Shown: positions 1 through 64,000 of the stretch, in pieces
Position numbering within the stretch: the first letter of the stretch is position 1
Layout of the letters: each line of letters begins with the position of its first letter
Source: Ectothiorhodospiraceae bacterium WFHF3C12
Lineage (GTDB): Bacteria > Pseudomonadota > Gammaproteobacteria > Nitrococcales > Nitrococcaceae
Length of the DNA: 64,000 nt
Assembly: GCA_013519935.1 (NCBI GenBank)
Contig: JACDUA010000006.1
Coordinates: forward strand, 31,097 to 95,096
Direction: 5' to 3'
Notes under the pieces: generated by a model
Told to the model about the DNA's origin: nothing
The model's input: the letters and a program-made list of their open reading frames with translations, nothing else
Database searches by the model: none
Translations under genes and position numbers: made by a program

Positions 1-300
1 TCCCACAATTGCCCGGAAGCCGGGGTGCCGACCGCGAAGTTGCGGCAGCCCCGTCACCGCGGGAGGGCTGGCGGTCGGGATGTCGGATGGCGAGCCCATC
101 CGACCTACGGCTCGGGGTATGGAAGCGGCTGTGGGAGGCGCGTCCTCGCGGCGATGGGTGAAAAGTAGATCGCGGCGGAGACGCTGCTCCCACAGCCAGC
201 CGGAAGCCCGGATGCCGGCGGCGCAGTTGTGGTAGCCCCGTCCCGGGGGCGAGGGCCGGCGGTCGGGATGTCGGATGGCGAGCCCATCTGACCTATGGCT
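1..300. repeat. REP/BIME-like palindromic repeat cluster upstream of miaB
   Basis: Two copies of atgtcggatggcgagcccatc(c/t)gacctac/t (80-108, 268-296) plus tgtgggaggcgcgtcctcgcggcgat and its inverted partner. Confidence 0.85.
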
Positions 301-396
301 GCGCGCGGTTGAACTGATAAGCGGTGGCGGCGGTCTATCGACGCACCGCGGTGTATTGCCGATAATTTTGACTGACAACCGGATTACCGAGAGGCC

Positions 397-1761
397 ATGA
401 CGCGCAAGGTTTACGTCCAGACCCAGGGCTGCCAGATGAACGAGTACGATTCCGTCAAGATGGCGGACGTGCTGGCGAAGGAGCGCGGCTTCGAGCGTGT
501 GCGCTCCCCCGAGGAGGCGGACGTCATTCTCCTCAACACCTGCTCCATCCGCGAGAAGGCCCAGGAGAAGGTGTTCTCCGAGCTCGGCCGCTGGCGCAAG
601 CTCAAGGAGCAGCGCCCGGACCTGCTCATCGGTGTGGGCGGCTGCGTCGCCAGCCAGGAGGGCGCGGCCATCTCCGAGCGCGCGCCCTTCGTGGACATGG
701 TCTTCGGCCCCCAGACCCTGCATCGCCTGCCCGACATGTACGACCGCGCCGTGGAGACTCGCCGGCCGGTGGTGGACGTCAGCTTCCCCGAGATCGAGAA
801 ATTCGATCGCATGCCCGAGCCCCGGGCGGAGGGGCCGACGGCCTTCGTCTCCATCATGGAGGGCTGCAGCAAGTACTGCAGCTTCTGCGTTGTGCCCTAT
901 ACCCGGGGCGAGGAGATCAGCCGTCCGTTCGACGACGTGCTGGCGGAAGCCGCCCAGCTCGCCGAGCAGGGCGTGCGCGAGGTCACGCTGCTGGGCCAGA
1001 ACGTCAACGGCTACATGGGCGAGATGTCCGACGGTGCGAGCGCCGATCTCGCCCTGCTGATCCACTACATCGCGGTCATCGACGGCATCGACCGGATCCG
1101 ATTCACTACCTCCCATCCGCTGGACTTCAACGACGACCTCATCGAGGCCTTTCGCGAGGTGCCGGAGCTGGTAGGGCACGTGCACCTGCCGGTGCAGAGC
1201 GGCTCGGACAACGTGCTGCGGCTGATGAAGCGTAATCACACCCGGGACTACTTCCTGGAGCAGATCGACAAGCTCAAGGCGGCCCGTCCGGGGATCAGCA
1301 TCTCCTCGGATTTCATCATCGGCTTCCCCGGCGAGATGGACGCCGATTTCGAGGACACCATGGACCTGGTGGAGCGGGTGGGTTTCGACCAGTCCTTCAG
1401 CTTCGTCTTCAGCAAGCGCCCGGGCACGCCGGCGGCGCAGCTGGTGGACGCCACGCCGATGGACGTGAAGAAGCAGCGCCTGAAGCGGCTGCAGGACAAG
1501 CTCAACGACAACGCCCGGCGCATCAGCGAGTCCATGGTGGGCACGGTACAGTCCGTGCTGGTGGACAAGCCGTCGAAGAAGGACCCCAACGAGCTCTCCG
1601 GCCGCACGGACAACAACCGTGTGGTTAATTTCCCCGGCCATCCGCGGCTGATCGGCCGTTTCGTCCAGGTGCGCGTCACCGAGGCCCTGTCGAACTCCCT
1701 GCGCGGCGAGATCGTGGGGTTCGACGACGAGCCCGTGGCCGAGACCGCCGCCCACGCCTGA
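397..1761 (+). CDS. miaB: tRNA-2-methylthio-N6-dimethylallyladenosine synthase MiaB
   Basis: [19 protein letters not shown] start, radical [19 protein letters not shown]-terminal TRAM domain; followed directly by phoH. Confidence 0.97.
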
Positions 1762-2763
1762 ATGTCAGACAGCGAGATCCCGACAGCATTGAGCGATCAC
1801 CCCGGCGCCGTCGATTTCACCCTGCAGCCCGCCGATAACGCGCGACTGGCCAATCTCTGCGGCCAGTTCGACGAGAATCTGCGCCAGGTGGAGCGCCGGC
1901 TGGGCGTGGAGATCAAGAACCGCGGTCACCGCTTCCGCGTCATCGGCGAGGACGCGGCTATGGAGGCGGCCACGCGGGTGATCCAGGAGCTCTACCGCAA
2001 GTCCGAGTCGGAGGACATCTCGGCGGATAACGTGCACCTGCACCTGCAGGAGGCGGACGTGGCGGATCGGCGCAGCCGCCAGGAGGACCTCGGGCCCGTC
2101 GACGATCCGACCATCGAGACCCGCAAGATGGCGGTCCGCGGCCGCGGACCGAACCAGCGAGCCTATCTGAAGAACGTCCTGACCCACGACCTCAATTTCG
2201 GAGTCGGCCCGGCCGGCACCGGCAAGACCTATCTGGCGGTGGCCTGCGCCGTGGACGCTCTGGAGCGCCAGGAGGTCAACCGCCTGGTGCTGGTGCGCCC
2301 GGCGGTGGAGGCCGGCGAGCGCCTGGGCTTTCTGCCCGGCGATCTGGCGCAGAAGGTGGATCCGTACCTGCGTCCGCTCTACGACGCACTGTTCGAGATG
2401 CTCGGCTTCGAGCGGGTGAACAAGCTCATCGAGCGCAACGTCATCGAGGTGGCGCCGCTCGCGTACATGCGCGGGCGCACGCTGAACCATTCCTTCATCA
2501 TCCTCGACGAGGCCCAGAACACCACCGTCGAGCAGATGAAGATGTTCCTCACGCGGATCGGGTTCGGCTCCACGGCGGTGGTCACCGGCGACGTCACCCA
2601 GGTGGACCTGCCCCAGGGGAAGGTCTCCGGCCTGCGGGATGCCATCGACGTGCTGCGGGACGTCGACGGGGTGAGCTTCACCTTCTTCAACGCCCGGGAC
2701 GTGGTGCGCCACAACCTGGTCCAGCGCATCGTCGAGGCCTACGACGCGCGGGCCGACGACTAG
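1762..2763 (+). CDS. ybeZ: PhoH family ATPase (YbeZ)
   Basis: Walker [24 protein letters not shown], downstream of miaB. Confidence 0.95.
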
Positions 2764-2789
2764 ACCCCATGAACGACACCCCCATTCCC

Positions 2790-3443
2790 TGTAGGAGCGG
2801 CCGTTGGCCGCGAACCGTTGCGTGGTTGATCCCGGTTGTTCGCCGCCAGGGGCCGCTCCTACGGCGGACATGTTGCGCCGCGAGAGCGCCGGCCCCGGCG
2901 CGAATGTCCGGTGTGCCGCTTTCGCGCCCGAATCGCCGCGAGGACGCGCCTCCCACAGGCATTGCGATAGCGCCCCGGCGTCCGGCCGACCGTAGGTCGG
3001 ATGGGCTCGCCATCCGACATTCCGGGGTCTATCGCCCTGGGGAGGGGACTCCCGCAACTGTTCTGAGGGCGCCTCGGCTGCCGACTGTTTGTGGGAGCGG
3101 CGTCCCCGCCGCGATGGCTGGCCGGGCGCATCGCCGCGAGGACGCGCCTCCCACAGCTTGTCTGATGGCACCTTGGCTTCCGGCCGAGCGTAGGTCGGAT
3201 GGGCTCGCCATCCGACATTCCGGGGTTTATCGCCCGGGGCAGGGGGCTCCCACAACTGTTCTGAGGGCTCCCTGGCTGCCGGCTGGTTGTGGGAGGCGCG
3301 TCCCCGCGGCGATCCGGTCGGAAAGACTGTTCGCGACGGGGATGTCGCGCCCGCGGGCTATCGACGTCACCTGTAGGAGCGCCGCAAGGCGCGATCCGTT
3401 GGTTGTTCCGTGCATGGCGATCGCGCCTCGCGGCGCTCCTACA
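2790..3443. repeat. REP/REPIN/BIME cluster between phoH and ybeY
   Basis: REPIN-like doublets 2790-2862 and 3372-3443; gtaggtcggatgggctcgccatccgacat at 2992 and 3190; several cgccgcgaggacgcgcctcccaca copies. Confidence 0.9.
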
Positions 3444-3463
3444 GGGAGCGAGGGGCTGGGGCG

Positions 3464-3964
3464 ATGAGCGTCGACCTGGAGCTGGACCTGCAGATCGCCT
3501 CAAGGGCGGACGATCTGCCAAGCGAGGCGCAGCTCGCCCAATGGGCCGCGGCGGCGCTGGAGGGTTACCGCGCGGAGGCCGAACTGTCCGTGCGCATCGT
3601 CGATGCCGAGGAGGGCCGCGAGCTCAATCGCCGTTACCGGGACAAGGACTACGCCACCAATGTACTGTCCTTTCCCGTGGAGCTGCCGGCCGGCGTCGAG
3701 ATGCCGCTGCTCGGCGATCTGGTAATCTGCGCGGGCGTGGTGGCCCGCGAGGCGGCGGAACAGGGCAAGGCGCCGGAGGCGCACTGGGCGCACCTGACCG
3801 TGCACGGGGTCTTGCATCTGCTCGGCCATGACCACATCGAGCATGAGGATGCCGAGGTGATGGAATCGCTGGAGCAGGCGATTCTCGCTCGACTGGGCTA
3901 TCCTGATCCGTATTGGCTCCCGGAGGAGCCCGCCGCGGGGGAAGACGACGGTTTGATTCGTTAG
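3464..3964 (+). CDS. ybeY: rRNA maturation endoribonuclease YbeY
   Basis: [15 protein letters not shown] metal-binding motif; start placed at ATG 3464 because the upstream part of the ORF is repeat sequence. Confidence 0.94.
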
Positions 3965-4032
3965 TTCGTTGATATACAGCGCATTAACCAATCAACGATC
4001 GACCATCTTCCGCGGCAACCATTAGATGACGA

Positions 4033-4920
4033 ATGAACGAGGATCGACCTAGTAGCAGTAGCACAACCGTGAGCAAATCCTGGCTGGACCGCCTGGGACA
4101 GGCGATCGCCGGGGGACCCAGGGACCGGGAGGAGCTCATTGAGCTACTGCGGCTGTCCCACGACCGCGGCCTGCTCGACGCCGATGCCCTGGCGATGATC
4201 GAGGGCGTCATGCACGTCTCCGAGCTACAGGCCCGGGACATCATGATTCCACGCTCGCAGGTGACGGTGGTGCCGCGGACCAACGATCCGTGGGAGCTGC
4301 TGCCGACCATCGCCGGCTCCGGCTTTTCCCGTTTTCCCGTCACCGGGGATAGCCGCGATGACGTCATCGGGATCTTCATCGCCAAGGATCTGCTACCGTT
4401 CCTGTCGAAGGACAATGGCGCCAAGGAGTTCAACATCCGGGAGCTGCTGCGCCCGGCGCTGTTCATTCCCGAGAGCAAGCGTCTGGACGTGCTGCTGAAG
4501 CTCTTCCAGGAGAGCCGCAACCACATGGCCATCGTCGTCGACGAGTACGGCGGGCTGGCCGGCATCGTCACCATCGAGGATGTCATCGAGCAGATCGTCG
4601 GCGAGATCGACGACGAGCACGATTTCGACGAGGACAGCTACATCCTCAGCCGGGACGGCGAGGGGCGGACTATCGTCAAGGCGCTGACGCCCATCGAGGA
4701 CTTCAACGAGTACTTCGAGACCGAGTACAGCGACGACGAATTCGACACCATCGGCGGGGTGGTCGCTCACCAGTTCGGCCATGTGCCCCGCCGCAACGAG
4801 TCGGTCGTGGTGGGCGGGCTGCGTTTCCAGGTGATCCGCGCCGATAACCGGCGTATCCACCTGCTGTCCGTCACACCGGCCAGCGAAACGGCCACGGAAG
4901 CCGCCGCGCAGAAGCATTGA
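4033..4920 (+). CDS. ybeX: CorC/HlyC family transporter-associated CBS-domain protein (YbeX)
   Basis: CBS domains (ARDIMIPRSQVTVV; MAIVVDEYGGLAGIVTIEDVIEQIVGEI) and CorC_HlyC C-terminus. Confidence 0.94.
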   Translation: MNEDRPSSSSTTVSKSWLDRLGQAIAGGPRDREELIELLRLSHDRGLLDADALAMIEGVMHVSELQARDIMIPRSQVTVVPRTNDPWELLPTIAGSGFSRFPVTGDSRDDVIGIFIAKDLLPFLSKDNGAKEFNIRELLRPALFIPESKRLDVLLKLFQESRNHMAIVVDEYGGLAGIVTIEDVIEQIVGEIDDEHDFDEDSYILSRDGEGRTIVKALTPIEDFNEYFETEYSDDEFDTIGGVVAHQFGHVPRRNESVVVGGLRFQVIRADNRRIHLLSVTPASETATEAAAQKH

Positions 4921-4924
4921 CCCC

Positions 4925-5420
4925 GGTTCATCGCGGCGGGGACGCCGCTCCCACAGCCGGCCGGCAGCCCGGGGTGCCGGCAGATCTCTTGTGGGGAGCC
5001 CTGATCCCGGCGCGATGAGCTTTTGCATGTCGGATGGCAAGCCCATCCGACCTACGGCTGGCCGGAGCCGTGGTGCCATCGGGATGACCCGCCTCCGGGC
5101 GGGAATGCCCGAACCGGACTGTGGGAGGCGCGTCCTCGCGGCGAAGGTCAACCGGCCCAGTGTCGCGGCGGGGACGCCCCTCCCACAGCTGCCCCCAGGC
5201 GGGGTGCCAGCAGATCTTTCGTGGGAGCCCTGTTCCCGCGGCGATGAGTTCTGGCATGTCGGATGGCCGGAAGCCGGGGCGCCATCGGGATGACCGTGGG
5301 AGGCGCGTCCTCGCGGCGATGGGTGGAAAATGGATCGCGGCGAGAACGCCGTTCCCACAGCCGCCTCCGCGCCGGGATGCCAGCTATCGCAGGGTCGAAT
5401 GGCGAAGCGTATTTCACCTT
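4925..5420. repeat. REP/BIME cluster between corC and lnt
   Basis: Repeated cgcggcggggacgccgctcccaca / tgtgggaggcgcgtcctcgcggcga, catgtcggatggcaagcccatccgacctac, ggtcgaatggcgaagcgtatttcacc. Confidence 0.88.
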
Positions 5421-5640
5421 TGTCCTTCCCGACCGCCTATCCGGTCGACGCACCCGGATCGGCTTCGCGCATTGCCGGCGGCTGGGCCCGGGAAAGGACA
5501 AGGCAGTCGCCAGAGCGGCTCATGGCCGCCAACCCTGTTAGGCTGTCGGCCGTTGCGATTGCGGCGGAATGCGTCATAGGCCGAGCGTTTACCGCCCGCG
5601 AATCACGAACCAAGAACAAACGACAGGAGTCACACGACGC

Positions 5641-7122
5641 ATGCAGGCGTGGTTGTCATCCCGTTGGGCGCCTTTGATCGCCTTGGTGGCGGGTCTGCTG
5701 GCGCCGCTGGCCTTCGCGCCGTTCGATCTGTGGCCCCTGGCGGTCGTCTCCCCCGCCATTCTGTTCGCGGTGGCTCAGGTCAGTTCCCGCCGCCGGGCGC
5801 TGCTAGCCGGCTACCTCTACGGCCTGGGCTATTTCGGCTTCGGCTGCTACTGGGTCTACAACAGCATCGCCTATTACGGCGGCGGGCCGCTGGCGGCAAT
5901 ATTCGTCACGCCGCTCTTCGCATTGGCCATCGCCCTGTATCCGATGCTGGTCGTCTACCTGGCCCGCCGCCTGCGACCGGCCAGCCGGGGCGCCGCCCTG
6001 TGGCTGGTGTTCCCGGCCGTGTGGCTGCTGGTGGAGTGGCTGCGCAGCTGGTTCCTCACCGGCGCTACCTGGTTGATGCTCGGCTTCACCCAGACGGGGT
6101 CGCCCCTGGGCAGTATCGCCCCCGTTTTCGGCGCCTTCGGCATCAGTCTGGTCGTTGTCGTTCTCGCCGGGGCCCTGGCCCATGCGCTCCTTCGGCCACG
6201 GGCCGCGGCCGGCTTCCTTGTCGCGACGGTGGTGGCCCTGGGTGGCGGCTACCTCGTTCCCGGCGGCTGGACACAGCCCGCCGGGGAGGCCAAGACCACG
6301 GCGCTGCTGCAGGGCAACGTGCCCCAGGACAAGAAGTGGCTGCTCTCCTACCGGGACCGGACGCTTGGCTGGTACTCGGAGCGCAGTCGCGAGCACGCCG
6401 GGGTGGATCTCATCGTCTGGCCGGAGACGGCTGTCCCGACGTGGTATTTCCGGGTGCGGGAGGACTGGATGCAGCCCCTGTCCAGGGAGCTGGCCGAGCA
6501 GGGGACCGCCCTGGTGGTGGGCGCGCCGGTCATCGACATCGACCGCGAGGCCGCCTACAACGGCATCGTAGTCGTCGGCCCGCCGGAGCGGGTCTACCAC
6601 AAGCGCCACCTGGTGCCGTTCGGCGAGTACCTCCCGCTGCGGGGCCTGCTGGGCAACGCCCTGGATTTCCTGGGCACGCCCATGGACGATTTCGACGCGG
6701 GTGTGAGCGGCGCGGCCATCCCGGTCAACGGCTACGACATTGGTGCGTCCATCTGCTACGAGGTCACGTTCGGCGACGAGATCGCCGCTGCGCTGCCCGA
6801 GGCGGAGGTGCTGGTCAACGTCAGCAACGATGGCTGGTTCGGCGATTCCTTCGCACCTCACCAGCACCTGCAGATGGCGCAGATGCGGGCCATGGAGACC
6901 GGCCGCTACATGCTCCGGGCCACCAACACCGGGGTCACCGTCATCATCGATCACCGGGGCCGCATCACCGGGCGAACGGCCCAGTTCGAGGAGGCCGTGC
7001 TCGCCGGTGAGTTCGTGCCGCGCACGGGCGTGACACCTTACGTACGCTGGCTGCACTGGCCGGCCGTGGGGGTGGCGGTCGTGTTGCTATTGGTCGGGTT
7101 CGCTTTCCGCTGGGGGCGGTGA
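5641..7122 (+). CDS. lnt: Apolipoprotein N-acyltransferase
   Basis: CN-hydrolase motifs (VWPETAVP, SICYEVTFGDE, NVSNDGWFGDS) with N-terminal membrane segments; start ATG 5641 favoured. Confidence 0.95.
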   Translation: MQAWLSSRWAPLIALVAGLLAPLAFAPFDLWPLAVVSPAILFAVAQVSSRRRALLAGYLYGLGYFGFGCYWVYNSIAYYGGGPLAAIFVTPLFALAIALYPMLVVYLARRLRPASRGAALWLVFPAVWLLVEWLRSWFLTGATWLMLGFTQTGSPLGSIAPVFGAFGISLVVVVLAGALAHALLRPRAAAGFLVATVVALGGGYLVPGGWTQPAGEAKTTALLQGNVPQDKKWLLSYRDRTLGWYSERSREHAGVDLIVWPETAVPTWYFRVREDWMQPLSRELAEQGTALVVGAPVIDIDREAAYNGIVVVGPPERVYHKRHLVPFGEYLPLRGLLGNALDFLGTPMDDFDAGVSGAAIPVNGYDIGASICYEVTFGDEIAAALPEAEVLVNVSNDGWFGDSFAPHQHLQMAQMRAMETGRYMLRATNTGVTVIIDHRGRITGRTAQFEEAVLAGEFVPRTGVTPYVRWLHWPAVGVAVVLLLVGFAFRWGR

Positions 7123-7130
7123 AAACATCC

Positions 7131-7510
7131 AGCCGCAGATGAACGCAGATAAACGCGGATGGTCGCGGATCACTCGGATTGAAGCGTCGCGGTGCAGTCG
7201 ACTGGCTGGAGTACGGCCGTAGGGGCGTTGGGACGGCGGAATACGCTTCGCTATTCCACCTGACGGGCAGTGCGGGCCCCCCGTGGGAGCGGCGACCCCG
7301 CCGCGAACGGCCTGCCCGTCGCCGGCGAGCCGTCGTAGGAGCGGCCCATGGCCGCGAACTACCCCTGCACGCCGCCCCGACGCCCTGTAGGAGCGCCGCA
7401 AGGCGCGATCACTAGGGGGTCTACCGGAGTCGATCGCGCCTTGCGACGCTCCTACCAGCCCATGGGCATGACCGACGAATAATCAGCGTTTATCCGCGTT
7501 CATTTGCGGC
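7131..7510. repeat. Arm-flanked repeat element between convergent lnt and manC
   Basis: agccgcagatgaacgcagataaacgcggat (from 7131) and inverted atcagcgtttatccgcgttcatttgcggc (to 7510); REPs inside, including doublet 7387-7455. Confidence 0.85.
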
Positions 7511-7518
7511 CAAAGCCC

Positions 7519-8946
7519 TTACTTCGCCGTTTCCTTGCTGTCCGCCCGCCCGTAGACGTCGTTGAACCGGACGATGTCGTCCTCCCCCAGGTAGCTGCCG
7601 CTTTGCACCTCGATGAGCTCCAGGGGGATGACGCCGGGGTTCTCGAGGCGGTGCACTGTGCCGAGGGGGATGTAGGTGGACTGATCCTCGGTCAGCAGGA
7701 AGGTCTCCTCGCCCCGGGTTACCCGGGCGGAGCCGCTCACCACCACCCAGTGCTCGGCGCGGTGGTGGTGCATCTGCAGCGAGAGCTGCTGGCCCGGGTT
7801 GACGATGATCCGCTTGACCTGGAAACGCTCGGCGCCGGCGATGGTCTCGTAGGACCCCCAGGGGCGGTAGACGCGCTTGTGGGTGGTGCCTTCGGTACGG
7901 CCGTCGCTGTGCAGGTGTTCGACCACGCGCTTGACGTCCTGCACCCGGTCGGCGTCGGCCACCAGGATCGCGTCCGGTGTCTCGACGATGACGTGGTTGT
8001 CGATCCCGATGGCGGCGATGAGCCGGCCCTCGGAGCGGATGTAGGAATTGCGGCTGTCCTCGGCGAAGACGTCGCCGACCAGCACGTTGCCGTTGCTGTC
8101 CCGATCGCCGTTGTCGCGCAGGGCCGCCCAGCTACCGAGATCGCTCCAGCCGCAGTCCACCGGGACGACGGCGGCGTCGCGGGTCTTCTCCATGACGGCG
8201 TAGTCGATGGAATCCGAAGGGCAGGCGCTGAAAGCGGCCTCATCGAGGCGCAGGAAGTCCAGGTCGGTCTTGGCCTGGGAGACGGCCCGCTCGCAGGATT
8301 CCAGCATCTCCGGCTGCAGCCGGCCCAGCTCCTCCAGGTAACGCCGCGCCCCGAGCAGGAAGATGCCGCTGTTCCAGAAATACTCGCCGGAGGCCAGATA
8401 GGATTCCGCGGTCTCGCGGTCCGGCTTTTCCACGAACTCGGCCACGCCCCTTACCGGCGATTGCCCGGATTCGGCCCGGATATAGCCGTACCCGGTCTCC
8501 GGCCCCGTGGGCTGGATGCCGAAGGTCACCAGCTTGCCGTCCGCCGCGGATTCCAGCCCGGCTTCAACCGCGGCGCGGAAGGCCGCTTCGTCGGCGATGC
8601 GGTGGTCGGATGGCATGACCAGCAACACGGCGTCCGCGTCCTCGCGCAGCGCGCAAATGGCGGCAGCGGCCACGGCGGGCGCGGTGTTGCGGCCGACCGG
8701 CTCGAGGATGATGGTCGGCGAGGAGGCCCCCGTTTCCGCCAGCTGCTGCGCCACCAGGAAGCGGTGCTCGGCGTTGCATACGGCGATGGGCTCGGCCAGC
8801 TCGTCCAGGCCACGGTACCGCGCCACGGTGTCCTGGAGCATGCTGCGCTCGCTGACCAGCGGCAGGAACTGTTTGGGATAGAGCTGGCGGGACAGCGGCC
8901 AGAGCCGGGTGCCGGATCCCCCGCACAAAAGGACCGGATAGAGCAT
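7519..8946 (-). CDS. manC: Mannose-1-phosphate guanylyltransferase / mannose-6-phosphate isomerase (ManC/CpsB/AlgA type)
   Basis: YPVLLCGGSGTRLWPLSRQLYPKQFLPL N-terminus; C-terminal cupin RPWGSYE...VNPGQQLSLQMHHHRAEHWVVVSG. Confidence 0.95.
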   Translation of the reverse strand: MLYPVLLCGGSGTRLWPLSRQLYPKQFLPLVSERSMLQDTVARYRGLDELAEPIAVCNAEHRFLVAQQLAETGASSPTIILEPVGRNTAPAVAAAAICALREDADAVLLVMPSDHRIADEAAFRAAVEAGLESAADGKLVTFGIQPTGPETGYGYIRAESGQSPVRGVAEFVEKPDRETAESYLASGEYFWNSGIFLLGARRYLEELGRLQPEMLESCERAVSQAKTDLDFLRLDEAAFSACPSDSIDYAVMEKTRDAAVVPVDCGWSDLGSWAALRDNGDRDSNGNVLVGDVFAEDSRNSYIRSEGRLIAAIGIDNHVIVETPDAILVADADRVQDVKRVVEHLHSDGRTEGTTHKRVYRPWGSYETIAGAERFQVKRIIVNPGQQLSLQMHHHRAEHWVVVSGSARVTRGEETFLLTEDQSTYIPLGTVHRLENPGVIPLELIEVQSGSYLGEDDIVRFNDVYGRADSKETAK

Positions 8947-9080
8947 GTCGGTGTAGGCTCCCTGTAGTCGATCTCGCGGCGTTGCGCCGCGTTGGTGTTA
9001 TGAGCGAATGCTAACGCGGCGGGGGCGTGTAAGCCACCGGAGAGGCGGTACCTTCGTTGTCTGGTGTGCGGGCATCGCCG

Positions 9081-9519
9081 GTGGAATGCGCTCCGCTATT
9101 CCAACCTACTGGCCACCGGCGGGTGACCCTGGTCGTTTGCAGCGCTTCGCCGCGACGATCGAACCGCCCAATCGCCGCGAGGACGCGCCTCCCACAACTA
9201 CGCGGAAGCCCTCGGGCAGCGGATTGGCTGTGGCAGCCCCGACCCGGGGCGAGGATTGGCGGTGGGGATGTCGGATGGCAAGGCCATCCGACCTACGGCT
9301 CGGAAGCCACCAGCGCGGGGAAGCGGCTGTGGGAGGCGCGTCCTCGCGGCGATGGCCTCGGCAGGGCTTCTCGCCGGAGGCGGCGTCCACGGGGTCCCCC
9401 ATGCCATTGTAGGAGCGCCGCGAGGCGCGATAGCCAGTGTTCCCGCCGAAGCCGGATCGCGCCTTGCGGCGCTCCTACAGGTGCCCTCGCCCATCGTAGG
9501 AGCGGTACCTGGCCGCGGA
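9081..9519. repeat. REP/REPIN cluster between manC and ybeL
   Basis: gtggaatgcgctccgctattccaacc, cgccgcgaggacgcgcctcccaca, atgtcggatggcaaggccatccgacctac, doublet 9408-9479, gtaggagcggtacctggccgcgga. Confidence 0.88.
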
Positions 9520-9562
9520 CGGCACCATCCTGGATCCGGGTTCACTCGCGGCCCCGGCGCGT

Positions 9563-10078
9563 TCAGCTCTCCGGCTCGGGCCGGCGGAAGCGCGTCCCGT
9601 TGCACTTGGGGCAGGGCGGGATATGGCCGGCCTTCTTGTAGTGCAGCTGCTCGCCGCAGTTGTCGCAGGTGAGCACGCCGGGGGCGGCGATCTCGCCGGT
9701 GTGGTAGAACTCGCGCTCGGCAAGCTCGTGCTGCAGCTCGACCCACTCCAGCCGGGTCCTGTCGGCGACGGAGGAGAAGCGGTCCCAGATCCAGTTTTCC
9801 ACCAGCTGCAGATCCATGCGCAGCCAGGCGCCGAGATCGGCGTCGGTGCGGCTGGTGTAGTCGGCGGCGTCCTCGACGTCCCGGCGGATGTACTCGGCGA
9901 TCTTCTCGGCTTCGTCGCGGGTGAGCTCGCCGAGCTCGATGGTGCGTTCCTTGGCGTCCTCGATGGCCTTGCGCAGCCGCGGGCCGGTCTCTTTCTCGGC
10001 GCGGTCCATGAACTCGCGCACCCGGTCGAGCATCTTTTCGTAGCCGTGGAGCTCGCGCTTCTCCTTGTCTTCGCTCAT
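9563..10078 (-). CDS. ybeL: Zinc-ribbon protein, YbeL-like
   Basis: C-terminal CDNCGEQLHYKKAGHIPPCPKCNGTRF; next to leuS as in E. coli ybeL; start approximate. Confidence 0.8.
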   Translation of the reverse strand: MSEDKEKRELHGYEKMLDRVREFMDRAEKETGPRLRKAIEDAKERTIELGELTRDEAEKIAEYIRRDVEDAADYTSRTDADLGAWLRMDLQLVENWIWDRFSSVADRTRLEWVELQHELAEREFYHTGEIAAPGVLTCDNCGEQLHYKKAGHIPPCPKCNGTRFRRPEPES

Positions 10079-10138
10079 CGCCTTCTCCAGCAAGGGTTGG
10101 TCATGGATTCAATGCTAACAGGAAGCCGCCGGCTTTGA

Positions 10139-12840
<2,702 letters not shown>

Positions 12841-12841
<1 letters not shown>

Positions 12842-13347
12842 TGCGCATCCTCGCGGTGGCGGTGCTTGCCCTGGCCCTGGCCGGTTGCGGCTGGCACCTG
12901 CGCGGCAGCCAGGGCGCGTCGCTGGGCGGGCAGCGCATCGCCGTGATCAACGACACGCAATCGCGGCCGCTGTTGCGGGACGTGGAGGCCGTGCTGGCCG
13001 ATGTGGGGGCCAGCGTGGTCGACGCCGGCGCCGGTTCCGACGCACGGCTGCAGCTGCTGCGCCAGCGTTTTTCGCGGCGGACCCTGGCCGGCGCGGGCGA
13101 CGATGGTATCGCCGAGTACGAGCTGGCTTACGAGCTACGCTTCCGGGTGCTGGGGCCGGACGAGACACCCTGGTCGGAGGCCGAAACCGTCCGTGCCGCC
13201 GATTCCTACGAGGTCAACGAGGCCAACGTCCTGGCGGGCGAGGCCCGGCGCGATGACCTGTCGGTCTACCTGCGCGAACAGGCGGTACGGCTCATGGCGG
13301 CGCGGCTGCAGGCCGCCATCGACCGCAACCGGGACAGTGGTGAGTGA
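12841..13347 (+). CDS. lptE: LPS-assembly lipoprotein LptE
   Basis: Lipobox LALAGCGWHLRG, start overlaps the leuS stop (TGATG). Confidence 0.9.
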
Positions 13348-13377
13348 CCCCCATTTGCTGACCGTTCGGGTGTATTG

Positions 13378-14397
13378 ATGAGGCTCAAGACCGGCGAGCT
13401 GGATCGGCATCTGCAGCAAGGTCTGCGCCCGGTGTATCTGATCGCCGGTGACGAGCCCCTGCTGGTCGACGAGGCCCTGACGGCGTTGCGGGAGGCGGCC
13501 CGTCAGGCCGGCTACACCGAGCGGGAGGTGCTCGACGCCGACGCCGGCTTCGACTGGGGCGCCCTGCACGCGGCGTCCATGAGCATGTCCCTGTTCGCCG
13601 ACCGGCGGATCATCGAGCTGCGGCTCAACAACGGCAAGACGGGCCAGAATGGCGGCAAGGCCATCGCCGAGTATTGCCAGGATCCCCCGCCCGATGTACT
13701 GCTGCTGATCAACGCCGGCGTGCTGGAATCGCGGCAACGCAGCGCCGCCTGGGTGAAGGCCGTGGAGTCCGCCGGCGCGCTGGTCCAGGCCTGGCCGGTG
13801 CCGCTACAGCAGCTGCCCGACTGGGTGGCGGGGCGCATGCGCGCCGTTGGTCTGCAGCCGACGACCGAGGCCGCCGCGCTGGTGGCGGAACGCTCGGAGG
13901 GCAACCTGCTGGCCGCCGTGCAGGAGGTGGAGAAGCTGCGCCTGCTCCATGGCGAGGGGGCTCTGGATGTGGAAGATGCCCGTGCCGCCGTGACCGAGAG
14001 CGCGCGGTTCGACGTCTTCGACCTGTCCGACGCCGCCCTGGCCGGCGATACCCCGCGCGTGGTGCGTATCGCCCGGGTGCTTCGGGAAGAGGGCGTGGAG
14101 CCGACCCTGGTGCTGTGGGCCCTGGCGCGGGAGCTGCGCAACCTGGCGGAGGTTCGCGCGGCGATGGATGCGGGCGAGTCCCAGGGGCAGGTGTTCCAGC
14201 GCCTGCGCATCTGGAAGAGCCGCCAGGCTTTGGTGGGGCAGGCCGCCCGCCGCGCCGGTACGCGGCAGTGGGAAGGCCTGCTGGCCCGGGCGGCCCACCT
14301 CGACCGCGTGAACAAGGGCGCCGCCGACGGCAGGCCCTGGGACGAGCTGGTACAATTATCGACAGCGATGTCGCGGGTGGGATCCCGGTCCCGATAG
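13378..14397 (+). CDS. holA: DNA polymerase III delta subunit
   Basis: YLIAGDEPLLVDEAL N-terminus; downstream of leuS-lptE. Confidence 0.94.
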   Translation: MRLKTGELDRHLQQGLRPVYLIAGDEPLLVDEALTALREAARQAGYTEREVLDADAGFDWGALHAASMSMSLFADRRIIELRLNNGKTGQNGGKAIAEYCQDPPPDVLLLINAGVLESRQRSAAWVKAVESAGALVQAWPVPLQQLPDWVAGRMRAVGLQPTTEAAALVAERSEGNLLAAVQEVEKLRLLHGEGALDVEDARAAVTESARFDVFDLSDAALAGDTPRVVRIARVLREEGVEPTLVLWALARELRNLAEVRAAMDAGESQGQVFQRLRIWKSRQALVGQAARRAGTRQWEGLLARAAHLDRVNKGAADGRPWDELVQLSTAMSRVGSRSR

Positions 14398-14432
14398 ATC
14401 CGGCCCGGGCCCATTGACCCGCGCTGTCGCCG

Positions 14433-14745
14433 CGAGGACGCGCCTCCCACAGGTCCGGCGGAGGCCGCCGTGGTTGGCCGGGGCCTTGTGGGAGGCGCGT
14501 CCCCGCGGCGAAGGCGGTCGAAGGCACGCGGCGGGGTGGCCGGCCCAGGAGGTTGACGGAGGCCGCCGTGGTTGGCCGGGGCCTCGTGGGAGGCGCGTCC
14601 CCGCGGCGAAGGCGGTCGAAGGCATCGCGGCGGGGTGGCCGGCCCAGGAGGTTGGCGGAGGCCGCCGTGGATGGCCGAGACCTTGTGGGAGGCGCGTCCC
14701 CGCGGCGATAACGGTTGAAAGGCACCGTGGCGGGCCGGAGGGCGC
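14433..14745. repeat. Tandem BIME-like array, 98-99 bp period, about 3 copies, between holA and proA
   Basis: cggaggccgccgtgg starts at 14459, 14557, 14656; each unit carries gtgggaggcgcgtccccgcggcga. Confidence 0.92.
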
Positions 14746-14802
14746 GGGACACGAGGTCCGAGCCGGACCGCGAGGAACGATAGACAGGGTGAACGAGAGG
14801 CT

Positions 14803-16086
14803 ATGAGCGCGAAACCCGAAATCGCAGACCAGGACATCAAGGCCTACATGCTCAGCCTGGGCAGGAACGCCCGGGCCGCGTCCCGCGAGCTCGCCCGCTC
14901 GCCCAGCGGCCCGCGTAACGCCGCGCTGCGCGCCATCGCCGACGAGATACTGGCCCGCCGCGATACCCTGCGTCAGGCCAATGACGATGACATGCGCGCC
15001 GGGCGCGAGAACGGTCTCGATGCCGCGCTGCTCGACCGGCTGGAGCTTACCGATGCCCGCATCAATGCCATGGCCGAAGGCCTGCGGCAGATTGCCGAGC
15101 TGCCGGACCCGGTGGGTGCAATCCGTGACATGAGCTTCCGGCCCAGCGGTATCCAGGTCGGGCGCATGCGCGTCCCGCTGGGTGTGGTGGGCATCATCTA
15201 CGAGTCGCGCCCCAACGTCACCGCGGATGCCGCCGGGCTGTGCCTGAAGTCCGGCAACGCCGCCATCCTGCGCGGGGGCTCGGAGGCGCTTCGATCCAAT
15301 CAGGCCGTCGCGGAGTGCATCCACGCGGGTCTGCTGGAAGCGGGCCTGCCTTCCGAGGCGGTGCAGGTGGTGGGCACCACCGACCGGGCGGCCGTCGGCG
15401 AGCTCATCACCATGGACGAATACGTCCACGTGCTGGTGCCCCGCGGCGGCAAGGGCCTGATCGAGCGCATCATGCGCGAGGCCACGGTGCCCATGATCAA
15501 GCACCTGGACGGTGTCTGCCACGTCTACATCGACAGTGCGGCCGATCCGGAGAAGGCGGCGGCCGTGGCACTCAACGCCAAGACCCAGCGCTACGGCACC
15601 TGCAACACCATGGAGACGCTGCTGGTGGACTCCGGCATTGCCGAATCCATCCTGCCGCGGCTGGCCGCCATGTTCGCGGAGGCCGGCGTGGAGCTGCGCG
15701 GCTGCGAGCGCAGCCGGGCGCTGGCCGGGGAGATGAAGGCGGCGACCGAGGACGACTGGTACGAGGAGTACCTGGCGCCGGTGCTCGCGGTTCGGGTCGT
15801 GGACGGCCTGGACGCGGCGATGGAGCACATCGAGACCTACGGTTCACAGCACACCGACGCCATCGTCACGGAAGACTACTCCCGCGCGCGGCGCTTCCTG
15901 CGGGAAGTGGATTCCAGCTCGGTCATGGTCAACGCCTCGACGCGTTTCGCCGACGGCTTCGAGTACGGGCTTGGCGCGGAGATCGGCATCAGCACCGACA
16001 AGCTCCACGCCCGCGGTCCCGTGGGTCTGGAAGGCCTGACGACGGAGAAATACGTCGTCATGGGCGAGGGTCATATCCGAAGCTGA
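14803..16086 (+). CDS. proA: Gamma-glutamyl phosphate reductase
   Basis: [45 protein letters not shown]. Confidence 0.96.
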
Positions 16087-16224
16087 TGGGCGGGGCGCGC
16101 GCCATCGTACCGGCAAGCCATCCCGCGACGGCGGTGGGTGGTTCGTGAGCGGCACGCCGCGCCTGCCATTCCCCGTCGACAGTCCGTCACCTGCCGTCGC
16201 GGCCGGTGCGGAGGCGCAGTCCTG

Positions 16225-16881
16225 ATGGCGGCGGGAATGGCGCCCATCGGCCTGCTCGGCGGCACGTTCGATCCGGTCCACCTGGGCCACCTTCGCCCGG
16301 CACTGGAGATGCTGGAGCAGGCGGGGCTCAAGGAGGTGCGCCTGCTGCCGGGGCGCGTGCCGCCCCATCGGCCGGCACCGCGCGCCGGCGCGACGTTACG
16401 CACCGCCATGGTGGAGCGCTGCGTTGCCGGCGTGCCCGGACTGCGCGTGGATACGCGCGAGCTCCAGCGCGACGGCCCCTCCTATACCCTGGATACCCTG
16501 ATTTCCCTGCGCCGCGAGCTCGGCGCCTCGCAGCCGCTGTGCTGGATCGTGGGCATGGATAGCTTCCTGAGTCTGCCGACGTGGCACCGCTGGCGCGAGC
16601 TCGGCGAGCACGCGCATTTCCTGGTGGCGCACCGGCCGGGTGAAGAGCCGGTAATGTCCGGCACCCTCGCGGACTGGCTCGAGGGCCGGCGCGCGCCGGC
16701 GGACCTGCTTCGACACCGGCCGGCCGGTCTGGTGCATTTCGTGGACACCACGGCCCTGGCGATTTCATCAACGGGCATTCGCCGGCGCCTCGCCCAGGGG
16801 CGATCGGCACGGTTTCTGGTTCCCGACACGGTCTGGGAGCTCATCGCGGGCAATGGGGTTTATGGCTACCCGCAGGTCTGA
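16225..16881 (+). CDS. nadD: Nicotinate-nucleotide adenylyltransferase
   Basis: GLLGGTFDPVHLGHL, WIVGMDSFLSLPTWHRW; start ATG 16225. Confidence 0.94.
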   Translation: MAAGMAPIGLLGGTFDPVHLGHLRPALEMLEQAGLKEVRLLPGRVPPHRPAPRAGATLRTAMVERCVAGVPGLRVDTRELQRDGPSYTLDTLISLRRELGASQPLCWIVGMDSFLSLPTWHRWRELGEHAHFLVAHRPGEEPVMSGTLADWLEGRRAPADLLRHRPAGLVHFVDTTALAISSTGIRRRLAQGRSARFLVPDTVWELIAGNGVYGYPQV

Positions 16882-16932
16882 GCCGCGACGGCGAGGACGG
16901 GCGTCTGTCCCCATGGGAGGTCGTTTGAGTCA

Positions 16933-17301
16933 ATGATGGCGAACACCGACAGTGCGGAGTACGTGGGCGAGCTGGTCATGGAAGCCCTGGATGACCTCAG
17001 GGCGGTCAATCCCGTGGTGCTGGATGTGCGCGGCAGGACATCCATTACGGACCTCATGGTCGTCGCCACGGGTACGTCCAACCGGCACGTGAAGTCACTG
17101 GCCGACCGGGTCATCGAGAAGGCCAAGGAGGCGGGCATCAAGCCGCTGGGTGTGGAAGGCGCCGATGGAGCCGAGTGGATCCTGGTGGACCTCGGCGACG
17201 TGGTGGTCCATGTCATGTCCGAGCAGACCCGGGACCTGTACCGCCTGGAGAATATCTGGGCCATGGACGACGAGGACGCCGGGCAGGGGCATGGCGGGTG
17301 A
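16933..17301 (+). CDS. rsfS: Ribosomal silencing factor RsfS
   Basis: DLMVVATGTSNRHVKSLAD, WILVDLGDVVVHVM. Confidence 0.95.
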   Translation: MMANTDSAEYVGELVMEALDDLRAVNPVVLDVRGRTSITDLMVVATGTSNRHVKSLADRVIEKAKEAGIKPLGVEGADGAEWILVDLGDVVVHVMSEQTRDLYRLENIWAMDDEDAGQGHGG

Positions 17302-17313
17302 ACCCCCTTATTC

Positions 17314-17804
17314 AGCCGCAGATGAACACGGATGGAGACAGATTCTGTGAGGAATAGAGGCGGGGATGCCGTTCCGACACCAGGTCGTCATCCGTGGAGT
17401 CGCCCAAAACCCTGTGGGAGGCGCGTCCTCGCGGCGATAGGCAGGCTACCGGTTCGCGGCCAGGGGCCGCTCCTACGGGGTGTGTCCACGGCACCTGTAG
17501 GAGCGGCGCGAGCCGCGATCGCGGTTCGGTCGGCGCCCCGGTGATCGCGCCTTGCGGCGCTCCTACAGGTGCCGCGACCGGGATTCGCGTCAATGCGCGT
17601 TCATTCGCGGCGAACGCATTTCGCCGGAGCGTAGGTCGGATGGGCTCGCCATCCGACAGTCCGGGAGCAATCGCCCCGAGGACGGGGCTCCCACAACTGC
17701 GCTGAGGGCCCCTCGGCTTCCGGCCGGTTGTGGGGCGCCGTACACGCCGCGGTTCCTCGGGCATCCGTGTTCATCGGTGTTCATCGGTGTTCATCTGTGG
17801 CTAA
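17314..17804. repeat. Arm-flanked repeat element between rsfS and rlmH
   Basis: cagccgcagatgaacacggat (17313) and inverted catccgtgttcatcggtgttcatcggtgttcatctgtggctaa (17762-17804); doublet 17496-17567 and other REPs inside; extra arm-like copy at 17580-17611. Confidence 0.85.
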
Positions 17805-17813
17805 CGTGACCGA

Positions 17814-18281
17814 ATGAAACTCCAGATCATCGCCGTTGGCCAGCGCATGCCGCGCTGGGTGCAGGACGGGTTCCACGAGTACGCCGGGCGGTTGCCGCCG
17901 CAGCTGAAGCTTTCACTGACCGAGGTGCCGCTGGGTGGACGGGGCAAGTCAGCGGCGGCCGATGGCGCCCTGCGCGAGGAAGGCGAGCGGCTGCTGGCCG
18001 CGGTGCCCCGGGATGCGCTGGTGATCGCCCTGGACGCCCGTGGCCGGTCCTGGAGTACCGAGGACCTGGCGGGCCGCCTGGACGGCTGGATGCAGGGCGG
18101 CCGCGACGTCGCGTTCCTGGTGGGCGGTCCGGACGGGCTTTCGGCGGCCTGCCTGGAGCGGGCCGAAGCCCGCTGGAGTCTGTCGACCCTGACCCTGCCG
18201 CACATGATGGTGCGGGTGATTCTCGCCGAGCAGCTCTACCGCGCCTGGACCATTCTGCAGAATCATCCGTATCATCGCTGA
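17814..18281 (+). CDS. rlmH: 23S rRNA pseudouridine1915 methyltransferase RlmH
   Basis: FLVGGPDGLSAACLERA, LPHMMVRVILAEQLYRAW. Confidence 0.95.
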   Translation: MKLQIIAVGQRMPRWVQDGFHEYAGRLPPQLKLSLTEVPLGGRGKSAAADGALREEGERLLAAVPRDALVIALDARGRSWSTEDLAGRLDGWMQGGRDVAFLVGGPDGLSAACLERAEARWSLSTLTLPHMMVRVILAEQLYRAWTILQNHPYHR

Positions 18282-18285
18282 ATGT

Positions 18286-18306
18286 GGGAAACACATCGTG
18301 TTTCCC
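18286..18306 (+). terminator. Perfect 9-bp hairpin just after rlmH stop (possible terminator or processing site)
   Basis: gggaaacac-atc-gtgtttccc beginning 5 nt after TGA; no long T tract. Confidence 0.4.
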
Positions 18307-18451
18307 TTCGATGGTTCACTCGCCGCGGTGTCACGCGCTTTCCGTGCGGGCGCGCGTCGCTGGACAAACCGGATTACGTGGAATGAACGTGCCGCGGCGC
18401 CCGAAAGCGACCGCGCGGCTAATCTAGATGCCAGCCCAGGGAGTCCCGAAC

Positions 18452-19042
18452 ATGGAGCCGCTCATCTACCTCGCCTCGGAGTCCCCGCGGCGCCGGCAAC
18501 TGCTGGAGCAGATCGGCGTGGGCTTCGCGCCCATCGAGCAGGACGTGGAGGAAACCCTCCAGGCCGGCGAGAGCCCCGAGGTTTTCGTGCTGCGGCTGGC
18601 TCTGGACAAGGCCCGCGCCGGGCACGCCAACGTCGGCGACGGGCGGCCAATGCCGGTGCTGGGCGCCGATACGGTCGTGGTGCTGGACGAGCGCGTCATG
18701 GGCAAGCCGCACGACTGGGCGGCCGCCGACGAGATGCTGGCCGTGCTCTCCGGCAAGACCCACCGGGTGCTGACCGGGGTCGCGCTGGTGGACGGCGAGC
18801 GGGAGGCAACGCGTCTGAGCGTAAGCAACGTGACCATGCGGGAGATTGACCGCGGCGAGCGCGAGGCGTACTGGCGCAGCGGCGAGCCCGAAGGCAAGGC
18901 CGGCGGCTACGCGATCCAGGGCCGCGGCGCGGCCTTCATCGAGCATCTGGAAGGCAGCTATTCCTGCGTCATGGGCCTGCCGCTGTTCGAGACCGCGGAC
19001 ATGCTCGCGGAGTTCGAGATCGACTATCAGGCCGAGTGGTAA
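18452..19042 (+). CDS. maf: Maf family nucleoside triphosphate pyrophosphatase (YhdE-like)
   Basis: LASESPRRRQLLEQIGV, VLGADTVV, GGYAIQGRGAAFIEHLEGSYSCVMGLPL. Confidence 0.94.
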   Translation: MEPLIYLASESPRRRQLLEQIGVGFAPIEQDVEETLQAGESPEVFVLRLALDKARAGHANVGDGRPMPVLGADTVVVLDERVMGKPHDWAAADEMLAVLSGKTHRVLTGVALVDGEREATRLSVSNVTMREIDRGEREAYWRSGEPEGKAGGYAIQGRGAAFIEHLEGSYSCVMGLPLFETADMLAEFEIDYQAEW

Positions 19043-19059
19043 TCGCCGCGCCTCGGAGC

Positions 19060-19388
19060 AGTAGAAATCGCGGCGGGGACGCCGCTCCCACATCGCCTCG
19101 GAGGGTGCGGGTCATCGGGTTGGGCGTGGGAGCCCCCGTCCCCGGGCCGATGCGGTTGAAGGGTCCCCGCGGCGAGGACGCCGCTCCCACAGCCCCTCGG
19201 AGGCTGCGGGGCATTCGGTTGGTTGTGGGAGGCCCGTCCCCGGGGCGATCGGGTTGAAGGGTCCTCGGGGCGGGGAGGCCGCTCCCACAGTCCCTCGGAG
19301 GCTGCGGGGCATTCGGTTGGTTGTGGGAGGCCCGTCCCCGGGGCGATCCTGTCCAAAGGGCTTAGCGGCGGAGTTGCCGCTCCCACAT
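19060..19388. repeat. Tandem BIME-like array, 98-99 bp period, between maf and rng
   Basis: cctcggagg landmarks at 19096, 19195, 19293 with inverted gtgggaggcccgtccccggggcgat / cgcggcggggacgccgctcccaca. Confidence 0.92.
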
Positions 19389-19436
19389 GGCATTCGGGTG
19401 CCCGACGGTCCCGGCCATCATTCAAAGGACACTAGC

Positions 19437-20900
19437 GTGGCGCAGGAAATCCTCATGAACGTCACGCCGCGCGAGACGCGGGTGGCGGTGGCCGAGAACG
19501 GCGTGCTGCAGGAGCTCTATATCGAGCGCGCGCGCCGGCGCGGCCTGGTCGGCAATATCTATCGTGGCGAGGTCTCGCGCGTGCTGCCGGGCATGCAGGC
19601 GGCGTTCATCGACGTGGGCCTGGAGCGCACGGCCTTTCTGCACGCCAGTGACATCGTGCCCTCCGATCCCGCGCTGGAGACCCGTCCGCGCCCGGCCAAC
19701 ATCACCGAGCTGCTCAAGGAGCAGCAGAGCATCCTGGTGCAGGTCATCAAGGATCCGATCGGGACCAAGGGCGCGCGGCTGACCACCCAGATCACCATGC
19801 CCTCGCGTTACATGGTGCTGCTGCCGGGCAACGCCACGGTGGGCGTGTCGACCCGCATCGAGGACGAGGGCGAGCGAAACCGGCTCAAGGAGGTCGGCGA
19901 GTCCTTCCTGGCTGATTCCGAGGGCAGCGGATTCATCATGCGCACGGCCGCCGAGCAGATCTCCCGGGAACGGCTGGAGCGCGACCGGGACTTTCTGCTG
20001 CGGGTCTGGCGCTCGGTCAGCGCGCGCACCGAAGGGGCCCAGCCCGGCACGCTCATCCACGGCGACCTGCCCCTGGTGTTGCGCGCCCTGCGCGACCTCG
20101 CCGCCGAGGACATGGAGCGCATCCGCGTGGACTCCCGGGAGAACTTCGAACGCATTGTCGACTTCTGCCGCGAGTTCCTGCCGGACGTCGCCGAGCGCGT
20201 GGAGTATTACCCGGGGGAGCGGCCGATCTTCGACCTCTACAATATCGAGGACGAGATCCAGAAGGCCCTGGACCGGAAGGTGCCGCTGAAGTCCGGCGGC
20301 TACCTGATCATCGACCAGACCGAGGCGATGACCACCATCGACGTCAACACCGGCGGCTACGTGGGTCACCGCAACCTGGAAGAGACCATCTTCAAGACCA
20401 ACCTGGAGGCGGCGCAGGCCATCGCCCGCCAGCTGAGGCTGCGCAATCTGGGCGGCATCATCATCGTCGATTTCATCGACATGCAGGAGGAGGAGCACAA
20501 GCGCCAGGTACTGCGGGCGCTGGACAAGAGCCTGGAGCGCGATCAGGCCAAGACCCAGATCAGCGGTGTCTCCGCCCTCGGCTTGGTGGAGATGACCCGC
20601 AAGCGGACCCGGGAGAGCCTTGAGCACGTTTTGTGTGAACCCTGTCCCACGTGCGCCGGCCGTGGCACGCTCAAGACGCCGGAAACGGTATGCTATGAGA
20701 TATCCCGGGAGATACTGCGCGAGGCGCGGCAGTTCGACGCGGACCAGCTCCTGGTGCTCGCCTCCCAGGAGGTGGTGGATCTGCTGCTGGACGAGGAGAG
20801 CGACAGCTTCGCGGAACTCGAGGAGTTCATCGGGCGTCCCATCAGGTTCCAGGCCGAGCCCCTCTATACCCAGGAACAGTTCGACGTGGTGCTGATGTAG
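19437..20900 (+). CDS. rng: Ribonuclease G
   Basis: NVTPRETRVAVAENGVLQELYIERARRRGLVGNIYRG, TIDVNTGGYVG; GTG start 19437 favoured over the listed ORF start inside repeats. Confidence 0.95.
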   Translation: MAQEILMNVTPRETRVAVAENGVLQELYIERARRRGLVGNIYRGEVSRVLPGMQAAFIDVGLERTAFLHASDIVPSDPALETRPRPANITELLKEQQSILVQVIKDPIGTKGARLTTQITMPSRYMVLLPGNATVGVSTRIEDEGERNRLKEVGESFLADSEGSGFIMRTAAEQISRERLERDRDFLLRVWRSVSARTEGAQPGTLIHGDLPLVLRALRDLAAEDMERIRVDSRENFERIVDFCREFLPDVAERVEYYPGERPIFDLYNIEDEIQKALDRKVPLKSGGYLIIDQTEAMTTIDVNTGGYVGHRNLEETIFKTNLEAAQAIARQLRLRNLGGIIIVDFIDMQEEEHKRQVLRALDKSLERDQAKTQISGVSALGLVEMTRKRTRESLEHVLCEPCPTCAGRGTLKTPETVCYEISREILREARQFDADQLLVLASQEVVDLLLDEESDSFAELEEFIGRPIRFQAEPLYTQEQFDVVLM

Positions 20901-21055
20901 GCCGCGCCTCCATCCGGGGCTCGCGACGGGTTTCGCGGGGGAATGGGGTACGGGGTGCAGGGAAACCACCACATCATGCGCATTCTCGATAGGGTGCTCG
21001 TAGGCGCGGCGCCCGCCGGCCGGCCCCGTGCGCCCGCACGTCCTGGACACTGATC

Positions 21056-24000
21056 GTGCCACGCCGACTGTACGAAAGATTCAAGACTCTGCTCGTGTAC
21101 ACGACCGTGACGGTCTTCGTGCTCCTGGCCGTGGCCGCCACGCTGTTGCGCCTGGCCGTCGCCTATGCCCCCGAGCTGCGCGCCGAGACCGAGTCCTACC
21201 TCGGCGAATGGCTCCAGCGCGAGGTTTCCATCGGCGGCCTGCGCGCGCGCTGGCACGGGCTGGATCCGCGCCTCATCTTCGAGGACGTGACGGTCAACGG
21301 GGAGGGCAGCAGCCGTTACCGCTTCGAGGAGCTGGAGGTGGCCATCTCCTCGCGGGCGTTGTTCACCACGGGCCGTGTCGTACCCTCCGAGCTGGCGCTG
21401 CACGGCGTGGAGCTGACCGTGGAGCGTCTGCCCGGCGGCGAGCTGGAGCTCTCCGCCGATAGCGCGCCGCCTTTTCTGGCGACCCTGCCCGCGCGCATCC
21501 GCGTGGACGACGCCGTGGTACGGGTGGTCGATCATGTCCGGGCCGATGTCTACGCCATGACGGGCGCGCGGCTGCTGTTCAGCCGCGCCGACGGGCTGAA
21601 CCGGCTTTCCGTGCTCACGGAGCTGCCGGATTTCATGGGCGAGCGCGCCGAGTTCATCCTGCACTGGTCGGACCTCGACGAACCCTTCGCCGACGCGCGG
21701 CTCTACGCCGATCTGGTGGGCGTGCGTTTCGATGCGCTGGGAGATCTCGGGGCCTCCTTCGCCGCCGTGCCCGGCATGCGTGGCGCCGGGGACATGGAGC
21801 TGTGGATCAGCGCCGCCGGTGGCGCGATCGATGCGGCCAGTGGCCGCGTCAGTCTCCAGCAGCTGGGCGCCGAACGCAGCGTCGGCGAGGAGTGGTTCGA
21901 TATCGGCCGCCGGCTGGAGGCGCGGTTCGACTGGCGCCGCTTCGATGACGGCTGGGCGCTGGATGTCGACGAGATCGGCTACGCCGTCGACCAGGAGTTC
22001 TGGCCGACCAGCGGGCTCTCGGTGCGGTATCAGGCGCAGTCGCCCACGCAGCCCGAGCGCTGGCGCGCCGGCGTGGAATACATCGAGCTCTCGAGGCTGC
22101 GCCAGTTGCTGGCCAACCTGCCTCATGTTCCGGAATCCGTGCGCGACTGGGCCCGCGCGGTGGAGCTGGGCGGCGAGCTGCGTCAGTCCGGTTTTCAGCT
22201 TCAGCGGCGGGACGGCCGCACCACCGGCTACTCGCTCGACGGCACCCTGAGCCGCGGCCGGTATGGCAGCGCGGACGGCCGGTTCGCGGCCTCGGGGCTG
22301 GACGTTTCCTTTACCGCCAATGAGCGTGGCGGCGAAGCCCGTGTCATCGGCCGGGATGGCGAGCTGGAGCTGGCCCGCCTGTTCCGCGGCCCCCTTCCCT
22401 ATGAATCCCTGGAGGCGGAAGTGGCCTGGGCCAGGCAGGCCCGTGGCTGGCGCCTGGGCCTGAGTGGGTTGTCGGTGCGCAACGAGGACGGCGCGGCACG
22501 GGGTGCCGTACGGCTGTTCGATATCGGCACCGGCAATCCCTTCATAGACATCCGCGCCAGCGCCCAGCGCTTCGAGGCTTCGGCGGCGCCTCGCTACCTG
22601 CCGGTGGGTATCATGGAGCCCGACCTGGTGGAATGGCTGGATCAGGCCCTGGTGGGTGGCCGCCTGACCAGCGGCGAGGTCATCTTCCACGGCCGGGCGG
22701 CGGATTTTCCCTTCCGCGAGGGTGCCGCGGGTGTGTTCGAGGTCCGCGGCGGCGTCGCCGACGGGACGTTCCGCTATTTCCCGGATTGGCCGCGAATCGA
22801 CGACCTGACGGCCCGGCTGCGTTTCACCGGCCTGGGCATGGAGATCGACGCTGAATCCGGCCGGATACTGGGGGCCGAGATCCGCCGTGCCGAGGCCCGC
22901 ATGGATGCCTACCGGGAAGCCCGCCTGGTCATCCAGGGGGCCACGGTGGGGCCCGGCGGGGCGTATCTCGACTTTCTCCGCCAGGCCCCCATCAGCCGGC
23001 GCCTGAGCGATGAGCTGGCGCCTTTTCGCCTGAGCGGCCGCCATCCCCTGGATCTACGGCTGATGCTGCCGCTCAAGCGCATCCGGGAGGCTCGTGTCGA
23101 TGGTGCCCTGCGCCTTGAAGGGGCCACGGTGGGCGTGGCCGGGCGCGACGCGGCGCTGTCGGCGGTGAACGGCCTGGTGCGCTTCGACGAACGTGGCGTC
23201 AGCGCCGACAAGCTGCGGGCGAGCTGGCGCGGGCAGCCCGTGGATCTCGCGGTGGCGACGCAGGGCGAGGGCCGGGCGGAGAGCATCCGGGTGACCGCCT
23301 CGCTGTCGGCCGGCGGCGGTTCCCTCATGCCGCGTTTGGCGCCGTATACCACGGGACAGGCGCGCTGGCGGGTGGACGCTTCGTTGCCGGCATTCCGCAG
23401 CGGCCGCGCGGTCGAGACCGTGCCAGTGACGCTGCGCTCCGATCTGGTCGGCCTGGGCGTGAGCCTGCCGGAGCCGATCGGCAAGAGCGCGGCCCTGCCG
23501 CGCTCCTTCGAGGCCCGACTGCGGGTCTCCGGCGACGGTCTCTCGCCCATCGAGGTCGATTACGGCGACATTCTTTCGGCCCGTGCGGTGCCGGCGGCAG
23601 AAGGCGGGCGGTACGGGGTCCGGCTGGGCGGTGGAGCGCCGGAGCTCCCGGAGGGCGAGGGTCTGCGCATCACTGGGGCCCTGCAGCGCCTGGTGCTGGA
23701 CGACCTGCCCACGGGAAGCGATACCGGCGGCGAAGGCGGCAGCGGCGGATGGATGACGACCTGGGTCGACATCGCGATCGGCCGTCTCGTGGTCGGCGGT
23801 CAGGTGTTCCGCGATCTCTCCGTGGTCGGCAGCCTCCGGCCCGCGGTGATCTCGCTGCGCCTGGACGGGCCGGATCTCGCGGGGGATGTCGCCATACCGC
23901 TGGAAGGCGAGGCGGCCGGCACCATCGACCTGCGCGAGCTCCACCTGAGCAAGGCCGGGTCGGAAGCCGAGGGCGAGATGGGCACCATGTCCACGCCGGC

Positions 24001-24847
24001 CGGCGTGCTGCCGTCACTGGACGTGGATATTGCCGCGCTGCACCTGGACGGCCGTTCGCTGGGTCGCTTCAGCGCCGTGGTGGACGCCCGGCCCGAGGTG
24101 ACGCGTCTGCGCCGTTTCAGGCTCGCCAACCAGGCCATCCGAATCGAGGGCAGCGGTGACTGGCATCACGTGGACGAGACCGAGCGAAGCTCCATCAACG
24201 CGAGCTTCGAGAGCGGTGACGTGGGGAGCGCGCTGGCGCTGTTCGGCTATGCCAGGACGGTCAGGGATGGCGAGAGCGAGGGCCGGATGCGTCTGGAGTG
24301 GGCCGGGGGGCCATTGAGCGTGAGCCCCGAGAAGCTCAGCGGCGAGCTGGAGTTCAGCCTGCGCAACGGCCGGCTGCCGGCGGTGGAGCCCGGCGCGGGC
24401 CGGGTCTTCGGCCTGCTCAGCCTGGCGACCGTCCCGCGGCGACTGACCCTGGATTTCTCCGATCTGTTCCAGGAGGGGTTCTCCTTCGACGAGATCAAGG
24501 CCCGCTTCCTGCTCGACGAGGGCATCGCCGAGCCGCGAATATTCTTCATCGAGGGTCCGGCCGCCCGCATCGATTTCAGCGGCGACATCGACCTGGTGGC
24601 GCAGCGTTTCGACCAGGTGATGACGGTCACCCCGCAGGTCTCCTCCACGCTGCCCCTGATCGGCGGTCTCACCGGCGGCCCCGTGGCGGCCGTGGTGCTG
24701 TTCGTCACCCAGCAGATCTTCCAGGACGAGATGGACCGCCTTGCTCAATACCGGTACCGGGTGACGGGCCCGTGGCGGGATCCGGAAATCGAGCCCATAC
24801 GGCGGATGCCGCCCGAGACGTTCGAGGACTTTCCCGGCGGCGGCTAA
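21056..24847 (+). CDS. yhdP: YhdP family AsmA-like protein (phospholipid transport)
   Basis: 1263 aa, N-terminal TM, position between rng and tldD, AsmA-like C-terminus. Confidence 0.9.
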   Translation: MPRRLYERFKTLLVYTTVTVFVLLAVAATLLRLAVAYAPELRAETESYLGEWLQREVSIGGLRARWHGLDPRLIFEDVTVNGEGSSRYRFEELEVAISSRALFTTGRVVPSELALHGVELTVERLPGGELELSADSAPPFLATLPARIRVDDAVVRVVDHVRADVYAMTGARLLFSRADGLNRLSVLTELPDFMGERAEFILHWSDLDEPFADARLYADLVGVRFDALGDLGASFAAVPGMRGAGDMELWISAAGGAIDAASGRVSLQQLGAERSVGEEWFDIGRRLEARFDWRRFDDGWALDVDEIGYAVDQEFWPTSGLSVRYQAQSPTQPERWRAGVEYIELSRLRQLLANLPHVPESVRDWARAVELGGELRQSGFQLQRRDGRTTGYSLDGTLSRGRYGSADGRFAASGLDVSFTANERGGEARVIGRDGELELARLFRGPLPYESLEAEVAWARQARGWRLGLSGLSVRNEDGAARGAVRLFDIGTGNPFIDIRASAQRFEASAAPRYLPVGIMEPDLVEWLDQALVGGRLTSGEVIFHGRAADFPFREGAAGVFEVRGGVADGTFRYFPDWPRIDDLTARLRFTGLGMEIDAESGRILGAEIRRAEARMDAYREARLVIQGATVGPGGAYLDFLRQAPISRRLSDELAPFRLSGRHPLDLRLMLPLKRIREARVDGALRLEGATVGVAGRDAALSAVNGLVRFDERGVSADKLRASWRGQPVDLAVATQGEGRAESIRVTASLSAGGGSLMPRLAPYTTGQARWRVDASLPAFRSGRAVETVPVTLRSDLVGLGVSLPEPIGKSAALPRSFEARLRVSGDGLSPIEVDYGDILSARAVPAAEGGRYGVRLGGGAPELPEGEGLRITGALQRLVLDDLPTGSDTGGEGGSGGWMTTWVDIAIGRLVVGGQVFRDLSVVGSLRPAVISLRLDGPDLAGDVAIPLEGEAAGTIDLRELHLSKAGSEAEGEMGTMSTPAGVLPSLDVDIAALHLDGRSLGRFSAVVDARPEVTRLRRFRLANQAIRIEGSGDWHHVDETERSSINASFESGDVGSALALFGYARTVRDGESEGRMRLEWAGGPLSVSPEKLSGELEFSLRNGRLPAVEPGAGRVFGLLSLATVPRRLTLDFSDLFQEGFSFDEIKARFLLDEGIAEPRIFFIEGPAARIDFSGDIDLVAQRFDQVMTVTPQVSSTLPLIGGLTGGPVAAVVLFVTQQIFQDEMDRLAQYRYRVTGPWRDPEIEPIRRMPPETFEDFPGGG

Positions 24848-25069
24848 CCACCGGAGATCTGTTAGCATCCCGGCCCAGGGCGGCATCCGCCGCGCAGGGC
24901 CTTTTGAATTGCGCCGGCGCCGCCGCAATGTCCTGTGGAGGCATCGAACTGTGGGCGTCGGGACGGTCTAAGTGTGAAGTGCCGGACGGTCCCCGTGAAC
25001 GCGCCGGCGTAACCTGAAATCAAGCTGGCGCGCCCGCCAGCCCGATCCGACCTGGATGGAAGAGGTGGT

Positions 25070-26524
25070 ATGAATCAGCCGAACGCGGAAAACCTGTCGC
25101 TGGCCCAGGCGCACATCCTGGGGCCGGCGGGCCTGACCGAGGACGATCTCGACAAGGCATTCGGGCAGCTCATGGCGCCCGGTGTCGACGCGGCGGACAT
25201 GTACTTCCAGGCCAGCCGCCACGAGTCCTGGGTGCTGGAGGACGGCATCGTCAAGACCGGCAGCCACGGGCTGGACCAGGGCGTGGGCGTACGCGCCATC
25301 AGCGGCGAGAAGACGGGTTTCGCCTACTCCGACGAGATCGTCTTGCCCGCCCTGCTGGAGGCGTCCACCGCGGCACGGGCCATCTCGCGGTCCGGCGCGT
25401 CGGGCAGCGTCAGGGCCTGGCAGCCGAATCACGCGCCGGCCCTCTACGAATCCACCAATCCGCTGGATACCCTGACGGCCGACGAGAAAGTAGAGCTGCT
25501 GCGCCGCCTGGACGCCGAGGCGCGCGCCGCCGACCCGCGGGTGGAGCAGGTCATCGTGTCTCTGTCCGGGTTGCACGACGTGGTGCTGGTGGCCGACAGC
25601 GAGGGGCAGCTCAGCGGCGACGTGCGTCCGCTGGTACGCCTGAACGTGACGGTCCTCGCGGAGCAGGACGGCCGTCGCGAGAACGGCACCGCCGGCGGCG
25701 GCGGACGTCACGGCTACGCGTTCTTCCTGGAGGCCGACAAGGCCCTGGACTACGCCCGCGAGGCCGTGCGCCAGGCCGTGCTCAAGCTGGACGCCGTCGA
25801 CGCGCCGGCCGGTACCATGCCGGTGGTGCTGGGGCCGGGCTGGCCCGGGGTGCTGCTGCACGAGGCCATCGGTCACGGGCTGGAAGGCGACTTCAATCGC
25901 AAGGGCACCTCGGCGTTCTCGGGGCGGATCGGCGAGCGGGTTGCCTCCCCTCTTTGCACCATCGTCGACGACGGTGCCATGGCCGGGCGCCGGGGCTCGT
26001 TGAGCATCGACGACGAGGGCGTGCAGACCCAGCAGAACGTGCTCATCGAGCGCGGCGTTCTCAAGGGCTACATGCAGGACAAGCTCAACGCCCGGCTGAT
26101 GGGCGTCAAACCCACGGGCAACGGCCGGCGCGAGTCTTACGCCCACCTCCCGATGCCGCGCATGACCAACACCTACATGCTGGCTGGCCCCCACGATCCC
26201 GCTGAGATCATCGGCTCGGTGGATCGCGGTCTCTACGCCGTGAACTTCGGCGGCGGTCAGGTGGACATTACCTCGGGCAAGTTCGTGTTCTCCGCCAGCG
26301 AGGCCTATCTCATCGAGAACGGCAAGGTGACGCGCCCGGTCAAGGGGGCCACGCTCATCGGCAACGGGCCCGAGGTGCTCAAGCACGTGAGCATGGTGGG
26401 CAACGACCTGGCCCTCGACAGTGGCATCGGCGTTTGCGGCAAGGACGGTCAGAGTGTGCCCGTGGGGGTCGGCCAGCCGACCCTCAAGGTGGATGCCCTG
26501 ACGGTCGGCGGAACGGAGGCCTGA
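25070..26524 (+). CDS. tldD: Metalloprotease TldD
   Basis: [30 protein letters not shown]. Confidence 0.96.
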
Positions 26525-26528
26525 GGCG

Positions 26529-27893
26529 ATGTCCAGCGTAGCCCAGCCGAACCGTCAATCCGCACGCCCGCTGCCCGATCAGCCGGAGCTCGAGCGCCTG
26601 GTGCAGTTCGCCCTGGATGCGGCGCGCCGCCACGGCGCGGACGCCGCGGAGACCACCCTGAGCGTCGACCAGGGGCTGGCCGCCAGCGTCCGCCGGGGGG
26701 AGGTAGAGACCATCGAGCACCGCCGCGACCGCGCCATGGCGGTGGCGGTGTACTTCGGCCGGCGCAAGGGGGCGGCGAGCACGGCGGACTTTTCCGAGCG
26801 TGCCATCGAGGACGCCGTGAAGGCGGCCTGCGACATTGCCCGCTACACCTCGGAGGATCCCTGTCAGGGCCTGGCCGACCCGGCCCATCTGGCCACCGCC
26901 GTGCCGGATCTGGATCTGTATCATCCCTGGGATCTGAGCGTGGACGAGGCCATCGACCGTGCCCAGGCCTGTGAGCAGGCCGCCTTCGACACCGATCCGG
27001 CCATCGACAACAGCGACGGCGCCGAGGTCAACAGCCACGGTGGCGTGCGAGTCTACGGCAACACCAACGGGTTCCTGCACGGCTACCCGGCTTCCAGCCA
27101 CAGCCTGAGTTGCGCGGTCCTGGGCCGGCGTGGCGACGACATGCAGCGGGATTTCTGGTATAGCGTCTCCCGGCTGCCGGAGGGTCTCGCCAGCGCCGAG
27201 TCCGTGGGCCGGCAGGCGGCGGCGCGCACCGTGGCACGCCTGGGCTCGCGGCGGCTGGGCACCACCACGGCCCCGGTCCTGTTCACGCCCCAGATGGCGC
27301 GCAGTCTGCTGGCCCACTTCGTAGGCGCCATCAGCGGCGGCAACCTCTACCGAAAGGCCTCGTTCCTGCTGGACAGCCTCGGCGAGGGCGTTTTCGCGGA
27401 GCGGGTGAACCTGCGCGAACAGCCCCACCTGCCCCAGGCCCTGGGAAGCGCGCCCTTCGACGGCGAGGGAGTGGCCACCCGGGAGCGCGCGCTGGTGGAA
27501 GCCGGTGTGCTGCGTGGCTACGTGCTCAGCAGCTACTCGGCGCGGCAGCTCGGCATGGAAACCACCGGCAACGCCGGCGGCGTGCACAACCTTGCCCTGG
27601 AGCCCGGCGACCTGGACTACGATGCGCTGGTGGGCGGGCTTGACCGCGGACTGATCGTCACGCACCTCATGGGGCAGGGCGTGAACCTGGTGACCGGCGA
27701 CTACTCCCGCGGCGCCGCCGGATTCTGGGTGGAGAACGGCGAGATCGCCTATCCGGTGGAGGAGATCACCGTTGCCGGCAACCTGCGGGACATGTTCCGC
27801 AGCTTCGCCGCCGTGGGCAGCGATACGGATATCCAGGGCAATATCCGCACCGGCAGCATTCTCGTCGACCGCATGACCATCGCCGGGGAGTGA
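26529..27893 (+). CDS. pmbA: Metalloprotease PmbA (TldE)
   Basis: TldD/PmbA fold, KASFLLDSLGEGVFAERVNL, adjacent to tldD. Confidence 0.94.
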   Translation: MSSVAQPNRQSARPLPDQPELERLVQFALDAARRHGADAAETTLSVDQGLAASVRRGEVETIEHRRDRAMAVAVYFGRRKGAASTADFSERAIEDAVKAACDIARYTSEDPCQGLADPAHLATAVPDLDLYHPWDLSVDEAIDRAQACEQAAFDTDPAIDNSDGAEVNSHGGVRVYGNTNGFLHGYPASSHSLSCAVLGRRGDDMQRDFWYSVSRLPEGLASAESVGRQAAARTVARLGSRRLGTTTAPVLFTPQMARSLLAHFVGAISGGNLYRKASFLLDSLGEGVFAERVNLREQPHLPQALGSAPFDGEGVATRERALVEAGVLRGYVLSSYSARQLGMETTGNAGGVHNLALEPGDLDYDALVGGLDRGLIVTHLMGQGVNLVTGDYSRGAAGFWVENGEIAYPVEEITVAGNLRDMFRSFAAVGSDTDIQGNIRTGSILVDRMTIAGE

Positions 27894-27941
27894 GGTATGG
27901 CTCGCGCCCGGCAGAGCACCACCGAGGGAGGACCGAGATCA

Positions 27942-28280
27942 ATGAAGATGAAAGACCTGTTGGAGACCTGGGAAAGCTCCGCCGGCGAGCGCCGGACGCC
28001 GCAGGCCTACGCGGTGCAGTTGCCGATTCACGACGCGGCGAAGCTCGCGGCGCTGTCGGAGATGTATCCCGGCCGGTCCGAACAGGACATCATCACGGAC
28101 CTGCTTTCCACTGCCCTCGACGAGATCGAGGCAGCCTTCCCCTACGTGCAGGGCCACCGGGTCGTCGCCGAGGATGAGCACGGCGACCCCATCTACGAGG
28201 ACGCCGGCCTGACCCCGCGCTTCCAGTCCCTCACCCGCAAGCACCTGCAGAGGCTCGAGGAACAGCTGGGCGAAGAGTAA
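27942..28280 (+). CDS. Small acidic conserved hypothetical protein downstream of pmbA
   Basis: MKMKDLLETWESSAGERRTPQAYAVQLPIHDAAKLAALSEMYPGRSEQDIITDLLSTALDEIEAAFPYVQG...; start ATG 27942. Confidence 0.75.
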   Translation: MKMKDLLETWESSAGERRTPQAYAVQLPIHDAAKLAALSEMYPGRSEQDIITDLLSTALDEIEAAFPYVQGHRVVAEDEHGDPIYEDAGLTPRFQSLTRKHLQRLEEQLGEE

Positions 28281-28290
28281 CTATCCGTTT

Positions 28291-28503
28291 AGCCACAGAT
28301 GAACACGGATAAACACAGATAATCGTTCGCTGCAATACCGCGATGGTCCCGCGGCAGGCGTTCGGGCTTTCGGGAGACGGGGTCAACCGCCAGCTTGACG
28401 AAGCTTTGCCTGTTCAAGCTTGAGTAATGGCCCGTACCCGGCACGGGTTTAGTTGGGCCAACCCCGCTACGATCCGTGTTTATCCGTGTTCATCTGTGGC
28501 TGG
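28291..28503. repeat. Inverted arm pair between convergent small CDS and mgtE, no REP inside
   Basis: agccacagatgaacacggataaacacagataa (28291-28322) and inverted gatccgtgtttatccgtgttcatctgtggct (28471-28501). Confidence 0.88.
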
Positions 28504-28512
28504 AAAAAGCGG

Positions 28513-29871
28513 CTAAACAAGATACAACGTCGCCAGGCCCAGGAAGGCCATGAAGCCGACCACGTCGGTGACGGTGGTCAGTACCACGCCGCCGGCCAGG
28601 GCCGGGTCGATGCCGAACTGGCGCAGGGCCATGGGCACGCCTACGCCGGAGACGGCGGCGAATATCAGGTTGATGGTCATGGCGGCCGCTATGACCACCC
28701 CGATTGCGACGTTCTCGAACCAGGCCACCGCCACCAGCCCGACCACTACCGCCCAGAGCACACCGTTGAGGATGCCGACGCCGATCTCCTTGATGAGCAG
28801 CGATCTGGCGTTGGACGAGGCGATCTGTCCGAGGGCGATGCCGCGGATTACCAGGGTCAGGGTCTGGGTACCGGCGATGCCGCCCATGCTGGCGACGATG
28901 GGCATCAGCACGGCAAGGGCGGTCAGGCTCTGTATGGTGGCCTCGAAGAGGCCGATCACCCAGGCGGCGAGGAAGGCCGTGAGCAGGTTCAGGCCCAGCC
29001 AGACCGCGCGGCGCCTGGCGCTGGCCATGACCGGGGCGAACATGTCCTCTTCCTCGCCGAGACCGGCCATGTTCAGAATGGAGCGTTCGGCCTCGTCGCG
29101 GATGACGTCCACCACGTCGTCGATGGTGATGCGCCCGACCAGCCGGCCGTTATCGTCCACCACGGGGGCCGAGACGAGGTCCCGGTTCTCGAACAGCTTG
29201 GCCACGTCGGTGGCGGTCATATTGGCGGAGATCGGCTCCATGTCCTGGTTGATGACCTCGGCGACCGTCATGTTCGGGTCGTTGGTCAGCAGCTCGCTGA
29301 GCGCCAGCACACCCAGGAAACGGTCGTAGCGGTTGACCACGATCAGGCTGTCGGTCAGGTCCGGAATCTCGCCGCGCAGGCGCAGGTAGCGCAGCACCAC
29401 GTCCAGGGTCACGTCGGCCCGGACGGTGATGGTGTCGGTATTCATCAACCCGCCGGCGCTGTCCTCGGGATAGGACAGCACCGCTTCCAGCCGCTGGCGG
29501 TTCTGCTTGTCCATGGACCGCAGAACCTCGCCGATCAGCGTGGCCGGCAGGTCATGGAGGAAATCCGCCAGGTCGTCCATGTCCATGCCTTCGGCGGCGG
29601 CGAGGAGCTCGTCCTCGTCCATTTCGTCGATCAGGCCGCTGCGGACTTCGTCGTTGACGTGGAGCAGCACCTCGCCGTCGTTCTCGGCGTCGACCAGTTC
29701 CCAGATGACGTTACGCTTCGCGGCCGGGAAGGATTCCAGCAGATGGGCGATCTCCGCCGGGTGCAGGGCATTGAGCATGGCACGCGCCTGCTGCACCGTG
29801 CCGCTCTCCAGCATCTGGGTGAGCGATTCGAGCACGTTGGTGGGGTTTTCCTCGGCGGCGTTCTCTTGCAT
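28513..29871 (-). CDS. mgtE: Magnesium transporter MgtE
   Basis: CBS pair plus C-terminal TM segments (IVASMGGIAGTQTLTLVIRGIALGQI); start approximate. Confidence 0.95.
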   Translation of the reverse strand: MQENAAEENPTNVLESLTQMLESGTVQQARAMLNALHPAEIAHLLESFPAAKRNVIWELVDAENDGEVLLHVNDEVRSGLIDEMDEDELLAAAEGMDMDDLADFLHDLPATLIGEVLRSMDKQNRQRLEAVLSYPEDSAGGLMNTDTITVRADVTLDVVLRYLRLRGEIPDLTDSLIVVNRYDRFLGVLALSELLTNDPNMTVAEVINQDMEPISANMTATDVAKLFENRDLVSAPVVDDNGRLVGRITIDDVVDVIRDEAERSILNMAGLGEEEDMFAPVMASARRRAVWLGLNLLTAFLAAWVIGLFEATIQSLTALAVLMPIVASMGGIAGTQTLTLVIRGIALGQIASSNARSLLIKEIGVGILNGVLWAVVVGLVAVAWFENVAIGVVIAAAMTINLIFAAVSGVGVPMALRQFGIDPALAGGVVLTTVTDVVGFMAFLGLATLYLV

Positions 29872-30077
29872 ATGCGTCCCATCCGGCCGCCTCGCCTGCC
29901 GACGCGGCACATCCGGCTGCAATCCGTGGGGGGAGAATGGTCGTCGCGAGCGCGGCCGCTGGCGAAGCCGACGCGGTACCGCGAGCGCAATATAGTATTA
30001 CACGGCCCTGACCGGCGCCTAGCAGGCCGCCGGGAAAGGGCCGATGCTTGGCGTTCCCTGTCGCAATGCCGGGCGGG

Positions 30078-30353
30078 CTATTCCTCCTCCTCGAAGCGCC
30101 CGGCAACCAGGCCGGTCAGGCGGTTCAGGGCGGCGTCGGCGTCGTGGCCGTTGCAGACGATGGTGATCGATGCCCCCCGGGCGGCAGCCAGCATCATCAG
30201 GCCCATGATGCTCTTGCCGTTGACCTCCCGGTCGCCGCGGCGGACGGTGATCTCCGCCCCGTACTCGGACGCGACCGCGGCGAATTTGGCGGCGGCCCGG
30301 GCGTGGAGGCCGAGCCGGTTGACGATTTCCACTTCCTGTTGCGCTGTCGGCAT
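30078..30353 (-). CDS. HPr family phosphocarrier protein
   Basis: EIVNRLGLHARAAAKFAAVAS (phosphorylatable His), NGKSIMGLMMLAA. Confidence 0.94.
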   Translation of the reverse strand: MPTAQQEVEIVNRLGLHARAAAKFAAVASEYGAEITVRRGDREVNGKSIMGLMMLAAARGASITIVCNGHDADAALNRLTGLVAGRFEEEE

Positions 30354-30422
30354 CGAAACCCCTTCTGGCATGTTCTTCTCGATTATCGCCGTGACGGCGA
30401 TGGGTGCCTTGGCGGCAGGCAG

Positions 30423-30809
30423 TCAGGATACCAGCAGGACCCCGTCGCGGCCGCCGCTGATGGCCCTGTCCCGCAGCGCCTCCCACGGCAGCTGGGGGTA
30501 ATTGAGCACCCGCAGCAGCATGGGCAGGTTGACGCCGGCCACCACCGCCGCCGGGTGGCCCGCCGCGCAGCGGATCGCCACGTTGCTCGGCGTGGACCCG
30601 AAGCAGTCGGTGAGCACCAGCAAACCGGAGCCCGTGTTCAGCTCCGCGGCCAGCCGCCGCCCCGTCTCCAGAGCCTGTAACGGATCCGTATCCTGCTCCA
30701 CGGCGAGGCAGCGAACCGGCAGCGGGCTGACGCCCAGGATCTGCCGGGCCGTGCTCAGCAGGCTCTTGCCCAGGTTGCCATGGGTGACCAGCAACAGCCC
30801 GACGCTCAT
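30423..30809 (-). CDS. PTS EIIA component, mannose/fructose (ManX-type) family
   Basis: MSVGLLLVTHGNLGKSLL (active-site His), VLTDCFGSTPSNVA; overlaps rapZ by 4 nt. Confidence 0.9.
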   Translation of the reverse strand: MSVGLLLVTHGNLGKSLLSTARQILGVSPLPVRCLAVEQDTDPLQALETGRRLAAELNTGSGLLVLTDCFGSTPSNVAIRCAAGHPAAVVAGVNLPMLLRVLNYPQLPWEALRDRAISGGRDGVLLVS

Positions 30810-31666
30810 GAGAGCTCCCGGTGGCGGATCGATACCTGCTCGCGCTGGCCGCGGAAGTGCTCGGCCAGCCGCTCGGCGACGTAGACACTGCGGTGCTGAC
30901 CGCCGGTGCAGCCGATGGCCACGGTCAGGTAGCTGCGGTTCTCGCGCTCGAACGCCGGTATCCATTCCTCCAGAAAGCCGATGAGCTGCTCGACATAGCG
31001 GTGCACGTCATCGTGCCCGCCCAGGTAGTCGGCCACCACGCTGTCCCGGCCGGTGAACTTGCGCAGCTCCGGTTCCCAGTGGGGATTGGGCAGGCAGCGC
31101 ACGTCGAAGACGAAATCCGCGTCGGTGGGTACGCCGTGCTTGTGGCCGAAGGACTCGAAGAGCAGCGACAGCGAGTAGGGCGCCCGGACCATGCGCTCGC
31201 GGACCAGCTCGCGGAGCTGGTGGACCGTGGTGAGCGTGGTATCGATGATCAGGTCGGCCTGTTCCAGTATCGGCGCGAGCAGCCGCTGCTCTTCTTCAAT
31301 GGCTTCGGCCAGGGGGAGCGCGTCGTCGCTGAGCGGGTGGCGGCGGCGGGTCTCGCTGAATCGCTTGATCAGCGTATCGCGCTCGGTCTGCAGGAACAGG
31401 GTTTCGCAGTGGATGCCCAGCTCGCGAAGCTCGCTGACGATCTGCGGGAACTGGTCCAGCGCCGAGCGCTGATTGCGGGCGTCGATGCCCACGGCGTAAC
31501 GGTCGCCGTCACCGGCCTCCACGGACTTGATGTGCCGGCCGAAGTCCCGGAGCAGCACGATGGGCAGGTTGTCGATGCAGTAGAATCCCGTGTCTTCCAG
31601 GGTATGGAGCGCCACCGACTTGCCGGAGCCGGACAGGCCGCTGATGATCACCAGTCTCATGGACAC
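30806..31666 (-). CDS. rapZ: RNase adapter protein RapZ
   Basis: LVIISGLSGSGKSVALHTLEDTGFYCIDNLP, GCTGGQHRSVYVAERLA. Confidence 0.96.
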   Translation of the reverse strand: MSMRLVIISGLSGSGKSVALHTLEDTGFYCIDNLPIVLLRDFGRHIKSVEAGDGDRYAVGIDARNQRSALDQFPQIVSELRELGIHCETLFLQTERDTLIKRFSETRRRHPLSDDALPLAEAIEEEQRLLAPILEQADLIIDTTLTTVHQLRELVRERMVRAPYSLSLLFESFGHKHGVPTDADFVFDVRCLPNPHWEPELRKFTGRDSVVADYLGGHDDVHRYVEQLIGFLEEWIPAFERENRSYLTVAIGCTGGQHRSVYVAERLAEHFRGQREQVSIRHRELS

Positions 31667-31843
31667 CTCTTTTCCGGCACAGCCGCCTCCGCGCCGGTTG
31701 GCCGAATCCGGGCATCCGGCCTGGAGCGGGATATGGTGGCACCATTGTAACCCGAGGTGACCGCACCCATCAGGTCTGTCTGGTGACGCGGATGCCGGAA
31801 GATGCCCGCGAGCCTCGGGGGTCGGCCGGAAGGCGAGCGGGTC

Positions 31844-32656
31844 TCAGCGCAGCGCCGATTGCCGGACCGCGATTTCGAGCAGAAGGGGCAGGTTGCGGGG
31901 ATCCCGGGTGGGGAGGCGCAGGCGGGGTATGCCGGGGAGCATGGACCGGTCCCACTCGCCGGTGAGCAGGCCCGTGGGCGAAAGGCGCAGTGTCGGGTCC
32001 AGTGTCACTTCCAGGTGGATACGGGTCCCGGTGGCCAGTGCGCCGGCACCGAACAGCGCCGACATGTCGAGGATGCCCAGCCCCCGCACCGCGAGCCGCC
32101 CTTCCGCGCCGGCGCAGGGCCGGCCCTGCCAGCCAGGCCGCGGCTGGAAACCGGCCCGGAAGGCATCGTCCGCCACAAGCCTGTGGCCGCGCTCGACCAG
32201 GCCCAGGGTGGCCTCGCTCTTGCCGCTGCCGGCCGGGCCGGTCAGAAGCAGGCCGCGGCCGTGAACGTCCACGAGCTGACCCGGCAGAATCACCGGCCGG
32301 GCGGCACCCGCCCAGCCGCTCGCCACCGCCCGGAGGACCGGCGTGCGGCGGTCGTGGACCAGCAGTCCCACTTGGCTGGCCAACGCCGCGGCCTTCAGGT
32401 CGCCGGTCAGTGCGGTCCCTGGCAGGGCGACGGTAGCGCCATTACGGATGGCGGTGCGCGCCTGCCCGGCATCTTCGGCGCACCGCAGCGCCTGGGCGTC
32501 GGTGTGGGTGACTGGCGGCGGTACGATCCACCGCCCGCCGACGAATTCGGCGAGGGCGTTCAGGGCGCGTGGGGATGCATCTTCGGCAGCCGCCGCGGGC
32601 GCAGGGCCGGCGGGCGGCTCAGGCGGATTGGTGGGCGGTCTGCCACTGCATGACAT
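31844..32656 (-). CDS. hprK: HPr kinase/phosphorylase-like protein (divergent)
   Basis: LVDVHGRGLLLTGPAGSGKSEATLGLVERGHRLVADD, RGLGILDMSALFGAGAL; between ptsN and rapZ; start uncertain. Confidence 0.82.
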   Translation of the reverse strand: MSCSGRPPTNPPEPPAGPAPAAAAEDASPRALNALAEFVGGRWIVPPPVTHTDAQALRCAEDAGQARTAIRNGATVALPGTALTGDLKAAALASQVGLLVHDRRTPVLRAVASGWAGAARPVILPGQLVDVHGRGLLLTGPAGSGKSEATLGLVERGHRLVADDAFRAGFQPRPGWQGRPCAGAEGRLAVRGLGILDMSALFGAGALATGTRIHLEVTLDPTLRLSPTGLLTGEWDRSMLPGIPRLRLPTRDPRNLPLLLEIAVRQSALR

Positions 32657-33089
32657 GACGGTAGATCTCTTCCGGCGAGTCGCTGCTGCGGATGCGCTCG
32701 CACAGGGCCTGGTCGCTGAACATCTCGGCCAGGCCGGAAAGAATGCGCAGATGCTCGTCGGTGCAGTTCTCGGGCACCATCAACGCGAAAAGCACGTCCA
32801 CCGGTGCCTTGTCGACGGCGTCGAAGGGGATGCCGTCCTGGAGCTTGATCAGGGCGCCCCGGGTCTGCTCGCTGCCCTCGAGCCTGGCGTGGGGCAGGGC
32901 GACGCCCTTGCCCAGCCCGGTACTGCCCAGCCTCTCCCGGCCGATGAGCTTGTCGAAGATCTGCGTGGCGTTGATACCCGGCTGTCCCGAGGCCAGCAGC
33001 TCGCTGAGCAGCTCCAGGCTGCGCTTCTTGCTGGAGACTTCCGCATCACAGCGAATGCGGTCGGGTGTGATGAGATTCGTGACGTTCAT
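32619..33089 (-). CDS. ptsN: PTS IIA-like nitrogen regulatory protein PtsN
   Basis: GLGKGVALPHARLEG active-site region; near rpoN-hpf. Confidence 0.94.
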   Translation of the reverse strand: MNVTNLITPDRIRCDAEVSSKKRSLELLSELLASGQPGINATQIFDKLIGRERLGSTGLGKGVALPHARLEGSEQTRGALIKLQDGIPFDAVDKAPVDVLFALMVPENCTDEHLRILSGLAEMFSDQALCERIRSSDSPEEIYRHVMQWQTAHQSA

Positions 33090-33148
33090 GAAAATGCCCC
33101 GGCGCGGCTTGGGCGGGCGCGCCTGAAACGGCGCGCCCGCAGCGAACG

Positions 33149-33478
33149 CTATTCCTCTGCCATGACCTGCCCGGCCGAGCCCTCGCCCCGGCGGTGGTTC
33201 GTGATCTTCTCCTTGTGTTTGACCACCTGCCGGTCGAGTTTGTCGACGAGCCCATCGATGGCAGCGTACATGTCCTCGTGCACGGCATCCGCGAAGAGCT
33301 TCGCACCGCTGACCAGCATGGTCGCCTCGGCCTTCTTCTGGAGTTTCTCGACCGTGAGTATGACATGCGCGTCCACCACGTTGTCGAAATGCCGCTCCAG
33401 CCTGTCGAATTTGGTGGTGACGTAGTCACGCAGGGCATCGGTGATGTCCACGTGGTGGCCGGTCAGGTTGATCTGCAT
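33149..33478 (-). CDS. hpf: Ribosome hibernation promoting factor HPF (RaiA/YfiA family)
   Basis: MQINLTGHHVDITDALRDYVTTKFDRLERHF; downstream of rpoN. Confidence 0.94.
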   Translation of the reverse strand: MQINLTGHHVDITDALRDYVTTKFDRLERHFDNVVDAHVILTVEKLQKKAEATMLVSGAKLFADAVHEDMYAAIDGLVDKLDRQVVKHKEKITNHRRGEGSAGQVMAEE

Positions 33479-33496
33479 GGATGCCTCCCTCCGCCC

Positions 33497-34978
33497 TCAG
33501 GCGAGTCGTTTGCGTTCGGTGGACGACGCGATGGTCATGGCCTCGCGGTACTTGGCCACGGTGCGCCGCGCCACGTTGATGCCTTCCTCCTGGAGCAGCT
33601 CAGCGAGCTTGCTGTCGCTGAGCGGCCTGGACTGGTCCTCGTCGGCGATCAGCCGGCGGATCCGCGCGCGGATGGCCGTGGCCGAGCATTCGCCGCCGTC
33701 CACGGTCTGCACGTGGCTGGAGAAAAAGTACTTGAATTCGAAGGTGCCCCGCGGAGTGCGCATGAATTTCTGGTTGGTGATCCGCGAGACGGTGGACTCG
33801 TGCATGTCGATCTCTTCGGCCACCTCGCGCAGCACCAGGGGTTTCATGGCCTCGTCGCCTTCCTCCAGGAAATCCCGCTGGCGGCTGACGATGCAGCGGG
33901 CGACCTTGAGCAGGGTCTCGTTGCGGCTGCGCAGGCTCTTGATGAACCAGCGCGCCTCCTGCAGATGCTGGCGGAGCATGTTGGAATCGGCCTTGTTGCC
34001 GGCCTGCTTGGCGAGGCCGGCGTAGAGATTGTTGATGCGTACCCGGGGGTAGGCCTCGGCGTTGATCTCCACCTGCCACTGACCCTCGACCTTGCGCACG
34101 AACACGTCCGGGACCACGTACTGGGTGCGCTGGTTGTCGAAGCGGGCCCCGGGGTGCGGATCCAGGCTCTGGAGGACCTCCACCACCTGCAGCAGTTCCT
34201 GCTGCGACAGGCGCATGCGCCGCTGCAGCTGGCTGTACTGGCGGTTCGCCAGCAGCTCCAGGTGCCGGTCGACCAGATGCCGGGCCTCTTCCAGCCAGGG
34301 CGTGTCGGCGGGCAGGTGGGCCAGCTGGATCAGCAGCGCCTCGCGCGGGCCGTGGGAGGCCACCCCCACCGGGTCGAACTCCCGCACCCGGTCGCGGACG
34401 GATTCCACGTCTTCCAGAGTGACGCCCCATTCCGGGTCCACCGCGGCGACCAGATCCTCCGGGGCCTCGGTGAGGTAGCCGTCGTCGTCCACGGCGTCGA
34501 TGATGGCCTCGGCGATGGCCTGCTCCCGCTCGGTGAAACCGGCCAGGTTCGCCTGCCAGTGCAGGTATTCGTGCAGTGACTCGCCGTCCTCGGTCTGATT
34601 GGCCAGCGGGTCGCGGTCCTCGTCCTCCGGGGCCGGCGCGCTATACGCGGTCTGGCCGTCGTAGATGTCCTCCCAGGAGGAGTCCAGGGCCAGGTCGTCG
34701 CCCAGGGATTCGTTGCTGGACCAGTCCTCGCTTTCGTCGGCGGAGGTCGCCGCCTCCGTGCCCTGTTCCTCTCCGGCGGAGTGCTCCGCCAGGGCGTCGT
34801 CCTCGTAGCCGGTTTCCTCGGCGTCCTCGTCGGATTCCAGCATGAGGTTGGACTCCAGCGCCTGCTGGACCTCCATGCGCAGCTCGAGCGTCGACAGCTG
34901 CAACAGGCGAATGGCCTGCTGCAGCTGCGGCGTCATCGTCAGCTGCTGGCCGAGGCGTAACTGAAGGGACTGTTTCAT
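33497..34978 (-). CDS. rpoN: RNA polymerase sigma-54 factor
   Basis: N-terminal LGQQLTMTPQLQQAIRLLQLSTLEL, RpoN box ARRTVAKYREAM. Confidence 0.97.
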   Translation of the reverse strand: MKQSLQLRLGQQLTMTPQLQQAIRLLQLSTLELRMEVQQALESNLMLESDEDAEETGYEDDALAEHSAGEEQGTEAATSADESEDWSSNESLGDDLALDSSWEDIYDGQTAYSAPAPEDEDRDPLANQTEDGESLHEYLHWQANLAGFTEREQAIAEAIIDAVDDDGYLTEAPEDLVAAVDPEWGVTLEDVESVRDRVREFDPVGVASHGPREALLIQLAHLPADTPWLEEARHLVDRHLELLANRQYSQLQRRMRLSQQELLQVVEVLQSLDPHPGARFDNQRTQYVVPDVFVRKVEGQWQVEINAEAYPRVRINNLYAGLAKQAGNKADSNMLRQHLQEARWFIKSLRSRNETLLKVARCIVSRQRDFLEEGDEAMKPLVLREVAEEIDMHESTVSRITNQKFMRTPRGTFEFKYFFSSHVQTVDGGECSATAIRARIRRLIADEDQSRPLSDSKLAELLQEEGINVARRTVAKYREAMTIASSTERKRLA

Positions 34979-35116
34979 AGGGTCATAAGAATGGATTCAG
35001 GCCGGTGCGCTTCGTCACCTCGTGGGGAATGCTTCACCGATTCCCGCGCCACGACCCCATCGTAGCGGAAACCGCGAGTGTAGAGAACGTTGCGTCTCAC
35101 GCGAGCTTGAACTCGA

Positions 35117-35857
<741 letters not shown>

Positions 35858-35876
35858 TATGGCCTCCTGTTCCGCC

Positions 35877-36455
35877 TCATTCCCCGCTGCCCGGGTCGTC
35901 GTCCCCGTTGCCCTTGTCCCGTTCCTCGTTGGGGAACAGGGTGATCTCGATGCGATCCTTGCCCTCGCCGCCGCTGTCGGCCTGCACGCGCTCGCTGGCG
36001 ACGTCGTAGACGATGGTCTCGCCCTTGAACTCGTTGCGCCCCTGCCAGAGCGTGGCGCCGTCGAGCAGGCGGATGCGCTCCGGGCCGGTGGCATAGTACT
36101 CCATGCGCGGGGCACGGGCGCGTACGTACTCCGCGCCCGCTTCGGGCTGCTGGCGGTAGGTGGCCGGCGAGCCCTCCACCTCGATGCGGGTAACCTGGCG
36201 CTCGTCGTCGGTGTAGACGCGCATGATTTCGCCGGTGACTTCCAGCGTGCCCTGGGTCATGACCACGTCGCCGCGGTAGATGCCCACGCCGGTGGCATTG
36301 TTGAGCTCGGCCTCGTCGGCGTTGAGCCGGATGGGCTGCTCGCTGTCCGAGGGCAGGGCGGTGGCGGCGCCGGCCGGCAGCAGCGCCCCCAGGGCCGCCA
36401 GCAGGATCAGCCACGGTTTGGCTGGCCACGGCGGGGTTCTCTTATCGGCTTTCAT
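35877..36455 (-). CDS. lptA: LPS transport periplasmic protein LptA
   Basis: Signal peptide plus OstA-like repeats ([35 protein letters not shown]). Confidence 0.9.
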
Positions 36456-37059
36456 CTTCCGCTTCCAGACCGGTTTCCGGAGTGTAGATGCCGTCAACGT
36501 GGGACTGCATGTGCACGCGCTGCTCGGCCATGAACACTTCGGCGCCGATGCCGCGCAGCCGGCTGCCGGGGGCGTTCGCCACGATGGGGCGGTCGGTGCT
36601 GGCGTAGTCCGCCCGTGGCAGCAGATAGACTTCCGAGGTTACCAGCTCCAGGGCACCGCCGTTGGCCGTTGCCGGGCGGGTCAGCCGCACCGTGCCGGAG
36701 AGCCGGGCTTCGTCGCCATTATTCCAGGCGCGTCCGAAGTCCGCCTCGCCATGCCAGGGGGCGCCGTCCTCCATGAACAGGGTCCAGCGCGGCTGACGGA
36801 AGGTCCAGCTGTCGGTGTCGTCGAAGCGGCGCATCCGCTCGGCATCCACCCGATAGTCCAGGCTGCCGTCCGGTTGCGTGGCCGAAAGCGTGGTATCCAG
36901 CAGATAGTAACTGACCTCGTCGCGGACGATCTCCGGTGCCGGTGGTGCGCTCTCGCGCCGCGGCTCGCCCTGATACAGCCACCAGCCGATCAGCGGCACC
37001 AGCGCCACCAGCGCCGCCGGCAGTATCCGGCTGCGGCGATCGCGGCCCTTGTCAGCCAT
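36442..37059 (-). CDS. lptC: LPS export protein LptC
   Basis: N-terminal TM anchor, position between kdsC and lptA. Confidence 0.88.
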   Translation of the reverse strand: MADKGRDRRSRILPAALVALVPLIGWWLYQGEPRRESAPPAPEIVRDEVSYYLLDTTLSATQPDGSLDYRVDAERMRRFDDTDSWTFRQPRWTLFMEDGAPWHGEADFGRAWNNGDEARLSGTVRLTRPATANGGALELVTSEVYLLPRADYASTDRPIVANAPGSRLRGIGAEVFMAEQRVHMQSHVDGIYTPETGLEAEDESR

Positions 37060-37609
37060 GATCGTCGATCAGCGCGTCGAGATGGCCCTGGGCGGCGAGG
37101 ATGAGCTCGCAGAGCTCGCGTACCGCGCCACGGCCGCCGGGGCGGCGGGTGACCCAGTCGGCCCGGGCCTGGACGCTGGGATGGGCGTCCGCCACCGCCA
37201 CGGACAGGCCGGCGGCGGCCATGGCGGGCAGGTCCACCAGATCGTCGCCGATGAACGCGGCGGCGCCGGGCGCGATGCCGTGTTCCTCGCACAGCGTTGC
37301 CAGGGCGGCCCCCTTGGCGCGGCTGCCCTGGATCAGGTCGGTGACCCCCAGCTCCCCGGCCCGCCTCTCCAGGGCGGCGGAAGCGCGGGCGGTGATCCAG
37401 GCGACGGCGATCCCCGCGTCCTGGAGCAGCCGGATGCCCTTGCCGTCATGAATATGGAAGGCCTTCAGCGTTTCCCCGTCGGCGCCCGTGTAGACGCTGC
37501 CATCCGTGAGCACGCCGTCCACGTCGCTAACCAGCAGCGACACGGCCTGGGCGCGCTCCCAGACGGATTCCTCGGGCATGTCGAAGTAGGCCGGATTGCG
37601 GCGGTCCAT
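37052..37609 (-). CDS. kdsC: 3-deoxy-D-manno-octulosonate 8-phosphate phosphatase KdsC
   Basis: HAD motif LLVSDVDGVLTDGSVY. Confidence 0.93.
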   Translation of the reverse strand: MDRRNPAYFDMPEESVWERAQAVSLLVSDVDGVLTDGSVYTGADGETLKAFHIHDGKGIRLLQDAGIAVAWITARASAALERRAGELGVTDLIQGSRAKGAALATLCEEHGIAPGAAAFIGDDLVDLPAMAAAGLSVAVADAHPSVQARADWVTRRPGGRGAVRELCELILAAQGHLDALIDDHG

Positions 37610-38634
37610 CAGACCACCCCCGCCCGCAGCAGGTCGTGCATGTTCAGCGCACCCTGCAGCCGATCGTCGGCATCCACCACCAGCAGCGCGTTGATCTTGT
37701 GGCGTTCCATGCGCTCCAGGGCCTCGGCGGCGAGCTCGTCGGTGCGGGCGGTGCGCGGATGGGTCGTCATGACGCGTTGTACGGGCGTGGTGTGGATGTC
37801 CACGGCCTGCTCGAAGGTCCGCCGCAGGTCGCCGTCGGTGAAGATGCCGACGACCCGGGCGTGCGCGTCGACCACGGCGGTCATGCCCAGGCCCTTGGCG
37901 GTCATCTCCACCAGGGTGTCGCTGAGTATGGTCTGCGGCGTTACCCGCGGGATGCGCTCGCCGGTGTGCATCAGGTCATCGATACGCAACAGCAGCCGGC
38001 GGCCCAGTCGTCCGCCGGGATGGGAGCGGGCGAAGTCCTCGGCGGTGAAGCCGCGGGCGTCCAGCAGCGACACCGCCATGGCATCCCCCATGGCCAGGGT
38101 CGCCGTGGTGCTGGAGGTGGGCGCGAGACCGAGGGGGCAGGCCTCCTGGGCCACGCTGACGTCGATGTGCACGTCCGCCGCCCGGGCCAGGGTGGAGTCT
38201 GGACGGCCGGTCAGGGCGATCAGCGGGACGTGCAGGCGCTTGATCAGGGGAATGATGGTGTTGATCTCTTCGGTCTCCCCCGAATTGGACAACGCCATGA
38301 CCACGTCCTCGGGCGTGATCATGCCCAGGTCGCCGTGGCTGGCCTCGCCCGGATGCACGAAGAACGCCGGCGTGCCGGTGCTGGCCAGGGTCGCGGCGAT
38401 CTTGCCGCCGATGTGGCCGGACTTGCCCATGCCGATGACGATCACCCGCCCGCGGCAGTCGAGCATCAGCCGGCAGGCCCTGGCAAAGCCGCCGTCGAGG
38501 CGTTCCTTCAGCGCCAGCACGGCGCTCGCCTCCACGTCCAGCACGGCGGCGGCAAGGGCCTGCAGGCGGGCCCCGGGATCGCGCTCCCGGTTCTCGGCCA
38601 GGAAATCATCCAGTCTTGTCGGTGTGTCGGACAT
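37609..38634 (-). CDS. kdsD: D-arabinose 5-phosphate isomerase KdsD
   Basis: SIS domain GMGKSGHIGGKIAATLASTGTPAFFVHPGEASHGDLGMI plus CBS domains. Confidence 0.95.
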   Translation of the reverse strand: MSDTPTRLDDFLAENRERDPGARLQALAAAVLDVEASAVLALKERLDGGFARACRLMLDCRGRVIVIGMGKSGHIGGKIAATLASTGTPAFFVHPGEASHGDLGMITPEDVVMALSNSGETEEINTIIPLIKRLHVPLIALTGRPDSTLARAADVHIDVSVAQEACPLGLAPTSSTTATLAMGDAMAVSLLDARGFTAEDFARSHPGGRLGRRLLLRIDDLMHTGERIPRVTPQTILSDTLVEMTAKGLGMTAVVDAHARVVGIFTDGDLRRTFEQAVDIHTTPVQRVMTTHPRTARTDELAAEALERMERHKINALLVVDADDRLQGALNMHDLLRAGVV

Positions 38635-38812
38635 CGTTGTCGTTTCCCCGGACCGTTGCCGTCAGCGTACGGCAAAGACGGCATTTCTCAACGTCCATTG
38701 ACCCTCTGGCCGTTCCGACCTGGCGGGAGCGAAGCCCGTCACGCTCGCGGCGGGCACGGCCCTGATGCGCTCAGTCGCGCCACCCGGCACGCGCGGACGT
38801 TTCAGTGCCTGC

Positions 38813-39784
38813 CTAAATGGAGCCATGAGCGTCGAAGAACAGCATCACCTGGTAGCCGCAGTAGGCCGCGAGCAGCAACAGCCCCTCCGGCCGGGTGACG
38901 TGGCCGGGCCGGCGCAGCCCATAGGCGAAGGCGAAGAACACCATGGTCAATAGGACCATGGAGACGAAGTCCCGGTTCAGCACCTCGGCATCGAAATGAA
39001 ACGGGGCCACCGCGCCGGCAAGCCCCATGACCCCGAGGATGTTGAATATGTTGGAGCCGATAACGTTGCCGATGGCGATGTCGTGCTCGCCCTTCCGGGC
39101 GCTGGCCATGGAGGCGGCGAGCTCCGGCAGGCTGGTCCCGAGGGCGACGATGGTCAGGCCGATGACGAGATCACTGATGCCGAGGCTCTGGGCGGTGGCC
39201 ACCGCCGCCCAGACCAGCGCCCGCGAGCTCGCCAGCAGCAGGGCCAGGCCGGCGATCAGCCAGAACACCGCCGTGCGCAAAGGCATGTCGGTGGGGATTT
39301 CCTCCTCGTATTCCTGCACGATGGGGTCGGCACCGCCCCGGCGGGCCTGCCAGCCCATCCAGAGCAGCACGGCGCCCATGCCGAGGAGCAGCAGCAGGCC
39401 CTCCCATCGCTGCAGACGGAGGTCCAGCAGCAGCGGCAGGCTCAGCCCCATGACGGCCAGCAGCACGGGCATCTCGCGTTTCAGGATGCTGGAGCGCACA
39501 GCCAGCGGGAAGCACAGTGCGGTGATGCCGATGATCAACCCGGTGTTGGCGATATTGGACCCGATGGCGTTGCCGATGCCCAGCCCGGGGTTTCCTTCCC
39601 ACGCCGCCAGGCCCGAGACCAGCATCTCCGGCGCCGAGGTGCCGATGCCCACGATGGTCAACCCCACCACCAGTGGCGAGACGCCGAGGCTGCGGGCGGT
39701 GACGGCGGCACCCGCGATGAACCGGTCGGCGCTCCAGGTGAGCACGATAAAGCCCAGAACCAGGGTCAGCAGGTACAGCCCCAT
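38813..39784 (-). CDS. yrbG: Calcium/sodium antiporter (YrbG family)
   Basis: Na/Ca exchanger repeats (VGIGTSAPEMLVS; VALGTSLPELAAS); divergent from mlaF as in E. coli. Confidence 0.92.
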   Translation of the reverse strand: MGLYLLTLVLGFIVLTWSADRFIAGAAVTARSLGVSPLVVGLTIVGIGTSAPEMLVSGLAAWEGNPGLGIGNAIGSNIANTGLIIGITALCFPLAVRSSILKREMPVLLAVMGLSLPLLLDLRLQRWEGLLLLLGMGAVLLWMGWQARRGGADPIVQEYEEEIPTDMPLRTAVFWLIAGLALLLASSRALVWAAVATAQSLGISDLVIGLTIVALGTSLPELAASMASARKGEHDIAIGNVIGSNIFNILGVMGLAGAVAPFHFDAEVLNRDFVSMVLLTMVFFAFAYGLRRPGHVTRPEGLLLLAAYCGYQVMLFFDAHGSI

Positions 39785-39940
39785 TGCGTGTTCTGCCTGT
39801 CGATTGAATGAAGGAAACGTTGGTTGAATGCCGCCTCGCGCGGAGTCATTCAAGCCGTCCCGGCGCCGGCCGGCGCAAAACGCGCAATGATACTAACGCG
39901 GTGTCGTGAAAAGCCACCACTGACGCCGTGTCGGGGTCAT

Positions 39941-39969
39941 TTGACTCCCCCAGACCCATACTGGATACT
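39941..39969 (+). promoter_or_regulatory. Candidate sigma-70 promoter for mla operon
   Basis: TTGACT (39941-39946), 17-nt spacer, GATACT (39964-39969), about 90 nt upstream of mlaF ATG. Confidence 0.5.
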
Positions 39970-40059
39970 GCCGACGCTCGCCCACCGACAGAAGGACTGC
40001 CAAGGTGCGGTGCCGCCTGGGAAAACCGGGCCCGCGCCGGCGACGTCAAACGGTTTGCC

Positions 40060-40896
40060 ATGGCCATCGATTCCGCCGCGGAAAGCTCCGACGTCCTCGT
40101 AGACATACGGGGGCTGCACTATTCCCGGGGCAACAAGAAGATATTCGACGGCGTCGACATCCAGATCCGGCGCGGCCGGGTAACGGCCATCATGGGGCCG
40201 AGCGGGACCGGCAAGACGACCCTGCTGCGGCTGATCGGAGGGCAGCTGCGGCCCCACGCGGGCCGCATCGTGGTGGACGGCCAGGACGTGCACAAGCTGA
40301 GCCGCGCCGGGCTTTTCCGGCTGCGCCGGCGCATGGGCCTGCTCTTCCAGAGCGGCGCGCTGTTCACGGACCTGACGTGTTTCGAGAACGTCGCATTCCC
40401 GCTGCGCGAGCACACGACCCTGCCGGAGTCGCTGATCCGCAACCTGGTGCTCATGAAGCTGCAGGCCGTGGGGCTACGCGGCGCGCGGGATCTCTATCCC
40501 AGCCAGCTCTCCGGAGGCATGGCGCGGCGGGTGGCACTGGCCCGGGCCATTGCCCTGGACCCGACCATGGTCCTTTACGACGAGCCCTTTTCGGGGCAGG
40601 ACCCGATCTCCATGGGCGTGCTGGTGCAGTTGATCCGGCTGCTCAACGACGCTCTGGGCCTGACCAGCGTCGTGGTTTCCCACGACGTCGATGAGACGGC
40701 GGCCATCTCCGACATGATCTACGTGATCTCCGACGGCAAGGTGGTGGGGGAAGGCACGCCCCAGGCCCTGCGCGAGACGGACTCCGAGTGGGTGCGGCAG
40801 TTCATGTCGGCGCTGCCCGATGGGCCGGTGCCGTTCCACTATCCGGCCCCATCCTACCGCAGCGAGCTGCTGGGCGAGGCGGGACCGGGCGCATGA
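40060..40896 (+). CDS. mlaF: Phospholipid ABC transporter ATP-binding protein MlaF
   Basis: [39 protein letters not shown]. Confidence 0.95.
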
Positions 40897-41669
40897 TCGA
40901 ATGGACCCGCAACCTGGGTGCCAAGACCCTGCAGTCGCTGGGCAAGCTCGGTCGTGCCACGCTGTTCCTGCTCCGGGTGCTGGCCGGGCTGCCGGGGCTG
41001 GCGCGCCGTCCGCTGCTGGTCGTGGCGGAGATCTACTCGGTGGGCGTGCTTTCGCTGCTGATCATCGTGGTATCCGGGCTTTTCGTGGGGATGGTGCTCG
41101 GCCTGCAGGGCTACAATACGCTGGTGGATTTCGGTGCCGAGGAGTCCCTGGGCACCCTCGTGGCCCTGTCCCTGACGCGGGAGCTGGGGCCGGTGGTCAC
41201 GGCGCTGCTTTTCGCCGGCCGGGCCGGGTCGGCGCTGAGCGCGGAAATCGGCCTGATGAAGGCCACCGAGCAGCTCTCGAGCATGGAAATGATGGCCGTG
41301 GACCCGGAGCGGCGGGTCATCGGGCCGCGCTTCCTCGCGGGGGTCATCGCCATGCCGCTGCTGGCCGCGATTTTCACGTTCCTGGGCATCATCGGCGCCT
41401 ACGGGATCGGAACGAACCTGCTGGGCGTGGATGCCGGCGCCTTCTGGTCGCAGATGCAGGGTAGCGTGAGCTTCTACGAGGACGTGCTCAACGGGGTGAT
41501 CAAGAGCCTGGTGTTCGGCGTGGTGGCGAGCTGGATCGCGGTCTTCGAGGGTTACGACTGCATGCCCACGTCCGAGGGCGTGAGCCGGGCGACCACGCGC
41601 ACGGTGGTCCACACGTCCCTGGCCGTGCTGGGGCTGGACTTCATTCTCACGGCACTGATGTTTGGTTGA
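40893..41669 (+). CDS. mlaE: Phospholipid ABC transporter permease MlaE
   Basis: MlaE permease, [41 protein letters not shown]. Confidence 0.96.
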
Positions 41670-41757
41670 GGACGCCGAAAACCGATTCATGCCCGGTCGC
41701 CGGAGCGGTCCGGATCGGCCGGCGGTGCCGGGAAGGCCATAGAACAGGACACGAGCT

Positions 41758-42219
41758 ATGTACGTATCGAGAACGGCGGAGCTGTGGGTCGGGTTGTTCG
41801 TGCTGGCGGGGATTGCCTCGCTGTTCGCCCTGGCCATGAAGGTGAGCAACATTGCCGCGTTTCAGAGCGCTGACGGCTACGAAATCGTGGCCCGCTTCCA
41901 GAACATCGGCGGTCTCACGGAGCGCGCGCCGGTGACGCTGGGCGGCGTGCAGATCGGCCGGGTCAAGAGCATCGAGCTGGACCAGCAGACCTTCCAGGCC
42001 AGGGTGATCCTGGCCATCGCACCGGACTACAACAACCTGCCGGAGGACACCAGCGCCTCGATACTCACCTCGGGTCTGCTGGGCGAGCAGTATGTCGGCC
42101 TGGAACCGGGCGGCATGGATGCGACTCTAAGCGATGGCGACGAGATCATGTTGACGCAGTCGGCACTGGTGCTGGAGAAGATCATCAGCCAGTTCCTTTA
42201 CCAGACGGCCTCCGAGTAG
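41758..42219 (+). CDS. mlaD: Outer membrane lipid asymmetry protein MlaD (MCE domain)
   Basis: Single TM plus MCE domain (GLTERAPVTLGGVQIGRVKSI). Confidence 0.94.
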   Translation: MYVSRTAELWVGLFVLAGIASLFALAMKVSNIAAFQSADGYEIVARFQNIGGLTERAPVTLGGVQIGRVKSIELDQQTFQARVILAIAPDYNNLPEDTSASILTSGLLGEQYVGLEPGGMDATLSDGDEIMLTQSALVLEKIISQFLYQTASE

Positions 42220-42273
42220 GGGCCGGATCCGAACATCGCCGGACCAGCGAGCCAGAACAGGGAGCTCCCATCA

Positions 42274-42924
42274 ATGCGCACAATCGCCGGAAGACTTGCT
42301 GCACTGCTGTTGGGTGTCGCCGTGGCGGGCGCCGCCACGGCCGCCGATACGACCGGGGACGGAATGACGCCGCCGGATGCGCTCGTCGAGGAGACCACGG
42401 AGCAGGTCCTGGAGCTGCTCGAGGAGCGCCAGGCCGAGATCGAGCAGGACCCGGGCATCGTCTTCGAGATCGTGCGCGAAGTGGTGCTGCCGCATTTCGA
42501 CTTTCCGCTGATCAGCCGATTCGTCCTGGGCCGGCACTGGCGCGAGGCCAGCCCCGAACAGCGCGAGCGCTTCATGGAGGAGTTCCGGACCCTGCTGATT
42601 CGCACCTACGGTACTTCCCTGGCCGAGTACTCCGGACAGGAGGTCGAGTATCTGCCGATGAAGGCCGACCCGGAGAGCGGGCGCGTGGTGGTGCGCACCG
42701 AGATTCAGCAGGCCCAGGGCCCGGCCATCCCGATCGCCTATCGCCTGCATCGCACGGACGAGGGCTGGAAGGTGTTCGACGTGATCGTCGAGGGGGCCAG
42801 CTACGTGCAGACCTACCGCAGCGAGTACGGCTCGCTGATCGCCTCCAGGGGGCTCGACGCCCTGATCGAAAGCCTGGCGGAGAAGAACGCGCGCAAGACG
42901 CAGCAGGGCGGGGGCGCTTCGTGA
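42274..42924 (+). CDS. mlaC: Phospholipid-binding periplasmic protein MlaC
   Basis: Signal peptide; FDFPLISRFVLGRHWREASPEQRERFMEEFRTLLIRTY. Confidence 0.94.
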   Translation: MRTIAGRLAALLLGVAVAGAATAADTTGDGMTPPDALVEETTEQVLELLEERQAEIEQDPGIVFEIVREVVLPHFDFPLISRFVLGRHWREASPEQRERFMEEFRTLLIRTYGTSLAEYSGQEVEYLPMKADPESGRVVVRTEIQQAQGPAIPIAYRLHRTDEGWKVFDVIVEGASYVQTYRSEYGSLIASRGLDALIESLAEKNARKTQQGGGAS

Positions 42925-43232
42925 GCAAAGCCGAGCTGCGCCGGGGCGAGACCGAGGGGCAGTTCGTCCTGGAGGGCAATCTGAGCATCGAATCCGTGCC
43001 GCGGCTATGGGAGCGGACCAATGGCGCGTTTCACGACGTACCGGCGCTGACCATCGATCTCGGCCAGGTGGAGCGGGCCGACAGCGCCGGGCTGGCGCTG
43101 CTTATCGATTGGACTCGCCGGGCGCGGGACAACGGCCAGGACATCCGCTTCACCAACCTGCCCGATCAGATGCTGGCTATTGCACGCGTCAGCGGCCTCG
43201 ATACCATGTTGCCCTTTTACCGCGCCGACTAA
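42921..43232 (+). CDS. mlaB: STAS-domain protein MlaB
   Basis: STAS motif VERADSAGLALLIDW; GTG start overlapping mlaC stop. Confidence 0.9.
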   Translation: MSKAELRRGETEGQFVLEGNLSIESVPRLWERTNGAFHDVPALTIDLGQVERADSAGLALLIDWTRRARDNGQDIRFTNLPDQMLAIARVSGLDTMLPFYRAD

Positions 43233-43248
43233 CGCGAGGACAGAGCCA

Positions 43249-43494
43249 ATGATGGAGCCACAGGAGATCGCCCGGCTGCTGGAGCAGGGGCTGAACGACG
43301 CCCGGGTCCACGTCGACGGTGACGGGCACCATTTCCAGGCGTTGATCGTCACCCCCGCCTTCGAGGGGCTGAGCCTGATCCAGCGTCATCGTATGGTCAA
43401 CGAGGTGCTTGAAGCGCATCTCGATTCGGGGGTGTTGCACGCCATTTCCATGCGCACCCTGACCCCGGAACAGTATGACGCCGAGCGCACCTGA
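43249..43494 (+). CDS. ibaG: BolA family protein IbaG
   Basis: VDGDGHHFQALIVTPAFEGLSLIQRHRMVNEVL; between mlaB and murA. Confidence 0.92.
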   Translation: MMEPQEIARLLEQGLNDARVHVDGDGHHFQALIVTPAFEGLSLIQRHRMVNEVLEAHLDSGVLHAISMRTLTPEQYDAERT

Positions 43495-43633
43495 CGCCGG
43501 CGGGTGCCTGCCGGCGCGGTGCTTCGCGCCGGCGGCGAGGAGAAACCAATTGAGCAGTAACACCACGGTATACGCCATACCCGGCCTCCGCGTGCCGGGG
43601 TCGACGCCCAGCCGCCGGCGGGGTGGCGTCTAG

Positions 43634-45567
<1,934 letters not shown>

Positions 45568-45607
45568 CCCGCATGTCACACAGCCGCTCGCGAGGTACTG
45601 GAACGGC

Positions 45608-46966
45608 ATGACCACACGTCAGTCAGACAGCAGCCCGGCATCCTCGAGCCTCGAGATCCGGCGACTGAGCATCACCCAGCCCGATTTCTGGGAGAGCCTG
45701 CGGACCCTGACCAGTTGGGAAGAGGGGGCCGGCGCCCGGGTGGAATCCACCGTCGACGAGATCCTGGCCGACGTCCGTGGCCGCGGCGATGCCGCGCTGC
45801 TGGACTGGACCGCCAGGCTCGATGGTATGGAGGCCGGGCATGTCTCGGAGCTGTCCCTCCCGGCGTCGCGGCTGCGGGCGGCCTTCGACGGCCTGGCCGC
45901 CGAGCAGCGCGAGGCGCTCGAGGCGGCGGCGGAGCGTATCACCGAGTACCACCAGCGCCAGCTCCAGGAGTCCTGGAGCTACACCCAGGCCGACGGGACC
46001 GTCCTCGGGCAACAGGTGACGGCGCTGGAGAAGGTGGGCGTGTATGTCCCCGGCGGCAAGGCGGCGTATCCGTCCTCGGTCCTGATGAACACCCTGCCGG
46101 CCGGTGTCGCCGGCGTCGAGGAGATCATCATGACCGTGCCCACCCCGGGCGGTGTCGTGAACGAGCTGGTACTGGCCGCCGCCCATGTGGCCGGCGTGCA
46201 CCGGGTGATCACCATCGGCGGTGCCCAGGCGGTGGGGGCGCTGGCCTACGGCACCGAGACCGTCCCCGCGGTGGACAAGATCGTCGGGCCCGGCAATGCG
46301 TACGTCGCGGAGGCCAAGCGTAAGGTCTTCGGCCACGTCGGCATCGACATGGTGGCGGGTCCCTCGGAGATCCTGGTCATCTGCGACGGTCAGACGGATC
46401 CCGAGTGGATTGCCATGGACCTCTTCTCCCAGGCCGAGCACGACGAGGACGCCCGCGCGATCCTGGTCTGCCCGGACGTGCTCTACCTGGATGAGGTGCA
46501 GGCGGCGATGGAGCGGTTGCTGCCGGAGATGGAGCGCTCGGACATCATCCGGGCCTCGCTGCGTAACCGCGGTGCGCTGATCTATGTGCGCGATCTTGGC
46601 GAGGCCGAGCGGGTGGCCAACACCATCGCCCCCGAGCATCTGGAGCTGTCGGTGGCGGAGCCGGAGAAGATGCTGGCGCGGATCCGCCATGCCGGGGCCG
46701 TGTTCCTGGGCCGGCATACGCCCGAGGCACTCGGCGACTACTGCGCCGGGCCCAACCACGTGCTGCCGACCTCCTGCACGGCGCGTTTCGCTTCGCCGCT
46801 GGGCGTGTATGACTTCCAGAAGCGCACCAGCGTCATCGGCTGCTCGCCGGCCGGTGCGCGCACCCTGGGGGCCATCGCGGAAGTGCTGGCCTGGGGCGAG
46901 GGGCTGACCGCCCATGCCGCCTCGGCACGCTACCGCATGGACGCGGACGACTCGTCCGGCCGTTGA
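45608..46966 (+). CDS. hisD: Histidinol dehydrogenase
   Basis: [44 protein letters not shown]. Confidence 0.96.
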
Positions 46967-47023
46967 CCCGGCGGCGTGCCGCGCCGACGCGCCATCGCCG
47001 GCGTTGCCTGAATTCCCCGGCGG

Positions 47024-48178
<1,155 letters not shown>

Positions 48179-48307
48179 CGATACTCCCTACAGTCCCAGC
48201 AGTACACGGACGCCGCGGGGTGCCACGCTTTGGCGCGATGGCGATGCAGAGTAGCATGCCAGGGCGGACCAAGGGGCGCAGTCCCGGAACGATCACAGGA
48301 GTCGACC

Positions 48308-49063
48308 ATGGTTGCCATTGCCGAGATCACGTCGTACCTGGCCGATGTGCTGGAGGCCGAGCGCTTCACCGACTATTGCCCCAATGGCCTGCAGGTCGAG
48401 GGCGAGCGTCCGGTGCACCGTCTGGTCAGCGGTGTAACGGCCAGCGAGTCTTTTATTGACCATGCGCTGGCGGCCGATGCCGACGCGCTGCTGGTGCACC
48501 ACGGCTATTTCTGGAAGGGCGAGCCGGCGCCGGTAACGGGTATGAAGGCGAGGCGCATTGGCAAGCTGCTGCGCAGCGGCGTGCACCTGCTCGCCTACCA
48601 CCTGCCGCTGGATGCCCATCCCGTACACGGCAATAACGCCCAGCTGGCTCAGCGGCTCGGTTTCGAAGTCGAGGGCAGCTTCCCGGCCGGCGGGGTGGCC
48701 GGACTGGGCCTCTACGGCACCACCCGGGCGGCCTCCGCCGAGGCACTGGCCGCGCGTATTGCCGAGCAGCTGGGCCGTGAGCCGGTATTCGTGGATGGCG
48801 GCAACGGCGCGATCCGGCGCGTGGCCTGGTGCAGCGGTGCCGCGCAGGGTTTCATCGGCCAGGCCGCCGAGCTGGGCGTGGATGCCTATATCTCCGGGGA
48901 GATTTCCGAGCCCACCGCCCACATCGCCCGAGAGATGGGTATCCATTACTTCGCCGCCGGACACCATGCCACGGAGCGCTACGGGGTCCAGGCGCTCGGC
49001 GAGCACCTGGCGCAGCGATTCGGGCTCGAGCACCGTTACGTGGACGTGGACAATCCGGCCTAG
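48308..49063 (+). CDS. ybgI: Nif3-like dinuclear metal centre protein (YbgI)
   Basis: CPNGLQVEGERPVHRLVSGVTASESFID, DALLVHHGYFW; start ATG 48308. Confidence 0.93.
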   Translation: MVAIAEITSYLADVLEAERFTDYCPNGLQVEGERPVHRLVSGVTASESFIDHALAADADALLVHHGYFWKGEPAPVTGMKARRIGKLLRSGVHLLAYHLPLDAHPVHGNNAQLAQRLGFEVEGSFPAGGVAGLGLYGTTRAASAEALAARIAEQLGREPVFVDGGNGAIRRVAWCSGAAQGFIGQAAELGVDAYISGEISEPTAHIAREMGIHYFAAGHHATERYGVQALGEHLAQRFGLEHRYVDVDNPA

Positions 49064-49276
49064 GGGGCGCTTGATCATTTCCGCGGCAATGAATCGAAGC
49101 GCCCGGGGAACGGCGCCGCGCCGCCCTCTCGAGGCTCTCGGGCAGGCGGCGCCGCTTGACCTGCCGGGGCTGATATACGATCCTTATGCGCCGTTCGGGG
49201 CGGCGGCTGTCCACGCCCCAGCCGGCGAGCCCGGGCCGGCCGCCGTCGCGCCGCGTGCATATGTGCTGACAGCGGT

Positions 49277-49390
49277 CCGGAACGGGGCGCCAGCCCGTTC
49301 CGGCACTATCGCCGGCATGCTCGGCATGCGACCCCCCGTCCGTCTTCAGATCGGCGTTCGGTCGGGTGCGCCAACGCCCGAGACGGGCGT
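49277..49390 (+). promoter_or_regulatory. Structured petABC leader with two perfect hairpins
   Basis: ccggaacggg-gcgccag-cccgttccgg (49277-49303) and acgccc-gagac-gggcgt (49374-49390) in the 420-nt gap between ybgI and petA. Confidence 0.4.
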
Positions 49391-49483
49391 GCACAGGAAC
49401 TAGCGGGCTTTCATCGGGGCGCGACCACAAATCGAAAGCATCTCCCATGGGGGCCACCCACAACCCAGAACAGGGGGTCTTGG

Positions 49484-50083
49484 ATGAAGCAGGATGGCGC
49501 TGACAAGAGCAAACGCCGTTTCCTGACTGGGGCCGCCACGGTCGTTGGCGGCACTGGTCTGGTACTGACGGCGGTGCCATTCATCAATTACTGGTTGCCC
49601 AGCGCGCGGACCAAGGCCGCCGGTGCACCGGTGGAAGTTGACGTCAGCAAGCTCGAGCCGGGCCAGCGGGTCAGTCCGGAATGGCGCGGCAAGCCGGTCT
49701 GGGTCCTGCGCCGGGATGAGCGCATGCTCGAGACGCTGCCCGAGCTGGAAGACCAGCTGCGGGATCCGGAGTCCAAGGTTGCTTCCCAGCAGCCCCCCTA
49801 CGCCCAGAATCGTCACCGCTCACTGAAGCCGGAGTACCTGGTCCTGGTCGGCATCTGCACCCACCTCGGCTGCTCGCCGCTGTTCGAGCCGGAGCCGGGC
49901 GTCTACGGCGACGACTGGCTGGGCGGATTCTTCTGTCCCTGCCACGGCTCCAAGTTCGATCTGGCTGGGCGCGTCTATCAGGGCGTGCCGGCGCCGACCA
50001 ACCTGGTTGTGCCACCCTATCGCTTCGCGGATGACGGCACCGTGGTGGTTGGCGAGGACCCGCAGGATGGAGGAGCGGCCTGA
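49484..50083 (+). CDS. petA: Ubiquinol-cytochrome c reductase iron-sulfur (Rieske) subunit
   Basis: CTHLGCSPLF and CPCHGSKFDLAGRV; Tat-like RRFLTGAA. Confidence 0.96.
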   Translation: MKQDGADKSKRRFLTGAATVVGGTGLVLTAVPFINYWLPSARTKAAGAPVEVDVSKLEPGQRVSPEWRGKPVWVLRRDERMLETLPELEDQLRDPESKVASQQPPYAQNRHRSLKPEYLVLVGICTHLGCSPLFEPEPGVYGDDWLGGFFCPCHGSKFDLAGRVYQGVPAPTNLVVPPYRFADDGTVVVGEDPQDGGAA

Positions 50084-51333
50084 TGAGTAACGGCACCCGG
50101 TCCAATGGTTTGCTGGGGTGGATCGACGCGCGCTTTCCGCTCACCAAGATGTGGAACGAGCACGTCGGCGAGTACTACGCACCCAGGAATTTCAACTTCT
50201 GGTACTTCTTCGGATCGCTGGCGCTGCTGGTGCTGGTCATCCAGATCGTTTCCGGCATCTGGCTGACCATGAACTACAAGCCGGCGGCGGAGATGGCCTT
50301 CTCCTCCGTCGAATACATCATGCGCGACGTCCAGTGGGGCTGGCTGATCCGTTATATCCACTCCACCGGCGCATCCGCGTTCTTCGTCGTCGTCTATCTG
50401 CACATGTTCCGGGCGCTGCTCTACGGTTCCTACCAGAAACCGCGAGAGCTGCTCTGGATCTTCGGCATGCTCATCTATCTGGTGCTCATGGCGGAAGCCT
50501 TCATGGGTTACCTGCTGCCGTGGGGACAGATGTCCTACTGGGGTGCCCAGGTGATCATCTCCCTGTTCGGCGCGATTCCGGGCGTCGGTGAAGATCTGGC
50601 GCTATGGATTCGCGGGGACTACAACATCTCCGACGTGACGCTGAACCGCTTCTTTGCGCTGCACGTGATCGCCCTGCCGCTGGTGCTCGTGTTCCTGGTG
50701 GTGGCCCACATCCTGGCGCTGCACGAGGTCGGGTCCAACAATCCGGACGGCGTCGACATCAAGAAGAACAAGGACAGCAACGGCAATCCGCTGGACGGTA
50801 TCCCGTTCCATCCTTACTACACCGTGAAGGACCTGTTCGGCGCCGGCTGTTTCCTGATCGTCTTCGCCATCGTGGTCTTCTACCTTCCCGAGATGGGCGG
50901 TCTGTTCCTGGAGAAGCCCAATTTCGCGCCGGCGGACCCGCTGAAGACGCCCGACCATATCGCGCCGGTGTGGTACTTCACGCCCTTCTACGCCATTCTC
51001 CGCGCGATCCCCGACAAGCTGGGGGGCGTGCTGGCCATGGGCGCCGCGATTGTCGTGCTCTTCTTCCTGCCGTGGATTGATCGTGGCCGGGTGCGCTCGA
51101 TCCGTTACCGCGGGCTGGCGTACAAGCTGGCGCTGGCGCTGTTCGCGATCGCCTTCGTGGTGCTGGGATACATGGGACTGCAGACGCCTTCCGACGTGTT
51201 CGTCGGCCTGACGGCGACCCGCTGGTCGCAGATCGGCACAACCATCTATTTCGGGTTCTTCGTGTTCCTGTGGATCTACACGTTCTTCGGTCTGGAGAAG
51301 ACCAAGCCGGTGCCGGAAAGGGTGACTGAATAA
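50083..51333 (+). CDS. petB: Cytochrome b
   Basis: Cytochrome b N/C domains, GAIPGVGEDL, LLPWGQMSYWGAQV. Confidence 0.96.
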   Translation: MSNGTRSNGLLGWIDARFPLTKMWNEHVGEYYAPRNFNFWYFFGSLALLVLVIQIVSGIWLTMNYKPAAEMAFSSVEYIMRDVQWGWLIRYIHSTGASAFFVVVYLHMFRALLYGSYQKPRELLWIFGMLIYLVLMAEAFMGYLLPWGQMSYWGAQVIISLFGAIPGVGEDLALWIRGDYNISDVTLNRFFALHVIALPLVLVFLVVAHILALHEVGSNNPDGVDIKKNKDSNGNPLDGIPFHPYYTVKDLFGAGCFLIVFAIVVFYLPEMGGLFLEKPNFAPADPLKTPDHIAPVWYFTPFYAILRAIPDKLGGVLAMGAAIVVLFFLPWIDRGRVRSIRYRGLAYKLALALFAIAFVVLGYMGLQTPSDVFVGLTATRWSQIGTTIYFGFFVFLWIYTFFGLEKTKPVPERVTE

Positions 51334-52076
51334 TGAGAAAGATCCTGATCGCACTCGCATTCGCCCTGTTCTCCGGTCAGGGCATGACCGCCGGGGGCGG
51401 CGGTGACGTCATGTCCGCCGACGCGGACGTGACGGATACGGCGTCTTTGCAGAATGGCGCGAAGCTGTTCGTGAATTACTGCATGGGCTGTCACTCCATG
51501 AAGTACATGCGTTACAGCCGGCTGGCGGATGACCTGGAGATTCCGGAGTCCGTGGTGGAAGAGCAGCTGATCTTCTCTCCGACGAAAAAGATCGGCGATA
51601 CCATGACCAACGCCATGCCCATGGAGATGTCGGAGAAGTGGTTCGGCGCCGCACCGCCCGATCTCAGCCTGACCGCGCGTGTTCGGGGCGCCGATTGGGT
51701 CTACACCTACCTGAACACCTTCTATCGCGACGAGGAACGGGGCCTGGGCGTGAATAACCTCACCCTGGCCAACGCCTCCATGCCCCACGTGCTGGCGCGC
51801 CTCCAGGGCGTTCCGGAGCCGGTGCTGGAAGAGGTGCACAGCGGTGGGCAGTCCAAGCTGGCGGTGGTCTCCGTGGACACGCCGGAGGGCTCGGGCACGC
51901 TCACCGAAGACGAGTATCATGAGCTCACCCGCGACATCACGAACTTCATGGTGTACGCCGCCGAGCCGGTCCAGGCGGAGCGCGAACGTCTGGGCGTCTA
52001 CGTGCTGCTGTTCCTCATCGTTCTCACCTTCATCCTCTACCTGCTCAAGCGGGAATACTGGAAGGATGTCCATTGA
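51333..52076 (+). CDS. petC: Cytochrome c1
   Basis: Haem motif CMGCHSMKYMRYSRLADDL, C-terminal TM. Confidence 0.95.
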   Translation: MRKILIALAFALFSGQGMTAGGGGDVMSADADVTDTASLQNGAKLFVNYCMGCHSMKYMRYSRLADDLEIPESVVEEQLIFSPTKKIGDTMTNAMPMEMSEKWFGAAPPDLSLTARVRGADWVYTYLNTFYRDEERGLGVNNLTLANASMPHVLARLQGVPEPVLEEVHSGGQSKLAVVSVDTPEGSGTLTEDEYHELTRDITNFMVYAAEPVQAERERLGVYVLLFLIVLTFILYLLKREYWKDVH

Positions 52077-52115
52077 TGAGTCGGCGGGTCACCGCCGATT
52101 CGGGGAGTTGAGCCA

Positions 52116-52736
52116 ATGGCAACGGTAGGACGCCGTTCCGTGATGTCGCTGTTCTCCAGTCCGGAATGCCCCTTCTCCCACCGCGTGCGTTTCGTGCTTG
52201 CGGAGAAGGGTGCCAGCGTGGAGCTGTTGCCGGTTGCCGAGGGCGAGCAGGTGGAGGAGCTCTACGAGGTCAACCCGTATGGGACGATTCCCACGCTGGT
52301 GGACCGAGACCTGGCGTTGTACGACACCAAGATCATTACCGAGTACCTGGACGAGCGTTTCCCGCACCCGCCCCTGATGCCGGTGGATCCGGTCTCCCGG
52401 GCGAAGGCACGGCTGGTGGTCTACCGTATAGAAAAGGACTGGTACAGCCTGCTCGAATCCCTGCGGCACGGGGAAGGCGATGTGGACGCCGCCCGTGAAG
52501 AGCTGACGGAGAGCCTGATCTCCAGCGACGAGGTCTTCGCTGCCGAGCCGTTTTTCCTCAGCGAGGAGCTGACCGTCATGGACTGTGCGCTGGCGCCGCT
52601 ACTATGGCGTTTGCCGTACCATGGCATTGACCTGACCGGGCGGGCGGATGCCATTCTCGAGTACGCGGACCGGCTGTTCGCGCGGGATTCGTTCCAGGAG
52701 AGCCTGACCGACCGTGAAAAGGCCATGAGAGCCTAG
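52116..52736 (+). CDS. sspA: Stringent starvation protein A (GST fold)
   Basis: SLFSSPECPFSHRVRFVLAEKGASVEL; follows petC. Confidence 0.94.
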   Translation: MATVGRRSVMSLFSSPECPFSHRVRFVLAEKGASVELLPVAEGEQVEELYEVNPYGTIPTLVDRDLALYDTKIITEYLDERFPHPPLMPVDPVSRAKARLVVYRIEKDWYSLLESLRHGEGDVDAAREELTESLISSDEVFAAEPFFLSEELTVMDCALAPLLWRLPYHGIDLTGRADAILEYADRLFARDSFQESLTDREKAMRA

Positions 52737-52968
52737 GGAGACACTGGGCCGTCGCGCCTCGGCGGCGCGGGCCAGAACGAGTTGATCCCTAACGCCGAAT
52801 TCACCGCACCGCGCCGGCGCGTGGCGGCTGGCGCACACGCCGCGGCCGGAAAGACGGGCAAAAAGTCACGAGACACCGGCGGTCGGTGCACACGGGACGA
52901 CATGGCGCGGAGACGCGCGAGTCGTCCGGAGTGTGATCGCCACGCCGCTTCGCTCGAGAGCCTTTGCC

Positions 52969-53352
52969 ATGACCTCAAGCCGACCCTACCTGATCCGGGC
53001 CCTGTACGAGTGGATCGTCGACAACGGTCTCACGCCGTATCTGCTGGTCGATGCCAATGCGGACGCACTGGAGGCGCCGACGGAGTACGCCGACGGCGGC
53101 AAGCTGGTGCTGAACGTGGCGCCCCGCGCGGTGCGAGACCTCCAGCTGGGTAACGATATCGTAGCCTTCAGCGCCCGCTTCGGCGGTGTTTCCCGACAGG
53201 TGTCGATTCCCGTGCCGGCCGTCATGGCGATCTATGCGCGGGAGAACGGCCAGGGGATGCTGTTCGCCGAGCGCGACGACGGCGGGGACGAACCGCCTTC
53301 CGGGCCTCAGGGCCAGGGCGACAAACGCCCGAGTCTGAGAGTCGTCAAGTAA
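52969..53352 (+). CDS. sspB: ClpXP adaptor SspB
   Basis: SRPYLIRALYEWIVDNGLTPYLLVDA, LVLNVAPRAV, C-terminal PSLRVVK. Confidence 0.95.
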   Translation: MTSSRPYLIRALYEWIVDNGLTPYLLVDANADALEAPTEYADGGKLVLNVAPRAVRDLQLGNDIVAFSARFGGVSRQVSIPVPAVMAIYARENGQGMLFAERDDGGDEPPSGPQGQGDKRPSLRVVK

Positions 53353-53415
53353 CCCGGTTGAAAGCGCCGCCGTCGCGTCCATCCTTGTCCACAGGGAAGC
53401 CCCGGAGGATCGGAC

Positions 53416-53903
<488 letters not shown>

Positions 53904-53907
<4 letters not shown>

Positions 53908-54165
53908 CCACAGATGGACACGGATTGTTTGTGGTAACGGCTGCGTGCGCCCGGCGTCGGGGACTCGCGGTGAGGACGCCGCTCCTACATCGCTTCATCA
54001 GCCTTCTGTTGGTCATTAGGGAGTGGGATGGGGGCGCTGCCTCCTGGGGCCGCAGGGATCGCTGGCCGGTTGGAAAGAGGCCCCGCGGCGTTGAGCAGTC
54101 AGATCGGGTGCGTTGAACACGGCGACGTCGAGCATCCGTGTCCATCTGTGTTCATCTGTGGCTAA
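53904..54165. repeat. Inverted arm pair between convergent macrodomain gene and gmhA/diaA gene
   Basis: ttagccacagatggacacggatt (53904-53926) and inverted gcatccgtgtccatctgtgttcatctgtggctaa (54132-54165); one degenerate REP inside. Confidence 0.86.
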
Positions 54166-54174
54166 TTCTAGCCG

Positions 54175-55174
<1,000 letters not shown>

Positions 55175-55178
<4 letters not shown>

Positions 55179-57082
55179 GGCCGGGGCATGCCGAACGGCT
55201 CACCGTCCAGCGCCAGCGGTACGAGGCGGCCGTCGCGAAACGCCCCGGCCGGCAACAGGCGGTGGATGACGCCGTCGCCGGCCACGTGGATCACGCCCGT
55301 GGCCGATGCCATGCCGTCGCCCGGATACTGGCGCAGCACGTCGACGACCGGAGCCAGGCGATAGGCGTCGATCCCCATGGCGACCAGTCGTGGCAAGCGC
55401 TTGCTCTCCTGCGGCCACAGCGCCTGCATGGCGTTCAGCGACAGGGCTGCATCCAGAGCGGGCGTGCCCGCCATGAGCCAGGGAATGTCCACGATCCGCA
55501 GCCCGTCCATGTCCTGGTCGTCGTTGGGCTGCGGGCTCCCGGAATAGGCGTGGGACGTCGCGTAGACCGGCAGCCCGATGCCGTGGTGGAAACGGATCTG
55601 CGGGCGGATCAGCCGGGCCTGTTGCGGGTAGGCCGCGAAAAACACCGCATCCATGTCCTGACGCCGGCGCGGCTCGAACTCGATCTCGGCGGACAACACC
55701 CGGCGCAGCGTCCCGTAGCGGGCGCGGCTGGCATCCAGGTTGAAAAGCCGCGTCAACGGCGCGCCGAAGTCACTCGCCTGGGGCTGGTAGTAAGCCTGTT
55801 CCAGGACGCGTCCGCCGCGTGCTTCGAGGCTCGCCCGGAAAGCGCCGGCCACGCGATCGCCCCACTCGCTGTTGGGAACCAGGGCCACGGCCGCCTCGTG
55901 GCCCTGCGCCGCCATCAGCCCGGCGGCGGCCCGGGCGTCGTCCTCCGGGGCAAGGCCGAACTGGAAGAAACGGTCCCGGGGAATCCCTTCGCCGCCCACG
56001 GTGTTGAGCGCCAGCACCGGAACCGGGAACGTGTCCCAGACGCTAAGCATCTCCAGCGACTGCTTGGTCAGCGGGCCGACCACCAGGTCCATGCCGGCCT
56101 CGACCGCGTCCCGGTAAGCGCTGACCACGTCCTTGCCGCTCTCGCCCACGTCGAACACGCGAACGCGGGGGCGCGGGGCCGTGTCCTGGAAGTAGGCGGC
56201 CATGAAACCGTGCATGATGGCCTGGCCGACGCCGGCCAGACGGCCGGACAGCGGCAGCATCAGGGCGATTTCCTCCGGCGGCCGGAGCCGTTCCAGGTGA
56301 TCGGCCAGGATCTGGCCGGCGAACCGGTTGGCGGGGTGATCCGGGTAACGTTGCCGCCACTGGGCCACTGCCTGGCGCAATGCCGGAGCGTCAATGCGGT
56401 TCTCGCGAAAGCGCGTTGCCAGCACCAGCCAGCCGTCGAGGGTCGCCGAGCCGCTGGGCATGACCGCGGCGAGCCGGGCGGGCGACAGCCGGCTCAGGCC
56501 CTCCCAGATGAGCCGGAACTGCCGCTCCCGCGCGGCGCCGGGCGCCATCGATTGCGCCAGCCCGATCCGTATGCGTGCGGCCTCGATCTGGCGGCCAAGG
56601 CTGTAGAGGGCGCTGGCCTGAGCGTCACGCCAGTCCCGGGCCAGTGACTCGGGCAGGTTGTCCGGCTGCTCTTCGAGGCGCTGCCACGCGGCCTCGGGCT
56701 TGTCCTCGCCCAGCTCGATCCGGGCGCGGATCAATGTCAGCCGGTGGCGGTGTTCGCCGGTCAGGACGGTCGCGTCCACATCCTCGATCAGCCGCTGGGC
56801 GGTGGCCACGTCGCCGCCACGCGCGTAAATGCCCGCCGCTCTAACCAGGTAGCGGTCCCGCAGCGGTGACTGCGTCTGCTCGGCAGCGGTCTCGAACAGC
56901 GCCGCCGCCTCCAGGGGGCGGTCCAGGGCCAGGGCGCGGCGCGCCTCTTCGGCCATGGCCGGTTCGCGCTCGGCGGGCTCCGGCGTGACGCTGGGTTTCG
57001 GTGGCGGGGCGGCGCAGCCGGCCAGGAGCAAGGCCCCTGCGACGCCGAGAATTAAAGAAGCCCTGTTGGATCGCGAGCGCAT
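55175..57082 (-). CDS. lpoA: Penicillin-binding protein activator LpoA
   Basis: Lipobox LLLAGCAAPP, periplasmic-binding-like C-terminal domain; divergent from rsmI. Confidence 0.92.
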
Positions 57083-57269
57083 GATTTCCTTTGCCGTGCT
57101 GACATCGTGAGGCGGGGTCCGCTGCTGCGCCGTCGTCTCCAGCGGCGCCGGCCCTGGTCGCGAGGTCTCGGAACCGCCGACCGGCAAGCGCGTGGGCATT
57201 GTTCAGCGCTACGTTAGTATACTGGCACACCTTTTTCCGTGCATCCGACCCCGCGGGGAGACCGCCGCC

Positions 57270-58112
57270 ATGGCCGCCACGCTGTACGTCGTCGCCACGC
57301 CCATCGGTAACCTCGAGGATATGACCTACCGGGCGGTCCGCATCCTACGGGAGGTGGACCTCGTGGCCGTGGAGGATACGCGCCACGCGCGTAAGCTGCT
57401 GGAGCACTACGGCATCGACCGGCCGCTGCTGAGCCTGCACGAGCACAACGAGGCGCAGCGGCTCGAGCCCGTGTTGTCCCGGTTGGAAGGCGGTGCTTCC
57501 ATCGCGGTGATCAGCGACGCCGGGACGCCGTTGATCAGCGATCCCGGGTTCCAGCTGGTGCGCGAGGCCCGCCGTCGCGGCATCGCCGTGTCCCCCGTGC
57601 CCGGGGCCAGCGCGATCACTGCCGCGCTGTCCGTGGCGGGCCTGCCCACCGACCGGTTCGTCTATGAGGGTTTCCTGCCGGCAAAGCCCGCCGCCCGGCG
57701 GCGGCGCCTGGAGCAACTCGTCACCGAGCCGCGCACGCTGGTGCTGCTGGAATCCAGTCACCGTATCCGGCAGGCGCTGGCCGACCTGGTCGGGGTATTC
57801 GGCGAGGCACGGGAGGCCGTCCTGGCCCGGGAGCTGACCAAGCGTTTCGAGACGTTGGCCAATGCCGGGCTCGGCGAGCTGGAAGACTGGTTACGGACCG
57901 ATCCCAATCAGTGCAAGGGGGAGTTCGTGATCCTGGTGGGGGGCGCTCCCGCCAGCGAGCGCCGGGCCGATGAGGCTGAGGTGGATCGTATCCTCGCCCT
58001 CCTGGTCGCATCGTTGCCGGTCAAGCAGGCTGCCGCGCTTGCCTCGGGCATCACGGGCGAGCCCCGTAACCGTCTCTATAAACGGGCGCTGGAACTGGCC
58101 GACACGCCGTGA
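57270..58112 (+). CDS. rsmI: 16S rRNA (cytidine1402-2'-O)-methyltransferase
   Basis: LYVVATPIGNLEDMTYRAVRILREVDLVAVEDTRHARKLL; start ATG 57270. Confidence 0.96.
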   Translation: MAATLYVVATPIGNLEDMTYRAVRILREVDLVAVEDTRHARKLLEHYGIDRPLLSLHEHNEAQRLEPVLSRLEGGASIAVISDAGTPLISDPGFQLVREARRRGIAVSPVPGASAITAALSVAGLPTDRFVYEGFLPAKPAARRRRLEQLVTEPRTLVLLESSHRIRQALADLVGVFGEAREAVLARELTKRFETLANAGLGELEDWLRTDPNQCKGEFVILVGGAPASERRADEAEVDRILALLVASLPVKQAAALASGITGEPRNRLYKRALELADTP

Positions 58113-58133
58113 CCTTGCCCGCCGCCATGCTGT

Positions 58134-58139
58134 TATAAT
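58134..58139 (+). promoter_or_regulatory. Perfect -10 box (TATAAT) of the likely rnpB promoter
   Basis: tataat, about 8 nt before the inferred RNase P RNA 5' end; -35 weak (gtgacc at 58110-58115 gives an 18-nt spacer). Confidence 0.6.
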
Positions 58140-58146
58140 AATCAGC

Positions 58147-58502
58147 GGAAGTCGGCCGGACAGTCGCTGTGCGCGAAGCGCATGGAGGAAAGTCCGGGCT
58201 CCACAGGGCAGGGTGCCAGGTAACGCCTGGGGGGCGCGAGCCCACGGAAAGTGCCACAGAAAACATACCGCCGATGGCCCGTCACCGGCGGGCACAGGTA
58301 AGGGTGAAAAGGTGCGGTAAGAGCGCACCGCGCGGGTGGCAACATGCCGCGGCACGGTAAACCCCACCCGGAGCAAGACCAAATAGGGGAGCAATGGCGT
58401 GGCCCGCGCTGCTCCCGGGTAGGTCGCTGGAGGTGCACGGTGACGTGCATCCTAGAGGAATGACTGTCCTCGACAGAACCCGGCTTACAGGCTGGCTTCC
58501 CC
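58147..58502 (+). ncRNA. rnpB: RNase P RNA, bacterial class A (M1 RNA)
   Basis: ggaggaaagtccgggctcc, cagggtgccaggtaacgcctgg, ggtaagagcgcaccgcg, gtaaaccccacccggagcaagaccaaataggg, cgacagaacccggcttacaggctggcttcc; P1 pairing of the ends. Confidence 0.95.
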
Positions 58503-58733
58503 TGATATACCCGCCGCGCGGCCGGCCGGTCCGGCCCGTGGTCCTTTCCTCTGTCGCCTTTAGCCTTCACCGAACCGAGAGCGACGGCGTATCCCTGCGC
58601 CTTTTCCTTAACTTCATCCCTTAACGCGGTGATTTGAGAGAGAAATCACGGCGGCCTTCAGCGTCGCCCCTCGGCGACACGAAGTGTGCCGCTTAAGTTC
58701 TTGTTGTGCCTGCAAGAATCCCGTCCGATTAAC

Positions 58734-58763
58734 TTGACAGTGGGGAGAACCGGTACCTATAGT
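58734..58763 (+). promoter_or_regulatory. Candidate sigma-70 promoter of the mraZ/dcw operon
   Basis: TTGACA (58734-58739), 18-nt spacer, TATAGT (58758-58763). Confidence 0.75.
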
Positions 58764-58772
58764 GTCGCGAAG

Positions 58773-58797
58773 TGGGAGAAAGTGGTAGGAAATGGAG
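58773..58797 (+). promoter_or_regulatory. MraZ-box-like operator: three TGG repeats at 10-bp spacing
   Basis: tggga-gaaag-tggta-ggaaa-tggag just downstream of the -10 and upstream of mraZ. Confidence 0.75.
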
Positions 58798-58822
58798 TTC
58801 AAGGGTATGAAAGGGGGAATGG

Positions 58823-59278
58823 GTGTTTAGAGGTGTCACCCATATCAATCTGGACGCGAAGGGCCGCATGGCCTTTCCCAGCCGCTATCGCGAGAAGCTC
58901 GTCTCTTATTGCGACGGCCAGCTCGTGGTGACGGTGGACCGCGACCATTGCCTCCTCGTGTACCCGCTGCCCGACTGGGAGGTCATCGAGCAGAAGCTGG
59001 TCCGCCTGCCGAGCCTCAACCGCCAGGCAAGGCGGCTGCAGCGGCTGCTGATCGGTCATGCCACCGAGTGTCAGCTCGACGGCAACGGCCGGATCCTGCT
59101 CCCGCCACCGTTGCGGGAATTCGCCGGGCTGGACAAGAAGACCGTGCTGATCGGTCAGGGCAACAAGTTCGAACTCTGGGATGAAGACACGTGGGCGCAG
59201 AACCGCGATGCCTGGCTAGCGGAGGCGGCGGAGGAAGACGGCGAGCTCTCCGAAGAGCTCGAGTCTCTCTCGCTGTAG
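58823..59278 (+). CDS. mraZ: Transcriptional regulator MraZ
   Basis: [29 protein letters not shown] start; first dcw gene. Confidence 0.96.
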
Positions 59279-59283
59279 ATGCC

Positions 59284-60219
59284 ATGAATGCCGCCGAGCA
59301 CAGTCCGGTCCTTCTCGAGCCGGCCGTGGAGATGCTGGCCGTGCGCGCGGATGGGCGCTATGTGGACGGTACCTACGGCCGTGGCGGGCACGCCCGCCGC
59401 ATCCTCCAGCGTCTGGGACCGTCGGGTCAGCTGCTGGTGATCGACCGCGATCCGGAAGCCATCGCCCATGCCCAGGCGTACGTCGCCGACGACGCCCGGT
59501 GCGTGGTCCGGCACGCCGCCTTCGATGAGCTCCCGGCGCTGCTTCGCGACCTGGGCTGGTCCGAGGGTGTCGATGGTGTGCTCCTGGATCTTGGCGTGTC
59601 CTCGCCCCAGCTCGAGGCCGCCGAGCGCGGGTTCAGTTTCCGGCGCGAGGGTCCCCTGGACATGCGCATGGATACCCGCGCCGGACCGACGGCGGCTGAA
59701 TACCTGGCGCAGGTGCCCGAGCGGGAGCTGGCGCAGGTCATTCGCCGCTACGGTGAAGAGCGCTTCGCGCGGCGCATCGCGCGGGCCATCGCCGCCGCCC
59801 GCGAGGAGGCGGCGCTGCCGCAGACGACCAGTGGCCTGGCGCGTTTGATCGCAGCGGCGGTGCCGACCCGCGAGGCTGGCAAGGATCCGGCCACGCGGAC
59901 GTTCCAGGCGCTGAGAATTGCCATAAACCGGGAGCTGGAGATCCTGGCATCGTTTCTCGACGTCGCCTGCGACGTCCTGCGCCCGGCGGGACGGCTGGTG
60001 GTGATCAGCTTCCATTCGCTGGAGGATCGCCAGGTCAAGCGCTTCATGCGCGACAACGCCCGCGTAGGGGACTTGCCGCCGGGCGTGCCGGTGGTGCCGG
60101 AGCACATGCGTCCCCGCCTGCAGCTGGTCAGCAAGGCCATTAGACCCGAACGCCACGAGCTGGAGGCGAATCCACGCGCGCGAAGCGCGGTCATGCGGGT
60201 CGCGGAGCGTCTGCCATGA
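59284..60219 (+). CDS. rsmH: 16S rRNA (cytosine1402-N4)-methyltransferase
   Basis: [36 protein letters not shown]; start ATG 59284. Confidence 0.96.
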
Positions 60220-60557
60220 CGGTACGGGCCATCATTCTGCTGGCCCTGATGACGGCCGTGGTCTGCAGCGCCACGGCTGTCGTCTATTCGAAGCACCGAG
60301 CCCGGGCCTCGTTCGCCGAGCTGCAGAGCCTGCATCGCGAGCGCGACCGGCTCAACGTTGAATGGGAGCGGCTGCAGTTGGAGCAGGGTGCCTGGACAAC
60401 CCATGGGCGCATCGAGCGGGTAGCCCGGGAGGAGCTCGATATGGCGCCCCCCGGGGCCGAGGACGTGGTTCTGATCCGGGCCGGCGCGGGCCCGGCACTG
60501 GATCTGAATTGGCGCCCGGGAGATCCCGGTGCCGGAGGCATGCCGGATGAACGCTAG
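60216..60557 (+). CDS. ftsL: Cell division protein FtsL
   Basis: Short single-TM coiled-coil protein between rsmH and ftsI. Confidence 0.92.
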
Positions 60558-62271
60558 GTATCGCGAACGCGAAGGCGTTGCCCTGCCGCGATGGCGGCCG
60601 GCGGCGGTGCTGGCCGCCTTCGCGGTTATAGCGGGGGTGTGCGCCTATCGCGCCGTGGATCTGCAGGTCACTCACCGGCCATTTCTGGAAGGCCAGGGCT
60701 CGGCCCGGCATCTGCGCGTCGTGGATATCCCGGCCCATCGCGGCCGCATTTCCGACCGCAACGGCGAGCCGTTGGCGATCAGCGCGCCGGTGGACTCGGT
60801 ATGGGCCGATCCCGGCGAGCTGCTGACCGCGCCGGAACGCATACCGGAGCTGGCGCGGATGCTGGAGCTGGATCAACGCGAGCTGCGTCGCTACCTGGGG
60901 GAGCGAAGCGGGCGATCGTTTGTCTATATAAAGCGGCACGTCAATCCCGACCTCGCGCAGATGGTGGCTGCGCGCGGATTTCCCGGCGTCGCGCTGCGAC
61001 GCGAATACCGGCGCTTCTACCCCGCCGGCGAGGTCGCGGCGCACGTGCTGGGATTCACCGATATCGACGACAGGGGGCTTGAAGGCATCGAGCTCGCATT
61101 CAATGACTGGCTCAGCGGCGAGCCGGGTGCCAAGCGCGTGGTCAAGGACCGCCTCGGACGCGTTATCGAGGACGTGGAACAGATCCGGCAACCGCGGCCG
61201 GGCAGGAATCTGACGCTGAGCCTGGACCGGCGCCTGCAGTACCTGGCCTACCGGGAGCTCAAAGCGGCCGTCAAGAGGCACGACGCCCGTGCCGGATCGG
61301 TGGTGATGCTGGACGTGCGGACCGGCGAGGTGCTCGCGATGGTGAATCAGCCGGCCTATAACCCGAATGACCGTGCCAACCTGCGTGCCGGACGTTTTCG
61401 CAATCGCGCGGTGACGGACGTGTTCGAGCCGGGTTCCACCATCAAGCCGTTCACCCTGGCGGCCGCCATGGATCATGGCCGGTTCGGCCCGAAGACGGTG
61501 ATCGATACCGGGCCGGGCGTGATGCGGGTGGGCGGCAACACCATCAAGGACGCCTCCAACTACGGCCGCATCGACATGGCCACGGTGCTGCGCAAATCGA
61601 GCAACGTGGGCGCTGCCAAGATCGCCCTGCAGCTCGACCGCGGCGCCCTCTGGGGGCAGCTGGCCGCGGTGGGTTTCGGTTCGCCGTCGGGCACGGGTTT
61701 TCCCGGTGAATCCGGCGGCAGCCTGCCCGGCAAGCCGCCGAGCCGATCGATAGAACGGGCCACGCTGGCCTTCGGCTACGGCATAGCGGCGACGCCGCTG
61801 CAACTGGCCAGTGCCTACGCGGCCATTGCCAACGACGGCCGGCGGGTGCCGGTGACATTCCTGCGGGAAGACGAGCCGGCGGCCGGCGAGCAGGTCATCA
61901 GCGCGGAGGCGGCGCGCGCGGTCCGACGCATGATGGAAGCGGTGGTTTCGGAACAGGGCACCGCACCCGCGGCGCGGGTAAACGGCTATCGCGTTGCGGG
62001 CAAGACCGGAACGGTGCGAAAGGCCATAGCCGGCGGGTACTCCGAGGATCGCCACGCGGCGCTGTTCGCGGGCATGGCCCCCGCCTCCGATCCCCGGCTG
62101 GTGACCGTGGTGGTCGTGGATGAGCCCGGCAAGGAAGCGTATTACGGCGGTCAGGTTGCCGCGCCGGTCTTCGGCAACATCATGGACGGGGCACTGCGCC
62201 TGTTGAACGTGCCGCCGGACGACGTCGTCCCCGAGGACGCCATGCTGGCCCACAGCGGAGGCGGCCGGTGA
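60547..62271 (+). CDS. ftsI: Peptidoglycan D,D-transpeptidase FtsI (PBP3)
   Basis: Penicillin-binding motifs STIK, SSN, KTGT. Confidence 0.96.
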   Translation: MNARYREREGVALPRWRPAAVLAAFAVIAGVCAYRAVDLQVTHRPFLEGQGSARHLRVVDIPAHRGRISDRNGEPLAISAPVDSVWADPGELLTAPERIPELARMLELDQRELRRYLGERSGRSFVYIKRHVNPDLAQMVAARGFPGVALRREYRRFYPAGEVAAHVLGFTDIDDRGLEGIELAFNDWLSGEPGAKRVVKDRLGRVIEDVEQIRQPRPGRNLTLSLDRRLQYLAYRELKAAVKRHDARAGSVVMLDVRTGEVLAMVNQPAYNPNDRANLRAGRFRNRAVTDVFEPGSTIKPFTLAAAMDHGRFGPKTVIDTGPGVMRVGGNTIKDASNYGRIDMATVLRKSSNVGAAKIALQLDRGALWGQLAAVGFGSPSGTGFPGESGGSLPGKPPSRSIERATLAFGYGIAATPLQLASAYAAIANDGRRVPVTFLREDEPAAGEQVISAEAARAVRRMMEAVVSEQGTAPAARVNGYRVAGKTGTVRKAIAGGYSEDRHAALFAGMAPASDPRLVTVVVVDEPGKEAYYGGQVAAPVFGNIMDGALRLLNVPPDDVVPEDAMLAHSGGGR

Positions 62272-63788
62272 TGGCGCCGGCCGTCAACGATCGCGCCGTC
62301 TGGACGCTGGGCGCGTTGCTGCGGCCCTGGCTGGACGAGTGCGCCGGCGCGGACACCGAAGTCGCTGACGTGGTAGCCGACAGCCGGACGGTGAGCGCCG
62401 GCAGCGTCTTCCTGGCCGTGGCTGGCGGTCGTCACCACGGCCTGGACTTCGCCGGCAGGGCCGTCGAGGCCGGCGCGTCCGCCATACTCTGGGATGAGGC
62501 GCCGGAACCGCTCACCCGGAAGGCAGATGAGGCGTGTGCCCGGTCGGGGATTGCCTGCCTGCACGTGCCCGGACTGCGAAGCCTCGCCGGTGAGATTGCC
62601 GGGCGTTTTCACGGCGAGCCGTCGCGGGGCTTGCCGGTGGTCGGCGTGACCGGCACCGACGGGAAGACCTCGGTGAGCCAGTTCCTGGCCCAGGCGCTCA
62701 CCGCGGGCGGCACGGCCTGTGGCGTGGTCGGCACCCTCGGCCACGGTATCGCCGGTCGGCTCAAGGCGGGCACGCATACCACGCCCGATGCGGCCGAGCT
62801 CCAGCGGCAGCTGGCCGAGCTGCGCGCCGCCGGGGCGGGTGCCATCGCCATGGAGGTTTCCTCGCATGCCCTCGATCAGTACCGGGTCGGCGGCGTGCGA
62901 TTCGACTGCGCCGTGCTGACCAACCTCAGCCGGGACCATCTGGACTACCACGGCACCGACGCCGCGTATGCCGATGCGAAGGCGCGGTTGTTTCACGTTG
63001 CGGGGCTCGGGACGGCCGTGCTCAACGCCGACGATGACTTCGGGCGGCGTCTCGAACAGGAAATCCCCGCCACGGTGCGGCGCCTGCGATACAGCCTGGA
63101 CCCGGCGTCCAGTGCCGAGCTGGTCGCCGAGGCGATCGCCCAGCGCCCCGGTGGACTGGGCATCCGGGCCCGGATCATGGGTGAGGCGCTTCGCCTCGAG
63201 GTGCCGCTGCTGGGGCGTTTCAACGTCGCCAATATTCTGGCCACGGCCGGGGCACTTCTCGCGCTGGGCCGCTCCGTGTCCGAGCTGCCGGGGCTGCTCG
63301 GCGATCTGGCGGCGGTGCCGGGGCGCATGGAACGTTTCAGCGCGCCTGGCCGCGCCGACGTCATCGTCGACTATGCGCATACGCCGGCCGCCCTGGAAGC
63401 GGCGCTGGCGGCCGTGCGCGCCCATTATCCGGGCTCGATCTGGTGCGTCTTCGGCTGCGGCGGTGATCGCGACCGCGGCAAGCGCCCCCTGATGGGCGCA
63501 GCCGCGGCGCGGGGCGCCGACCACGTGATCATCACCGATGACAACCCGCGCACGGAGGATCCGGACGCCATTGTCGAGGAGATACGCGCGGGGGCGCTTG
63601 CCTCGGCTTCGGTCGGCGTCGAACGGGATCGTCCCGCGGCCATCGCCGCCGCGCTGGCCGCGGCGGCGCCGGGGGACGCCGTGCTGGTCGCCGGCAAGGG
63701 GCACGAGGATTATCAGGTCGTCGGCCGGGACCGGGCGTACTACAGCGACCGGGAGACGGTGCGGGCGCTGATGGAAGGTGGGCACTGA
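62271..63788 (+). CDS. murE: UDP-MurNAc-tripeptide synthetase MurE
   Basis: GVTGTDGKTSVSQFLAQAL, YHGTDAAYADAKARLF, DNPRTEDP. Confidence 0.96.
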   Translation: MAPAVNDRAVWTLGALLRPWLDECAGADTEVADVVADSRTVSAGSVFLAVAGGRHHGLDFAGRAVEAGASAILWDEAPEPLTRKADEACARSGIACLHVPGLRSLAGEIAGRFHGEPSRGLPVVGVTGTDGKTSVSQFLAQALTAGGTACGVVGTLGHGIAGRLKAGTHTTPDAAELQRQLAELRAAGAGAIAMEVSSHALDQYRVGGVRFDCAVLTNLSRDHLDYHGTDAAYADAKARLFHVAGLGTAVLNADDDFGRRLEQEIPATVRRLRYSLDPASSAELVAEAIAQRPGGLGIRARIMGEALRLEVPLLGRFNVANILATAGALLALGRSVSELPGLLGDLAAVPGRMERFSAPGRADVIVDYAHTPAALEAALAAVRAHYPGSIWCVFGCGGDRDRGKRPLMGAAAARGADHVIITDDNPRTEDPDAIVEEIRAGALASASVGVERDRPAAIAAALAAAAPGDAVLVAGKGHEDYQVVGRDRAYYSDRETVRALMEGGH

Positions 63789-64000
63789 TGCGGTCCCTGA
63801 CGATCCAGTCCCTGGCAGAGCACCTCGGCGGCCGCCTCCATGGCGAGGGCGCTGCGCTGTGCGACCACGCCAGCATCGACACCCGCACCCTGGAGGCTGG
63901 TGCGGTGTTCTTCGCCCTCCGGGGCCACCGCGTGGATGGTCATGACCTGCTGGACGCCGCCGCCCGCGCCGGTGCCGCGGCGGCCGTGGTCGAGCGGCCC
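63788..64000 (+). CDS. murF: UDP-MurNAc-tripeptide-D-Ala-D-Ala ligase MurF, N-terminal part (runs off window)
   Basis: MRSLTIQSLAEHLGGRLHGEGAALCDHASIDTRTLEAGAVFFALRG; downstream of murE. Confidence 0.9.
   Translation, partial: MRSLTIQSLAEHLGGRLHGEGAALCDHASIDTRTLEAGAVFFALRGHRVDGHDLLDAAARAGAAAAVVERP

Follow-up and report, generated by a model that had tools for sequence, protein, structure and literature searches.

Rpn/PD-(D/E)XK transposases (PDDEXK_2) are PD-(D/E)XK nucleases that are thought to promote recombination, and the STRR of cyanobacteria are dispersed short tandem heptamer repeats with an obscure role. REPINs are short inverted doublets of REP sequences that occupy extragenic sites and go with a distinct mobilising gene (PMC3116915). 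The intervening sequence (IVS) of Coxiella has three GACAGAT heptamers (two or three, depending on the strain), ends in a 28-bp stem, is excised by RNase III, and has an ORF for an S23/four-helix-bundle protein (PMC4990558).

The array considered here lies in a 64-kb window, the whole stretch of DNA that was analysed, from a bacterial genome of 4.6 Mb in 168 contigs (G000). It proved to be one end of a small inverted-repeat element, of which many gene-less copies and a single gene-bearing one are present in this genome.

Arms and pairs in the window and the genome

On the minus strand of 17763-17804, four GAT units follow one another at exact 10-bp spacing (TTA GCC ACAGAT GAACACCGAT GAACACCGAT GAACACGGAT), as a sequence-only reading had proposed for 17762-17804; the decamers that it had read in the arms at 7138 and 28298 are also there, in arms that start at 7132 and 28289. 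The array is the right arm of an element, E2 (17315-17804), which has the following surroundings and parts:

16933-17298: rsfS, matching PF02410 (RsfS)
17315-17343, plus strand: left arm of E2, GCCGCAGATGAACACGGATGGAGACAGAT, 13 bp past the rsfS stop codon (17299-17301)
17344-17762, no strand: interior of E2, gene-free, with GTAGGAG/GTGGGAG-type REPs and other short palindromes
17583-17611, minus strand: degenerate inner arm of the right type within E2, identified by sequence, GCCGCGAATGAACGCGCATTGACGCGAAT
17763-17804, minus strand: right arm of E2 (the array under study), four 10-bp units, TTAGCCACAGAT GAACACCGAT GAACACCGAT GAACACGGAT, 9 bp upstream of the rlmH start codon
17814-18278: rlmH, matching PF02590 (SPOUT_MTase)

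The inner arm is probably an older or nested end. The interior of E2 resembles other interiors solely through its REPs and short palindromes. Since rsfS and rlmH are commonly neighbouring genes, their co-expression may be altered by the element between them.

Besides E2, there are three further arm pairs in the window, at 7132-7510 (E1), 28289-28500 (E3) and 53904-54165 (E4):

7132-7170, plus strand: left arm of E1, four GAT units, about 10 bp past the lnt stop codon
7482-7510, minus strand: right arm of E1, about 9 bp from the stop codon of a convergent manC-like gene
28289-28320, plus strand: left arm of E3 including TTA, three units, directly past the stop codon of the gene at 27897-28280
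28472-28500, minus strand: right arm of E3, three units, 97% complementary to the left arm and 12 bp from the end of a convergent mgtE-like gene
53904-53925, plus strand: left arm of E4, two units, providing the TAG stop codon (53905-53907) of a macro-domain gene
54134-54165, minus strand: right arm of E4 including TAA, three units, 9 bp from the end of a convergent SIS-domain gene

Rfam covariance models found no match at the arms in the window, and a known RNA family was rejected on this basis. Their sole match is the bacterial RNase P class A RNA at 58148-58503 (RF00010, 333 bits).

Genome-wide, the strict motif CRCNGATNNACRCNGATNNACRCNGAT has 56+61 exact matches and its reversed control pattern has none. 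A profile was made from about 100 arms in 0.86 Mb of the genome, on contigs chosen for having motif matches. It consists of TTA followed by GCC and by three CRCNGAT 7-mers spaced by 10 bp (consensus TTA GCC[A/G]C[A/G]GAT G[A/G]AC[A/G]C[G/A]GAT NNAC[A/G]CNGAT), and its conservation ends sharply at -3 and +28, with information near zero beyond these limits. The 10-bp phase is conserved, as shown by a lag-10 self-identity of 0.74 in 100 arms versus 0.27 in the adjacent 29 nt. The variation in unit number that had been proposed from the sequence is real (two, three or four units) but minor: among 97 arms, 82 have three units, 7 have two and 6 have four, and the four-unit arm at 17763-17804 belongs to a minority class. 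Long head-to-tail runs of the 10-bp unit, at G000:C7:6846-6902 (about six units) and in another genome at G047:C1:232589-232695 (about 11 units), reveal that it can expand in tandem. At a further locus (L084:4996-5260), an entire arm-loop-arm hairpin is present in three tandem copies, with a period of about 86 bp, joined by CAAGAGAGATCTCTTG-like palindromes.

For 87 of 100 arms in this genome, the nearest neighbour is an inward-facing partner, and the pairs span 123-558 bp; in other genomes, many pairs form simple hairpins whose loops measure 5-30 bp. At variable positions, identity is 0.851 between the arms of one element and 0.838 when arms are shuffled between elements, and this small excess falls at the positions that define the GCCAC and GCCGC subfamilies. 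Where partners differ in the transcripts of codirectional loci, there are 52 A-C oppositions versus 35 G-U. The letters of an arm are held to the shared motif and not to the partner. Since there is neither a partner-specific likeness nor a preference for G-U, RNA pairing alone does not explain the arms, and a sequence-specific binder is favoured over an RNA stem. Indeed, the earlier suggestion that an arm is more than one side of an RNA stem, and resembles a recognition array, agrees with these figures; the candidate binder would be the GxxExxY protein described below. Partner covariation and a G-U bias, through which pairing constraints alone might have accounted for the arms, are both absent.

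The interiors of the gene-less pairs have no homology to each other, except for GTAGGAG/GTGGGAG REPs, nor to the GxxExxY gene, and a full-length MITE was rejected because of these non-homologous interiors. No remnant of the gene was found in 44 interiors by a search that detects recent remnants (71-90 bits) and misses those in advanced decay (at most about 2 bits); an old decay of the gene is possible. Captured genomic DNA was rejected as the source of the interiors, which have few matches elsewhere in the 0.86 Mb, REPs aside. Nor was the target-site duplication of a DDE-transposon MITE found, as no direct repeat of length 2-10 exceeded expectation at 42 pairs.

REP heads are about 5-7 times denser in the interiors (for example, at 7171-7481 and 17344-17762 of the window), as though REPs tended to land in the loops: GTAGGAGCG and GTGGGAG occur there at 3.96 each per kb, versus 0.55 and 0.82 in intergenic DNA overall. 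Two of the six Y1_Tnp (RAYT-like) genes of this genome, L170 and L171 (G000:C167 and C140), are surrounded by such GTAGGAG/GTGGGAG REPs, and the genome also has an ordinary, separate RAYT/REP system.

Nearly all arms in this genome occur in inward-facing pairs directly past stop codons. The 42 pairs lie between codirectional genes (25) or convergent genes (17) and never between divergent ones, whereas the 420 intergenic regions of at least 60 bp comprise 255 codirectional, 70 convergent and 95 divergent regions (p = 7e-5 for the divergent deficit); the gene calls came from a simple and rough codon-usage caller, which misplaced the macro-domain gene, and single placements are unreliable. The median gap is 12 bp from an arm to the 3' end of a gene and 47 bp to a 5' end. 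At several loci, the arm provides the stop codon, as it does for the macro-domain gene ending at 53907.

The GxxExxY gene and its arms

A scan of about 85,000 species genomes detected at least 116 loci, in at least a dozen phyla including archaea, that have a three-unit arm like those of this genome and a similar A/T-rich outer flank. Clustering of the ORFs around the scanned arms singled out one small family near them, GxxExxY. Exactly one GxxExxY gene is present in this genome (TIGR04256, E = 5e-41), bracketed by TTAGCCACATATGAACGCAGATGAACACGGAT and an inverted TTAGCCACAGATGAACACGGATAAACACAGAT, with its ATG inside the left arm, so that left arm, gene and right arm make up an element of about 440 bp. 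The gene-less elements, with inverted arms of three tandem CRCNGAT units, match this resident element.

At 50 of 57 GxxExxY genes, from many phyla, an inverted pair of tandem arms exceeds the 99th percentile of shuffles, versus 6 of 107 offset intervals. Conversely, 34 of 40 genomes picked by the GAT arm motif alone encode GxxExxY (TIGR04256); these 40 belong to many phyla, including cyanobacteria, Acidobacteria, Planctomycetes, Verrucomicrobia and Chloroflexi, and most of the six without a detected gene are incomplete MAGs. Among 299 genomes of the window's phylum, the gene is present in 23 of the 29 that bear arms versus 35 of the 270 that do not (23/6/35/235, p = 1e-13), and within the richest family in 22 of 28 versus 23 of 46 (p = 0.026). 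Arms are carried by one of 23 genomes of this bacterium's own family. None of 50,697 phage records contained GxxExxY, and with two genes in IMG/VR (both also with arms) and seven in plasmids, a mainly phage or plasmid trait was rejected.

The arms at GxxExxY genes are made of CRCNGAT units (mostly 10 bp), CRCNRAG units (8-9 bp) and, in a few cases, CAGGAT and CACGAAT types. Spacing by one helical turn is not supported as a rule of design: the period is 8-9 bp in related GxxExxY elements and 7 bp in the four-helix-bundle elements (below), and an essential helical turn would need a constant period. The 10-bp period is, from the comparison of sequences, a subfamily trait. The array had also been called iteron-like. 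In the sense of replication, where iterons form a cluster of direct repeats at an origin beside a rep gene, this finds no support, as the arms are dispersed, inward-facing pairs, the ends of small elements between ordinary chromosomal genes, and not a replication origin.

In a tree of 50 GxxExxY proteins, elements with GAT/AAT arms and those with RAG arms split on one branch (support 100/99), with a single change of arm type versus 13 in shuffles, none of 500 shuffles being as good; for five of the 50 proteins, the arm label was left as "other" by the script and was given after visual inspection of the arms, ahead of tree building. Both arm types occur within one host family, so descent of the hosts is not the cause of the split. 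Arm and gene are physically linked, and their co-segregation therefore reflects common descent as one unit and is not evidence of recognition, although recognition of the arm by the protein would be a natural reason for their co-inheritance. A stronger hint of recognition may come from the gene-less arms. Seven genomes from different lineages were compared: pairing the gene-less arms of each with its own parent element gives the best of 5040 pairings, and the own parent ranks first in six of the seven.

A single orthologous site was compared in 20 related genomes of one genus, other than that of this bacterium. G047 and G039 have the intact element; in G070, G182 and G206 the arms remain around a decaying gene, and G182 and G206 have an added gene-less pair; only remnants, partly with nested RAG-type arms, are left in G062, G146, G154 and G228; and the element is absent from G134, G066, G031 and G043, where the "empty" sites differ from occupied ones beyond the element and give no clean single-insertion junction. 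This site shows gain or loss, nesting and the survival of arms past the loss of the gene. At the locus in G062 (L227), the left arm is of the RAG type and the right arm of the GAT type, with a gene remnant between them, two arm families having been nested or recombined.

The GxxExxY protein encoded at L175:1462-1848 matches TIGR04256 with 142 bits (cut-off 35) and PF13366, PDDEXK_3, with 140.7 bits (cut-off 22). Its invariant columns G27, E30, Y33, D69, E79, K81 and Q93 correspond to the GxxExxY, D, ExK and Q motifs, and these conserved residues fit an active PD-(D/E)XK nuclease, the activity being a prediction. Its structure model (pLDDT 93.8, pTM 0.87) has as nearest solved folds Cas4 SSO0001 (4ic1), alkaline exonuclease, lambda exonuclease, AddB and MGME1, at a moderate TM of about 0.5-0.6; no solved structure related to it by sequence was found. 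On this modelled fold, GxxExxY is a compact, Cas4/RecB-like PD-(D/E)XK protein of about 125 residues. A literature search on GxxExxY and PF13366 found no functional study, and one with the arm sequences found no relevant paper and no name for the repeat.

Readings of the arms

The array at 17763-17804 probably forms the end of an element without a gene, derived from a GxxExxY element, and is recognised by the GxxExxY nuclease. According to this proposal, a small selfish element would have given rise to a non-autonomous one, of which the array would be a terminal arm. The nuclease would recognise the triple unit at both ends, either as double-stranded DNA or as an extruded hairpin, and would cut or process the DNA at the arms so that the element is moved or copied, with gene-less pairs mobilised in trans. 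The interiors would then drift, gather REPs and lose homology while the ends remain recognisable. Elements would persist mainly directly past stop codons, where they may do little harm and may even provide the stop. In favour of this reading are the arrangement of arms around the gene and its recurrence in many phyla, the co-segregation of arm type with the GxxExxY clade, the likeness of gene-less arms to their resident parent, the intact, decaying and absent states at one orthologous site, the conserved active-site residues with the nuclease-like fold, and the placement near 3' gene ends. Points against it are that the interiors in this genome are non-homologous, unlike those of recent copy-and-paste MITEs, that the 42 pairs show no target-site duplication, that a GxxExxY gene was not detected in six of the 40 arm-bearing genomes, and that the orthologous site gave no clean junction.

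Another explanation is that GxxExxY is cargo or an accessory (for example, a homing-like or retention nuclease) and that the arms are moved by another, possibly host, enzyme acting on long inverted repeats. The non-homologous interiors and the lack of a target-site duplication are compatible with this, as are the facts that PD-(D/E)XK nucleases usually cleave DNA without joining it, and that unrelated four-helix-bundle genes are found in elements of a like general plan. However, each gene family has its own unit and period (7 bp with TIGR02436, 8-10 bp with GxxExxY) and the arm type tracks the GxxExxY clade, a specificity that a common enzyme would not need, which makes this explanation unlikely. 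The arms might instead act as RNA, a pair in the 3' UTR forming a long stem that is cut by RNase III and that affects mRNA processing or makes the insertions harmless. Elements do lie directly past stop codons and never between divergent genes, and the Coxiella IVS, with its S23/four-helix-bundle ORF and tandem heptamers, forms at its ends a 28-bp stem that RNase III cuts (PMC4990558). A role as RNA is nevertheless decidedly improbable, given that partners show no specific compensation (35 G-U versus 52 A-C), that a repeated CRCNGAT unit would not follow from pairing alone and that no Rfam family matches.

The conservation of the arms around unrelated interiors, together with their strongly biased placement, could also be due to domesticated binding sites of the host, a nucleoid or regulatory array selected at about 100 3' ends. 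Arms are, however, present in just one of the 23 genomes of the family, so they are no host function common to it, and the arms of each genome match its own parent element; such domestication is very hard to reconcile with these results. It is harder still to believe that a RAYT (Y1) transposase moves the arms as REPINs. The plan is a like one, with short inverted doublets at extragenic sites and a distinct mobilising gene (PMC3116915), and the genome has six Y1_Tnp genes, but none of these has an arm within 1.5 kb, two being flanked by GTAGGAG REPs instead, and single arms are non-palindromic and without a GTAG head.

The reading of the array as the end of a gene-less GxxExxY element has a broader form, to which we give about even chances: GxxExxY elements would form a class of miniature mobile elements, so far undescribed and spread across phyla. 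A single Cas4/RecB-like nuclease of some 125 residues would recognise the phased triple repeats at the ends and mobilise its own element as well as large families of gene-less ones, and the heptamer elements of the four-helix-bundle (IVS) type would be a second class with a like plan. The dispersed DNA repeat and the orphan nuclease family seem to belong together as halves of a single system. A very common intergenic repeat, with no name in the literature searched and present in many bacterial phyla and some archaea, would thus gain an origin and a candidate partner protein, and the orphan family a testable role with defined substrates. General traits (tandem units, an inverted pair, a gene between) can now be told apart from the 10-bp period that is specific to this genome.

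Comparison with known systems

Like REPINs and their RAYTs, the GxxExxY elements are extragenic, short inverted doublets with many gene-less copies and few gene-bearing parents, and the copies match the ends of the resident gene. They differ in that each end consists of three tandem 7-mers spaced by 8-10 bp and not of an imperfect GTAG palindrome, and in that the gene encodes a PD-(D/E)XK nuclease and not a Y1 HUH enzyme. With the MITEs of DDE transposons they have in common gene-less inverted-repeat elements that are related to gene-bearing parents in their own genome; the differences are that no DDE transposase and no target-site duplication were seen here, that the interiors are not shared and that the ends are tandem arrays. 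The Rpn/PDDEXK_2 proteins resemble GxxExxY in being PD-(D/E)XK nucleases but differ in Pfam family (PF13366 here), and we know of no comparable arm system for them.

Genes for four-helix-bundle proteins (TIGR02436; L274-L303) have inverted tandem arms in 22 of 26 cases, with a period of exactly 7 bp in 40 of the 40 arms scored. By general description, these heptamer arms look like the STRR of cyanobacteria, which differ from GxxExxY arms in their 7-bp unit and in their link to this other gene family. The TIGR02436 genes flanked by heptamers would, from their sequences, be a parallel class of element, and two unrelated kinds of small-gene element seem to share a plan, inverted ends made of short tandem units, with a different unit in each kind. 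TIGR02436 had no match in the genome of the window, in a search whose controls gave no signal, and the same model matched in 23 of 25 other genomes. Identity with a 23S rRNA IVS was rejected, as the elements lie between protein genes in a genome with no TIGR02436 match. The IVSs of 23S rRNA differ from the GxxExxY-linked elements in protein fold, in the length of their units (7 bp versus 8-10 bp) and in their position, within rRNA as opposed to past protein genes. They are alike in being elements of 400-500 bp in which a terminal inverted-repeat stem surrounds one small ORF and tandem short units lie near the ends, an arrangement that suggests a plan in common with these long-known intervening sequences.
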